The notes under the pieces: generated by a model
What the model was told of the DNA's origin: nothing
The model's input: only the letters and a program-made list of their open reading frames with translations
Databases searched by the model: none
Source: Spiroplasma endosymbiont of Dioctria linearis
GTDB taxonomy: Bacteria; Bacillota_I; Bacilli_A; Mycoplasmatales; Mycoplasmataceae
Reading direction: 5' to 3'
NCBI RefSeq assembly: GCF_964030865.1
Contig: NZ_OZ034984.1
Location: 620,001 to 684,000 of the forward strand
DNA: 64,000 bases
Part shown: positions 1-64,000 of the stretch, in pieces
Position numbering within the stretch: the first letter of the stretch is position 1
How the letters are laid out: each line of letters opens with the position of its first letter
Translations under genes and position numbers: made by a program

Positions 1-293
1 TGATGTCTTTCAAATTTATCATCTACAGAACTAACCATTATTGCTGATTCTCTATTATCAACCATACCATTTAAATTTGTAACAGTAATAAGTCCCTCTT
101 TTAATAATTTTGATAAGAAAAATGGATCAATTTGAGAAAGTACACCATATTCTAATCTTTTTAAATAACCATATCCAGTAATTTTTGCATCAATAAGTTT
201 ATATTCTCTTATTATATTTTGAATTTGTTGGTCAATATCTTCCCCATTCTCCAAAAAAATAACTAATAAATTTGATTTTTCTTTTACTAACAT
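1..293 (-). CDS. PPC/DUF296-domain protein, 3' part cut by window edge
   Basis: The first 97 codons of a gene running off the left edge are visible. The start ATG at 293 follows a strong GGGGGAAGGA Shine-Dalgarno site. The protein begins MLVKEKSNLLVIFLENGED and continues with an I-T-G-Y-G-Y turn near residue 40. The hydrophobic strand, the L-x-x-G-E-D motif and the glycine-rich turn are the pattern of the PPC/DUF296 fold, a trimeric domain found alone in bacteria and with AT-hooks in plant DNA-binding proteins. What it binds in bacteria is unclear. It starts 17 bases after the stop of the VWA gene, so it is probably the last gene seen of the ravA-viaA operon. Family assignment is from pattern only. 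Confidence 0.6.
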   Translation of the reverse strand, partial: MLVKEKSNLLVIFLENGEDIDQQIQNIIREYKLIDAKITGYGYLKRLEYGVLSQIDPFFLSKLLKEGLITVTNLNGMVDNRESAIMVSSVDDKFERH

Positions 294-309
294 TCTTATT
301 TCCTTCCCC

Positions 310-1977
310 CTATTGATTAACTTGTTGCTTCTTATTTTCTAATTCTTTTAATTTTTGTTTTTGTTTTGTTAGTTTTTTTGCCTTTGGATCATCTAAATGT
401 TTTTCTCTAAAACGTTTTTTATCTCTAATTGTATTTAAGTTATTAATTTGCTCGCTACGATATGCAACTTCTTCATCTTTTAATTCTCTTAAATCTCTTA
501 AAGTTTCATTTAATGATTTAACAATTTGATTTGTGGCAAAAGGATCATTTGGATCATAATACATAATATTATCAAATATTTCTTGTGTTTCAACATTTGG
601 CATTGTTCCTACTATTAGAGAATGAAATCTATTATAGTTTTCCTTTAAATCTGCAATTTTTGCTCTTGTTGAATTTGGAAGAGTTTCCATCATAAAATCT
701 GAAATAAATAATAAGTCAGCTCTTTTAAAATCTTCTGAGTGCATCTTTTCTATAATTTTTTCAAAGGCAGGTTTGGCGTTAGTTTTACCATAAAAAGATT
801 TAGCTAAAAACTCTAACATTTTTTGAATATTTACATTTTTACCATTAATGGTAAATTCTTCAACATGTTGATTTGCAAAGTTTACAAAGATTAAATCCCT
901 ATATTCTTTCAAAGCAACTTTCGATATGGCAATTGATAATGCTTTTGCAATATATTCACCAGCACCTTCCATAGAACTTGATGTATCAATACAAATTATA
1001 AATTTTCCTTGTTCTAATGGTATTGGTGCTTCATATTCTACTTCTTCAATTTCATGTTCAATGACTCTTTCATTTGATTCAAATAAAAAAGTTTGAAGTT
1101 GTGATTCCACAAATTTCTTATAAAATATAATTTCTAATTCCTCGTCAAATAGACTTGCAAATTCCATTGGAAGCAATCTTTCAAGATCTTTTGAAACAGT
1201 TAGTCCTACAATTTCTTCTGGGTTATATGGTAATTTAACTTCTGTTGGATATGTAACAACTTGTTCTGTTATATTTATTTCCATTAAATCATCTTCACCA
1301 TTTAATCGCCCTAACATCTCAGCTATCATTAAAATTGAAGGATCTTTATATAAGAAGTCTGCAAATCTAGCTATTGATTCAATGTTTTGATTTCTCAGTT
1401 CGTCTTCAATATTGGCTACTTTTCCAAAAACATCATACATTGTTTTATAAATTTTTGCATATTTTCCATAATTTTTGATTATTGAATATATTTCAACTAA
1501 ATAGTTATATCTTAAATCCTCCACAGCTTTCATTCTATAGTCAACAATTCTCTTCGTTAACATAAAAGTTCAAGTTTTAAAAAACTCAGTCAATCAATCT
1601 CTACCTTTTAACTCTAAATACCCATTATCAATTTTTCAACTCATTGTATCAATATATGTTGAAAAAGGAGAATCAAACTCGACTAATTTATTTTGAATAA
1701 GTCTTAAATTCTGAGCAAAACTTACTTCATCATAGTATTCAGAAATATAATTATAATAAATTATTTCTTTTCTAATTGGTTCAGGAAGTTTTATTTGTCT
1801 TATTGTAGACAAATTTGAAGCTGAATAAAAATTATTAATTTTATCATCTAATTGTTCAGCTGCATATTCATGATTTTTTTTAAATGTTAAAAACTCACTA
1901 TTATGAATATCTTTTCGTCTAAGTTTTTCAATCTCTTTTTTGATTTCACTTACTGGTTTTTCTAAGTCAAATTTCAT
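310..1977 (-). CDS. viaA: VWA-domain protein, ViaA-like partner of RavA
   Basis: A 555-residue protein, read through TGA codons as Trp. The N-terminal 300 residues are helical and charged. A von Willebrand A domain starts near residue 330 with the metal-site motif D-T-S-S-S (FIICIDTSSSMEG), and an ISDF strand follows later. The tail is very Lys/Glu rich and probably coiled coil. In the RavA-ViaA family the VWA protein is the cofactor of a MoxR-type AAA+ ATPase and together they act as a membrane-linked chaperone system. That matches the gene directly upstream (18-base gap), which encodes the ATPase. The order ATPase then VWA is the usual one. The symbol is given by domain and context; sequence identity to E. 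coli ViaA would be low. Confidence 0.75.
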
Positions 1978-1995
1978 AATAGTTTCCTTCTTTAC

Positions 1996-3561
1996 TTAAA
2001 TTTCTAATTTAAAGTCTAAATCATCAATTGGATTTTTTTGATTATTATTTTTTTCGTTTAGTTTAAATTGCTTTTCTAATTCAGCTTCTTGTTCCAATTG
2101 TTTTTTAGTCTTTGCATCGAATGCTTGCGCAATTTTTTCATCATAAATTTCTTCAAAGAAAATACAATTCATATTCATATATTTTTTATACTCTTTAAAC
2201 ATTTTTGCTGACAATGCTTTATATTTAGTTTCAAGTTCAACAATATTATCTGCTAAATTATTCATTTGTTGATTAAATTCATTTGGACTTTCATTTTGTA
2301 ATAAGTATTTTTTGTTTTCATTTACAAAAAGAATCTGATCTGCTTTATAAGCTTTAACTAATGTTTTTTGACTTCCTGAATATTTATTTAAATTTACTCC
2401 AAAATGTAAATCAATTTCAAATGACTCATTTGTTAAATTTCTTATTTTATTTCAATCCGCTGCAGATATAAAACAAATTTTATAGCTATCTCCACCATCT
2501 GTAAAATTAATAAAATAGTATGTTCCATTAATTGCACCTTTAAATGGATCAGTATATGGTGTTAATCTTAAAAATTGTGCTTCAACTTGACCAATTTGTG
2601 AGTTTACTAAATCAATTTGATTCATTAAGTTTTTCTTTTCATTTCTTCATTCTAAACCAAATTGTTCCAAAAATGTATTAAAGAAAATTTCAGAATACTG
2701 CTTTTCTTGTTCTTCGTTATCTCAAATACAGTATGGAATTACAAATAAATCAGCAATATCAGTTTCTGATCTTCCATTATAAAATGCACTTGTTTTCATT
2801 AACCCTGATATTTTTTTTCAACGTCTATCAGAAATATAAGCTTCTCCATTTGTTTCTTTTAATATTTTTTTTCTAAAATAATGAATAAAGTCTAAAGTTT
2901 TTCTACTAATTTTTACTTGTTTTGATTGTTTTTTTCAGATTTCCAATTCTTGAATTGTAAGTTGAAGTTTTGGATCTACATCAACGTCAAGTGATGATTC
3001 ACCATCTAAAAGTTGCTCAAAATTATCATCACTTTTTAAACCTTCAGCTATAAATCTAATAATAAAACGGTCAAATAAAGCTTCCAATCCTTCACCTTCT
3101 GCAGGTAATTCATTTGAAGCTGAAATTAATAGTTTCAATGGAACTTTTATATCTGTTCCACCATTTCTAAAAAGCTTCTCATTAATAATTGTCAATAATG
3201 TATTTTGAATACTTGGTCCAGCTTTTCAAATTTCATCTAAAAAACCAACATTTGAAGCAGGTAGATAATTTTCAACAACTCTAACATATTTACCTTCTTT
3301 TAGTAATCTTAAGTCAATTGGTCCATAGATTTCTTCTGGAGTTGAAAATTTACTCATTAAGTATTCAAAATTAGTACCACCCTTAATAGCAAATTTTAAT
3401 CTACGCGAAATTAGTGATTTGGCAATACCTGGTTTACCTAAAAGGAAAATTGACTCCTCTCCTAAAAGAGCTAACATTGCTAATCTAAATATTGTTTCTT
3501 TTTCATAAACTTGAAATGAAATTGCTTTTATTAATTTTTTAATTCTTTCTGTAATATCCAT
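1996..3561 (-). CDS. ravA: MoxR/RavA-family AAA+ ATPase
   Basis: A 521-residue AAA+ protein. Walker A is G-K-P-G-I-A-K-S at residues 42-49. Walker B follows about 65 residues later (VGFLDEIWKAGPSIQN), where the typical MoxR sequence has FLDEIWKA. An arginine-rich sensor region contains LFDRFIIR. The C-terminal half carries a long helical and coiled-coil region ending in an acidic tail, as in RavA. The start ATG at 3561 has GAGGGAAA upstream and lies about 20 bases from a TATAAT. The gene is followed after 18 bases by the VWA partner gene. Known RavA proteins are hexameric ATPases that remodel targets with ViaA; targets in Mollicutes are unknown. The reading frame is intact once TGA is read as Trp. 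Confidence 0.8.
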
Positions 3562-3584
3562 AAAATTTCCCTCTAATACATATT

Positions 3585-3590
3585 ATTATA
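3585..3590 (-). promoter_or_regulatory. -10 element of the ravA-viaA operon
   Basis: A perfect TATAAT on the minus strand about 24 bases before the ravA ATG. No convincing -35 hexamer is visible, which is common in Mollicutes. Transcription would start near 3578. Confidence 0.5.
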
Positions 3591-3624
3591 AAACATTAAG
3601 CCTCTTTTTAAAAGAGTTGTTGGC

Positions 3625-4992
3625 CTAATTCTCAAATAATTCTTCTCTACGTTTTTTGTATTTATCTTTTTTAATTTTTGCTATTGACTCTTTAATATGC
3701 TTTCTTCTGATATCTTTTTTAACTTTATCTACTTCAGCTTTTCTACGTTTTTTATATCCTGGTTTTACTTTTTGACCCTTATATTTATCAATAATTTTTT
3801 TAGTTTCAACATTTACTGGTAAATTTGCATTAAATTCTTTTTTCTTTTTAACAGTATTAATTTCAACTAATTGATTATTTACCAATTTAAAGTTAGAAAA
3901 TGAAATACCCTTTGACTTTAGTTCATCAATTTGGTGTTGATTTGTAGAGTTAAATAAAACATAACTTTGGCCAGAATATTGATTTCTTCCAGTTCTACCA
4001 CTTCTGTGAATATAATAATCTAAGTCCTTTGGCAGGTCAACTGAAATAATATGACTTACTCCATCAATATCAATTCCTCTTGCCGCTACATCTGAACCTA
4101 CAATTCATTTAAAATCACCATTTTGAATTCTTTTTTGCATATTTGTTCTCTGTCTTGAGTCTAAATCTCCGTGTAACTCACCTACATTTTTAATGCCAAA
4201 TTCATTTAGTCAAGAGATAATCTCTTTTATTTGATCTTTTTTATTTAAAAAAACCATACAAACATAAGGATTAATTTCACTCACAATTGTTCTAAGAACT
4301 TCCTTATTTTCCTTATTTTTTGTTCAAACAAGAACATGCTCAATATTTTTATTAGTTGGATTTGAATCCTTATTTTCTATAAAAATGGATTTTGATAAAT
4401 ATTTTTGTAAAAAAGGTCTTAATCCTTTATTAATTGTTGCAGAAAATAAAGATACGTTTACATCCCTATTAATTTTTGAGAGCATATAGTCTACTTCTTC
4501 AATAAATCCAAGATCAAAAATCATATCACATTCATCAATTACTACATATTTTGCAGTAGTAATAAATAAATTACCTTCTTCATACATTTTTTTTAATCTT
4601 GTTGGTGTTCCAATTACAACACTAGGCTGCTTTGTTTTAACATTTTGAATTGATTTTTCAATATCATCTCCACCAACAAATAACCCAACTGTTCCCTTAT
4701 CATTTAACTTTAAAATATCTTTAGTATTTTCATAGATTTGTCTAGCAAGTTCTCTTGTTGGAGTTACTATTAAACATTGAATTTTATTTGTTTCATCATA
4801 TACAATATTATTTAATATAGGCAATAAAAAAGAATGCGTTTTTCCAGTTCCTGTGTGCGACTGAGCAATAACTGATCTATGTTTCTTTATAAGTGGAATA
4901 ACTTTCTCTTGAATTTTAGTTGGATAGACAAATCCAATTTCTTCTAAAGCATCATTAATAAATTTTTTAAAGCCAAAATCTGAAAATTTCAT
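3625..4992 (-). CDS. DEAD-box RNA helicase (DECD variant)
   Basis: A 455-residue ATP-dependent RNA helicase. The Q motif (YPTKIQEKVIP) lies near residue 25 and motif I is S-H-T-G-T-G-K-T at about 45-52. It is followed by PTRELA, motif II as D-E-C-D instead of DEAD near residue 153, SAT, and in the second RecA domain HRSGRTGR. The C-terminal 60-70 residues are extremely Lys/Arg rich (KKRRKAEVDKVKKDIRRKH), a likely RNA-binding tail. Such helicases (CshA/CshB/DeaD group) unwind mRNA or rRNA helices in ribosome assembly and decay. AGGTGA precedes the ATG, and a TATAAT lies 30 bases upstream. The frame crosses several TGA tryptophans. The DECD variant of motif II occurs in other active family members, so activity is expected. 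Confidence 0.9.
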
Positions 4993-5020
4993 ATTATTTC
5001 ACCTATTTCATACAACATAT

Positions 5021-5026
5021 ATTATA
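5021..5026 (-). promoter_or_regulatory. -10 element of the DEAD-box helicase gene
   Basis: TATAAT on the minus strand inside an AT-only stretch, 29 bases before the helicase ATG. It overlaps the region just after the trmL stop, so the helicase gene probably has its own promoter. Confidence 0.4.
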
Positions 5027-5031
5027 TATTA

Positions 5032-5550
5032 TTAATCTATATCTAGATAGTCCTCTCCCTTTTCAACTTCAACTTTTGACAGATCCAAATAATCTCATTG
5101 TCTTAAAACTTCATAAGTAGCAATTCCCACAGAGTTGGCAATATTAAGACTTCTTCCTGAACTTACCATAGGAATTCTAAAACATTTGTCCATATTATCT
5201 TTTAAAATCTTTTTTGGAATACCTGTTGATTCCTTTCCAAACATAATAAACACTTCATCATTAATTTGTTTAAATTGAAAATCACTAATTGGTTTTTTAC
5301 CATATCGAGTCATGCAAAATATATTAGCATTTGGATTGCAAGTTATAAAGTCATTTCAGTCATCATATCTTACATATTCACAACCTTCAAAATTATTAGC
5401 ACTACTTCTTACAAAATTTCTTTTATCGAAAATAAAACCAAATGGTTCAATTAAATGTAGTTTTGAATTTGTAAGTGCGCAAGTTCTCATTATAGCTCCA
5501 ACATTATCAGCAATTTCTGGTTGAAACAATACTATATTGATTTTTTTCAT
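5032..5550 (-). CDS. trmL: tRNA (cytidine/uridine-34 2'-O)-methyltransferase TrmL
   Basis: A 172-residue SPOUT methyltransferase. N-terminal KKINIVLFQPEIADNVGAIMR matches the start of the TrmL/YibK family. The knotted SAM site is formed by F-G-K-E-S-T-G-I-P and then IPMVSSGRSLNIANSVGIA, in the usual TrmL order. It methylates the ribose of the wobble base of tRNA-Leu isoacceptors in E. coli. The length is close to the usual ~155-170. AAGGAGGAC lies before the ATG. The gene follows rdgB by 12 bases on the same strand, so both are probably one transcript. The C-terminal tail is acidic (EVEKGEDYLDID). Confidence is high. Confidence 0.9.
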
Positions 5551-5562
5551 TTTTTGTCCTCC

Positions 5563-6168
5563 TTAAAAATAGTTATTCTTTTTTAAAAACTCTTTTAATA
5601 AAGTTATTGAGCGATTACGATGTGATATAGAGTTTTTTTCTTCTTTGGTCATTTGAGCAAAAGTTTTATCAAAGTTATCTGGTTTGAAAATTCTGTCATA
5701 TGCAAAACCATTTTCACCAATTTGACTATCAACAATAACTCCATTTACTATTCCTGTAAATACTTGTTCAACACCCTTATTCTTGTCAATTAGGGCAATT
5801 GAAGATGTAAAAAATGCTTTTCTATCTTCGCTTTTCATTAAATTTTCTCGCTCTAACTTTTTCAATAATAAATCATTTATTTTCATCCAATCTGTTTCTG
5901 GTTTAGCTCATCTTGCTGAATAAATTCCGGGAAAGTTATCTAAGCGTTTAATACTCAGTCCCGAATCATCTGCAACAACTACTCCCTCAACTATCTGCGA
6001 TAATGTCTTAGCTTTAAATAAAGCATTTTTCTCAAATGTTGGTTCATCTTCAGGTATATCAATTAAATCAGGAAGATCATTTAGCGATTTAATTTCCATT
6101 TCAGGAATCATTTCTTTAATCTCTTTAATTTTATTAAAATTTTGTGAAGCAAATCATAAAACGTTCAT
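5563..6168 (-). CDS. rdgB: XTP/dITP pyrophosphatase (RdgB/HAM1)
   Basis: A 201-residue house-cleaning nucleotidase that hydrolyses dITP, XTP and ITP to monophosphates and keeps deaminated purines out of DNA and RNA. The substrate loop at the N-terminus reads FASQNFNKIKEI (family pattern S/T-x-N-x-x-K-x-x-E). The catalytic region V-A-D-D-S-G-L and the following NFPGIYSARWA are typical. Near the C-terminus, ISHRNRSI corresponds to the family's SHR motif. The ATG at 6168 was chosen because upstream in-frame sequence is the divergent promoter. It is the first gene of the rdgB-trmL pair and stands back to back with the LicA-like gene. Confidence 0.92.
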
Positions 6169-6200
6169 ATAAATAACTCCTTTTAGTTTCTAATTAATAT

Positions 6201-6206
6201 TATAAT
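6201..6206 (+). promoter_or_regulatory. -10 element of the LicA-like kinase gene
   Basis: TATAAT on the plus strand, 26 bases before the kinase ATG at 6233. AAGGAGTGA, a good Shine-Dalgarno site, lies between. The minus-strand rdgB promoter must lie in the same 65-base divergent spacer. Confidence 0.45.
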
Positions 6207-6232
6207 AATAATAGCAATAAGGAGTGAAATAA

Positions 6233-7024
6233 ATGAAATTTAATGGTTATACAAATAAAGTAACCCTAGAAAATGATATTTTGAAAAAAGAGTCAATACC
6301 TTTTCATGATATTTATCTAGATAAAAAAAATGAATATAATTTTTTGAAACAATTAAAGAAAACTGAGCAAGATATATTATTAACTCCATTAAAATTTTAT
6401 TGAAAAGATAATAAATTATTTTCAGAATATAAATTTTTAAGAAATTTTCAAACACTTAAAGATATTAAAATAACTAAGGAAATAATTAATAATGTAACTA
6501 ATTTAATAAAAAAACTTCATAAACTTAACTCAAAAGAATTTAAAATAAATAAATTTAATTATCATGAATTTTTAAATATTTTTAAAAATAACATTAATAA
6601 TCCATTAACTAATTTTGAACCTTATTTTAATGAAATAAATAACTATATTGATAAATTTGAAAAGTTAAATTTGGTTTTAAGTCATAATGACTTAGTCCCC
6701 GGAAATATTTTAATAAATAAAAATGAGATAATTTTAATTGATTACGACTATATTTCCTTAAATAACAAGTTCTTTGATATAGCAAGTTTTATAAGTGAAA
6801 CGTTAAATGATAATGAAGAACTAATTAGTTACTTTATAAAAAAATGTATTGAAGAAAAATTAGTAAATATTAACGAAATTGAAACTTTAAATTTAATGAT
6901 TAAATACCAAGATCTTTTATGAACATTATGATCAAATTTTATGTTTGAAAAAGAGAAACAAAAGATTTTTAAAGATATCTTTAATCATAAATTAGAGAGA
7001 TTAAAAAACAGAAAGATATACTAA
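6233..7024 (+). CDS. choline/ethanolamine kinase-like (LicA-type) phosphotransferase
   Basis: A 263-residue protein of the aminoglycoside phosphotransferase/choline kinase fold. The catalytic loop is LSHNDLVPGNILI near residue 145-157 (Brenner pattern H-x-D-x-x-x-x-N). The metal motif ILIDYDYIS follows about 15 residues later. Mollicutes LicA-like kinases phosphorylate choline for lipid or polysaccharide decoration; the substrate here is inferred only. The N-terminal lobe is short, as in other Mollicutes members. The gene is flanked by a divergent promoter and by a convergent bidirectional terminator whose stem begins just before its stop codon. Two TGA tryptophans occur (FYWKD and LLWTLW), so under the standard code it would look broken. 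Confidence 0.75.
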
Positions 7025-7038
7025 TCTTTCTGTTTTTT
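7003..7038. terminator. bidirectional Rho-independent terminator
   Basis: A 15-bp perfect stem, AAAAAACAGAAAGAT paired with ATCTTTCTGTTTTTT, around a 6-base loop. It has A/T tracts on both sides, so it can stop the plus-strand kinase gene and the minus-strand membrane protein gene. It overlaps the 3' ends of both coding regions. Confidence 0.85.
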
Positions 7039-7728
7039 TTGTCTTTGCTTTTCTTCTTTTTGATCTAATTTCTCTATTATTTTTTTCATTTTAATATTTC
7101 TTTTTAACTCTTGTTCTTGTAGTTCTTTTGTTATTTTTTCATCTAATTCTATTTTAAAATTCTTTAATTCCTCTATCTTATTTTGTTTTTTAATTAAATA
7201 AATTTGATATCTTTGAGCTCTTAATAATTTATTACTCGGTATAATTTCGCCTTTTTTATAAGCTTCTAGCACTTTTTCATAATCTTCTATTTTTTTATTT
7301 TCCTTATTTCTAAATAAAACACTTATAAAAACAAAAAATGGAGTTGCTATTATAACAAAGGCAACTATAGCAATAAATCTAACAAATATTCAAATACCTG
7401 AAGTATTCATAAAACTACCAAACAAAATTAATATAATTAATATCAAAGTAATTAAGGAACTAAAAGTAAACATATCTGCTTCATGAAATTTAAACTTATA
7501 AAATAAATACGTTATCAAAAAGCTGTATAAAAAGTATACAGTACAAATTAGTGCAACATAACCTACATTTGGATATGGCAGCTTACTTGTAAGAGAAAAA
7601 TTAAAGTCAAATCCAACACAAAATCAAATAGTTAAGCCAGGAATTATTGACTCTATAATTAATAAAAGTAAACTCTTAAAAAATGGGGTTCTTGATTCAT
7701 TAAAATTTTTAATTTGATTATTTAACAT
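7021..7728 (-). CDS. four-helix membrane protein with charged C-terminal coiled coil
   Basis: A 235-residue protein that I do not recognise. About four hydrophobic segments occupy residues 18-150 (SLLLLIIESIIPGLTIW; VGYVALICTVYFLYSFLI; LITLILIILILFGSF; IAIVAFVIIATPFFVF). They are followed by roughly 85 hydrophilic residues very rich in Lys and Glu that should form a cytoplasmic coiled coil. GGGGAAGAAC lies before the ATG. It is downstream of tRNA-Gly on the same strand and converges with the LicA-like gene. Related membrane proteins of unknown function are common in Mesoplasma and Spiroplasma. Its function is unknown. Confidence 0.7.
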
Positions 7729-7800
7729 TAGTTCTTCCCCTTTAATACTTATTATAAATATAAAATAAAAAAATCCCTTAAGGGATTTGAATTTTCATAA

Positions 7801-7874
7801 TGGAGCGGGTGAAGGGAATCGAACCCTCACAGTCAGCTTGGAAGGCTGAAGTTCTACCATTAAACTACACCCGC
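7801..7874 (-). tRNA. tRNA-Gly (anticodon UCC)
   Basis: A full cloverleaf on the minus strand. The acceptor stem GCGGGTG pairs with CACCCGC, the D arm contains TAATGGTAGA, the anticodon stem TCAGC pairs with GCTGA around the loop CTTCCAA (anticodon TCC), and the T arm is AGGGTTCGATTCCCT. The discriminator base is T and CCA is encoded. A single UCC-anticodon tRNA reading all glycine codons is usual in small Mollicutes genomes. It stands alone between two protein genes. Confidence 0.97.
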
Positions 7875-7960
7875 GTATAATCACATTAATAAATATATAT
7901 AATTACTACGCAGATGTCAATACTTTTAAAATATTTTTTACACTTTAAGATTTTATATTT

Positions 7961-8713
7961 TTAACTTATTTTTTCACTTAATGAAAAGAACAATGAAATT
8001 AATGCATAACATCTATACTTATAAAAGAAATTATTATCTTGAAAGTTAATTAACATATGTTTTTGTTCTTTAATCTCAGGTAGCTCTGATATATTACTTG
8101 GAGTAGTTATAATAAAAATTTCATTTTTGGCTTTTATTAAATACTCTAAAGCAATTACTGTAGTATCAGTATCTCTCCCAGTTAAAAGAATAACAACTAA
8201 TTCATTATGGAACTCTAAGTGTTTCCCAACTTCTAAATTTATAGAGATGTCAATTATTTTGGTTTGAATTCCAACATTGGTTAAAACATCCTCTAAAAAT
8301 TTAGCTGAATACATCGATTGATATGATGGACATATTCATACTTTCCTTCTTTCATTTATTTTACTAGCTAAATCATATAAGAAACCATCATTTTCAGTAA
8401 CTCAGTTGTTTATGACAGCTCTCATCCCTGTCATATCAGCTTCATTAGGTTGATCTGCTCTTATTTTATTTTGCATAACATTTTCATATTCTACTTTTAA
8501 TCTAATTGATAATTCTTTATATCCTTCACAATAGCAAGCTTTTGCAAATTGTGTAGCTGTAGCTAAAGAAACAAAACACATTTTGCTAATCTCGCTTTGA
8601 CTTTTAAAGACTCCAACAGATCAATCTGCTAGAATTTGTTTACCAATTAATTTAAAAGTAGTATTTTTATTGTCCTTAATTAAGTTCTCTACTCTTTCGT
8701 AAACAGACAACAT
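7961..8713 (-). CDS. MurR/RpiR-family transcriptional regulator
   Basis: A 250-residue regulator. Residues 1-80 form an RpiR-type helix-turn-helix: QSEISKMCFVSLATATQFAK is the recognition region, with the family pattern S-x-x-x-I-x-x-x-x-x-V-S-x-x-T. Residues 100-240 form a SIS-like sugar-phosphate binding domain, with VWICPSYQSMYSAKFLEDVL as the first strand and loop and ELVVILLTGRDTDTTVIAL as the second. Such proteins sense phosphosugars and control sugar uptake or catabolic genes. No sugar operon is adjacent, so the target is unknown. The gene follows miaA by 35 bases on the same strand and may share its transcript. Confidence 0.75.
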
Positions 8714-8748
8714 TATTAAGTCTCCTAACTTGTTATTCAATTTTTAAG

Positions 8749-9669
8749 TTAAAGATTTGATCTGATATATTCAATAATTTCATTAGATATGTCTTCAAAA
8801 TTTTTATAATCATGTTCAAATCATTTAACGTTATTTAATTGATTTTTGAATCAAGTTAACTGCCTTCTTGCATAATGCCTATTATTTTGTTGCATCAGTT
8901 CGATACATTTTTCATAATCTATTTCTTTTTCAAAATATTTTATGATTTCTGGACCTCCAATGCATTTTAAAGATTGGGCTCTTTTGTCAAAATTATTAGC
9001 TTTATAAGCCAATTGTATTTCTTCAAACAAACCTTTTTCTATTAAGCTAAGTACCCTATTGTTTATTTTACTATATAATTCCTCTCTTTTGGCAGATATT
9101 CCAATAATTAATAAATTATTATAAAGATACCTTTTATTGTCCTTTGTTAGTTTAGTTTTTGTTATTCCTGTTAGTTCAATAAGCTCCAAAGCTCTAATTA
9201 ATCTATATCTATTATTCATATGAATTTTTTTGGCCTCTAAACTATCTTTTAAATTTAAAAAATCTCAAATCTCCTGATTTGATTTTGTATCATATTTTTT
9301 TGCATAATTATCAATATGATCATCACTGCTAAAGTTATAATCCATTAAAACCGAATTAATATAAAGTCCTGTTCCACCAATAAGTATAGGAGTTTTTTCG
9401 TTCTCCAATACTTTTGCAATTTTTTCTCTTGCATGCTTTTGAAATTCTGCTACTGAGTAGCTCTCATTAACTTCTTTTATAGAAAGTAAATGATGTTTTA
9501 TTCCTTGCATTTCTTGTGTTGTTATTTTATTTGTTGCTATATCTGTTCCTTTAAAAATTTGAGTAGAGTCTGCGTTAATACATTCTCCATTAAATTCCTT
9601 TGCAATTTTAATTGATAGGTCTGTTTTCCCACTTGCTGTTGGTCCAACTATAACTATTATTTTATTCAT
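8749..9669 (-). CDS. miaA: tRNA dimethylallyltransferase MiaA
   Basis: A 306-residue enzyme adding a dimethylallyl group to A37 of tRNAs that read UNN codons. The P-loop is G-P-T-A-S-G-K-T at residues 9-16, followed by ECINADSTQIFKGTDIATNK (DSxQ motif), HHLLSIKE and ILIGGTGLYINSVL, all standard MiaA signatures. The second half has the tRNA-binding region NNRYRLIRALELIE and a C-terminal RHYARRQLTWFKNQ motif. The last two blocks and the true C-terminus (ending EYIRSNL) are only visible with TGA read as Trp. AAGGTAGTAATAATT precedes the ATG. A structured RNA lies immediately upstream, ending in a T run just before the ribosome binding site. Confidence 0.95.
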
Positions 9670-9697
9670 AATTATTACTACCTTTCAAAAATTGACA

Positions 9698-9819
9698 AAA
9701 AAAAATATTCCCACCCGCTATCAAATGCATGAGAAAGGAAATACTTATTTATTGAGCGGTCTTTAATATCTCACGCAAACATAAAGAATAACAAATATTC
9801 TTGGCGTCCCTAAGGACAT
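9698..9819 (-). ncRNA. unassigned structured RNA or miaA leader
   Basis: A noncoding stretch of about 36% G+C in a background near 25%, with several possible helices on the minus strand. These are GTCC(TTAG)GGAC; ACGC/GCGT enclosing an AAGAATA/TATTCTT hairpin; TGAGA/TCTCA; and CCGCT/AGCGG. The last two cross each other like a pseudoknot. TATTTCC can also pair with GGGAATA directly before a run of nine T residues, like a terminator, 30 bases before the miaA ATG. A TATAAT (9829-9824) lies just upstream. I cannot match it to SRP RNA, tmRNA, RNase P RNA or a riboswitch I know. It may be a separate small RNA or a miaA attenuator. Strand is inferred. Confidence 0.45.
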
Positions 9820-9833
9820 AATAATTATATAAT

Positions 9834-9863
9834 AAAAAAACCTTACATAAATAAGGTTTTTTT
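9834..9863 (-). terminator. Rho-independent terminator after the HNH-like gene
   Basis: A 12-bp stem AAAAAAACCTTA/TAAGGTTTTTTT with a 6-base loop. T runs on both strands make it usable in either direction. It starts one base beyond the stop codon of the histone-tailed gene. Confidence 0.8.
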
Positions 9864-9864
9864 A

Positions 9865-10542
9865 TTATTTTTTTGTTACTGCTGATCTAATTTTAATGTT
9901 TACTTTTCTTGGTTCAACTATTGAAGGTTGGAATAAAACAGTTTTTCTTGTTTTTCCTAGTTGATTACCAGCAATTTTTACTTCTTTTTTTTGATTAAAA
10001 AGACCTGAAATATCTCTTCCACCAGTAACTACAGCTACTCAGTTTTCATTTAATTTACGTTTAACTTTTGCATTTAATCAATGTAAAGCAACAACGTTAT
10101 TTACATCATCTCTTTCACCATCTTGATCGATTAAACTATAAACTCAACCGAATTCTGATGCTTGTCCATATTCGCTAACTTTAATAATTGCTCCAGCAAT
10201 ATCTTGTCTATAGATAGATGCGTTTGTTGCTGAAACTGGATCTGATTTCTCTCAAATAAATTTTTGTTGTCCATCAGTTAATTTTATATCTTTATTTATA
10301 ATTTTCTCTGGTTTTGGATCTGAAACTTTTTTTCTTGTTTGAATATGCTCAGGTCTCATTTTATTTGAAGCAGCTCTTTTAACAGCTGTTGTTTTAGGTT
10401 TTTTTGCAGTTGTTTTTTTTGCAATTAATGTTTTAGTAGTCGATTTTTTAGCAGTTGTTGATTTTTTTACTGCTACTTTTTTTGCACTTGTTGCTTTTTT
10501 TGCAGTTGTACTTTTTCCTGTTGTTGATTTTGCAGTTGCCAT
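9865..10542 (-). CDS. histone H1-like tail fused to an HNH-like domain lacking the catalytic motif
   Basis: A 225-residue basic protein. Residues 1-75 are a Lys/Ala/Thr repeat tail (KSTTAKKATSAKKVAVKKST), like histone H1 or bacterial AlgP-type tails, which normally bind DNA or RNA. Residues 100-165 look like the core of a known HNH family. Its pattern is Y-R-x-D-x-x-G-x-x-I-x-x-x-x-Y-G, then G-W-E-I-D-H, then D-D-x-x-N-x-x-A-L-H-W-x-N. Here the middle motif is G-W-V-Y-S-L, so the catalytic His and its acidic neighbours are gone, while the flanking YRQDIAGAIIKVSEYG and DDVNNVVALHWLNAKVK remain. The inference is a non-cutting nucleic-acid-binding protein, perhaps nucleoid-associated. A TATAAT at 10624-10619 may be its promoter. 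Family match is from memory. Confidence 0.6.
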
Positions 10543-10618
10543 ATAGTAACACCGTCTTTCTAATAAAAATACTAAATTTTAATAATAATTTTATTTTTTA
10601 TTATCAAAATATGATTTA

Positions 10619-10624
10619 ATTATA
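10619..10624 (-). promoter_or_regulatory. -10 element of the histone-tailed HNH-like gene
   Basis: TATAAT preceded by TG on the minus strand, 77 bases before the ATG. The rest of 10543-10688 is very AT-rich with no other recognisable signal. Confidence 0.4.
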
Positions 10625-10688
10625 CATTATTTTTTAAAACTATTCTACTCAAATAATAATAGATAAAAAAATAATATAATTTACTACA

Positions 10689-10955
10689 CTATTTTCTTAT
10701 TTTTAGTTTTTCAATAATTGTTTTATATCTCTCAACATCTTTTTTAAACAAAAAGTTTAATAAATGTCTTCTTTGAGCTACCTTTTTTAATAAACTTCTT
10801 CTTGAAGTAATATCTTTTTTATGTAAATTTAAGTGCTCTGTTAGATTTTGAATATCTTGAGTTAAAATAGCAATTTGAACTTCAGCTCTACCTGTGTCAT
10901 TTGTATTAACTCCGAATTCCTTAACAATATTTTCAATTTGTGTTTTAGAAACCAT
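10689..10955 (-). CDS. rpsO: 30S ribosomal protein S15
   Basis: An 88-residue protein of the usual S15 length. Conserved family blocks are visible: [19 protein letters not shown], the helix [20 protein letters not shown], and [16 protein letters not shown]15 binds the central domain of 16S rRNA early in 30S assembly. It has a very strong AGGGGGGTT Shine-Dalgarno site 4-10 bases before the ATG. It is third in the truB-ribF-rpsO order. The 120-base gap to ribF contains a small ATACTTTTTAAGTAT hairpin and could carry its own promoter or leader. Confidence 0.97.
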
Positions 10956-11076
10956 GTTTATAACCCCCCTATTAATCCTTGATTGAAAATTGTTCTATCA
11001 TAGAAAAGATTTAGGGTAAATCAAATCAAAGATAAAACATCAATACTTAAAAAGTATATCAAATTTAAAGGAGTTT

Positions 11077-11814
11077 TTATAATTTATTTAAAAATTCAAT
11101 ATATAATGAATCTTTTTTACTGTGTATTTTAACAATGTTGTTTTTCAATCTTATTTCTAAACTCTTACCATCAATTTCTACTAAATAAAGGCCATTAGCA
11201 ATTTCTATATTGTAGTCTTCCATTAAATAACTATCTTCACTAATTTTTTTAAATCTAGCTGTAAAGTTATCATCTATTATTTTATTAACATTGCTAATTT
11301 CTCCCTTTATTAAATTATCTTTTAAAAGTGAGGTTGAAATATTTAAAACTCTTTTAAAAACTATTATATTTTCAACTCCAAAAAAGTTTTGTAAAAAGGA
11401 AATGTTTCCTTCCCCTTTATAAGCAAATCTAAAATCATCACCTACAACTATTTTTTTGACATTTAGTGTTTCCTTTAAAAATAGACAAAAATCATTGGCA
11501 TTTAATTTAATAGATTCACTATTAACATCAATTTCAAATAGATAATCAGGTTTATAATTTCTTTCAATATTTTGATACTTATCATTTCTTGACTGTAAAG
11601 TTTTTTTTATTCCCTTTAAAAAATCTGAAACTTTTTCAGAGAATGTAATTACTGATCAAATAAAATTCTCTTCTTTAGCTATTCTTTTTGTTTCAGAAAA
11701 AATTGCTTTATGCATTTTATGAAGACCATCAAAAAAACCAATACACACAACATTTCCCTTTTCTTGCAAATTAAAATATTCACTGTTTTTAAGAAAGGTT
11801 TGATATTTAATCAT
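11077..11814 (-). CDS. ribF: RibF-type FMN adenylyltransferase, kinase domain not recognisable
   Basis: A 245-residue protein; bifunctional RibF is usually about 300-315. The N-terminal nucleotidyltransferase domain is clear: VVCIGFFDGLHKMHK at residues 22-36 corresponds to the family's FDGVHLGH, and VVGDDFRFAYKGEG (near 125) matches the GxDFRFG block. The C-terminal part after about residue 180 has none of the riboflavin kinase motifs I would expect (G-R-x-x-G-x-P-T-A-N). It therefore probably only makes FAD from FMN, or its kinase half has diverged beyond recognition. Its ATG overlaps the last 8 bases of truB (ATGATTAA), implying translational coupling. The gene contains one TGA Trp. Confidence 0.8.
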
Positions 11815-12727
11815 AATATCCATTCCTTTCAGCTTCAGTTAATTGATCTAAAGGAACCTCATCTCACAAACCTCTTTGACATTTATAAAGGTCATGGGCA
11901 ATATGTTTATAAATTGCCATTACCTCTTTAGAGTCATTAATAATAAAAATTATTGGATAATTAATACCATTTAAACTAATTGCCTTACCTTGTTTAATAT
12001 CTCTAATTCTATGATATTCAATTAGTGTATGTTCATTTTTCATTAAAGCATCATACATAGACATTAGATCCTTTTGTTCTATTTGTTCTATCTCTTTTGC
12101 ATCAGCTAAATTTAAACCTCCAGAAGATGTTCTTTCTAATTGACAAACCGTTGCAATTGTTTCTAAATCCTTTGCAAAATCTGTAACTAAACTTCTAATA
12201 TAGGTTCCTTTACTACATCTAACATTTAATTTAATTGTTCCCAATTTTTGATTAAATTCTATTAACTCACAGCTTTTAATAGTAACCTTTTTTGGTTTAA
12301 TTTCAACTTCCTGTTGTTTTCTTGCATATTCATATAGTTTTTTCCCATTCACTTTAACTGCTGAATATATTGGTGGATACTGATCATAAATATAGCCATT
12401 ATATTTATTAACAACTTCTTTTACTAGAGACTTTGAAATTTTTTTATATTCCTCTTCTTGTACTACTTTTCCTGTAATATCTTGTGAATCAGTATGTATA
12501 AACAGCTTCATTGTTACAATATAACTTTTGTCACTACTTAAAATATAATTTGATATTTTTGTTGCTTGATTGATTAAAATTACCATCAGTCCTGTTGCTA
12601 GAGGGTCCAATGTTCCAGCATGACCAATTTTTTTAATATTAAATTTTCGCTTAATATTTTGAATTAAATCATTTGAAGTAATTCCTTCTGGTTTGCGTAC
12701 TAAAAGTATTCCTGATTTACCATCCAT
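11807..12727 (-). CDS. truB: tRNA pseudouridine-55 synthase TruB
   Basis: A 306-residue enzyme forming pseudouridine 55 in the T loop of tRNAs. The catalytic motif is IGHAGTLDPLATGLMVI, with the active Asp in G-T-L-D-P near residue 38-42. The nearby YPPIYSAVKVNGKKLYEYAR block and the CSKGTYIRSLVTDFAKDL block are family hallmarks. The C-terminal domain is short. The start at 12727 was chosen over an in-frame ATG 14 codons upstream because TTGGAGGAAATAAAATG supplies a strong Shine-Dalgarno site. The true end, DEVPLDQLTEAERNGYYD, needs TGA read as Trp. It heads the truB-ribF-rpsO group and overlaps ribF by 8 bases. Confidence 0.95.
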
Positions 12728-12805
12728 TTTATTTCCTCCAAAAAATTTCCTATATTTATTATTACACATAACCCATTATTGCTATAAAAATAATTTCTAA
12801 AAATA

Positions 12806-12814
12806 TGTTATAAT
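12806..12814 (+). promoter_or_regulatory. extended -10 promoter (TGTTATAAT)
   Basis: TG-N-TATAAT on the plus strand, 30 bases before the ATG at 12845. This is one of the best promoters in the window. The truB promoter must lie on the other strand of the same 117-base spacer. Confidence 0.65.
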
Positions 12815-12844
12815 ATACTAAGTTAAAGAACTTAGGGGATTATT

Positions 12845-13375
12845 ATGCGTAGAAAATCAGATTTTTATAAAAGTATTGAAAATGAATTTAAGATTATTTC
12901 TGAAAAGGAACATTTAAATAGTTCAGGTAATCCTGTAAATAATCTTAATACAAAAATGTTTTATTTATTAAAACATCACTTTAACTCATTTGAAGAATTT
13001 GATCAAGCAATAATAGAAGAAATTTCAAATACACTACAATCACTTGAAGAAGTAATTGTAAAAAAAGCACTTTCTTTTCAAAGACTAGCAAAAGAGGTAT
13101 TCAGCGAAAATATTAATCCACAAAAATGAGTGGATTTTGCTCAAAAAGAAGCACAAGCTTTAAGTTATGAAATGTATGATGAAAGTGAAATTAAATATTT
13201 AAGACATTTTCATATTGTTTGACTTACATGAGTTTATTGTGATGAAGAATTAAAAAAATTAAGAATTAAGGCAAGTAGAGATGTTTATAATAACATTGGT
13301 CAAGTTGAAAAGGATTATATGAGAAAACGTGCTCAAATATTAAAAGACCATAATGGTGGAACTGATAAGTGATAA
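12845..13375 (+). CDS. conserved hypothetical protein of Mollicutes type
   Basis: A 176-residue soluble, mostly helical protein; TTAGGGGA lies before the ATG. The last codon is TGA (Trp) followed by TAA. The N-terminal half has a leucine-rich amphipathic stretch (FDQAIIEEISNTLQSLEEVIV). The C-terminal half contains the Trp-rich block HFHIVWLTWVYCDEELKKL and a basic tail (DYMRKRAQILKDHN). It has no signal peptide, membrane segment or enzyme motif that I can recognise. It may belong to the Mollicutes-restricted MG284/MPN403 group, but that is only a guess from its general character. It stands alone between an extended -10 promoter and a strong terminator. Confidence 0.7.
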
Positions 13376-13395
13376 AAATAATTTATTAGTAATAT

Positions 13396-13437
13396 AAAAA
13401 AGTTGTATTAGATTATCTAACTAATACAACTTTTTTT
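13396..13437 (+). terminator. terminator of the 12845-13375 gene
   Basis: A 16-bp perfect stem, AAAAAAGTTGTATTAG with CTAATACAACTTTTTT, and a 9-base loop, ending in seven T residues. It lies 20 bases after the stop. Confidence 0.85.
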
Positions 13438-13453
13438 ATATTTTGTTTAAATT

Positions 13454-13482
13454 AAAAAAACCTTTTAAAGAAAGGGTTTTTT
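13454..13482 (-). terminator. terminator of the first GH18-like gene
   Basis: AAAAAACCTTT/AAAGGGTTTTTT around a short loop, with one G-T pair. It lies 26 bases beyond the stop of the minus-strand GH18-like gene and is back to back with the previous terminator. Confidence 0.7.
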
Positions 13483-13507
13483 AATATTATTTTTAAGCAG
13501 AATATTA

Positions 13508-16480
13508 TTATCCTTTTAATTTTCTATACTCAGGTTTTGGATTTTTTAAAGACTTCGTTCAATCCCCTGCAAATGCTCTAGCGAAATCATATTCCTCTAA
13601 ATATGCTAAACCATGAGTTAATAAACTTTTATTAACTGGTTTTTTAGAATGAACATCTAATCCTCTATCATCATTCATTGATCACATTCCAATATATCCT
13701 AAACCAACATTATGACTTCAGTTATACAATTCTTTTGCATCTTCTTCAGTAAATACGCCTAGAACTGTATCATTAACACCAATCATTGGAGTTGCTCCAA
13801 TTAATTTATAAAGACCTTGGTTTCCAATTGAAACTTTTCCATAATTTTTTTCAATTGAAGTTGCTAAGTTATTTTTTGTAGCATTTACTGCTTCTCTTGC
13901 TAAATCAAAGTTAGTTAATCCATCTTTGATTGCTTGTGCATAAATTGGGTCCCCATAGTCCATTAACATTAAATTAACTACTGGTAGATCTTTTTCATCT
14001 AATCCAGCTTTTTTAAATTCTTCAACAAATATATTCATTACACGATAACCAACAGAAGTTAAACCGGTAGGCAATACTGGTAAAGTTACTGAAAAGTCTC
14101 ATGATTTATCTTCTTTTTTCATTTCAGCAATTGTTGCTGCCAATAATCTATTATCTTCATCTAATTCTTGAGCATGTCCTTCAATATCAAAATCAATTGC
14201 TTTTGGCATTTTAACATTTTTGCCTTTTTTGTTAGCTAATTTTACCAATGAATCTTGATAACGAATTAGACCTTCTTTAAGATCTTTTTTTGCTTTTTCA
14301 GGACTATTTGGATTTAATTTATTTGCTAAAGTTCAAGGATTTTTTTCTGTAAATCCACCTGTAGTTGCTCCACCATAAGCTACTTTTATATTTTCAAAGG
14401 TATTTTGATCTGCAAATGGTTTTAAAATTTTATCTCAAAGTTGATTGCTTTCTCATCAGTCAAAACCTTCAGTCCCTGTTTCACTACCTGCAATTGATAA
14501 ATCTAAGTAATCACCATGATTATTTACTTGTTGCACAAAAGCTAATGTTAAGTGGTCAAGTCCATTAACACTAGAAGTAATATTTTGCATATTATTTCCT
14601 TCATATAACCCAGCATCTAAATAAGGTGAGAAATATGTTGATTTATTTGCTTTTGTTTTTTTAGTAATTGAAGATTTTCTATTTGGATTTGCATCACTTC
14701 ATTTTGTATATAGACTTTTTCCAGGTCCAGTTGGAGGCATAATTGCTTCTCCTCCACTAGATCCTGCTCCAGGTCCAGGGTTTGTTCCCCCACCACCTTC
14801 TCATGAAGGTCCTTCTCAATTACCAGGATTTTCTAAATTGTCTAATGCTTTATTTGCTTGAATATCATTTTTATAATCAATAGCCTTTAACTCCTTAATA
14901 ACTTCCTCTTTATCTGTAATTTCTTTTGGAATAGCATTTGCTAATAAATTTCCATTCAATGCTTCTGCATATGTAAATTGTTTGAAACCTGAGCCAGATC
15001 TAATGTTTTGATCTAATGCATTTTGGTCAGCTTGAGCTGGACCTGTTAATCCATTATCTTGAAAATGACTTGGTACATCTCTTGAAATATAGAACATTCC
15101 TAAACCACCAAATTCCTCTTTAACAGCTCAAGTTCTTAATTCAGCTGCATCTTTTGGAGTAAAGTTATAAGCAGCAGCTTCAGCTCTTCTTCCAATTCAA
15201 GGAGTGATTTTAATTCTTTTTTTCATGTAACTTAGATCTTTTTCATCTCCATTTGTTACTTTATTTATTTCCATTCAATTTTGTGCTGATTGTAAAGCTC
15301 CATCTTGGATTTGCTTTAATTCTCAATCACTATCAGTATTAACATCATTTGGCACAGTTAGATAACCTGTAACTAAATTTAATCTAAAATTAATACCTAA
15401 ATATTTTGTAAAGTTATATAAAGGATAAATTTCATCACCTAATAAATTTAAATTATTAACTCCCTTATCTCCAAAACCAGGATGTAATGCAAGACCATCT
15501 TCTGTAGACATTACAAGTGATAATTGGAAATCATAACTTAAATCTTTTTCAATTAAAATTTTTAAAGCACTAGCCAATAGTATTTGTGAATCTAAGTAAT
15601 CTCCTTGACGTGATAAATACGGTGCTGCAAAATAAAAATCAAACTTTTTAGTACCATATTTTTTTCCAACATTTTCAATTACTTCTGCCAATTCTTCTGG
15701 AGTTTTATTATTTTGTCAAGCGGAATGCCATAAAGAATTGGCAAAAGGTCCAAAAGAAATTCTTACATTTTCTGGATTTAAATTCCCACCATCATTATGA
15801 CTTGTTATTTTTGTTTTAGAACTTTTTTTTGTTCAATCTCTATATCTATCATTAAATCATTTAGCATATTCAGTTTCTTCACCTTCTTTAGCTAAAATTC
15901 CTTTTCCATCACCTTTTGAAGGTCCAGCATTTCACATTGGAACTAAATCACCAGTATCTGCTGCATTTTGCATAAATCCTAATGTTACTTCTGAATTTTG
16001 TGTAATAACATTTTCTTTACCAGCTATTTCACCTAAGTCATTATAAATAATATTTTTTCCATTTAAACTTTTTTCTGCTTCAGCTCTTGTACCTTGACTT
16101 TTTCCTTTATCTTTCATCAAGTATTCTGCTGTATCTTCAACAATTCCCATATCTGCATAGGGAGAGAAAATAAACTCATCAGAGTTAATTGTTAATTTTT
16201 CAACACCTGCTAAAGAAGATCTATCTTCTTCTTTAATAACTCCATAAGTTAAACTATTTTTATTTGTATTTTTTGTTAATAAGTCCTTTGATATTTGCTT
16301 TTTAACACTATTTTGTTTTATAGTATTAATTTCATTATTTATGTTTCCATTACCTTTTCATTGTTCACCTGTTTCAAAAGTTTTGTCTTTTGCATCCATT
16401 ACATTTCCACAAGCTACAACTGAACCACCAGCAGATACAACTAAGCTTGTACTTGCTAATAAATTTAATAATTTTTTCAT
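13508..16480 (-). CDS. two-domain GH18 chitinase-like lipoprotein A
   Basis: A 990-residue lipoprotein. The signal peptide MKKLLNLLASTSLVVSAGG ends in lipobox V-V-A-C, with acylated Cys24. Two related domains follow, each opening with FSPYxDxG and an LTLGF/LTLAF strand. The second (about 610-985) keeps the GH18 catalytic signature D-F-D-I-E-G near residue 765, with an SxGG-like loop VAYGGATTGG before it. In the first (about 110-490) the same position reads D-F-Y-F-A-A, so the catalytic Glu is missing. A Gly/Pro/Ser-rich linker (GGGGTNPGPGAGSSGG) joins them. GH18 enzymes cleave chitin or related GlcNAc polymers outside the cell, which fits an insect associate. A paralogue follows upstream. AAGGACAAAAT precedes the ATG. 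Confidence 0.8.
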
Positions 16481-16882
16481 ATTTTGTCCTTATCCATTTA
16501 GTATAGAATATTACTAATATTTTTATTATATCTAAAAAGTATTTATTTTTCAAAAATATTTTTATAAATTAAAAATATTTCTATAAGGATAAATATCATT
16601 ATAAAAGAAAAAACTCCTTTTTAAAAGAGTTTTTGATTTTTAAACTAGAGTTTATACCTGTTTTTAGCAATTTTATGTTCTGGCTTAGGATTTTTCAATG
16701 AACTTGTTCAATCTCCAGTAAAGGCTCTAGCAAAGTCATATTCTTCCAAATAAGCTAAACCATGAGTTAATAAACTTTTGTTTATTGGCTTTTTAGTATG
16801 AACATCTAATCCTCTATCATCATTCATTGATCACATTCCAATATATCCTAAACCAACATTGTGGCTTCAATTATACAATTCT
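13559..16882. repeat. long direct repeat formed by the two GH18-like genes
   Basis: The 3' parts of the two genes align base for base with an offset of about 3149. Example: the 60 bases from 13651 and from 16800 appear identical. Similar blocks recur through the second domains, so the genes are a tandem duplication with homology long enough for RecA-mediated exchange. Confidence 0.75.
16608..16636 (-). terminator. terminator between the two GH18-like genes
   Basis: AAAAACTC/GAGTTTTT stem with a 10-base loop, 9 bases beyond the stop of lipoprotein B. The T run on the minus strand is interrupted after five bases. Confidence 0.65.
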
Positions 16883-19632
16883 TTTGCATCTTCTTCAGTA
16901 AATACACCTCAAACTGTATCATTAACTCCAATCATTGGAGTTGCCCCAATTAATTTATAAAGTCCTTCATTACCAATTGAAACTTTTCCATAATTACTTT
17001 CAATTGAAGTTGCTAAGTTATTTTTTGTAGCATTTACTGCTTGTTTTGCTAAATCAAAGTTAGTTAATCCATCTTTGATAGCTTGTACATAAATCGGATC
17101 ACCATAGTCCATTAACATTAAGTTAACAACTGGTATATCAGCTTGGCTTAATCCTGCTTTTTTAAATTCTTCAACAAATATATTCATTACACGATAACCA
17201 ACAGAAGTTAAACCTGTAGGCAATACTGGTAAAGTTAATGAGAAATCTCAATCCTTATCTTCTTTTTTCATTTCAGCAATTGTTGCTGCCAACAATCTAT
17301 TATCCTCATCTAATTCTTGAGCATGTCCTTCAATATCAAAGTCAATTGCTTTTGGCATATTAACATCTTTATAACCATTTTTATTAGCTAAATTAACTAA
17401 TGATTCTTGATAGCCAATTAAAGATTTTTTAAGTTCTTCTTTTGCTGTTAGTGTATTTTTAGCAAACAATTTATTTGCTAAAGTTCAAGGATTTTTATCT
17501 GTAAATCCACCTGTAGTTGCTCCACCATAAGCCACTTTAATATTTTCAAATTTATTTTGCTTTGCCATTGGTTCTAAAATTTTACCTCAGAATTGACTGT
17601 TTTCTCATCACTCAAAACCTTCAGTACCTGTTTCACTACCTGCAATTGATAAATCTAAGTAGTCACCATGGTTATTAACTTGTTGTACAAAGGCTAGTGT
17701 TAGGTGATCAAATCCGTTAACACTAGAAGTAATATTTTGCATATTATTTCCTTCATATAATCCAGCATCTAAATATGGAGAAAAATAAGTAAAACTGTTA
17801 GATTTTGTTTTTTTAGTAATTGAAGAAGTTCTATTCGGATTTGACTCACTTCATTTTGTATAAAGACTTTTTCCAGGTCCAGTTGGAGGTGCAATAACCT
17901 CTCCACCATTTCCTCCACCTGTTCCAGGTCCAGGGTTTGTTCCCCCACCACCTTCTCATGAAGGGCCTTCTCAACTACCACCAGTTTCTAAATTATCCAA
18001 AGATGTATTAGCTAGAATATCTTCATGATAATCAATTCCACCAATTTTTTTAATTCCATCTTTATCTTTTTCCTCAATTACTGGTACTGTTTCACCTGAA
18101 ATTGTTCCATTTAAAGCTTTTGCATATGTAAATTGTTCAAAACCTGTACCTGATCTAATATTTTGATCTAGTGCATTTCTGTCAGCTTGTGCAGGACCTG
18201 TTGCGCCATTGTCTAAAAATTCACTTGGTACATCTCTTGATATATAAAACATTCCTAAACCACCAAAGTTTTGTTCTTTTGCTCAAACTCTTAAATCAGC
18301 TGCATTTTTAGGTGTAAAGTTATATGCTGCTGCTTCAGCTCTTCTTCCAATTCAAGGAGTGATTTTAATTCTTTTATTTACAAATTTTTTATCTTTTGAT
18401 ACACCATTTATAATATTATTTAATTTATTTCAATTTTGTGCTGATTGTAAAGCTCCATTTTTAACAATTTCTAACTCTCAATCACTATCAGTATTAACAT
18501 CATTTGGTACAGTTAAGTAACCTGTAACTAAATTTAATCTAAAGTTCATTCCTAAATATTTTGTAAAGTTATATAATGGATATATCTCATCACCTATTAA
18601 ATTTAAGTTTACTTGACCATGTTCTCCAAAACCAGGAGCTAATGCAACTCCATCTTTTGTTGACATTACAAGTGATAATTGAAAATCATAAGTTGGGTCA
18701 CTTTCAATTAATATTTTTAAAGCACTTGCTAATAATTTTTGTGAATCAGCATAATCTCCTCTAGCTGATAAATATGGTGCTGCAAAATAGAAATCAAATT
18801 TTTTAGTATCGTATCTATATCCAACTGCTTTAATAACTTGCGCTAACTCTTCTGGAGTCTTGTTATTTTGTCATGCTGTATGTCACAATGAATTAGCAAA
18901 AGGTCCAAATGAAATTCTTACATTTTCTGGATTTAATTGCCCACCTTTTCCTTTTATTTTTTCACTTCCATTTTTATCTTGCCCAGTTCAATTTCTGTAT
19001 CTGTCATTAAATCATTGAGCATATTCAGTTTCTTTGCCTTTTTCAGCTAAGATTCCTTTACCATCTCCTTTTGATGGACCAGCATTTCACATCGGAACTA
19101 ACTCACCTGTGTCTGCTGCATTTTGCATAAATCCTAATGTTACTTCTGAATCATTAGTTATAACTGTTGAGTCTTCAGCAATTTGTCCTAAGTCATTATA
19201 AACAACATTGTTTTTTAAACTTTTTTCTGCAACATCTCTAGTTCCCTGACTTTTACCTTTTTCTTTCATCAAGTACTCTGCTGTATCTTCAACAATTCCC
19301 ATATCTGCATAAGGTGAAAATACAAATTCCCCATCATTAACTGTTAAAATATCTTTATTTGCTAAAGAAGATCTATCTTTTTCTTCAATAGTAGCATATG
19401 TTGAACTTTTAATACTTGTATTTTTTATCAACAAATCCTTAGAGATTTGCTTTTTAATGCTATTTTCTTTTAGCTTAGAAACCTCTTGATTAATAGCTCC
19501 ATTACCTTTTCATTTTGCTCCAGTTTCATAGTCTTTATCATCTTTATCTAAGTTACTTGTACAAGCAACAACAGAAGATCCTGCTGAAACTGATAAAGTT
19601 ACAGTTGCTAATAAATTTAATAATTTTTTCAT
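16645..19632 (-). CDS. two-domain GH18 chitinase-like lipoprotein B
   Basis: A 995-residue paralogue of the downstream lipoprotein A, colinear over its whole length. Its signal peptide ends in lipobox V-V-A-C with Cys24. The first domain again has D-F-Y-F-A-A where a catalytic GH18 has DxDxE. The second keeps D-F-D-I-E-G near residue 766, the AYGGATTGG loop and the LMLMDYGDPIY strand that should carry the substrate-binding Asp/Tyr. The two genes share stretches of near-identical DNA, e.g. about 60 identical bases at 16800-16860 and 13651-13711. They differ most in the N-terminal 100 residues and the region before the linker. It has its own terminator and probably its own promoter. Extracellular glycan cleavage or binding is inferred. 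Confidence 0.8.
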
Positions 19633-19767
19633 AGATTGTCCATCCTTTTTATATCATTATTTTTTGTACTATTAATTTAATTATATAAAATAGAAAGGTC
19701 ATAATTAGGAACATTTAAGATATAAAAATATTTTAGTTAAAATATGAAAGCTAAAATAATTTTAGAG

Positions 19768-21102
19768 TTAATTATCGTTTTTTATAACTCATTGTTCTTC
19801 ACCTATTTTATTAATAGACTCAATTATTAAAGAAACCAGCTGCTCAATTTGATAATTTGAATAAAAAGGATATTTTCTATCAAAATAAGGCTGCATATAT
19901 TTTAATTTTGTATTATATTTTGTAAGTCATTGATTGGCAATGTCATTAAGTTCTGTCATTGCTTCTCTTTGTTTTCTAGATTTAATTTCACTTTTTAAAT
20001 CTGAGTTTAATTGACCATATAATTCATTTGATTTTAAAGTTAATCATTTTTGAAACATAGCATAATTTGATACACCGCTTTGAATAACAGGAGAAACTAT
20101 GTATCTATGTCTATAATTTTTAAACTTTTCTCATGAGGTATTTGAGACTCCATTTTCATTCGATAAGTTGTTTTGAATATATGTCTTATGTTCTATCAAA
20201 TTAGTATCAAATAGTTTGATAGTAGATAAGTAATCAATAGGTAATTTGAAATTTGAGTTAGTATTTACTGAATATCGAGAAATACCTTCAAAAATCTCCT
20301 CATTTTCAAAATTAAATTGATTAAAGTAATAAGTATTTATTGAGTCCAATTTTATAAAAATAAAATTAGTTAAATCAAAAAAACTAATGTTTCTTTTTAT
20401 TCATTTCCTTAAATTCTCAGTTTTCATAAATTGATCGATATTCATTTCTAACTCTCTTTTTATATATCGCTCATAAATAAAGGACTCTAATGATTTTGAA
20501 ACATATTCATTAAATCACCTTAATAAATAATAGTCTGCATCATATGAATAATTAAACTCATTTTTCATTGTGTAGTTTATAAGTCTTTTTAAATTAACTA
20601 ATAATCCTGAACTTAATTTATTAACATTCTTAAAATCCTTTGTTAGTTTTAATACTATATCATTTTCTTTAATTCCATTACGATTTACCCAGTATATTGA
20701 TTCATTATTTACCATGCTAGCAATTACAGAAACAATTCTAAAGTTTATCTTTACATTTTTATAATTGAAAACTAAATTTATATAATTCTTATCTGTATGG
20801 ATTTCAGGAACAACCTTATATGTTTTTGAAACTCTTAATATTGTTTCACTTAAATCTGATATTTTAATTAAAGAAGCACTTAGATATTTAACTGCACAAA
20901 GATCAAGATTAATTACATTATTTATTTTCATATATGAATGATATGCAAAATCACCAACTTTTTTTAAATGAATTTTTTCATTTAAAAAAAGTTGTTTTAA
21001 TTCCTTAAAATAGGAATTTATTTTAGTTGTAAATGTCTGCTCTTCTAGAGTTAAGATTTTTACTGTTTTATTAAATTTTCATATATCTTTATTTAATTTC
21101 AT
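19768..21102 (-). CDS. nucleotidyltransferase-fold-like protein, motif-degenerate
   Basis: A 444-residue protein without signal peptide or membrane segment. Residues 49-73, VGDFAYHS then INNVINLDLCAVKY, line up with HGSFATGELYNF then KELNIDLLAIKY in the gene just upstream. In polymerase-beta-type nucleotidyltransferases this region is h-G-S followed by D-x-D. Here the Ser is Asp and the first Asp is Asn, and the third acidic position (VKINFRIVSV) is also lost. The remaining 350 residues are basic, helical and rich in Tyr, Phe and Asn, which fits RNA or nucleotide binding but proves nothing. The ATG lies one base after the stop of the partner gene, so the two are translated together. Function unknown. 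Confidence 0.55.
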
Positions 21103-21103
21103 A

Positions 21104-22285
21104 TTAATCTCTTTCTATTTCAAAAGTAAAGTACTGTAAAAAAATTAAAAATAAACCATTTTCTTTATTTGTTGGATAAATTGTTCTTGAATGAATTTGT
21201 AAATCCAAATTATCATATTTTTGACTTTCCTTTTTTATGGAAATAGTTGTAGAACCTTTAGTATTTTTTAAATATACAACAGAGTCATATCAAAAGAAAA
21301 AGTTTCCATTAATATTTCTTTCCTTATTTTCTAAAAATTTATTAATATAGTGAAAATACTTTTCTAGAAATTTTTGCATACTTGGATATGTTCTATGAAA
21401 AACTCAACTTAAGTTTTTTAATTTAAAAGAATTATAAGTTTTTGCAATTTTTTTACTTCTTTTATAAAAAATATATTTTGAGTCTAAAACATTATCTACC
21501 TCTTTTTTACTTGAAAAATTATAGTCAAAACCAAAATCTAATCATCTTTGTAGGTAAATATTTTTAGTTAAATCATATTGTATCTCAGACATAATACTTA
21601 TTTTTAAAAACAAACGTTCTTGTCTAGTTAATGAACTTCTAAGTTTTATTCTTACATAGTAAAAAAGAATTTGTAGTTTTTTTACTAGCAGCTTATTTAG
21701 CGTACGAAAACTTTTCACATACTCTAATGTAAATGATCTGTTATACATTGTTTTATTACAAATAATTGGTAGGAATTCATTATGCTTAAGCGCAGTTCTA
21801 ATAATTATTGAAAAACCAATTTTTCCCTCTTTATAGAAAGTAATTTTTATTGAGTCTGCAAAAGTTACTATTTTTTTAGGACTATTACATCTATATTTTT
21901 TTACAATTCAACTAACTTTAATATCATTTGATACTTTGTAAAAATTAGTAACAAGTTTAAATATTTCTTTATTAATTTCACAAATTCAACAATCATCAAA
22001 ATGTTCTCTTGTTTCAATTTCTTTTTCATATGTTTTATACATATTTCTGTTTACATATTTTATTGCTAGTAAATCAATATTAAGTTCTTTATCAAAATTA
22101 TAAAGTTCTCCTGTTGCAAAACTACCATGAGTTTTTAATTGGACAATATCTTTTAATTTTGTCTTTAAATAGTAAATGTTTTTATCAATAAATTTCTTAA
22201 ATTTATTATCAATATAAACTTTTTTTAGCTGATTATTAATTTGTTCAATATCAGCTGTAACTAATTTACTTGAAATTTTATCCAT
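21104..22285 (-). CDS. nucleotidyltransferase-fold-like protein, partner of the next gene
   Basis: A 393-residue soluble protein. QLKTHGSFATGELYNFDKE followed by LNIDLLAI (residues 49-75) resembles the start of the polymerase-beta nucleotidyltransferase fold (G-S-x-x-x-G-T ... D-x-D). The first Asp of D-x-D is Asn69 here, and the position expected for the third acidic residue (KIGFSIIIRT) is Ser. Catalysis is therefore doubtful, although D65 and E67 are nearby. The downstream half is basic and aromatic. The ATG at 22285 was chosen because GTGGGGGATAATT provides the ribosome site; it follows the stop of rsmE with the stop and start separated by 2 bases. The next gene downstream is a more degenerate relative. 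Function unknown. Confidence 0.55.
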
Positions 22286-22287
22286 AA

Positions 22288-23004
22288 TTATCCCCCACTT
22301 TTTTCGTAATTTAAGCAACTCAATACAAATAGAGAAGCTGTTTCAGCTCTCATTATATTTTCTCCCAAACCAATACTTTTATAACCTATTTTATTTAATT
22401 TTTTTACTTCTTGAGCATCAATTCCACCCTCAGGTCCAATAATTATATTAATGGTTTTAAATTTCTTTATAATTTCCTTTTTAAGGAACTCATTTGTTGC
22501 TTCTTCTCAGCAAACTAAATTAATGTCTGCCTTATAATATTCCAATTCTTGTAAATTTCTAACAATTGAATTTATTTTTGGAATATCAACTCTTTTTGAT
22601 TGTTTTGCAGCACTTTCACAAATTGCATATCAACGAGTTATCTTTTTTTGTTCGTTTTTGACATCAATTTTTACAACATTTCTTTTAAATTCAACAGGAA
22701 TAATATTATCTACACCAAGTTCCGTAGCTTTTTGGAGAATAAAGTCTCATTTTTGTTCTCTAATAATACCCAAAATCAAATTTACTTTATAGTTCTTTTT
22801 AATTAAATTTTCTTTTGATATTATTCTTGCTTTGCAAGATTTTTCACTTATTTCAAAAATCTTGCATAAGTACTTCTCATCTTGATAAATACAAAATATT
22901 TGCTCTTCTTCTTTTAATTTTATAACATTTTTAATATGATGAAGGTCATCATTTGTTATTTCAAAATAATCTTTCTCAATTTTATCTAAAAAGAAACTAT
23001 GCAT
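22288..23004 (-). CDS. rsmE: 16S rRNA m3U1498 methyltransferase RsmE
   Basis: A 238-residue SPOUT methyltransferase. The N-terminal PUA-like part contains ITNDDLHHIKNVIKLKEEEQ (family H-x-x-x-V-L-R pattern). The catalytic part has LILGIIREQKWDFILQKATELGVDNIIPV, then INIIIGPEGGID and the C-terminal knot GLGENIMRAETAS, all standard RsmE motifs. It methylates N3 of U1498 in the ribosomal decoding region. The gene is first in a tightly packed group with the two nucleotidyltransferase-like genes (2- and 1-base gaps), suggesting a common transcript. It starts 98 bases from a divergent ECF S-component gene. Confidence 0.93.
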
Positions 23005-23027
23005 AATAACTCCAATTCTCTATATAT

Positions 23028-23038
23028 TATAATATAAT
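23028..23038 (+). promoter_or_regulatory. overlapping -10 elements between rsmE and the S component
   Basis: Two TATAAT copies share one base (23028-23033 and 23033-23038) on the plus strand. A third TATAAT lies on the minus strand at 23031-23026 for rsmE. The two transcription units therefore have overlapping divergent promoters. Confidence 0.5.
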
Positions 23039-23101
23039 ATTTATTGAGGTGAATATTATTTGAATTCTATAAAGTTGTTTGTTTAAAAGGAGAATTTGAC
23101 A

Positions 23102-23776
23102 ATGAAGATGACTGATAAAAATAGTCAAGAGCAAGAATTGATTCAAACAATGGAATCAATTGATATTGACTATGAATTCAGCAAACTAAAGAAGTCAAGC
23201 AGACATACAAGATTTAAGAGTGAGACTCTAAAAATAACTCTTGTCAGTTTGTTACTAAGTATGTCCACAGCTGTTAGTTTAATAAATGTAATTATTCCAT
23301 TATATATTACTGGAGTAAATCTAGGCTTTGTCCTAAAATACTTTGTTATTGCTATAAGCTTCCAAGTGGTAGGTGTATACTGGGGTATGATAATAGGTTT
23401 GTTAGATGGTCTACTGCAATTTCTAATCTGAGGTTATAGTCCCTTATTTAGGTTAACATCTGGAATTGGATTAGCAATTTGAGTAGTACTTTTTTGATTA
23501 ATATACGATAAAGTATTTCGAGTTTATAGTAAAAATGCCTCTTTTAATAGAAGTATTTCTCTAATATTCTCAGGAATGTTAGTATTTATTTTTGGGCCAT
23601 TAAGCTCAGCATTTTTGAATTATTTAAGATTCTATATTGAATATGGTGAAATATATGGAATATTTAAATTTTTTCACTCATGACTAAGTTTTATGGTATT
23701 TGATCTATTTGCAATTATTTTATTCACACTCACTACTAATAGAATTCAAATATTAACTGAAAAATTGCTAAAATAA
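23102..23776 (+). CDS. ECF transporter substrate-binding (S) component-like membrane protein
   Basis: A 224-residue membrane protein. Residues 1-45 are a charged cytoplasmic tail. About five hydrophobic segments follow (ITLVSLLLSMSTAVSLINV; GFVLKYFVIAISFQVVGVYW; MIIGLLDGLLQFLIWG; SGIGLAIWVVLFWLIY; FSGMLVFIFGPLSSAFL; FMVFDLFAIILFTLT). The loop before helix 2, with P-L-Y-I-T-G-V-N-L, is typical of S components, which bind vitamins and plug into a shared EcfAAT module encoded elsewhere. The substrate cannot be read from the sequence. AAAGGAG precedes the ATG at 23102; a TTG two codons earlier is less likely. A very strong terminator follows directly. Confidence 0.6.
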
Positions 23777-23815
23777 ATAGAAAAAACCTGCATTTTATGC
23801 AGGTTTTTTCTATTT
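23775..23815. terminator. bidirectional terminator, 19-bp perfect stem
   Basis: AAATAG-AAAAAA-CCTGCAT pairs with ATGCAGG-TTTTTT-CTATTT around a TTT loop. It overlaps the S-component stop and the last codons of rbfA, so it closes both convergent transcripts. Confidence 0.92.
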
Positions 23816-24154
23816 AATATCTTTTAGTATTTTTTCAATTTTATTAGCATTTTCTAAAGTTTTATCAAATTCAAATGTTAATTCTGGCACACTTCTCATT
23901 TCAACTTTACTTGCAAGAATCATTCTTATTTCTTTTAAATTCTCTTCAATTTCAGCCTTTACTTCATCTTTATTTGAATTAACATCCATTGATGAATAAA
24001 AAATCTTTGCATGACCCATGTCATTTGATAATCTCACTTCATGAATTGTGAGTGAATTTAAGTATTCACTATCTGGAAATTCTCTTTGCAAAATTAAGTT
24101 TAATTCTCTCAAAATAGTTGATTGATTTCTTTCAATTTTTATATCATTTGCCAT
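23810..24154 (-). CDS. rbfA: ribosome-binding factor A
   Basis: A 114-residue cold-shock and 30S maturation factor with the KH-like fold. N-terminal IKIERNQSTILRELNLILQRE and the central VRLSNDMGHAKIFYSS are standard RbfA blocks, followed by LASKVEMRSVPELTFEFDKT (family R-x-x-P-x-L-x-F). The length is normal. It follows infB after 2 bases in the nusA operon. Its final codons lie inside the bidirectional terminator. In most Firmicutes truB, ribF and rpsO follow here; in this genome they are about 11 kb further on. Confidence 0.95.
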   Translation of the reverse strand: MANDIKIERNQSTILRELNLILQREFPDSEYLNSLTIHEVRLSNDMGHAKIFYSSMDVNSNKDEVKAEIEENLKEIRMILASKVEMRSVPELTFEFDKTLENANKIEKILKDIK

Positions 24155-24156
24155 AA

Positions 24157-26022
24157 TTACTTCACCTCTTCTACCTTATATGCTTCTATAATATCATTTT
24201 CTTTTAGATCATTAAAGTTTTTAATTGTAATACCACATTCTTGTCCTTCTTTAGCTTCTTTTATATCTTCTTTTTTATTTTTTAAAGAAGATATTTCTCC
24301 ACTATAAACTACAATTCCATCTCTTAAAATATGAACTTTTGAAGAACGTGGTACAACTCCACTCATAATTCTACATCCTGCTATTGTTCCAACTTGTGAG
24401 TGTCTAAATAATTGTCTTACTTGAGCTTCTCCAAGAGATTTTTCTTCAAAAACAGGATCTAACATACCAGTAGCAGCTTCTGTTATTTCTTCAATCAATT
24501 TATAGATAATATTGTGCAATCTTATTTGCACACTATCTTCTTCCGCTTTTTGTCTAACTTGTGATGTTGGTCTTACATTAAAACCATAAATTAGTGCGTC
24601 GGATGCCAAAGCCAATGTAACATCACTTGCTGATATTGCTCCAACTGTTGCACGAATTACATTAATTTTTACTCCTTCAATACTAATTTTTAGCATTGAA
24701 TTTCGAACAGCTTCAACTGTACCTTGAGTATCAGCTTTTAAAATTAAATTAATTGATTTTAATTCACCAGATTCAATTTTATTTTTAATTGAATCTAAAG
24801 TGAATGTCTGATTTTTTTGTCTTGCTTCATTTTGTTGTTTTTCAAACTGAGCTTTTGCAATATCTCTTGCCATTTTTTCTTCAGTAACAACAATAAATTT
24901 ATCTCCTGCTTTAGGAACTTCGTTTAAACCAATAATAACTGCTGGTTGACCTGGAGATACTTCAACAAGTTTAGCCTTATTTTCATTTTCTAAATCTTTA
25001 ATAGTTCCAAATGTTCCCCCAGCAATAATAATATCTCTAATTTTTAAAGTACCATCTTGTACTAAAATTGTTGCAATAGGACCCCTATTTTTATCTAATT
25101 TAGCTTCAATAACAGTTCCTCTTGCAAATTTATTAGCATTTGCCTTTAAATCCTTTAATTCAGAAATTAATAAGATAGTCTCTAATAATGTATCTAGACC
25201 CACTTTTCCTTTTGCAGAACCTTCAATAAATGGAATATCGCCACCATATTCTTCTGCTACAATTCCATAATTCATTAATTCCATTTTAACTTTATTTGGA
25301 TCTGCACCTTGTTTATCAATTTTATTTACAAAAACAATAATTGGAACACTAGCTGCTTTTGCATGGTCAATTGCTTCTTCGGTTTGAGGCATAACACCAT
25401 CATCTGCTGCAACTACCAAAATTACTATATCAGTAACTTCACTTCCTCTTGCTCGCATCTCTGTAAAAGCTTCATGTCCAGGAGTATCAATAAAGGTAAT
25501 TTTATTTGACTTTATTGTTGTTTGATAAGCACCAATATGTTGAGTAATTCCCCCAAACTCTCCATCTGTAACATTTGCATTTCTAATTGAATCTAATAAT
25601 GTTGTTTTACCATGGTCAACATGACCCATAATTGTTACTATTGGAGGTTTTGCTGTTAAGTCCTTTGGATCGTCTTTTTCATTAAACGTTTCAAAAATAT
25701 TTTCCTTAGTAACAGTAGTCTCTTTTTTAAAATCATAGCCAAATTCAATGCATAATTCACCCATTTGTTCTTCTGAGAGAATTTGATTTTGAGTTACCAT
25801 TGAACCATTAGTAAAAAATCATTTTACAATTTCTGCTGGTCCTTTATTTAGTTTCTTTGCAAAATCCGCAATTGATAACGGTTCTGTATAAACAAAAATA
25901 CCATCAATCAAACCAGTTTCTGTTGTTTGTTTTAGTTGATTTTTTATATTTGCACTATGTGCTTTAGATTTATTTTTAGACTGTTGATTCTTATTATTCT
26001 CTTGTTTTATATTTTTTGCCAT
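24157..26022 (-). CDS. infB: translation initiation factor IF-2
   Basis: A 621-residue GTPase that delivers fMet-tRNA to the 30S subunit. The N-terminus is short and Gln/Asn/Lys rich. An IF2_N block ([19 protein letters not shown]) comes next, then the G domain with [12 protein letters not shown] (G1), DTPGHEAF (G3) and VNKID (G4). It ends with the C-terminal fMet-tRNA domain, which contains [20 protein letters not shown]. The start at 26022 is preceded by AAAGGAGAAGTAGTT and gives MAKNIKQ. An earlier in-frame ATG has no ribosome site. A TGA Trp pair lies at KWFFTNGS. It is the fourth gene of nusA-ylxR-ylxQ-infB-rbfA. Confidence 0.97.
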
Positions 26023-26038
26023 AACTACTTCTCCTTTC

Positions 26039-26347
26039 TTATTCAATGTTTTTTAAAATTAACTTTACAAAATTATCATCATTAATTCCAATACTTTTAA
26101 TATTGTTTCTTCCAATAGCCTTGCTTAATTGTTCGGAATTAAGTAAATTATTAATAATTTTGACATTATAAAATTTTGCCTTATCATTGATTTTTTTTAA
26201 TTGACTTTTTCCCATGTCAGAAGTTGTTAGTACAATTTTTACTTTAGTTAGTTTAATTTGATCAAAGAGTTTTTCTCCATAAACTAATTTACCTGCAGAT
26301 GAAATCATTCCTAAAGAACCTAATAATTTATCTATATTTAGTCCCAA
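26039..26347 (-). CDS. ylxQ: L7Ae-family ribosomal protein, YlxQ-like
   Basis: A 102-residue RNA-binding protein. KLLGSLGMISSAGKLVYGEK matches the N-terminus of the YlxQ/L7Ae family in Firmicutes, followed by VKIVLTTSDMGKSQLKKI. In Mollicutes the usual kink-turn-binding glycine block is less conserved. It lies between ylxR and infB as in Bacillus subtilis, overlapping the end of ylxR by 10 bases. YlxQ is thought to bind structured RNA; its role is not settled. Confidence 0.85.
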   Translation of the reverse strand: MGLNIDKLLGSLGMISSAGKLVYGEKLFDQIKLTKVKIVLTTSDMGKSQLKKINDKAKFYNVKIINNLLNSEQLSKAIGRNNIKSIGINDDNFVKLILKNIE

Positions 26348-26607
26348 TTTAATTTTACCTCTTCTAAAAGTTTTTCATAGAATTCATTTCCCAAACTAGT
26401 CTTTAAATTTCTTTCTAAAGCTTTAGTTTTTTTTACTTTTTCAAGTGCTTCTATAGTTGGTCTTATATACGCACCTCTGCCATTAGCCTTCTTTGTATTA
26501 TCAATAAAAACTTCACCATTTTTATTTTTAACAATTCTAATTAATTCAACTTTTGGATACATTTTATTAGATGCAGCATCTTTTCTAAGACTTATATCTT
26601 TTGACAT
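26338..26607 (-). CDS. ylxR: YlxR/RnpM RNA-binding protein
   Basis: An 89-residue protein of the YlxR family. The family's N-terminal block is present in altered form (SLRKDAASNKMYPKVELIRIVK), and the conserved NGRGAYI turn follows in the middle (KANGRGAYIRPT). In B. subtilis YlxR (RnpM) binds RNase P RNA and modulates its activity. The usual two CxxC-like cysteines of some family members are absent. It lies between nusA and ylxQ, overlapping ylxQ by 10 bases. The normal family length supports the call. Confidence 0.88.
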   Translation of the reverse strand: MSKDISLRKDAASNKMYPKVELIRIVKNKNGEVFIDNTKKANGRGAYIRPTIEALEKVKKTKALERNLKTSLGNEFYEKLLEEVKLNWD

Positions 26608-26616
26608 TTTTTAAAA

Positions 26617-27966
26617 CTATTTTTCATAGTATGAATCATAACTGTCATCAACATTATCAATACTTTCTTCGAATTCAAAAGTATTATCTTCTTCACTTAG
26701 ACTTTCAAATGCTGCAATTGATGCTTGAATTTCATCGATTGATTTATCTTCTTCAATAAAAGCAATTTCTTCTGCTTCTTCTTGTTTTTTGATAAAGTTT
26801 TTATCTTTATTAAAGTTACCTGCAGTTTTTTCTCTTCTTTTGTTAACTTTATTTAGGAAATCTGGATTACTTAATTCTGCTTCATCAATATTTCCATTTC
26901 ATTTAATTTCAATTTCTTTTTCTTTGGCATTTTCCAATGAGAAAATATTAATTTTCATATTTACAAGATTTGCAACTAATCTAGCTGCCATCCCTTTTTT
27001 ACCAATTGCTAATGATAATTGTTCATTTGGAACAACTATAAAACACTCATTGTTTTCTTCGATAATATCAATACTAATTACTTTAACGGGTGCTAATGAA
27101 TTCATTACAAATGTCTTTTTATCTTCATTTCATAAAACTACATCAATTTTTTCACCATTTAATTCCTTAGTAATATTTTTAATTCTACTTCCTGATGCAC
27201 CAACACAACTTCCAATTGGATCTACACCCTCTTCGTGTGAAAATACAGCAATTTTAGCTCTATGTCCTGGTTCTCTTGCAACTGATTTAACTTCAACTAT
27301 TCCCTCAGAAATTTCTGGAACTTCAGTTTCCATTAATCTTGTTAAAAATTCTGGATGAATTCTTGAAGCTTGAATTTGCGAATGCTTGTTATCTCTTGAA
27401 ACTTCTTCAATATAGAAACAAATTCTATCATCAATATCAAAATCTTCTCCTGGAATAATTTTTTTATTTCAAATTGGAATAATTGAACCGTTAATATCAA
27501 CTAAATAACTATTCTCTGTGATATCTTTAACAAATCCACCAACAATTTCATGATTTTTTGATAAAAATTCTTGATAAATTTTATTTTTCTCACCTTCACG
27601 AATTTTTTGCTTAATAATTTGTCCTACTTGCATTACAGCTATTTTTGAGAAATCTTCTTGAAATTCGACTGGTTCATATACATTGTCACCAATTGAAACA
27701 TTTTCTCCATAAAGCTCTTTAGCTGTATTTAAGCCAATTTCTAATCATTCATCTTCTATTTTTTGAACAACAGTTAAAATTTTAAATACCTTAACTTGAC
27801 CAGTATTTTGATCAATATCTACTCTTACTGTTGCTTCAGGATCAAATGATTTTTCATATGCTTTTTGAAAACCTTCTTTAATACCCTCCAAAACAATATC
27901 TTTGTCTATTTTTTTATCTTGTACGATTTCAAAAATCGCATCTAATAGTTTTGCACCATCTGTCAT
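26617..27966 (-). CDS. nusA: transcription termination/antitermination factor NusA
   Basis: A 449-residue protein. The N-terminal RNA polymerase-binding domain (GAKLLDAIFEIVQDKKID) is followed by an S1 domain (about 135-200), KH1 (VDPIGSCVGASGSRIKNI near 245-265) and KH2 with LSLAIGKKGMAARLV. The last ~80 residues are an acidic tail (EESIDNVDDSYDSYYEK). It modulates pausing, termination and antitermination. The start at 27966 is preceded by AGGAGG; an ATG ten codons earlier has no ribosome site. It is the first gene of the operon, with no rimP before it. A 10-bp hairpin with GCAA loop lies 50 bases upstream in the leader. Confidence 0.96.
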
Positions 27967-28015
27967 GGCTTTTAATCCTCCTATAAATTTTGTCAATTAT
28001 GTTTTTAACAAATAT

Positions 28016-28039
28016 AAAAGAAGACTTGCGTCTTCTTTT
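28016..28039 (-). promoter_or_regulatory. leader hairpin of the nusA operon (possible attenuator)
   Basis: A 10-bp perfect stem, AAAAGAAGAC/GTCTTCTTTT. The loop on the minus-strand RNA is GCAA, a GNRA tetraloop, and TTTTAT follows. It lies between the TATAAT at 28065-28060 and the nusA start, so it is within the leader. It could be an attenuator or a 5' stabilising hairpin. Confidence 0.55.
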
Positions 28040-28059
28040 ACTTTAAATATGACACTTTA

Positions 28060-28065
28060 ATTATA
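28060..28065 (-). promoter_or_regulatory. -10 element of the nusA operon
   Basis: TATAAT on the minus strand. Transcription would start near 28053 and give an ~87-base leader with the GCAA hairpin. The -35 region is weak. Confidence 0.45.
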
Positions 28066-28198
28066 ACTAAATTATCTAAAAATTTGTATTTTTTTATTAA
28101 TTTAAGTAAAAAAATTAAATTAAAGCTTATTTTTAAATAATGCATAGACCTTTTATATATAATTTGATTGTATTTAAATAAAAAAAGGAAATAAAGCA

Positions 28199-28753
28199 AT
28201 GAAAAAAAGATGTCAATGAGCTAATAAAAATATACTAAATCAGCAATATCACGATAATGAATGAGCTAAACCAATTTATGAAGATAAATTGCTCTTTGAA
28301 ATGCTTATTTTAGAAATAAATCAAGCTGGACTAAGTTGAGATATTATTTTGAAAAAGAGAGAGAATTTTAGAGAAGCGTTTGATAATTGAGATTATCATA
28401 AAATTGCTCTTTATGATGAAAAAAAGAGAGAAGAATTAATACTAAATCAAGGAATTGTAAGAAATAGGTTAAAAATAAAGGCTGCTATAAATAATGCAAA
28501 AGCTTTTATTAAGATTCAAGAAAATTATGAAAGCTTTAGTAATTTCATTTGGTCTTTTACAAATAATAAAATAATCAACAACTCAATTGAAGATGAAGAA
28601 ATTACCCCTTCCTTTTCTGAATTATCAATAAAAATAGGTATTGAATTAAAGGAAAAAGGTTTTTCATTTTTAGGAAAGACAACTGTATATTCCTTTCTTC
28701 AGGCAATTGGAATTGTTAATGACCACTATAATTATTGTTCATTTAAAAATTAG
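28199..28753 (+). CDS. tag: DNA-3-methyladenine glycosylase I (Tag)
   Basis: A 184-residue base-excision enzyme removing 3-methyladenine. It has RCQWANK at the N-terminus (Cys5), YHDNEWAKPIYEDKLLFEM, and LEINQAGLSWDIILKKRENF, the classic Tag active-site block. The C-terminal D-H-Y-N-Y-C supplies the His and Cys that with Cys5 and His18 form the family's zinc snap. All four ligands can be seen. The length is normal. AAAGGAAATAAAGC precedes the ATG. It lies on the opposite strand between the helicase and the nusA operon. Several TGA tryptophans occur. Confidence 0.95.
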
Positions 28754-28763
28754 AGAATAAAGA

Positions 28764-31481
28764 TTAATTTACATCAAATTCTGCTGTTAGATATTTTTCA
28801 TTTAACATTTTATTATAAATTCCTATGCCTACAAATTTATATAATTTTAAAAACATATTTTTCTGTTCATAATTTTGTTTATCATGAAGAAATAAGAATT
28901 TCTTAATAGAATCATTACTAAAATCCCTAATTATCTTATGCTCTATTGACATAGTCTCAGGAATAGATCAATAAAATTTATTTGTTGTTTTATTATATTT
29001 GGTTAATTTACCATAACTAGTTGAGTCTTCATCAGCTAAAATAAGTTGTTTTGAATTATCAAAAGTTAAGTAACCAGCTTGAAAAGTTAGCACTTTCATC
29101 TCATCTCTATAATGTAAAAAATTAGTTCTTCCTAAAACTGATAAGCATTGTTTTACAGTATAAGTAGAATTAACTGATAATAACTTATCAAAATTTCCTT
29201 TATAGTTCAAAATTTCATGTTTTAATTTATATTTTAAAATTAAAATTAGTTCTTCTACTATTAATTTATTATTTATAATAAATTCTTCTACAAGATCGTC
29301 TATTTCCAAATAATTAGGATATAAAGATAAAAACTTTTCCATACTTGTTATCTCGTATAAAAAGGATGTCATAAGTAAATTATCGAAGTCTAGATCTATA
29401 TTCTTTTTATTAATTTTTCCCTCTAAACGATTTAAGAAATAACTTATTATTTGATGATTATCTAAAAAAATAAATTGTTTTAGTATATTTTTATTTCTGT
29501 TTGTATTATTCTCTTTATCTTTAAATTTTGATATTTCCTTTGCTGTTTTTAAAAATAGATCATCTAAAGCATTATAAAAATTTTGTAAAGAGAATTCATA
29601 GTTGTTAATTATTTTTTCTAAAGAATCACTACCATATTTTTTATAATATTTTATAACTTTACTTTTAATAATATTTTTATTTCCATATCATTTTTTTAAA
29701 CTTTGCAAAATTATATTCTCAGTATGTTTTTCTAATGTTATTGTTGAATTATAAGGTAGTCCCTTTTTAATTACATTAAAATTTGTTCCAATTATTTGAG
29801 AACTAAATAGGTTTCTTATTCCTAAAGTAAGATCATATTTATTATCTATATTTGATATTAAATCATATACTTCTAATTTATTTTTTAATTCAGTCTTTCT
29901 AAGACCTCTACCCAATTGCTGCAAATAAACAGTTTTTGAATTTGTTGGTCTTAATAATATTATTGTATTGATCTCTGGTATATCTATACCCTCATTAAAA
30001 ATATTTACTACACATAAATAGTTTATTCTACCAGTTTTAAATTCATACAATATTCTTTTTCTATCTTTATTATTTTCAGCTGTTAATGATTCTGCCCTTA
30101 AATTTTTTGCTTTTAAAAAATTAGAAATAATATTGGCATGTTCTATTGTGATACAAAAAATTAAAGCTGTTGGTCTGGCATATATACCCAAGTACTTCTC
30201 AATAGTCTTATATAATAATTCATTTCTAGATTGTGTATTAATTTTTTTAAATATTTCCCTATCTGAATTTATATCAACTCCATTTAAGTCAGTGGAAGTA
30301 TCATCAATACAGTAATAATCAAAAGGACATAATAATTTTTGATTAATAGCATCTCATAGTCTCAATTCAGAAGCAAATTCATTATTAAAATATTTTTTTA
30401 TATCTTTTCCATCTTCTCTTTCAGGTGTTGCAGTTAAACCAATAATTTGTTTAGGTTGAAAAAAATTAAAAGTTTTTTCAAAAGAATTTGCTGCAATATG
30501 ATGGGCTTCATCAAAAATTAATATATCAAACTGGCTTTTTGAAAAATTATTTATTTTATTTGAAAGAGATTGGATGGTTGCAAAAAGATGTAAAGGTTTC
30601 TCACTAATTATTTGACCATCATATAAAACCTCTCCAAAATTAGGATTATTCAAAACTTCTCTATAGGTATTTAAAGCTTGATCAATAATTTCTTTTTGAT
30701 GTGCTAAAAACAAAATACTTAGATTTTTATTTGAAGTCTCTCATTGTCTTTTAAAGTCAAAAGCCGAAACTAAAGTTTTTCCAGTTCCAGTTGCCATTAC
30801 AATAAGATGCCTATTTTTTCCTTGAAATCTTCTATATGAAAGCTTATCTATAACATCTTTTTGAAATTTATATAAATTTCTTTTTTTATAAATAAATGAG
30901 TTATCTAATTCTAAAATATTTTTTTGCTCTTGATTCTCCTTAATTTTTTGAATTAGTAAATCTCTTTCATAATCATCTGAAAAATCAACCAAATTATCAT
31001 CTCATAGTAAATTAAATTCCTCTATCATTTTTTGAACTAAATCATTATTTTCTTTTGAAGCAAATTTAATATTTCATTCCCTTCCACTAATCATTCCTTT
31101 ATAAGTTAAATTAGAAGAACCTACTATTGCACTATTATAATTTGTTTTTCTTTTAAAGATCGCTGCTTTAATATGTATTCTTTCACTATGTCCCTCTAAA
31201 TTGTCTTCTATCCTTATTTGAATATTGTCATAACTTTCAATTAATTTTTTTAGTTCTTGCAAATTATTGAATTGAGATAAATCATCAAATGTTGTAGAAA
31301 TTATTCTTATTAAAATTTTATTTTTTTGACAATAATTAAATGTTAATGAAATCTTATTTAAAATAGATTTTGATATAAAGGGATAAATTAAATATACTTC
31401 ATCTGATGTTAAAATTTCATTTTGTATTTCAGTTAAAAGTTCTTGCTCATCTTTATTTGTAAAAAATTTATCTTCTTTCAT
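28764..31481 (-). CDS. SF2 helicase with N-terminal PLD-nuclease domain and DUF3427-like tail
   Basis: A 905-residue protein. Residues 1-150 are a phospholipase-D-type nuclease domain, with RIHIKAAIF (H-x-K) and AIVGSSNLTYKGM as its signature. A superfamily 2 helicase core follows: MATGTGKT (Walker A), FDEAHHI (motif II), GLTATPERE (III), NIFNEGIDIPEI and LQQLGRGLRK (VI). The last ~250 residues correspond in place to the DUF3427 region of such proteins. A YLTF-like strand and LADEDSTSYGKLTKYN are visible. Proteins of this layout occur in many bacteria, often near defence or repair genes; their target is not settled. Here it stands alone after a strong terminator. The frame is open throughout when TGA is Trp. 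Confidence 0.82.
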
Positions 31482-31510
31482 AATTTTTACTTGCTCCTAT
31501 ATTTTGAATT

Positions 31511-31547
31511 AATAAAAAAAGATAACAAAATGTTATCTTTTTTTATT
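31511..31547. terminator. terminator of the ABC operon, 17-bp stem
   Basis: AATAAAAAAAGATAACA pairs with TGTTATCTTTTTTTATT around an AAA loop. On the minus strand it ends the ABC operon whose last stop is at 31598. It is symmetrical, so it can work in both directions. Confidence 0.85.
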
Positions 31548-31597
31548 AATAAACAAGTAAATTATATAACTATAATTTATATTTTATTATAAAACAA

Positions 31598-32524
31598 TTA
31601 TTTAATTAGTTCGTTATTTTCAAGAGCTTTATGAATCGATTCCATATTTATTGGTAATTTTATAAGGTTATTTAATGGTAAATTATTTTTAATTAAATAT
31701 AAAAATAAATAATTTATCTGCCTATAATTATCAACAGCTATAACCAAGGAATTCTCATAGTTATCATATTTAAAGGATCTAATATTTTCTTGTAATAAAA
31801 ACTCTCTAAATTTTTCTACATCAAATTGATCCTTAATAAATAATTTGTACTTGGAATAAATATTTAATGCTTCTTTTGAACCTTCAAATATTTTTTTCCC
31901 CTTTTCTAAAATAATATAATCATCAATGATATCTGAAATCTCATCAATATTATGAACAGTAATAATGATTGTTTTACCTTGATTCTTAAAATCTATTAAT
32001 AAGTTTTTAATTTTATTTCTTCAATACGAATCTAAATTTGCTCCTGGTTCATCCATAATAATTATTTCCGTATCTTTAATAAAACACAATATCAAATTTA
32101 GACGATTTTTCATTCCTCATGAGAATTCACTTATAATTTTATTTCTTGTTTCTCATAAATCAAAGAACTTTAGTCAATACTCAATTTTTGTTTCTCTATC
32201 CTTTTTATTTATTCCAAGAATTATGCACATGGTTCTTAAAAAGAAGACAGCATTAACACTATATAGTGAAAAATCTGTTTGAGTATAAAAACTAATTAGT
32301 TTATTAATTTTATAATGAGATATTTTTTTTCTTGATACCCCATTGATATAAATATCTCCTTTAAAATTTCTTATAGATCCAATTATGGAATTAATTAAAA
32401 CACTTTTACCACTACCACTAGAGCCAAGAATAGCTGTTATTTTTTGAGAATTAATATCCATATTAATTTCACCAATTTGATGAGTTTTAAATTTTTTTAC
32501 AAAACTTTTGATATTTATTTCCAT
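31598..32524 (-). CDS. ABC transporter ATP-binding protein with unusual signature motif
   Basis: A 308-residue ATPase. Walker A is G-S-S-G-S-G-K-S near residue 35-42, a Q-loop follows (FYTQTDFS), Walker B is IIIMDEPGANLD and the H-loop is ITVHNID. The signature reads F-S-W-G-M-K-N-R where LSGGQ-x-R is usual: the first Gly is Trp (coded by TGA) and the Gln is Lys. About 75 extra C-terminal residues (QFDVEKFREFLLQENIRSF) resemble the small domain of ABC-2 type ATPases. It is the last gene of the lipoprotein-permease-ATPase operon, 9 bases after the permease. Direction and substrate are unknown. Confidence 0.8.
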
Positions 32525-32533
32525 ATTTATATC

Positions 32534-34285
32534 CTAACTTAAATCGAATTTGCTATATCGATAACAAATCATTGCAAAAAATCCAATAGATAATAAAGCT
32601 TGAATAGCCAAATATATTCATGGCTTTGTATAATGGTTATAAGAATTTTTATCTATAATATTAAATTCATTTAATATAAAAGTGTAATTGCTATAATTTA
32701 GAAACATATTTTTTTGATTATTCAAATCAATTTTTGATTTTGAGCCATTTTTAAATCAAAAATCCTTATAAGAAAATCCTGATAACTCTGTATAATTATT
32801 TCAAATACCATTAAATAAATTTAAATTATTATATAAATCAAATTTACTTCTTGCAGAATAATAGTTATTTCATCCATCATTTTGAACATCAACTGAGTAT
32901 TTGGAAGCAACAATATACTTACTAGTGTAATTTATAAAGTACTCTTCCAATACCCTTGATGCTAGCATTAAAGGAAAAAATAAGTCATTTCTTATAAATG
33001 AATTTTCAATTGTTCCAGACTTTAAAGTCAATCCACTTTGTAAAGAAGTTGATGAATTTAAATTATATTTATAAATATTTGTTAAGTAATTTTTTTTAAA
33101 TACAGCGCTTATAGTTTTATTATCTTTATAAATTTTACTTTTGGATTCATCAATAAAAACAAATTCCTCAAAGTAATCACTTGTAAATTGTTGAAAATTT
33201 GGTAGATAGCTTTGAATACTATCTAGAAAATCACTTAAATCTCTTAAAATTAAGCTTAATTTCTTATCACTCTTTTCAGTGTCTTTTATTAATTCCACTA
33301 ATTTATCTTTTGAAATGAATATATTTTTTAAATATATTTCTGTATCAATTAAATCATCTGCTTTAAAGTCTTTCAGATCAGTCATGTTTGAACCAACAGG
33401 TAAATTTTTTATCTTTAAATTTTTTCCAGTAATTAATGTTTCCTCTTTTTTAATGATATTTAGTTTGCTTCAAAAGTTATTTATTCTTTTATTTATTGAA
33501 TCTTCCAAAAAAAAGTCTTCTTTAGTAAATTCATTTTCCTTAACCATAAATTCATTTAGAGCATACGATAAATATGGATATTTTATTTGATAGTTTAATA
33601 CATATTTTTGTAAGTCAAATGAGTCATATAAGTCACTTATTTTATAAATCTGTCCATTATTATAATTGAACTTTATTGTTCCTTGACTTTCTTTTGCTTC
33701 TATAAATTGACGAGGAATGTTTGAAAGAAAAGTAATAGATATTAATAGTGTACAAATAATTGTTGTAAACTGAATATTTGAAAATAATAAAAGTAGTAAG
33801 ATAAAAGCCATTAGAAAAAGTGAAGATACAAATGAATAGAGAAAAAAAGCTAAATTTAGTTTTGCAATTAAATTAAAATTTTCTGTTAATAAGTATCCAA
33901 ATAGAGTAATTAATAAAGTAGAAATTACTAAATTAAATAGAACCACAATATTTATTAAAGTATATTGACTTGTTAGCATTTTAACTCTTGAGACTTGATT
34001 TGCTAAAACTAAATACAAGAGTTTATTTTCTATAGAGTTAACAAAATAAAACTGCATGGACCTCAAAACTAAAAGAAAGATAAATAATGATATATAAATT
34101 AAAATATAAAAATTAAAAAATATAACTATTTGTTCTCCTGTTGTTAAAAAAAATAAACTAAGAGAAAAGAAAAATGGAAAAAACAATAATAATAAATTTA
34201 AAACTATAAATGATTTTTCATGAAATATAATTTTAAAATTAAATATTAACAATTTATTAAAGGATATACTATTTTGTATTTTCAT
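32534..34285 (-). CDS. ABC transporter permease with large extracellular domain
   Basis: A 583-residue membrane protein. Six or so hydrophobic segments lie in residues 1-205 (FIVLNLLLLFFPFFFSLSLFFL, FYILIYISLFIFLLVL, VVLFNLVISTLLITLFGYLL and others). About 330 mostly hydrophilic residues follow, predicted outside the cell, and the last ~25 residues hold one further segment (WIYLAIQALLSIGFFAMICY). That layout resembles ABC-2-type or bacteriocin-export permeases with an inserted ectodomain. It is cotranscribed with the lipoprotein upstream (18-base gap) and the ATPase downstream (9-base gap). I cannot assign the family precisely. Confidence 0.65.
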
Positions 34286-34303
34286 AATTTTTAAGTAAAA
34301 AAA

Positions 34304-36202
34304 TTAAATTTTACTTCTTTCAATTATTATTGAGTCATCTGCAAGAGGTTTTCCATATTCTTCAAATACAAAAACAATATTTAGGAAATTAAATTTTAAA
34401 AGTATTCCAGTTTTTCTTTCTTGATAACCTTTATATCTTCTAATTTGTTTATATCCATTTTCTGTTTTCTCAACATCTGAATAAATTCCAAATCAGTTTG
34501 TATCTGTTACACTTCCATTAGAATAATAATTTGTAAAGTATAAATTAAAAATTCCTTGATGACCATTCTCTAATAATTTATCTCTAAAATCAATTTGATT
34601 ATCATTTAATAAGGATAGACCTTTATTAACTGAGGCAACATAACTTCCATCACTCACTTTTTGTAAATTATCTCAAATATTTCCTTCAATTTCCTCATCT
34701 CTAACTTTACCACTAAAAGCAAATGGTGTTTGAAATTGACTACTTCCATTTAATATTGTTGATTCTCTTGTATCGAAAACATTTTGAAATGATTTTATAC
34801 CTTCAATAGTATTAAAGTAAATTGCATTTCCAAAAGATGTATCCTTAATTAAATTTTCCCCATTTAAATCCTTATTTTCAGCATTATCAATTGCTAAAGA
34901 GTATTTTATAGCCACACTATTTATTGGTAACTTATAGTTTGAGTTAATTACTAAAGATAATCCTTCAAGTGTAACTTTACCATTCGCCAATGAGTTTGTA
35001 TTTTTATTAACTCCGTTATAATTACTTTCTGCTAAAAAAGTTTTAAATAAAGTTTCATAGTTTTGATACATGGTTTTTAGATTTTTATTTAATAAACTAA
35101 AAGCATCTTTATTGACATTTTTTGTGCCATAATCTTTAAAGTTTACTTCATTTCCATTTTCCTCTATATTTATTAAAATTGATTGATTTGCATCTTTATA
35201 ATTTTGCCCATCCTTTTCATTTAGAAAAGCATTATAATTATTTGCTTCTACTTTTGAAGAAATTGAATTTTTTGAAATAGTTGGCTTATTATTAGATGAA
35301 AACTCTAATCCAATATTTATCTCGCTCAAATATTTATTTTTAATAAAATTTATAAATTCGTCTCTAAAATCAGTTGAAGCATAAATATTCTCTATTATCG
35401 ATGCTCTTTTTTTACTATTAAAAAAATCAAATATTTTATAGCTAGTTCTTTTATCCAAATTTAATAAACTATTTTGATAATCTAATCAAGAGAATTTACT
35501 TTCACTACTTAGGAAATCATTTTCAATATTTTTTTGAATTTTATCAATATTTTTTAATAAAACCTCATCATTTGTATAAGTAAAGACTAATGGAATTGTT
35601 GTATCAAAACTTTGCTTATTACCATCATTATTTTTAAATTGAATTGTGATTTTTAAATTAATTACTGTTGAAGATAAAAAGTAATTTGGATTTGACTCTT
35701 CATTTTCCTGTCAGTCTTTATTTGTATATTTAATATCAATAGAATTTTTATCAAAGTCCAATGAATCAACTACTTCATTATTTCAAATGATGACATTAAA
35801 CTTATCTGAAGAGTTTGCTAATTCATTTAATTTATTTCTTAGTTCAACTGTTCTTAAAATATTATTAAAGTCAGTTACAATATCATCTTTTAAATTTTCA
35901 GTTAAGTCTTCTCTGACATTTAAACCCTCTGGACTAGTATTTGTTCCATATTTTTCAATATTTTTTCTATTAAAAAAGTTATATACTCCATTATCATCAA
36001 TTAATCCTAGTAATTTATTTTTTTTAGAATTAATAAATGAATCCATAATCTCGCTTGATTGTTTTTTAAATTGTTCAATCAATTCCGAAACATCATTATT
36101 TTCTTCAATTGGAGGCTGTTTTTTATTTCCACAGGCAATAACTGAAGTTGTTGCAGAGGAAGCGATTCCTAAACCTGCTAATATAGTTAATAATTTTTTC
36201 AT
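34304..36202 (-). CDS. large surface lipoprotein of the ABC operon
   Basis: A 632-residue lipoprotein. Signal peptide MKKLLTILAGLGIASSATTS and lipobox V-I-A-C give acylated Cys24, followed by a hydrophilic Asn/Lys/Glu-rich linker. The mature part is rich in Asn, Ser and Phe, without repeats or motifs that I recognise. AAGGAGAAA precedes the ATG; an in-frame ATG 22 codons upstream has no ribosome site. It is first in an operon with a permease and an ATPase, so it may be a ligand-binding or accessory surface component. Its promoter appears to contain a 17-base poly-T tract. Confidence 0.7.
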
Positions 36203-36269
36203 TTTCTCCTTCACAAAAATGTTTGAAAAAAAATAAGTAAGTACTAAGCTCTTTGTTCTTAAAATCAAT

Positions 36270-36310
36270 ATTATCTAAAAAAAAAAAAAAAAAGCAAGGA
36301 CTTGCTTGTT
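36270..36310 (-). promoter_or_regulatory. hairpin + 17-T tract: terminator and possible length-variable promoter
   Basis: On the minus strand AGCAAG(TC)CTTGCT is followed by exactly 17 T residues (36293-36277) and then AGATAAT. As a terminator it ends the acyltransferase gene. It can also be read as a promoter: TTGCTT (36297-36292) as -35, a spacer of 15 T plus A (16 bases), and GATAAT (36275-36270) as -10, upstream of the lipoprotein operon. Poly-A/T promoter spacers switch surface lipoprotein genes in some mycoplasmas. Confidence 0.5.
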
Positions 36311-36347
36311 AAATAGCATAAAAAATAATTTTCCATTATTAACTTAT

Positions 36348-37328
36348 TTAATAGATTTTATATTTATCTCAAATTTTGAAAATGAGACTTGTTGTATATT
36401 TTGAAAATTTTTCAGAAGAATAACAAATAGGAACTGAAATAAGTGTTGTGCCAATTAAAATTATTAAGGCATATACTATATTTCTTATAAGAGCTGGACT
36501 AAAATTTAAGAAGTTATTATTAAATAATTTCTCCATAAATATTATTTGAATAAGATAATGAAATAAATAAACATATAATGATAATTTTCCTAGATAATCA
36601 ATAAATTTATTACTATACGATGGAATAGATAGGAAAATTAAAAATAATGGAATAGACATAAGAAATGTAATAATATTTGAGGTACTCATTGAAATTTTAT
36701 AATTTATTACATTCATATTGTAATACATAATAGGAATGTAAATTAGAAGAAATAAGAACATTGGAATAAGAAATTTTTTAATACCCTCTAAATTATAATA
36801 TCTCTTAATTCAGGCTCCAATTAAATAAAAAGTAATCATATAAAATAAATTAAACATTGTAAATACTTGTCCAAATCTATATAGAGAGGTTGTTGCAGAA
36901 GAAAAAATAAATAATAAGCATATTGATATAAATAAAAAAGTTGATGTGGTTTTGTTTACAAAGTCATTTAGATATTTAATAAATGGTTGTAATAATAAAA
37001 AGCATCAAATATACCATCAATCTCTACCACCAAGAAATAAATTATTTACATGATCAAGTATATTTGTAAAATTATTAATTGAAAGACAAACTATTGTATT
37101 TATTATTAAACAACACATTACAATCATAAAAAGTTTTAAAAAGTTATAATTTTTACTATCCACTTTAAAATATCCAGTAATAAGTATGAAAACGCTCATA
37201 GAAGCTCCAATAATTGGTTCTAAAAAAATAATATTTTGATATCCGAAAGCAGTTCAGTCATGATACAAAATAATTAAAAAAGCCATTAAATATTTAACCA
37301 ATTGTAGATTGCTGTTATTTCTTCTCAT
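36348..37328 (-). CDS. acyltransferase 3 family membrane protein
   Basis: A 326-residue integral membrane protein with about ten hydrophobic segments. The N-terminus, NLQLVKYLMAFLIILYHDWTAF, has the typical R/K-x-L-x-A-x-x-x-V-x-x-x-H layout of acyltransferase 3 proteins, with His23 as the presumed catalytic residue. GASMSVFILITGYF follows, where the family has FFxxSGY. The C-terminal LGKLSLYVYLFHYLIQIIF matches the family's last conserved block. Such enzymes acylate sugars of glycolipids, capsules or other envelope components. Its gene ends 38 bases before the hairpin and 17-T tract. No other envelope sugar genes are nearby. Confidence 0.75.
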
Positions 37329-37368
37329 AAATTCCTTTAAAATTTTATTTCACAATTTATTATATAGT

Positions 37369-37390
37369 AAAAGAGCACATAAATGTGCTC
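37369..37390 (-). terminator. terminator of the DJ-1 family gene
   Basis: GAGCACAT/ATGTGCTC, an 8-bp perfect stem with a very short loop, followed by four T residues on the minus strand. It directly follows the stop at 37394. Confidence 0.65.
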
Positions 37391-37393
37391 CTT

Positions 37394-37969
37394 CTAATAA
37401 TTAAATACTAAAGTCTTATGTAGCTCCAACATTTTTTCAGTTGAAGTAAAGTGATCAACTATTTGTAATGCAAATTGTAAAGCCCCCCCAATTGAACTTC
37501 CAGTAATAAAGTTTTTATCAGCAATTGCAGATATATGAGGTTTTTTAATTGCTTTTTCTAAATTAGATGTGCATCCAGGATAATGTGTAACTTCAATTCC
37601 ATCAACTAATCCCAACTTACCTAATATTTCTGGAGCAGCACAAATAGCTGCAATAACTTTATTTGCCTTTGCATGTTTTTCAAGTGAATTCATTAAAATT
37701 TCACTTTCCTTTAAATGATCAACACCAACTCTTCCACCAGGTAAAATTAAACAATCATATTCAGAAAAATTAATATCATTAATTAATTTATCTGCCATAA
37801 TTTCAATATTTCAAGCTCCCTTTACTTGTTTTGAATCATTAATTGATACTATATCAACAACAGGAAAACTTTTAGGAAATAATTTTTCTGCTCTTCTTAA
37901 AACATCTACTGTTGCAACAACTTCTGTATCTTCAAAACCATTAGCAACAAAGATAGCCACTTTTGCCAT
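37394..37969 (-). CDS. DJ-1/PfpI family protein
   Basis: A 191-residue protein of the DJ-1/ThiJ/PfpI fold. The first strand MAKVAIFVANGFEDTEVV carries the conserved Glu at residue 15-16. CLILPGGRVGVDHL forms the GG loop, and V-I-A-A-I-C-A-A-P-E (Cys near residue 110) is the nucleophile elbow. HYPGCTSN and GSSIGGALQFAL complete the family pattern. Members act as glyoxalase or deglycase-like enzymes, chaperones or redox sensors; which applies here cannot be told. The length is usual. It has its own terminator and divergent short spacer. Confidence 0.85.
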
Positions 37970-38037
37970 TTTTTATTCCTCTTTTCTTTTAATATTATAC
38001 TACTAATTTTTATATATAATATTTATAGGTGATTTCT

Positions 38038-38460
38038 ATGGGAACTATTAAAAATTTAATACTAGTAACAAAAATATTCAAAAAAGATAAAAATAAAGAT
38101 TTATTTAAAGAAAATAGTTCTTCAAAACTAATCCACAATCAAGAACTATTAGAAATAAATATAAGAACTATTAGAAATGCTTCTAAAAAATTTAGCTCAT
38201 TAATTTTTAAAGATAAATTTTCTCCAGAAAATGGTTTTAGACTAATTTATTCAAAAGGATTTAATTCTTTTGGTTTTAAAGAAAATATAGACTTAGTTAT
38301 TTGTGATGTTAAAAATAAAGTTATTGAAACTTATTCAAATTTTGGCCCTAACAAAATGACAAAATACTACAATAAGGCATCATCAATATATGTTTTAGCA
38401 AATAATATGAATCAATATCTTAATATCAAACAAAACGATTTATTGAAAATTTTAAAATAA
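38038..38460 (+). CDS. small hypothetical protein, DUF192-like
   Basis: A 140-residue soluble protein. The start ATG at 38038 has AGGTGA seven bases upstream; a GTG three codons earlier overlaps that site. The C-terminal half, FGFKENIDLVICDVKNKVIE then a proline and ASSIYVLANNMNQYLNIKQNDLLKIL, resembles the end of DUF192 proteins. In that family a short beta strand with an invariant aspartate is followed by Y-V-L-E-x-x-x-G and GD. The N-terminal half (KNLILVTKIFKKDK) is not like DUF192. The resemblance is weak and the function unknown. A 13-bp terminator follows at once. Confidence 0.5.
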   Translation: MGTIKNLILVTKIFKKDKNKDLFKENSSSKLIHNQELLEINIRTIRNASKKFSSLIFKDKFSPENGFRLIYSKGFNSFGFKENIDLVICDVKNKVIETYSNFGPNKMTKYYNKASSIYVLANNMNQYLNIKQNDLLKILK

Positions 38461-38486
38461 AATTGACTACCTAGGTAGTCAATTTT
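38459..38486. terminator. bidirectional terminator, 13-bp stem
   Basis: AAAATTGACTACC/GGTAGTCAATTTT with a TA loop, then ATTTTTT on the plus strand. It ends both the DUF192-like gene and the convergent 38496-39014 gene. Confidence 0.85.
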
Positions 38487-38495
38487 ATTTTTTAA

Positions 38496-39014
38496 TTATA
38501 TTTTATTGTTATCTTCCAAAGATTCTTGTTCAACTTTTGACCAAAAATCTACTGCTAACATTTTATCAACAAATTTAGTAGAAACATGCAATCCATTAAA
38601 ATAAAAGTGATTTTTATTATGATTTAAGCAAATATGAATAATTGTTAATGCTAAAAACCTATGATTTTCGTCAATTAGCTCTTTTGATGATTTTTGCTTA
38701 AATTCTAAGTAGTCATAATTTTTAATCAATAATTCTTTCATTGTTTCAATTCCAGGATTATTTCATGATGTTAATAGGTATTCTTTTAATTTAGCAATTT
38801 TTAATTTTCCTTCATTTCCTTTTGACAATCAATAATTAATTATTTTCTTTTCAAAAATCAATGCAAATTTCTTTATTCCCTCATCTAAAGTAGGGAAAAA
38901 ATATTGACTTGGTTCCAATTCCTCTTCAAGTTCAAAATGAATTAAAAGTCATGAAGTTGGAAATTTAACTACACCCAATTGATCTGAACTTAATTGATAA
39001 ACTTTTTCACTCAT
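38496..39014 (-). CDS. hypothetical protein
   Basis: A 172-residue soluble protein with no motif that I recognise. It has an acidic N-terminal third (HFELEEELEPSQYFFP) and is otherwise helical with many Lys and Asn. Notable blocks are WLSKGNEGKLKIAKLKEYLL and HICLNHNKNHFYFNGLHVS. It has no signal peptide and no membrane segment. It is transcribed toward the bidirectional terminator, and a moderate ribosome site (AAAGGAG) precedes the ATG at 39014. It probably belongs to a family limited to Entomoplasmatales. Confidence 0.6.
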
Positions 39015-39084
39015 ATTTAAACTCCTTTAATTTATAAAATTATATCATAATTATAAATTTTTCTTACTTCTCATTAGTTTTCTT

Positions 39085-42000
39085 TTATTTCATAAGAACT
39101 GAGGGAGATTTTTTTCTAATATTTTTAGTTGTTATAACAATTGAAACAAAGAATGAACCAAAAACAAGAATAATTGCCAATATTGGACTTCATCAAGTTA
39201 AACCAAATGGTATTGAACCAAGTTGTTTACTAATTACGTTAAATAATATTGATATTAGTGTGAAGTTTGCAAACACTCCTAATGCGTAGAATAATGCAGA
39301 TAATATAGTAACACTACCAAATGTATATTTAATAATTTTTCAATTTGAATACCCCAATGATTTCATAACAATCATAAATTTTTTATATTGATTAACGTAT
39401 AAATCATTTATTAAGGTAATTGTTAAAACCATAATTATTATTAATAAGCATATTGCCACAGTGGCTACACTTAAAATTATAGAAGATAATTGGTTTATTA
39501 GAGCTTTTTGCTGACCTAATAAAACTGTTGATTTCATTTCAAGTGTACTTGATCCATAATTATTTCCATTCATAGTATCTTGACCTGCTTTATAGTCTCT
39601 TGAAAAAGATGCTTGAGTTGTAATAAAATATGGTTCTTCTGCATTTGATAATATACCACTATACCACATACTTGGTCTAACACTTTTTTGAAAGTCATTA
39701 TCACCATAAATTAAATCTTTAATATTATTATCAGCTTTTTCACTAAAGTCATTTGGATTTATATAATCATATGTTTTGATGTCAACTCCATTAACATTAT
39801 AAGAACCAACAGGTTTCGAAGTGTCTTCATATTTTAAATTGAATGGAATATATTTTGAAATACCATATCCACTTAATATATTTACAATACTTTGATCTGC
39901 AATTACTATAGGCTTTCCATATACTCCAATTGACCCAATTTTTTTAAATTTTATTTTTTCAATATTTTTATTATTTGATATTCAATTCATTTCAACGTTT
40001 CCTAAAGTTATTGGCCCATCAGTTTCTCTTAGAGTTCTTGCAAAAAGGTTTTCATACCCTTTTGACATATATTCAACTGGAACTCCTGATAAGTTCTCTT
40101 GCTCACGTTCAAAATTTCCTGATGCATCATAATATAGAGAATAAGGTTTGAATGCAAAATACTCGCTATTATTGTCTAAATTCGGGTTAACTTTTGCTCA
40201 AGCTTTTCTAGTTTCTTCTGGAACAAAATCTGAAGCATCCTCTTGTCATCATTTACTACTATCTCTATTCCCACTCTGTTTCAGCTTCATAAAATTCTCT
40301 TTATAGATTGATGGAATAAACATTGTTATATTATCAAAAGAATAGTATGGTCTTATTTCAAAATCCAATTTTTCACCTTCTGGTGTTGGAGTTGAATTTA
40401 AATTGAAAAATCCATAAGCATTATCTTTAAGTTTTATATCATTTTCACTCTTAAATAAATTAAACCCAGTTTGATCAAATATTGGAGCATGTGTAAATTT
40501 ACTTGCAGATAGTCCATCCATATCAATAAAAGGTTTAGAACTAGATGAGTTTTTATATTTTAATCAATCACCATCATCATACATTCATGCCTCATTTGGA
40601 ATATTTAAAGCGTTTTCTCTTAATATAAGTCTATCTTTTTGAATTTTTGGACTTTCAAGATTATCTCAATTTTTATCTAATTCAAAATCTGTTTGTTCAT
40701 TTGAAATAACAGGAATAGTTAAATTTTTTCCATCATAAAATCTACTAATTTCTTTTAGTTCATTCGGTTCAATTTCTTCACCTTTTATTAATTGTTGCAA
40801 GATTTTAATTTGATAATCACTAATAAATAAATTTTCTCTATCATTCATAGTCATTTTATAAGCATTTTGAGTTGCTTGTAAACCAGTTAAGTCTAACTTC
40901 CTATTATTATTTGTCATAACATTTAGTCTTGTATAAAAGTTATCCACTCCTGGAATATATTTATTTATTTGTCAACCAAAAGCAAAATTATTAAGTCTAT
41001 TTTCTGATCTAGTTACATATTGTTTTATATATGAAGGTGTTTGAGCAATTATAATATTTACAATTTGCTCTTTTCAATCTCCCTCTGTTATTGATGAGCC
41101 ATCAATAAAGTTTATCAACAATTGTGGTAATCCATCAGTTAATAATCCAGATAGATCTTTTATTTTTTGTAATCTATCTTCAAAGTTTTCTAAATCAGGT
41201 GAATTAGAATGAATTGTTCATTCTAATATTTTTTGAATATCTGAAATTGAGATTCCTTTACCAACAAGTTGATTAATATTATTACCTAATAAACTTGCAA
41301 TTATTGCAATTAAAGAGTTTTGTTCACTTGAATTATTTCCTTCAGAACTAACTCCATTCATAAAATTATAAAGTCAATTTGCTTTTATTTGATTATTTTT
41401 TCCCTGACTTAACAAGATTTGAGGTATTGCTGAGTTGTCTGAAGGTGGTCCAAAATCAGATACGTTTTTAGATATTTTTGTTATTCCACTTCCAAAAATA
41501 TTATTGCTATCAAATAAGGATTTCTCATAATAGTCAATTTCTCTCGTTGGTGATAAAGAAGTTTTTGCTAAAGGCGCATTTCCTATTAATTCTCTATTTT
41601 CAAAATAATTAGAGTAATAAACATTTTTATAATAACTTCCTACCACATTTTGAACTAAACCTGGAATTGTTAAACCAAATGATACTAAAAAACCAGCAAA
41701 GAATACCGTTGTAGCTGAAAGAATTGTTTTAGAGAAACCAGAGGTTGCTAATTCTATACTAAATCTAGTAGAGAAAGATCTTTTTCTAAACATTTTATTA
41801 TTAATTTTGTCCACTCATTTAATTCTTTTAACTTTTTCCATTTTATACATAATTTCTAACGTCGGTTTTTTAACTAATAAAAACGCTGTAACAAATGAAA
41901 TTAAACATAAGAGTAATCCAAAAATCAATATAGATATTAGTAAGGCTAGCGGACTAAAAATAATTAAATCTGATTTCCCTGAAGAAAATTGCAAGAATAC

Positions 42001-44301
42001 TTTTGCAACAAATTCTTGAATAAAGGAACCTAAAAGTCAAGCGATGGGAGCCACAAAGATAGTTACAATTATTCCATAAGATATATATGACGATGAAATT
42101 TCAAAATTCCCAGCGCCCATTGCTTTTAAGATAGCAATTTCTCCAGAGTTTAATTCAACTGTCTTTTTAACTGCTACAACAGTTGCTATTATTGTAATTA
42201 TAAAAACTAAAATTGAAAAAGCATAAGAGAATATTTTAAACCCTAAAATTAGCATTGGTGCAACAATTCAATTAAGTTTAAGATTGCTTGAATCAAATGT
42301 TGAATATGTATTTATAAATGACTCATCATTTAATTTATCATTATTTCCAGTTATAAAATTATATGAATTGTATATTTCAACAATATTATTAAATGAATAA
42401 GCTCTATATTTTTCTAGATTTTTTTTACTCTCTGATATATTTTCTTTATTCTCAACAGTTAACATTGAATAAATAGACTTTGTAGCATTTTTTTCCAATT
42501 GAGTAGATATTATTTTATTAAAGTTATCTTTTGTAGCAAAAATTATAGCATTCTTCTTATTATTTGGAAGTGGATCTTGAGTATTCCCCATTGGAAAATA
42601 ACTTAGAGGTTCTACAGCAAACCCTGAGATAACAAAGTTGCTTTCACCTAAGACTATATTATCCCCTAGTTGATATTTATTTGCTGTTGCAAATTGAGGA
42701 TTTATTAAAATTTCATTTTTGGTTCTTGGTAAATTTCCTTCATATAAAGTTAATTTATTTTTTAAATCATTATTAATATCAATAATTCTATAATTAACTT
42801 CAGATATTACATCTGTAAATTCCATCTCAGCTCTAGCTTCATATTTAAAGCCCATTGCCTTAGATAAAATTTCATTTTTAAGATAGAATGCCTTTGAAGC
42901 CGATATTTCCTCATAATTATATTTTTTATTATAATTATCAAACTCTTCAAAATCTCTATTATAACCAATTAATTGTTCAATACTATTATTCTCATAATGC
43001 CTTAAATGTTTACTACTAAAACTACTATCATAATTATAAATTTTTCCACTATCGCTTCTTTTAACAATAATCTGATTGAAACTTCCTCTCATTCCCTTTT
43101 TAAATATATCTTCTTTTGAGTTTGGATATCTATCTAAATCAGGATCTGCTGAACCTAAATCAATATTGTTTTTTCATGGTCTAGAATTATTATCAACAAG
43201 AAAATTATTATTAACTCCTAATTCTTCTTCATTTCAATCATTTGGTAAAGTAGGATTAAATCCAAAAATTCATTTAAATATTGATAGTGCAAATTTTTTA
43301 TTCTCAGTTTTATTTTCTTCTTCTGACTTTTCTAACAAAAAATTAAAACCTATTTCATTATTTTCATTTAATTTATTAAATTCTGCAATTATATCTTCTC
43401 TTTCTTTTGAATTAGAATTTGCTATTGCTTGATTAATTCAATACGAAGGATATTCAGTTGTTGAATTTATCAATTGTCTAATAAAAGTTTCTAATGCAAA
43501 ATAGAGATATCGATTATAAATATCAAAATCATTATTATCATCTAAATCATTATTAATAAAATTATCATAGTTAATGAGTTCTTTAGTTTTTAACTCATAA
43601 AACAAAGTGTTTTTGACATAGCTTGGAGGATTTTCACTAAATAAATCTTCTAAATAATTCTTTTTCAGCAGTTCAATCGTTGGTAAATAAAAATTTGAAA
43701 TAGTGTTATTGTAATTTGCAGCAGTTTTTGTTAAATATGAGTGAGAACTTGCACCTGGATAATAATTAACATCTAAGTTTGGATCTCACTTAACTTCATC
43801 TCTAATTGGATCATAAGTATATTGAAAAATGCTATATCAATAATCTCTATGTGCTAACATTTCTAAAAATTTTTCTTGAATATTTGAATCTTCAAAAGTT
43901 TTAGTTAAAAAAGTTTCTTCATAACCCTCACTTGAAAAATTTTCAAAGTGAGAAATATTATAATTCAATTCAATTGCTTTATTACTTCTTTGACTAGTTA
44001 AATCATTTGAATCTTTAACATACAAAAACTGATTATTAAGAATATCCATAGGAGCAATTATATTTGAACCTTTTCCTTCTGATAAATTAACCCCTACTAC
44101 CTGTTGGTTAACAAAATCAAATGGGTCCATTTTAGACATAGTTTTTTCATAATCTTCACTAATTCTTTTGGTTGTTGAAAAAGACACGCTTAAAATAAAG
44201 GTAGCTAAAAAACTTAAAATTACAATTACAATAAACTGTATTTTAAATTTCATTACACCTTTTATACCTTGTTTTAAATACAAAAATAGCGTCTTTTTCA
44301 T
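39085..44301 (-). CDS. very large FtsX-type ABC permease
   Basis: A 1738-residue membrane protein, one of the longest genes here, with an open frame once TGA is Trp. The N-terminal segment KFKIQFIVIVILSFLATFILSV anchors an ectodomain of about 550 residues. An FtsX-type four-helix block follows (IIATVVAVKKTVELNSGEIAI with the typical K-A-M-G turn). A second segment (SATTVFFAGFLVSFGLTIPG) precedes another ectodomain of about 550 residues, and a C-terminal FtsX block contains VMKSLGYSNWKIIKY. The E-I-A-I-L-K-A-M-G and M-K-S-L-G-Y-S motifs mark the ATPase coupling loops. MacB/FtsX-type permeases of this class move lipoproteins or couple ATP hydrolysis to surface work. No ATPase gene is adjacent. 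The gene diverges from the large lipoprotein pair. Confidence 0.8.
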
Positions 44302-44377
44302 TTTATCTTTCCCGACTTAATTGGTTTATTTTTGAAATATTATATTATTTCAAAAATATTTTATCATAATTTAAAAA

Positions 44378-44383
44378 TATAAT
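44378..44383 (+). promoter_or_regulatory. -10 element of the first large lipoprotein gene
   Basis: TATAAT on the plus strand only 19 bases before the ATG, with GGGGGA between. The leader would be about 13 bases, so the mRNA starts almost at its ribosome binding site. Confidence 0.5.
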
Positions 44384-44402
44384 TTAATTATCGGGGGATA
44401 AA

Positions 44403-46859
44403 ATGAAAAAAATAATATCAATATTAGCAGTAATGAGTGTAACAACTTCTACTCTAACTGTTGCATCTTGTAGCATGATAAATTTAAAAAAAGCATCAAT
44501 TACAAATAAAGTTAGTAATTTAACTAAAATATCTGAAACTTTATTGCGAGGTTCAATGATTCAAAATGCAAGTCAAGAAACAAATACAGGATTTGCATAT
44601 GATTCAAATTATTTAAATAATCTTGTCTACAACTCAAAAGCAAACTCTTTAATGCCTCTTTTTAAAACAGGTCAAGAAACAAATTTAAATAACCTTAGAG
44701 ATCTTTATTTTGATAATCAAGATTTAAATAGAGATGCAATTAATGAACTACAAGAAAATTTTTTAAATGATAAAGTTAAAGCTCCAATAACGTCAGTTAA
44801 AAATATTGCAGGAACTCTTATATTTGCAATAACTACTCTCCAATCAAATGGAGGAATTCATCCAAGTATTTCTGGTCTAATTCAGGGTGCTATACCTCAA
44901 CTTGGTTTAAATGATGGCTTAGTTGACTCTTTAAACAGTAAAAATATTCAACCAATTGCAAAATTAATTCAAACAATTAATGAGCCTTTATCAAAAACAA
45001 TAGGTTTTTTGCAAGAGTCAAATGTTATTTATGGAGTTTTGAAGAATTTTTTTAATTCTGAATTTGAAAATGCTATAAAAGAGAAAAATGTTGAAGAAAT
45101 ATTTAAATGAATAATAGATTTTTTAAATGAGGTAAATTTATCAGGAGGAGCCAAAATACTTGATAACTTAATTAATTCAATATTAATTCAAGATAAACAA
45201 GCAGAAAAATTAAGTGGACAAATGATCGTAAATGCTTCATTGAATAAGTTTAATAATATTTTTGCCAGAGTATTAAAACAAGAAGATAAAATTATTAGCA
45301 ATGAAAATATATATGATTTAAATAAAAATTTTGATAAAAACCTAGGAAAAATAATTGGGGAATTCTTTCAACAAATAGAAAAAAATAATCTAAATTTAAA
45401 TATAGAAACAATACTAAAATTGGTTTTTGAAAAGACTGAAAATATTACAGATATATTATTTATAATTTCAGGACTACTTAAATATATTTCTTCAATAGAT
45501 TTTACAAGTTATATTCCACTATCAAATGATTATTTATTTGATAGTGAAAAATTAAACAATGATTTTTTAAAGGAGTTAAATAATTTAAGCCTAAAAGAAA
45601 ATCCTTATAGTACAGAGAAACTTTTAAAAAATCTTTCTACGATTACAGGCATTGAAAAAAATTTAGATGGTAAGCAAATGCAAAAACTCTTTTATTTACT
45701 TTTTAACTCTGGTGAAAAAGTAACAAATATTGATCAAAATGTTGGGTTAATAAGCTTAATATCAAAATTAAGTTCTCCAATACTGGGACAAAATAAAAAA
45801 AATAACTACTCTTCTCTTCTTTACGGAATTGGCAATGGACTTGCAATTTGAAAAGGATGATCTTTTGGTGGAATTGGACCCGATCAAGTTGGAAATGTAC
45901 TTAGATGAGTAATTGGTGATGGTCTTGGATTTAATTCAGACTTTAGTGGTTTAAATAAAGTTATTGAAATATTAAATGGTATTGGCATTACAATAGATTT
46001 AAAAGTTAGTGAAAAGACAACAAATCAACTAAAACATCTCTTTAGTGCTATTTGAGATGAGGATTCAACTTTAATTGAAGATTTAACTGGACAAAAAATT
46101 AGTTTATACTCTATTTTTAAAAATGAAATTGCAAGCGGTATTACAATATCAAAACTTATTGATTTAATTTATAAAAATATAGCTCAGGCTGATCCAAGTA
46201 ATAAAATTGATAGAGAAAAAAGTATTGATAAAAAGGCAGAAAAATTATCTATTGGACTAAATATCATTAGTAAAGAAATTGTAAATGATAAATATCAATT
46301 ATGATATAAAAGCAAAAATAGTGAAAAGCAATTCATAGAAAATAGTCAAACGGGAGACTATAATCCCCTACAGGCCTTAATCTTATCTTCAACAAGAAAT
46401 GGGCTTTACTTAAAAATTAATGAAAACCCAATAATAGTAAATCAAAAAGTTAAAGGTTCTAAGGCTTCGATGTATGCTTTGGGAACTAATTTTGATTCAA
46501 ATGGAAATCAAGTATTTAGCAATTTTAGAGAATCTTCTATTATGGAAGGATTGGAATATATTTTTGATGATAAAATAACTAATTATATTTTAGAAGATAT
46601 TGTAAAAGCATTTAATGATATAAATATGATTGATACTGAGGTTTCAAATAATATCTATAAAAAATTAATTCAAAGTAAGAATTTTAAAACAAAAAATTTA
46701 AGTTATGTTAATATAGATAAACCAAATTTAGTACAATCGATAACTTATGAAACTACCTACGTTGACCCCTTTAATAATAAAAGTTTTAAGTATGAAATTA
46801 ATCTAATTCTTAAACCTGATCAAGCTTCATGAAAAATAAATAATATAAAAAGAGTATAA
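44403..46859 (+). CDS. large paralogous lipoprotein 1 (MOLPALP-like)
   Basis: An 818-residue lipoprotein. Signal peptide MKKIISILAVMSVTTSTLTV, lipobox ending A-S-C (Cys23). The mature protein has repeated Leu/Ile-rich amphipathic helices and conserved blocks shared with the next gene. These are SNLTKISETLLRGSMIQNAS, FAYDSNYL, SNGGIHPSISGLIQ, GIGPDQVGNVLRWVI and, near the end, KNFKTKNLSYVNID. The arrangement and size match the paralogous MOLPALP lipoproteins of Mesoplasma and Entomoplasma as I remember them. Their function is unknown; such families are usually surface exposed. It has its own promoter and terminator. Confidence 0.65.
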
Positions 46860-46875
46860 GCATGATTTTGGTTAT

Positions 46876-46905
46876 AAAAAGTTTCTTTATGTAAAGAAAC
46901 TTTTT
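46876..46905 (+). terminator. terminator between the two large lipoprotein genes
   Basis: AAAAAGTTTCTTTA/TAAAGAAACTTTTT, a 14-bp stem with a TG loop, 17 bases after the stop of the first gene. Confidence 0.8.
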
Positions 46906-46946
46906 TAATATATAATAACTATAATTAGAGGGAGTAGTCGGGGAAA

Positions 46947-49388
46947 ATGAAAAGAATTATTTCACTTTTAGGAATAGTTTCAATAACAGCATCTACAGCA
47001 AGTGTCACAAGTTGCAGTACAATTAATAACAAAAAAAAGTCAGTTATTAATAAAGTAAATAATTTAACTCAAATATCATCAACTCTTTTAAGGGGTGCAA
47101 TGGTACAAAATGCTAGTCAAAAAGTAAATTATGGACTTGCATATGATGCAAATTATTTACTAGATTTAATACACTCAAGCAGAGCAAAAGAACTTATGCC
47201 AGGTTTTAATACAAATTATCAAACAGATATGAGTTCATTAAATAGTAGTTATTTTAATCAAAATTTGACAAGAGAAGAGATAAATAAAATAGCTAAAGTG
47301 AATGGGTCTAATGATAACGGCTCTTTTCTTACAGATAATGTAAAATCTCCTGTTGGAGCTGCTGATTCGATTGGAAGTCTTTTAACAGTCTTTATAGGAA
47401 TTATAAAGTCTAATGGAGGAATTCATCCAAATTCTTCAGGGCTAATACAATCTTTTTTGCCTGAATTAAATCTTAGTGAAGATAATGTAGATAAATTTAG
47501 TAGCGAAAAAATGGCATCAATTTCAAATACTTTAGATCAATGAGCTGATATAATTGCCATAACAATAAAAATAGCTGTTAGCGCAAAATTACCATATACT
47601 TTAATTTCGAATTTATTAAATGTTAATTTTTTAACAGCATTAAGAGAAAATAATTGAAAACTCATTAAAGAATCAATTATTAAAACTTTTTTAAATATAG
47701 ACTTTGTATCAATATTAGACCTATTAGTAAATAATATTTTAAGAGTAGATAAAATTGAAAACTTAACAAATAAAAAAATAATGAACGCTGCTATAAAAAG
47801 ATCAAATAATATATTTGCAAAACTTTCAGGTCAAAAAGATAAAGTTATAAAAAATAAAGATGAATTATATAAAGATATTGACTTTGATTTTGAAAATAAA
47901 TTTGGTGATGTCTTTGCAGGATTTTTAAATAACTTAAATAATTTAGACACATCAAATATTTTTTCTATTATTTTTGATGTCCTTTTTGTTATTTCAGCTA
48001 TTTTTCAAAGAATTACAAGTATTGATTTCTCACAAGACACTCCACAAAGCCATGATGATCTTTATTCATATAAAGGAGAAGTTGGAAGAAAAGAAAAAAG
48101 GAATTTAAAATTTTTAAAGGAACTTGCTGATACTGACTTTAAAAATAGTCAATTTAGCACTAAAAAACTAATCAAAAACCTTTCTATTGCATTAAATGCA
48201 AAAGATAATGATGGTTTAAATTTTGCAAAACTATTAGGATTATTATTTCAAAGTGGAAGTAGTAAAACCTTAGACATATCAAAACCAGGAATTCTTGGTT
48301 GAGTGCCATCTTTATTAGCAAAATTAGGAACTTTATCAGGAGATTATAAAGGTGCTGAGGGTTTTTCACCGCTTCTTTATGCAATGGGTAATGGTTTTGC
48401 ACAATGAAAAAATATTAAAATTAATGTGATTGGAGAAATTGGACCTAATCAAATAGGTAATTTTGTAAAAGCTATTATTGATGCTTTTATTGAAAACAGA
48501 AGTATTAATGGTTTAGACTCTCTATTTGATTTTTTAAAAACTTTTGGTGTTAATATTCCACTTAGATTTAACCAAGATGAAATGATGAAAAAATCTTGAA
48601 AAACTTTATGAAGCTCTGAATCAACTTTTTTGAAAACTATCATTGGAGGAGAAAAAAATATATCATTGCAAACTATACTAAGTTCTCAAATATATGAAGG
48701 AAAAACTATTTCTGAAATATTGGATTTTATATATTATTCAATTAGCTCAACAAATCCAAATTATATAAAAATAAAAGATTTAGAAGAAACATCAACAAGA
48801 TTAGCTGATGGAGTTAGAGATATTTCTTCAGCATTAGTTGACAATAAGTACTCTATTTTTTATGGTCAAGATACTCCATATAAAGAAGGTAATAATAAAT
48901 ATACAGCTCTTCAAACATTAATGATAACAAATAATAAAAATGGATTATATATAAATTTTGATGAGAAAAACAATAAAAATGTTAAAGGTATGAGATCTGC
49001 TATGTTTGCTCTTGGAAATGACTATGACGAAGATGGTAGACAAAAGAATACATTTAGAGAAAAAACGATATTAAGTGGTTTGGAAAAAATATTAGATGAC
49101 TCTGATATCAACGATCTATTAGATCAGATATTGCTTGGTTTTAAGGATGTTAATAAAATAAAAAGTGAACTTACAACATATTATTATAAACCTTTAATTT
49201 ATCATAAAAATTTTAAGACAAAAATTTTAAGTTATAAAGGCATTGATGAACAAAACACTGATGCTATTATAAAATATAGAACCTTATATACAATACCTGT
49301 CACGAATGCTACATTTACATATGAAGTAGAACTATTATTATTAAATGGCTCTAATGAATGAAAAATTAGTTCAATTGAAAAAAAATAA
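46947..49388 (+). CDS. large paralogous lipoprotein 2 (MOLPALP-like)
   Basis: An 813-residue paralogue of the preceding gene. Signal peptide MKRIISLLGIVSITASTASV with lipobox T-S-C (Cys23). The same landmarks appear in order: NLTQISSTLLRGAMVQNAS, LAYDANYL, SNGGIHPNSSGLIQ, FSPLLYAMGNGFAQW, IGPNQIGNFVKAII and, near the end, HKNFKTKILSYKGIDEQN. Identity is moderate, so the duplication is old or the genes are under diversifying selection. GGGGAAA precedes the ATG. Two TATAAT elements (46911-46916 and 46920-46925) lie between the terminator of gene 1 and this start, so it can be expressed independently. Confidence 0.65.
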
Positions 49389-49413
49389 AAACTCGTTTAA
49401 AATACGAGTTTTT
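49387..49413. terminator. bidirectional terminator, 10-bp stem
   Basis: AAAAACTCGT/ACGAGTTTTT with a 7-base loop. It starts within the stop codon of lipoprotein 2 and lies 6 bases beyond the stop of the convergent gene. Confidence 0.8.
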
Positions 49414-49419
49414 TAAATA

Positions 49420-50199
49420 TTACATTATAAATATAATTGCTATAATAATTCCTAAAGTTAAAATTGGTAACAAAAATCATAACAATCATGTTTTTGATTT
49501 TCACTTTACTCCATAACCCTTTTTTTTATCTTTTTTAGGCTTTTCTTTTTTAGGAGGGACTATTTTAATCTCTACATTTTTATCTTTTGCCTCTGGAGGA
49601 GCTTTTCTTCATTGTTCAAATTCTTTAATTGGTTTTATTTCTTCATGTTTTTTTTCAAATTTATGAGGTTTCTTTTCTTTTGCTTTATTTAAATCCTCAT
49701 CAATGAACTGCTCCCTTTCATTTTCTGCAAGTAATGGTTCATCAGAATCTGGAAGCATTTCAATATCTCCATTTGTTCTTCCACTTAAAGTATCGACAAA
49801 GTGCTGTGCTACTTCTCTATTTGTAGTTCCAAATGTAATACCATTTCCAAAACTATCATTTTGAAGCGAAACATAATGTAAGCCTCCAGCATTTTTTGAA
49901 AATTGCAATTGAATTTTTTGCAATGAATAAGAGTCAAATGGTAAATATCTTATTTGTGTACTTGAATCATCATCACTAATTTCTAAAGTAAAAGTTCTTT
50001 TAGATGTAATAAAAACAATTCCAATCATATTTTCATCATATCTTTTAAAACTTGCTCAAAGTGCTGATAAAACTATTTCATCTTCATCAATATAAGTTTC
50101 ACTGTGTTGTCAAACTTTCTCTAAGATATTTTTGTATGTAGGCAATCAAATATAACCTTGTTGAGCTAATTCTTCTTTTATTTTTGCACTAGTTTTCAT
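49420..50199 (-). CDS. tail-anchored protein with PH-like N-terminal domain
   Basis: A 259-residue protein with no signal peptide. It has one hydrophobic segment at its very end (WLLWFLLPILTLGIIIAIIF), preceded by a Lys-rich stretch (PKKEKPKKDKKKGYG), so most of it is cytoplasmic. Residues 35-115 (EDEIVLSALWASFKRYDENM, MIGIVFITSKRTFTLEI, LPFDSYSLQKIQLQ) have the beta-rich pattern of bacterial PH domains: a short helix-like start, then strands ending in a line that names the start of the ligand pocket. The middle is acidic and low-complexity. PH-like assignment is tentative; function unknown. It faces the rarA gene upstream with a 25-base gap. Confidence 0.55.
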
Positions 50200-50224
50200 T
50201 TTTAAATTACCTACTCTCTATCTA

Positions 50225-51475
50225 TTATTTTATCTTATTTCCTTTTGTAAATTTTATGTATATTTCCATTAATTTTTTTTCATAACTGCTATGAGGTTTA
50301 AAAGTAAAATAGTTTATATCTTTAATTTCATCTGGTAAATACTGTTGTTCAACTCAATCGTTTTCATAATTATGAGCATATTTATAACCAATGCCATGTC
50401 CTAATTTATGAGCATTTCGATAATGATTATCTCTAAGATATGGTGGAATTGGAGGTGCTAAACCGTTATTAACATCTTCTATTGCCTTTTCTAAAGCTAA
50501 ATAAGATGAGTTTGATTTCTCACTTAAAGACATTTCTATAATAGCTAAGCCCAAGATAATTCTTCCCTCTGGCATTCCTATTTGTCTAAAAGTTTGGCAT
50601 GCTTGATAAACTCTTATTGGAATTGTTGGATTGGCTAGTCCAATATCCTCATAAGCCATAATAATCATTCTTCTCATCAAAATTTCAAAATCACCTATTT
50701 TCATTAATCTTGCTCAATAGTGTAATGCAGCATCAACATCACTTCCTCTAATTGATTTTTGTAATGCTGATTTTAGATCATGATATTCATCACCTTCTCC
50801 TGTTCCCTTAGTAACAGCTTGTTCAAATATTGCCTCAATAATTTCATTATTAATTTTAATATCTGGATATAATTCGAGCATTAATTCTATTGAATTGATA
50901 GCCACCCTTAAATCTCCATTAGAAAGCTCACAAAGTTTTACAAATGCATCTTTTTCAATATCTAGATTAATTTTATTATTTTTTAATACTCTTTTTATAC
51001 CCTCTTTCATTTCTTCAATAGTAATTTCTTTTAACTTTAAAATTGTACACCTACTTCTAATAGCAGGATTAATTACAAAATAAGGATTTTCAGTTGTAGT
51101 CAAAAAAACTACAACTTTTTTTGACTCTATAAACTCTAATAAATAATCTTGAATATTTCTATTCATTCTATGAATCTCATCAACAATTAATATTAATTGT
51201 TCATCATGATTTGATGATTCAATTAACTTTTGCAATTTCTCTTTTTTATCATTTGAGGCATTAAAAAAATCATATTTTGCTTTAAGATCATTTGCAATAG
51301 AAATAGCCATAGATGTTTTACCAACTCCTGGAGGACCATAAAAAATTAAATTAGTAAGAAATTTTTTTTCAACAAGTTTTGAAATTAAACCATACTTATT
51401 ATTAATTAAATGTGACTGACCAATGATATTTTTTAAAGTATCTGGTCTTAATAAGAAACTTAAAGGTTTGTTCAT
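50225..51475 (-). CDS. rarA: replication-associated recombination protein A (RarA/MgsA)
   Basis: A 416-residue AAA+ clamp-loader-like ATPase acting at stalled replication forks. The N-terminal R-P-x-T-L-x-x-I-I-G-Q block is followed by Walker A G-P-P-G-V-G-K-T and Walker B LILIVDEIHRMN. Sensor-1 region TTTENPYFVINPAIRSRC and the sensor-2 block GDLRVAINSIE come next. The C-terminal half is the family-specific tetramerisation region (KGTGEGDEYHDLKSALQKSIRGSD, then MAYEDIGLANP). Length is close to the usual 420-450. It is read through four TGA tryptophans. Confidence 0.93.
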
Positions 51476-51507
51476 TTTTTTTAACTCCTAATTGAATAAT
51501 AGCATAA

Positions 51508-51533
51508 AAAAACTAACCTTTTGGCTAGTTTTT
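51508..51533 (-). terminator. terminator of the ABC exporter gene
   Basis: AAAAACTA-A-CC TTTT GG-C-TAGTTTTT with one mismatch, overlapping the stop at 51532 and read on the minus strand. Confidence 0.65.
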
Positions 51534-53397
51534 AAGACTTACCTGCATCATGCAAATCTTTAAATTTTCCTGGAATCTTTATTAATTCTTTATAAGTTCC
51601 TTGTTGAACAATTCCCTTACCAGGAGCTAATACAAATATTTTATCAACATCTTTTATAGTACTCAATCTATGTGCAATTATTACTGATGTTTTTTCTTTC
51701 ATCAGTTCATTTAATTGAACTTGGATTTCTTTTTCAACAATATTATCTAACGCACTTGTAGCCTCATCTAAAATTAATAACTCAGGATTTCTAAGTAAAA
51801 TCCTTGCAATTACAAGTCTTTGTTTTTGACCACCACTTAGTAATAAACCACGTTCTCCTAAAATAGTTTGATAACCATAAGGTCAACTATTAATAATTTG
51901 ATCAATTTGGGCTTTTTTACAAGCTTCATGTACTTCTTCTTCAGTAGCATTAAAATGACCATATCTAACATTATCATAAACATCACCAAAAATTATTGAT
52001 GGCTCTTGTTCAACATAACCAACGTGACTTAAATAACTTTTTAAGTTAAAGTCTTTTAAATTCTTATCATTAACTAAAATGCAACCCTCAGTTGGATCAT
52101 AAAATCTTAACAATAATTTTGAAACTGTAGATTTACCACTTCCAGTTTCACCAACAAAAGCATAAGATTTTCCCTTTTCTAAAGTAATATCCAAATTTGG
52201 AACAATGTTAACTTCTGGTTTCTCAGGATAATTAAATTTAACTTTTCTAAACTCAATTTTTGAAATATTTTCATCAAATAAAATCCCTGATTTATCTTTA
52301 TCATCAAGAATTGGTTCTTTTTCAATAACTTCATATATTTGTGCAGAAGATGCGGATGCTCTTGATAGACCTGGAATAATTGCAGCTATTTGTCATAAAG
52401 GACGAGTTAAACCAACCATAGCTGAAATAAATGATGGTAAAGTAGTTGTTAACATCTTATTATCATTAAAAAATTCTATTGCAATAGTTATCATAATTAA
52501 ATTAATTAGAACATCTGAAGCAATTAAAATTGCTAATAAAGTACCATCTATTTTTGAAATTGGCTTAAAGGCCTTAATATAAGGCTTATGAAGTTCTTCT
52601 AATCTTGATTCTTCATATCTTCTTGTTCCTGTTGCTTTTACTAATTTAATTGCTCCAATTCGATCAATTACATCACCATTGACATCAGAAATTACATCTC
52701 TAACTTTTTTAACCTTTTTTTGATATTGAAGTGAAAACATTATTACAATAAATGTTAATGAATAAACACAAATACTTGCAACTAAAGCAAGTTGTCAATG
52801 AATTGCGAACATCATAGCTGTTCCCATTACAATAACTAATGGTGCTTGAATTACTCAAGCAATCATTCCTGAAATCTCGTTTCCGATAACATTAGTATCT
52901 CCAACTAATTTTGTCATTAATTTTCCAATTTTTTTATCAGAATAATAACTAATGTCTTGCTCTAATAATCTTTTTATTGTTAAATTTCTTAACTCTACTT
53001 CTATATTTACTGCCAGCATAATTGAACATGAGTTCCTGATATATGTACAAAAATATAGCAAAATTAAATCTGTAGCTGTTATAGCCATTCATGCTTTTCA
53101 AGATAAATTTCAATATTGTCCATTTTGAGCTTGTGCTGCACTAAGAACATTTCTTAGAAATAAAGTATTTAAACTTACTAAAAAAGCACTAAAAGTTACA
53201 ACAAAAACTACACTTAAAAACAATGCCTTATATTTTCATCCATAAATTAATACTATTCATGAAAATTTAAGTTTATTTTTTTCTTTAACTAATTTATAAA
53301 CCTTATCATCTGGAATATATTTTTTAGATTCTTCTCTATTATCAGCAACAATCGCATCTCCAATTGGATTATTTGTTGCATTATATGAATTATCCAT
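51532..53397 (-). CDS. ABC exporter (MsbA/multidrug type), fused membrane and ATPase domains
   Basis: A 621-residue half-transporter. A six-helix membrane domain (residues about 60-345) contains KLVGDTNVIGNEISGMIAW. The ATPase domain starts near 385 and has Walker A G-E-T-G-S-G-K-S, the Q-loop VGYVEQEPSIIFGD, signature LLSGGQKQR, Walker B LLILDEATSALD and H-loop IIAHRLST. These ATPases are complete and should be active as a homodimer, exporting lipids, drugs or peptides. The start at 53397 follows GAGGGGAAAATTTAT; an earlier ATG has no ribosome site. It is a single gene with its own terminator; the substrate is unknown. Confidence 0.9.
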
Positions 53398-53447
53398 ATA
53401 AATTTTCCCCTCTATTTTATATTGTTGATATATTATCATAAAAATAT

Positions 53448-53474
53448 AAAAACAACTATTAGAAAGTTGTTTTT
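53448..53474 (-). terminator. terminator of lon
   Basis: AAAAACAACT/AGTTGTTTTT with a 7-base loop, just beyond the lon stop on the minus strand. Confidence 0.75.
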
Positions 53475-53479
53475 ATATA

Positions 53480-55855
53480 TTAGTGAGTTTTTTTGCCTTC
53501 TTCTTTCGATGAAGTTGCAATTGGTAATTCTCTAACAAGATCATTTAATTTAATACCAAATACATTTTCATAAACTTCTGAATATTTTTGAACAGGAACT
53601 ACTTCCAATTCTTTTCTTACCTCTTCAGGAATATCTTCGATATCTTTAGTATTTTTAAATGGAATTAATATTTTTTTCAAACCACTTCTATGGGCAGAAA
53701 TTGATTTTTCTCTTAATCCACCAATTGGGAATACTAATCCTCTTAATGTAATTTCACCTGTCATACCTATTTCTTTTGGTACAGGTTTATTTGTTAATGC
53801 TGAAACAATTGCTGTAGTAATTGTTACACCAGCACTGGGACCATCTTTTGGAACAGCTCCTTCAGGAACATGGATATGAATATCATTTTCATTGAATACT
53901 TCTTTAGGAATACCAAACGCTTTATAATTTGATTTAACAAAGTCATAAGCAATAGTTGCTGATTCTTTCATAACATCTCCAAGTTTACCAGTAAGAATTA
54001 ATCCCCCTTTACCAGGAAAGTGGTTAACTTCAATTGGTAAAATATCTCCCCCGAATTGAGTATAAGCAAGTCCTGTAACAACTCCGACTTGAGCTTCATT
54101 TTCTTTTTCAGTATGTTCAAAAATTCTTTTTTTAAGTAATTCATTAACTACTTTAGGAGTAACTGTTAATGTTTCAATTTCTTTTTTTAACATTTTTACA
54201 ACAAATTTTCTAGTGATTGAAGCAATTCATCTTTCTAATTGTCTTACACCAGCTTCTCTAGTATAGTGTTTGATAATTTCATTGATTGCTTCTTTTTTAA
54301 AGATTACTTGTTCTTTAGTAACCGCATGATCATCTAAAACTTTAGGAATTAAATACTCCTCTGCAATTTTCATTTTTTCGATTTCAGTATAACTTGATAA
54401 TTCAATAATTTCCATTCTATCATATAAAGCTTCTGGAATATTTTCAGGATAATTTGCAGTTGCAATAAATACAACATCGCTTAAATCATATTCTTCTTCT
54501 AAATAATGATCTGAGAATTTTGAGTTTTGTTCTGGATCTAATACTTCTAACATTGCTGAAGCTGGATCTCCTCGATAGTCACTTGCCATTTTATCAATTT
54601 CATCAAGTAAGAAAACTGGGTTTTTAACTGCAGCTTTCTTCATTCCTTGAATTACTCTACCTGGCATTGCTCCTATATAAGTTTTTCTATGACCTCTAAT
54701 TTCTGATTCATCTTTAACACCACCAAGAGCCATTTTTACAAATTCTCTTCCCATTGATTCAGCAATTGATTTTGCTAAACTTGTTTTACCAACTCCTGGA
54801 GGACCTACTAATGTAATTATTTGTCCTTTCACTTTGTTAGTATTTTGTTTGACAGCTAAATACTCAATAATTCTTTCTTTAACTTTTTCTAATCCATAGT
54901 GATGCTTATCTAAAACTTTTTTTGCAAAAGTTAGATTTGTTTTTTCCTCAGTTTTTTGTCATCATGGTGTTTGCATCATTCAATCAATATATGTTCTTGT
55001 AATATTTGCCTCTGAAGAAGAAGCAGGCATTCCTTCACATTTATCAATTTCTGATAAAATTCTTTTTTTTATGTTTTCTGGGAAAGGTTCTGATTCAAGG
55101 CGTTTTTTATATTTAGCCAAATCATCTCCTTCTCCATCCATATCCCCTAATTCTTCTTTAATAGCTTTTAATTTTTCTCTTAAATAAAATTCTCTTTGTT
55201 GCTCATCAACTCTTGATTTAATTTTTTTACTAATTGATGACTCAATATCTGCTGATTGACGTTTTTCATCTAAAAAGTCATTAATTATTTCAATTCTTTT
55301 AACAGGATCTAATTCTTCAAGCATTGCCTGTTTCTTTTCAATTGGCATAAACGGCATCAAATTAGCAGCACTATCTACAATAAAATTAGGATCAACATTT
55401 GCAGCAGAAGTTTTAATAATATCACCAACTTCTGATGGGAATTCATCTTGTGAACTTATCATTGCCTTAATATATTTTGTTATCTTATCTAACGCTTCTT
55501 TATTTGAGCTCTTTAAGCTATCTTTTACTTTATAATTTGCAATATAAAATTCATTCAACTCAATATCACTAATTTCTATACGTGATATTGATTTTATATT
55601 TACAGTTAATGTACCATCTTTTCATTCCTTTTTAATTTTTACTTCAGCCAATACACCAAATGTGAATAAATCATTTAATTTTGGATCATCTTCTAATGGT
55701 TTTTTTTGTGAAACCATTAGAATTTTTCCCTCATATTTTTCAACAGCTTCTTTAACTGCAAGTGTTGTTTTATCTCTACCAATTTCTAAAACTTGTTCAA
55801 AAGTTGGGTAAATATAACTACCACGAGTAATTAACATAGGTAATTTTTTATTCAT
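53480..55855 (-). CDS. lon: ATP-dependent protease Lon
   Basis: A 791-residue hexameric AAA+ protease that degrades misfolded and regulatory proteins. The N-terminal domain begins [19 protein letters not shown]. The coiled-coil middle is followed by Walker [10 protein letters not shown] and Walker [23 protein letters not shown]. The C-terminal proteolytic domain has P-K-D-G-P-S-A-G with the catalytic Ser, and a Lys 40 residues on in [15 protein letters not shown]. The start at 55855 follows AAGGAGGAATATT; an ATG seven codons earlier is out of place. A CIRCE element overlaps its promoter, so HrcA very likely represses it and heat shock relieves it. Several TGA tryptophans. Confidence 0.97.
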
Positions 55856-55895
55856 AATATTCCTCCTTAGGTACAAAAATATAATATCATAATTT

Positions 55896-55922
55896 TTAGC
55901 ACTTGCAAGTGTTAAGTGCTAA
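55896..55922. promoter_or_regulatory. CIRCE operator (HrcA) of lon
   Basis: TTAGCACTT-N9-AAGTGCTAA, a perfect 9-9-9 inverted repeat. The consensus TTAGCACTC-N9-GAGTGCTAA differs only by the last base of each half, changed symmetrically. It sits over the presumed -35 (TTGCAA, minus) of lon, with TATTAT as -10 16 bases on. HrcA binding here would block lon transcription. lon under CIRCE is known in other mollicutes. Confidence 0.9.
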
Positions 55923-55958
55923 AAAAAAAAAAAAAAATACAAGAAATTTTGTATTTTT
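55921..55958 (-). terminator. terminator of tig with 17-T tail
   Basis: AAAAATACAA/TTGTATTTTT with a 6-base loop. The minus-strand T run is 17 bases (55937-55921) and its end touches the CIRCE operator. Confidence 0.8.
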
Positions 55959-57246
55959 AACCGTTATTTGTATATAAGAAATCAACGATTTTTTCTTTAA
56001 TTATTTCTTCTTTTATCTGTGCTTCTGGTAAGAAAGAATTCTTAATAAAGTCAATTTCTACACCAAATGATTTAGCTAAAGTTTCATACTTTTGTTTTAA
56101 TTCTTCTTCTGATACTTCAAATTTTTCAGTATTTCTAACTTGATCTGTTATTAAATAACTTTCAATACGTTTTTTTGCATCCCCAAATAATTCGTTTCTA
56201 ATATCACTATCAGTTAACCCTGTTTGTTTTTTATAATCTTTGATTGTTATTTTTTGACTTTGAACCTTTGCTTCAAATTCCTTGTATAAAGTTTCAATTT
56301 CTTTATTAATAGCTGATTTTGGAATTTCTATAGTTGAATTCAATCTAATTAAATCTATCACTTTGTTTACAAAAACATTTTTTGATTGTAATGTTTTTTG
56401 ATCTAAAATTTGAGTTTTTAAACTATTTTCTAACTCTTTAAAAGTAGTAATTCCCGGTAGATTTAAATCCTTTACTAATTCATCATCTTTTGCAGGTAAA
56501 ATTCTCTCTTTAATTTCTTTTACATCTAACTTAAACTCAGCTTTTTTTCCTTTTAATTCCTCAGTATAGTCTTTGGGGAACTCTACATTAATTGAAGATT
56601 CTCCTAGCCCTTTACCAATCATTGCATCTTCAAAACCAGGAATCATTTGGCCACTTCCAATAATTAATTTGAAATCTAGTCCTTTTCCACCTTTGAAAGC
56701 TTTACCATCAATAAATCCTTCAAAATCAAATGATACTGAATCACCCTTAGCAATTTTAGCACCTTTTTCTTTTAGTTTTTCCATTACAAATCTTTCTCTA
56801 TATTGGTCAATTGCTTTATCTAATTCTTCTTTTGTAACTTTTAACTCTTCTTTCAATAACTCTTTATCTTTTAGCCCTTTGTAAGTTCCTATTTTTATTT
56901 CTGGTTTTAAGTCAAAAATAAAGTGTAACTCACATTCCTTTTCACTAATTTTAACAGGCGTTGGTACTGGTGAAGTAAATGGTTCAATATCAGACTTTTG
57001 ATCTCTTGCAAAAGTCCAAGCTTTATCCATGATTGATTGAACTGCTGCATTTAAATATTTAACTGGTGTTAAATACTGTTCAATTTTTTCTTTTGGTGCT
57101 TTACCTTTTCTAAAACCTGGTATCTCAATGTTAGCTGCTGCTTTTGATTTACCTTTTTTAACTGCTTCTTCTCATTCTTTACCTTCAATTGTAACTATCC
57201 AAATTCCTTGTCCTTTTTGTGCAATTTTTTTTGTACTAAATTTCAT
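55957..57246 (-). CDS. tig: trigger factor (ribosome-associated chaperone and PPIase)
   Basis: A 429-residue protein. The N-terminal ribosome-binding domain carries the signature G-F-R-K-G-K-A-P (NIEIPGFRKGKAPKEK). The FKBP-type prolyl isomerase domain lies at about 155-245 (VSFDFEGFIDGKAFKGGKG then GSGQMIPGFEDAMIG). A long helical C-terminal substrate-binding arm follows. Trigger factor binds nascent chains at the ribosome exit. The start at 57246 has AGGAGAAATTT upstream. A TGA tryptophan (GKEWEEAV) lies in the first 30 residues. It precedes lon on the same strand but is separated from it by a terminator and the CIRCE element. Confidence 0.96.
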
Positions 57247-57304
57247 ATAAATTTCTCCTCTTTTATACATAACTTTTTTTATTATAACAAATAATTGACT
57301 ATTA

Positions 57305-57928
57305 TTAAGTAATTTTAATCTCTAACTTATTTTCTAAATTAATTAAATTTGAGTCAAAAATATACATTTTTTCTTTTAAAGTTTCATACTCTAGAGAATT
57401 CTCAATTGATGGTTCAAAACAAACAAATATTTCAACAATTATAGGTAACAATTTAACTATTGCTTTAATATTTGTATTTAATTTTAAGTAAATATTTCTA
57501 GAATTTAAATACTCACTTACATCGATTACAATATTAGAAAATTCAATATATAATTCAATTTTAGTTATAAAATAGCTTAATTTAGACATATTATTTTTCT
57601 GCATTAATTTTGCAATATATTCTGGATCATATTTTAAATCAAGATATTCTATATAATTAAACTTATTAAGCTTATTTAAACAGTTTTCTACTTTTGAAAG
57701 TTTCTTAAAGATACTTTCAATATCTTTTTTTATGACACTAGGAATGGCTTTAATTTTTATTGTATCTTTTCAAAAATTTATAAAAGTTTCATGAATACTT
57801 AATTGTTTATCTCTTTCTTCCCAAAACTTAAATAAACAGCACAAACAACTAATGATTTCATTGCAATTGCACTCAATTATTGAACAACTACAATTATCTA
57901 TTTTATTTTTACAATTACAACATTTCAT
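57305..57928 (-). CDS. hypothetical protein with cysteine-cluster N-terminus
   Basis: A 207-residue protein that I do not recognise. Its first 31 residues hold ten cysteines (positions 3, 4, 6, 13, 15, 20, 22, 28, 30, 31), several as C-x-C pairs, starting MKCCNCKNKIDNCSCS. Such density suggests metal binding, disulfides or lipid/heme attachment; no zinc-finger family fits. The remaining 175 residues are helical and Lys/Ile rich with few Cys (KLPIIVEIFVCFEPS). There is no signal peptide. GGGAGATGCAATT precedes the ATG. It lies downstream of the coiled-coil gene on the same strand with a 113-base gap. Confidence 0.6.
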
Positions 57929-58041
57929 AATTGCATCTCCCATCAGTAGTTTAAATTAATATATTGCAACTAAATTATTTTCTTATTTGGAAGATAATTA
58001 CTAGATTAAAATATTTACTCATTAATTTTTTTATATTCTTT

Positions 58042-59814
58042 TTATTTATTTTTTTCATTTTTTTTAGGTAGATTTTTTTTCTTAATTGGTTCACTTGTAA
58101 ATATATATCTTATTTTTTCTCAAAGTCCCGCTTCAAGTTTTAATCTTTTTTTAAGTATTGATTTCTGTTTTTCTGGATGAATATTTAATCAAACAGAGAT
58201 ATTTGAAGTGTTTAATTTCTTTTTTAAATCATATCAAAAACTAAAGAACTTGTTTTTTGGGTCTATAGTTTCAGACATTGAGAACTCATATCCAAGAATA
58301 GTAAAAGTTTTTTGAGCTTCAACTGAAGAATCAATATATATCTTTTTATTATGTTCACTAATTTTAGATACTCTTTTTTCTTCTTGACTCTGTCTATATT
58401 TTTGTGCATCCTCTCTTGATCTACCATATAATTGCATTCAAAGTTTCTCTTTTTCTGCTTGCTCTCTAAAGTAGTCTCTCTCTTTTACAGTTCTAGTCTC
58501 AATAACTCTTTCGACAGAAGCCATTTCTTCTTCCCTAGCTGCCTTTTCTTCTTCTAAACGTTTTTTTTCTTCGTTAATACGTTTTTCTTCAGCAATTTGT
58601 CTTTGCTCAGCCAAACTTTTTTTCTCAGCTAGTTTATTTTCTTCTTTTATTTTTGCTTCTCTTTCAGCTTTCTCTGCTTTAAGTTTAACTGCTTTCTCTT
58701 GTCTTAGTTTCTTCTCAATAGCTTTTTGCTTTTCTATTTCTTTTCTTTTTTCCTCAGCAATTCTCTGTTCTTCAGCAATTCTCTGTTCTTCAGCTAATCT
58801 TTGTTGTTCAGATAATCTTTGCTGTTCAGCTACTCTTTTTTCTTCTTGAGCTTTTCTTTTTTCTGCAATAATTCTCTGTTCTTCAGCTAGTTTTTTTTGT
58901 ACAGCTGCTCTTTTTTCTTCTTCTATTCTTTGTTCCTCAGCTCTATTTTGCTCAGCTATTCTTTTCTCTTCTCGCAATTTAGCTGCTTTCTCTTGTCTTA
59001 GTTTCTTCTCAATAGCTTTTTGCTTTTCTATTTCTTTTCTTTTTTCTTCAGCAATTCTCTTTTCTTCAGCTAATCTTTTTTCTTCTCTTAATCTAGCCAC
59101 TTTTTCTTCTTTTAATTTTTTATCAAGAATTTTTTGCTTTTCTATTTCTTTTCTTTTTTCTTCTGCAAGTCTTTTCTCTTCAAGTATTCTTTTTTCTTCT
59201 TTTAGTTTAGCTGCTAGTTCCTCAGTTCTTTTTCTTTCTAAGGCCATTTTTTCTTCTAATTCTCTTTTTTGTTCCTCAACTAATCTTTGTTGTTCTTTTA
59301 ATTTTGCATCTCTAAGTTTAGTTTCTTGCTCTTCTCTTTGTTTTGCTTCCAATAATAATTTCTCAATTGAATTTCTATTAATTGAATTTAGTTTAGGAAC
59401 ATCATTTTCTTTAGTTTTTTTTCTTGGATCTGCTTGAATAGAACTATTAACTAATTTTTTACTAGTTGCCGCTTTAGAATCATTTAATTGGAATTTAAAA
59501 CTTTTTTTATCAAGTTCCTTATCTTTAAAAATAGTCTTTTTTAAACTTTGATAAACAGCTTCATTAGTTGCTTGGTTTCTGTTATTTAAATAAGCAGGCA
59601 AATTTGAATTCTCAATTTCCATTAAATAATTAATATAGTCAACTAATTGAAGACGAAAATTTATATCATATGCTTCATATTCTTGAGCAAATAATACTAT
59701 TGTTTTACTATTAAGCCTCTTTTCAATTAAATTTTTAACTCTAGCTCTTACTTTTCCAGATAGTAAAGAGAAATCACTTTCTGTTCTTACTCTACTTTTG
59801 TTCTTAACTGTCAT
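58042..59814 (-). CDS. highly charged coiled-coil protein, Glu/Lys/Arg repeat
   Basis: A 590-residue protein. Residues 1-140 are a non-repetitive head (VRTESDFSLLSGKVRARVKN). Residues about 150-450 are an almost continuous Glu/Lys/Arg/Ala helix of repeats such as EEKRKEIEKQKAIEKKLRQE, resembling TolA or caldesmon-like rods. The C-terminal 140 residues (WMQLYGRSREDAQKYRQSQE and following) are hydrophilic again. There is no signal peptide or membrane segment. A block of 70-80 bases is repeated in frame (near 58691 and 58985), so the rod can change length by recombination. Structural or scaffold role is likely, but unproven. The second coiled-coil gene lies directly upstream. Confidence 0.65.
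58691..59062. repeat. in-frame direct repeat inside the coiled-coil gene
   Basis: About 75 nearly identical bases at 58691-58765 and 58985-59059, offset 294 (98 codons). Recombination between them would delete or add 98 residues of rod without frameshift. Confidence 0.7.
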
Positions 59815-60015
59815 TTTTATTTATTACCTCTTTTTCTTTTTTTAATTGCTTAAAACAATTAAAAATAAATATTAAATTAATTACTATAGTTTGTTTAAAA
59901 TAATTTAAGCAAACTTTTACTAGTTAAAAATATTTTACTATAAATATCATATTTTATTTACAAAATAAAGTATATTATTAAATTTAAAAGACATTTTTAA
60001 ATATCATTAAAAAAT

Positions 60016-60057
60016 AAAAAAAAAGACATTTTTATCATAAAAACTGTCTTTTTTATT
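60016..60057 (-). terminator. terminator of the upstream coiled-coil gene
   Basis: An A/T-rich stem with AAAAAAGACA paired to TGTCTTTTTT and an inner TTTTTA/TAAAAA stem with one bulge. It overlaps the stop of the 60056-61957 gene. The 59815-60010 gap is otherwise AT-rich with no clear signal. Confidence 0.65.
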
Positions 60058-61957
60058 ATTTAATATTTTTTATAAATTTTCTACTAATTTTTTCAACTCT
60101 ATCCTTACGTTTTTGCTCTTCTAATTGTTGAATAGTTTCTGCTTTTTGTTGAATTGCTTTGTAATTTGGAACTATTTCTTTAGCAACTTTTAATGACTCA
60201 TCAAACATTTCGTTATCATTAACTTTTGTAAAGTATGCTTTCATTTTTAATTCAGTTCCTTTTATTAATTCTTGCTCTTGTCTAATTTGCGCGTCAATAG
60301 TTGCTATTTCAGCTCTATATTTAGCATCTCTTTCATAACGTCTCTCACGTTCAAGTCTTAAAACTGAAGCAACACGTTTTTCTTCAGTTCTTTTTAATTG
60401 ACGTTCTTTCATTAATTCAATTAATTTTTGTCTTTCATGTAATCTTCTTAATCTCTCTGCTTTTTCGATTGCTTTTAAGTTTACATCCTCACGTCTTTTA
60501 AGTCTTCTTAACTCACGTGATTCGGCCATTCTTCTTGCACGAGTAACAATATAACTGTTAGCTCTTTCAATTTTCATCATATTAACTCTATGACGACGAT
60601 CATTTCTTAATTGTCTCAAATACTCAACTTTATGAGTCATTTCATCAAGTGCTAAGCTTTCTCTTTCATTTGAAGCAATTAAATCATGAATCATTGGTCT
60701 TTTTGCAGCATCATAATTTATTGGATAGTATCCTACTGGTCTTTCTTCATGATAAGGTTTTGCTTGCCCTTTTTTTTCAGTTCTTTCATTGTTTGTTACT
60801 AATAAGTTAGTTTTTTCAGGATTTAAATTAATTTCAAATCCTTCTTTTGAAAGAATATTTCTTTTTTCTGGAATTATCATTTCATCTTTTATACTATATT
60901 CAATTTTACCCATTTTTTCTGTAACATAAATATTAGTATTAATGTCAAATTCTTCAGTTAAGTGTTTTTGGAAAAATTCTGTTCCTAATTCTAAAGCTGC
61001 AAGATTCTCATCTTCTTTTACTAAAATATTTTCTTGTACTTCAATATTGTTTGTTTTATTAAATTCTTCTCTAGACATATTTTCTCTTGTAATATATCCA
61101 ATACTTTCTGAATTATTGTCTTGAGATTCACTTTCAGAAATTTTAGTTTCTTTTGTTAATTCTTGATTTGCAATATTAGCCTTTTCCTCTTGAATTAAAC
61201 TATTTGAAACATTTCCATCATTAATAAAATCTAACAAATTAGGATCTGGAATTGCAGATGAAGTCATCAATTCAGTTTCTTCGTCTATTCTAATAACTGA
61301 TTTAGTTGAAGCAACTTCATTTTCACTAGACTGAAGAGCTGCAAAACTATTTTTTAGAATGCTTTCTGGTTCTCCAACTCCCTTTTCTTCTGCTGCACTT
61401 AATAAGTTCTCAATTTCAAATAAGCTTTGCCCAGTTTTAGCTGTTGCAGTAAAATTAAATTTCTCTGTTTTAATTTGATTTGAATAACCAGCTCTAGATA
61501 AAATTTCTTCCTTAGTTGTCTTGCTACCTTTAAAGCTTGATGCAGTAGGAGAAAGTCTTGATATTAAATCTTTTCTTTTTTCATCTGGTAATACTGATAC
61601 TGGTTTAACATCTAATCTATCTTTTCAACCAGAAATTGCTCTTTCATTAGTATAATTTTGTCCGTTAGCAAAATTTTCTCAAAAGTGTTTAAAAATCCTA
61701 TTAAATTCACCTTCTCATAAGTCAATTAAATTAGGTCTTCTTGGGTCGTTCTTAGGTAATGAGTTTATTCTTTCATATGAAGAGATTAATTTTTTATAAC
61801 TTTCATCAATTTGCAGATTATATTTATTAATTAAAGCTAATGCTTTGGGACCAAACTTTTGATATAAATATTCATTTGAGCCAGGCTTCTTTACAATAAC
61901 TGTTTTTGTCCTTGTAGTACTTATATTTTTTCCTAATGATTTATTATTAGCCGCCAT
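60056..61957 (-). CDS. large charged coiled-coil protein
   Basis: A 633-residue protein. The N-terminal 100 residues hold YQKFGPKALALINKYNLQI and a Trp-rich stretch (WEGEFNRIFKHFWENFANG). Residues 130-400 are acidic and poorly ordered (EKGVGEPESILKN, ETELMTSSAIPDPNL). The C-terminal 230 residues are a highly basic helix rich in Arg, Glu and Leu (RESLALDEMTHKVEYLRQLR, RRMAESRELRRLKRREDVN). There is no signal peptide. The start at 61957 was chosen because ATGGAGGAACTAGGC supplies a ribosome site. It is presumably structural, perhaps working with its neighbour; the function is unknown. Paired long coiled-coil genes are typical cytoskeleton or motility candidates in Mollicutes, but no homology was recognised. 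Confidence 0.6.
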
Positions 61958-62094
61958 GCCTAGTTCCTCCATTTAAATATAGATTTATTATACACTATTT
62001 AGGCCTATTTTTAAAGGTTATCTTGCCTAGAACAGTTATAATTAAAAGATAAATAATTTTGAGTTTATAAAATAAAAATTAAATAAACAAAAGT

Positions 62095-62385
62095 CTATTT
62101 AATAAATGCAAAAGATATATTTTTTGGTTTTACTTTTAAAGTTTTATAAATAGAATCATTAATAACTGAAGTTGCTTTAACTCCATCCATAAAAAATTTT
62201 CCTTGACCAAGCGCGTATACTCTTACCAAAATAAATAGATCAGTTTCCTGATGAATAGTTACACTTACATTTATACTTTTATAGCCAACTGCAATTGAAA
62301 TAACATCAAATTCAATTATTTTACTTAGTATTTTTTCATCTATTTCTAGATTACCTCTAGAGTTTCTTTCAATAGATATGTACAT
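62095..62385 (-). CDS. Asp23/Gls24 family protein
   Basis: A 96-residue protein of the Asp23/Gls24 (DUF322) family. GNLEIDEKILSKIIEFDVIS then a Lys/Ser loop and SINVSVTIHQETDLFILVRV show the expected G-x-x-x-I-x-x-x-V pattern and the strand-rich core, but the usual terminal part is shorter. The start at 62385 is favoured over a GTG three codons earlier because AGAGGT lies at a normal distance. Members are membrane-associated stress proteins or general housekeeping factors in Gram-positives. The gene follows efp by 24 bases and probably shares its transcript. Confidence 0.75.
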   Translation of the reverse strand: MYISIERNSRGNLEIDEKILSKIIEFDVISIAVGYKSINVSVTIHQETDLFILVRVYALGQGKFFMDGVKATSVINDSIYKTLKVKPKNISFAFIK

Positions 62386-62409
62386 ATCATTCACCTCTAA
62401 TTTCTTATT

Positions 62410-62967
62410 TTAGTTTGCTCTTCCTGCATATTTTCCATCAGTAGTATTAATTAACACTTTTTCTCCTTCTTTAATAAATAAAGGAACAGTTATTTCTAAT
62501 CCTGTTTCAACTTTTGCCTTTTTTTGAGCTCCACTAGTTGTATCACCTTTAACAGCAGGTTCAGCTTCAACTATTGTTAGTTCTATTTTTTCAGGAATAG
62601 TTATTCCCAGAATTTCACCATCATACTCTGTCATTTTTACCATAATACCATCTGTTATAAATTTTAATTCTCATTCTAATTTTGCTGAAGCAATTTCCAC
62701 TTGTTCATAATTTTCAGTATTCATTAAAACACAATTTGAACCATCATTATATAAAAATTGCATATCCTTTTTCTCAATTAAAGCCTTATCTACTTTTTCT
62801 CCCCCTGTAAAAGTAATTTCAACTCTTGCTGCAGTTCTCAAATTTTTAACTTTTACTGTTACTTTTCCCTGTTGTCTACCTGTTTTAGAAAATGAGTTTT
62901 CCAAAACAACAAAAATATTCCCATCATATAAGAATGTATTTCCAGGTCTTAAATCGTTTACTGACAT
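62410..62967 (-). CDS. efp: translation elongation factor P
   Basis: A 185-residue factor that lets ribosomes pass proline stretches. Three OB-like domains are visible: N-terminal SVNDLRPGNTFLYDGNIFVV, a middle domain with QFLYNDGSNCVLMNTENYEQ, and a C-terminal VEAEPAVKGDTTSGAQKKAK (family G-D-T-x-x-x-A-x-K-x-A). The loop that normally carries a modified Lys or Arg reads K-T-G-R-Q-Q-G, placing Arg31 at the tip. Length is standard. GGGAGATTATTTT precedes the ATG. It probably heads a two-gene unit with the Asp23/Gls24 gene. Confidence 0.95.
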
Positions 62968-62998
62968 AAAATAATCTCCCTTTAATGTATCTAAATAA

Positions 62999-63004
62999 AT
63001 TATA
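62999..63004 (-). promoter_or_regulatory. -10 element of the efp gene
   Basis: TATAAT on the minus strand, 32 bases before the efp ATG. The -35 region is weak. Confidence 0.4.
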
Positions 63005-63057
63005 TATAAAAAATGCTCTCTTGTGCTAATTTGAAAGAATTTATTTGTAAATAAAAA

Positions 63058-64000
63058 TTAGTTAAAAATTAAACCCACTTTTATAGGTGAATTTGGATCT
63101 TTAAAAGTAGATGCACTAACCATTTTTTTACCTTCTCTTTGAAGTTCAATAATTTTTAAAAATCCATTAGTTGTATTTACAATTATTCCCTCTTTATCAA
63201 TGGCAATTATTTCTCCATTAGCAAATATTTTATCTAATGTCATTATTTTCTCTTCATCTTTTATAACTCTTGCTGATTTTATTTTAATTCTTTCTTGGTC
63301 AATATATGTAAAAGCAATTGGTTGAGGGCTCAAAGCTCTAATAAAATTACAAATTTGCTCAGCTGATTTATTTCAGTCTATTTTTTCTTCTTCATTTTTT
63401 AAATTATATGCGAAGCTAACTTTAGTTTCATCTTGTTGAACTCCAATTAATTGCCCTTTTAATATTTGTAATAAACTTTCTTCTATCATTTTTTTACCTA
63501 AAACGGCCATTTTTTGAAAAACTGAATCAGCGTTATCTTCTGGTGTAATTAAAATTTCTGCTTGGCAATACACATCACCTGCATCCATCTTTTTAATCAT
63601 TTTCATTAATGAAATACCAGTTTTGCTTTCTCCATTCATAATTGCATATTGTATCGGGCTTCCCCCTCTGTATTTTGGTAAAAGACTTGCATGAACATTA
63701 ATACAATTTTTAAAGAGATCTAAAATTGGTTGAGTAATAAATTGACCATAAGCACAAGTAATCATAAAATCTGCTTCTAGACTTTTTAATTCATCATAAA
63801 TTTGTGAAATCTTAAAAGGTTGAAATAGTCTATAATTTTTGCTTAAACTATATTCTTTTACTGGTGAGAACTTAATTTCCTTTTTTCTACCAATTTGCTT
63901 GTCAGGTTGAGTAATAATACCAACAATTGTTAGGCCAGTTTTTTCTATACCTTTTAAAATCTCAACTGATATATCAGGAGTACCACAAAATATCACTTTA
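63058..64000 (-). CDS. fmt: methionyl-tRNA formyltransferase, 5' end cut
   Basis: 314 codons are visible; only the first residue or two is beyond the right edge, since the window's last complete codons read K-V-I-F-C-G-T-P-D. The N-terminal formyltransferase domain has the catalytic Asn-His-Asp set in NVHASLLPKYRGGSPIQYAI and KKMDAGDVYCQ, plus the substrate loop RGGSPI. The C-terminal domain (about 205-313) is the tRNA-binding OB domain. It adds formyl to Met-tRNAi for initiation. The base before K is T in the coding strand, so the start is not ATG directly before K and probably lies one or two codons upstream. Confidence 0.95.

Follow-up and report, generated by a model that had tools for sequence, protein, structure and literature searches.

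Two adjacent genes, A and B, in the 64,000-nucleotide stretch of DNA analysed here (the window) encode diverged paralogues that are inherited vertically in the spiroplasmas and that appear to be pseudo-nucleotidyltransferases (pseudo-NTases). The reading that we consider likeliest, and hold tentatively, is that the two proteins, having lost catalysis, form a heteromer that would bind RNA or, as a regulatory cue, a nucleotide or partner. Neither the NTase fold nor a pairing of pseudo-NTases is new in itself, and to our knowledge pseudo-NTases have been found mainly in eukaryotes; we know of no other genus-wide bacterial pseudo-NTase pair related to CD-NTases, and it is this that we regard as new. 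Such a vertically inherited pair would show that bacteria, too, can make an immune fold into a core component of the cell, and it would give a testable hypothesis for two unannotated core spiroplasma genes.

The coordinates of A and B (Table 1) require genetic code 4 (TGA = Trp) on this mollicute chromosome (genome 1.23 Mb); the start codons of the open reading frames (ORFs) were partly chosen by hand. Under that code the three genes lie on one strand with gaps of 2 bases between rsmE and A and 1 base between A and B, exactly as the preliminary description of this locus had them. The order along the minus strand is a nusA-like gene, two small genes, infB, rbfA, rsmE, A, B, two lipoprotein-like genes, truB and ribF, where all names except rsmE are our presumption. 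Two ORFs of the locus are on the plus strand, one of 226 aa between rbfA and rsmE and one of 176 aa between the lipoprotein-like genes and truB. In mollicutes, rsmE is treated in the accessible part of PMC4014445.

Table 1. Positions within the window of genes A and B, their altered motifs and the upstream neighbour.
Feature	Position	Strand	Basis or remark
rsmE, 16S rRNA m3U1498 methyltransferase	22288-23004	minus	Pfam PF04452 (1.4e-46), NCBIfam match and synteny; upstream neighbour, context
Gene A, putative 393-aa pseudo-nucleotidyltransferase	21104-22285	minus	Code 4 ORF with five TGA = Trp; orthologues in 26/60 family genomes; N-terminal model with NTase topology
Gene B, putative 444-aa pseudo-nucleotidyltransferase, distant CD-NTase relative	19768-21102	minus	Code 4 ORF with seven TGA = Trp; orthologues in 39/60 family genomes; hhalign to SMODS; model
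A, degenerate NTase motif GS...NID, residues 54-71	22073-22126	minus	Asn69 at the first catalytic acid position, Asp71 retained
A, H-x3-C-x2-C, residues 95-102, putative metal site with Cys176 (21758-21760)	21980-22003	minus	Column conservation
B, degenerate NTase motif GDF...NLD, residues 50-67	20902-20955	minus	Asp51 in place of the GS serine, Asn65 in place of the first acid
B, Arg122 at the third catalytic acid	20737-20739	minus	R28/Y3/N1 (n = 32) versus E7/D4 (11 SMODS proteins)

That A and B are diverged paralogues, with common ancestry across the N-terminal half, follows from direct comparison of their sequences. BLASTP aligned them with an E-value of 6e-5, and hhalign of the two family profiles scored 57.5 (91%), against at most 25.8 for 100 column shuffles, 19.0 for the reversed profile and at most 26.5 for either profile against ten unrelated families of the same loci. 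The NTase-like character that had been noticed in both genes is supported as well: in the AF2 models the N-terminal half of A and of B is predicted, with good support, to have the NTase fold. The models are poor as a whole. Mean pLDDT was only 39.0 for B and 39.4 for A, from shallow alignments of 4 and 5 sequences; block means of the N-terminal parts reached 50-76, with the motif loops below 50 in both. Across residues 2-131 the B model runs aN-b-h-b-a-b-b-b, the N-terminal part of the A model has the same topology, and both contain the a-b-(GS turn)-b(DxD)-a-b-b core that defines the fold. The 50 Foldseek matches listed for B are all what we take to be NTase-fold proteins, and VIA-align placed B on CdnG with Z 11.0 (rmsd 5.7, 163 aligned) and Z 10.4 (3.5, 130 aligned) and on URT1 with Z 9.8 (2.7, 98 aligned). 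For A, terminal uridylyltransferases were the top VIA-align matches (URT1, Z 9.2, rmsd 3.6, 102 aligned), and Foldseek listed Utp22, cGAS and NF90-NF45 first and unrelated epoxide hydrolases after them. No Foldseek E-value was below 0.001 for either protein, and MAB21L1 was not among the fold-search matches listed.

A survey of 60 family genomes found both genes in 25, B without A in 14, A without B in one and neither in 20. A class-wide draw of 296 genomes yielded B in 14 and A in 11, every one of them in this family, and neither gene was found outside the spiroplasmas in the other genomes searched. All 14 genomes with B only belong to one genus (g8), the Citri group. The single A-only genome (G025) is a draft, 85% complete, in which A is cut by a contig end and the interval from A to the 176-aa ORF contains no B. 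A adjoins B in every one of the 25 genomes with both; the gap is -23 to +16 nt in 23 of them, 58 nt in G013, where it follows an early stop, and 292 nt in G027. The pairing of A with B is strong and not obligatory; the pairing in relatives whose lack would have told against the preliminary description is frequent.

A functional tie to rsmE is not supported by the same survey. The three genes are co-oriented neighbours in 24 of the 25 genomes with A and B (rsmE is on the opposite strand in G024), but rsmE occurs in 51 of the 60 family genomes, including genera without A and B, and lies elsewhere than B in the Citri group; an obligatory partnership with rsmE was accordingly rejected. In the Citri group B adjoins FTHFS, which is directly upstream in 11 of the 14 g8 loci, all of which were read; in G075 an opposite-strand ORF lies between FTHFS and B, and the loci of G071 and G074, read without an FTHFS query, showed no recognisable FTHFS ORF upstream of B. 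A 535-aa gene that precedes B in the Citri group was considered as a diverged A and proved to be a formate-tetrahydrofolate ligase (PF01268 in 6 of 6). Three Citri-group genomes (G074, G070 and G075) have rsmE interrupted or in pieces.

A and B are inherited vertically in the spiroplasmas, within the nusA-infB-rbfA-(rsmE)-truB locus. Their trees, built from 21 genomes with G013 omitted, have 13 of 18 splits in common, against a label-shuffle maximum of 3; with rsmE included, the trees share 10-13 of 18 splits, and label shuffles gave no more than 3 in the two pairs tested. Both genes are under purifying selection, with dN/dS ratios in the same four genome pairs of 0.09-0.14 for A, 0.10-0.11 for B and 0.12-0.16 for rsmE, and with similar values in the N- and C-terminal parts of A and B. 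B is broken by several stops in G074, and both genes of G013 contain an early stop, which in B splits the frame, so that the genes seem dispensable in some lineages. One genus, g11 (read in G029), has rbfA, rsmE and truB in the same order, with about 1 kb between rsmE and truB and no detectable A or B. In several lineages the locus is decaying or has gone altogether, and so it is not essential to them.

It is conceivable, though rather unlikely, that B alone is the working protein, through its conserved helical C-terminal half, and that A is an accessory paralogue carried along. B does without A in 14 of the 60 genomes, and its most conserved residues, which are Asn142, Tyr187, Glu199 and Arg276 in 32 of 32 proteins and Arg379, Glu380 and Asp408 in 31 of 32 (one is truncated), all lie within residues 142-408, outside the catalytic block. 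A, for its part, diverges most in genus g12, where Asp71 and a His/Cys cluster are lost. However, purifying selection on A is as strong as that on B in the four genome pairs, and A stays beside B wherever both occur, even if at some distance in G027. The A-B heteromer that we favour would leave B able to act alone in some lineages.

The replacement of catalytic residues is well supported in both families, and we conclude from the alignments that A and B probably catalyse nucleotide transfer no longer. With the columns mapped by the A-B and B-SMODS profile alignments, all three catalytic acids occur together in 0 of 25 A and 0 of 32 B proteins. In these residue tables G013 was kept as the piece before its stop, G025 was omitted and 32 of the 39 genomes with B were included. 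In A the block reads HGSFATGELYNFDKELNID (Asn69, Asp71), and the protein appears to have lost the first and third acids. The first-acid column (residue 69) reads N12 K5 V3 S2 T1 E1 I1 and the second (residue 71) D22 E2 K1 in 25 proteins; the third, which could be placed only by aligning the A and B profiles and is known with less confidence than in B, corresponds to Ser159, with Ser in 14 of 25 proteins and an acidic residue in one. Asn69 and the Ser at the third position agree with the preliminary description, as does the greater alteration of B. B carries GDFAYHSYMKINNVINLD, with Asn65 and Asp67, and its active site appears to have been rebuilt: the GS serine is replaced by Asp or Glu (D23/E9, versus Ser in 11 of 11 SMODS proteins), the first acid mostly by Asn (N21/E7/D4, with Glu in the Citri group, versus Asp in 11 of 11) and the third mostly by Arg. 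Gly50 is retained in 29 of 32 B proteins, and the second-acid column at Asp67 is D22/E10. Asp51 and Arg122 could, speculatively, form a salt bridge where metals once sat.

The preliminary description had proposed an active-or-regulatory pair. An active or semi-active pair, in which one protein still transfers nucleotides through an altered metal site while the other regulates it, is improbable on the residues just given. In its favour are the acidic second position, Asp or Glu in 24 of 25 A and in 32 of 32 B proteins, the retained Gly50, and Asp at the first acid in four B proteins. No member of either family has the whole triad, however, and an active partner is for this reason unsupported; moreover, 32 of 32 B proteins have Arg, Tyr or Asn at the third acid and Asp or Glu in place of the GS serine, and the strongest conservation in B is found outside the catalytic block. 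Because the catalytic residues are replaced in every relative examined, A and B probably have a non-catalytic, perhaps RNA-related, role.

Most A proteins have a further feature. His95, Cys99, Cys102 and Cys176 are all present in the same 22 of 25 proteins and all absent in the three g12 proteins, a joint pattern such as would be expected of one metal site, and the cluster probably binds zinc. As the three g12 proteins have a common ancestry, their joint loss may be a single event.

Among the families tested, the closest profile to B is that of the CD-NTases, for which SMODS (PF18144) is the usual bacterial model according to the accessible part of PMC10732462. Against a full-length SMODS profile, made from 11 of 18 Pfam-SMODS loci of same-class genomes, B scored 60.3 (92.9%, 178 columns), with at most 22.3 for 100 shuffles and 20.0 for the reversed profile; against a shorter N-terminal SMODS profile it scored 51.6, and ten unrelated families scored no more than 21.9 against B. 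Residues 77-444 of B, from which the GS/DxD block has been removed, still match SMODS in the correct register (34.0), so that the match is independent of the motif seen in the preliminary description. The Citri-group B proteins by themselves scored 37.0, and the three g12 B proteins by themselves did not match (21.7). A compared with SMODS directly gave a background score (22.3) and is linked to it only through B. The MNT (NTP_transf_2, PF01909) nucleotidyltransferases have the same superfamily fold, yet unlike SMODS, which scored 47-50 against two MNT profiles, A and B remained at background against both (13-22); these profiles were made from 26 of 29 loci, with two SMODS-type loci dropped and a G-[GS]...D-x-D motif required.

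From these profile comparisons B is recognisably related, over about 170 columns, to the bacterial CD-NTases (cGAS/DncV-like, SMODS) as a distant relative. The alignment spans the NTase core and the helices that immediately follow it, the Gly50, Asp67 and Ser125 positions of B correspond to invariant SMODS columns (residue 125 is Pro in 16 of 32 B proteins), and CdnG gives its best VIA-align matches. In contrast to CD-NTases, B has the GS serine and the first and third acids replaced and is inherited vertically. The curated Pfam SMODS model gave no match at E-values up to 1 in 21 A and 24 B members, and none in the genome of the window. Since B has neither the Pfam match nor the catalytic residues, we do not class it as a member of the CD-NTases, and with its catalytic columns replaced its active site seems unfit for making cyclic or linear oligonucleotides.

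A domesticated or relic anti-phage module of the CBASS type, with B as a former CD-NTase serving as sensor or decoy, is suggested by the closeness of the SMODS profile and by a SMODS match in one genome of the same genus (G016), but we think it has a low probability. PADLOC found no match in A or B. No Cap or other effector gene was recognised next to B in the loci read, nor any CBASS neighbour of either gene, the neighbours being rsmE, rbfA, truB, the 176-aa ORF or FTHFS. Vertical descent and fixed synteny are, moreover, unlike island-like presence, and the catalytic site appears to be gone.

The non-catalytic heteromer is suggested by the tight coupling of the two genes. RNA would be bound in the NTase cleft and by the conserved helical half of B; alternatively, what these surfaces recognise may be a nucleotide or a partner that serves as a regulatory cue. 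Binding of RNA is consistent with the basic character of A (net charge +29, pI 9.63, compared with a background of 42 window ORFs that includes spurious ones) and with the neighbours infB, rbfA, rsmE, truB and nusA, and this setting may also indicate a link to the ribosome. No RNA-binding domain was found in A or B.

The nearest known arrangement is the NF45-NF90 (DZF) pair, described in the accessible part of PMC11952958 as two pseudoenzymes of the NTase fold that form a heterodimer on double-stranded RNA. A and B are likewise predicted to be two homologous NTase-fold pseudoenzymes, and NF90-NF45 is among the first Foldseek matches of A. By this analogy, and with adjacency, charge and RNA-gene context as indirect signs, A and B may form a heteromer that binds RNA. 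The likeness is one of fold only: NF45-NF90 is eukaryotic, and NF90 has two double-stranded-RNA-binding domains, none of which was found in A or B. The same part of that paper reports no appreciable RNA binding by the pseudo-NTase domains of NF45-NF90 alone, which counts against a simple transfer to A and B.

Utp22, a subunit of the small-subunit processome with the NTase fold, has a non-catalytic role in small-subunit biogenesis. It provides the first Foldseek matches of A, with an E-value of only 1.7e-3 in what is a fold comparison only, and is among the VIA-align matches of A too, and A and B adjoin rbfA and rsmE; unlike them, Utp22 is eukaryotic and much larger. A wider idea, which strikes us as unlikely, is that an immune-type CD-NTase was duplicated in the spiroplasmas and became a non-catalytic housekeeping pair acting on the small ribosomal subunit or on structured RNA, an independently evolved bacterial counterpart of NF45-NF90 and Utp22.

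A role in the helical cell body or motility of spiroplasmas, proposed because A and B follow MreB-rich genomes (of the 42 family genomes whose MreB match is strong, with a best E < 1e-100, 39 have B, and none of the 18 with only weaker matches does), is very improbable: the genes have RNA genes as neighbours, both g11 genomes have strong MreB and neither A nor B, for which reason we give the link low weight, and, as Entomoplasma and Mesoplasma have one common ancestor inside Spiroplasma in the accessible part of PMC11567158, one loss could explain the contrast.

The locus had been called possibly undescribed, and indeed no described family was found for A or B in Pfam, NCBIfam or PADLOC. Pfam gave nothing usable, with scattered weak matches of which the best was PF18460 HetR_C (0.0018, in 4 of 24 B members), and NCBIfam, PADLOC, PHROGs and PDB sequences likewise gave no usable match. 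The literature, covered through titles and abstract openings with subscription papers largely outside, contained no description of the two genes. Scans of viral contigs with alignments A1 and A2 found no relative, and neither did a first scan of genome contigs with A1; alignment A1 omits G013 for its early stop, G030 as too diverged and G025 because a contig end cuts the gene, and A2 omits G013. A second scan of genome contigs, with alignment A3, found three Citri-group loci. Relatives of gene B occur in named records of Spiroplasma phoeniceum and S. poulsonii.

Several minor features were observed in and around these genes. In G010, B (G010:C1:1080227-1081744) is lengthened by a Lys/Glu-rich insert, some 60 residues long, that follows the third-acid strand of the NTase core. 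At 20955-20994, just before the GDF motif, the DNA of B matches its own other strand over 40 bases at 90%, an AT-rich inverted repeat within the coding sequence. Between B and the 176-aa ORF are the two tandem, very similar lipoprotein-like genes of about 990 aa (13508-16480 and 16645-19632, minus strand), which have no Pfam match and are absent from this spot in the relatives' loci read. The 176-aa ORF (12845-13375, plus strand), an unannotated gene without a match in a Pfam search, is kept on the opposite strand beside B or truB in several spiroplasma genera. The SMODS match in G016 (G016:C1:694257-694538) is above the curated cut-off in a 112-aa open frame, and may be a real CD-NTase or a remnant. 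In the window's own genome, a 323-aa open frame has a weak NTP_transf_2 (PF01909) match (G000:C1:572047-572274), and within the window a 905-aa ORF (28764-31481, minus strand) resembles what we take to be a phospholipase-D-type nuclease domain joined to a helicase.
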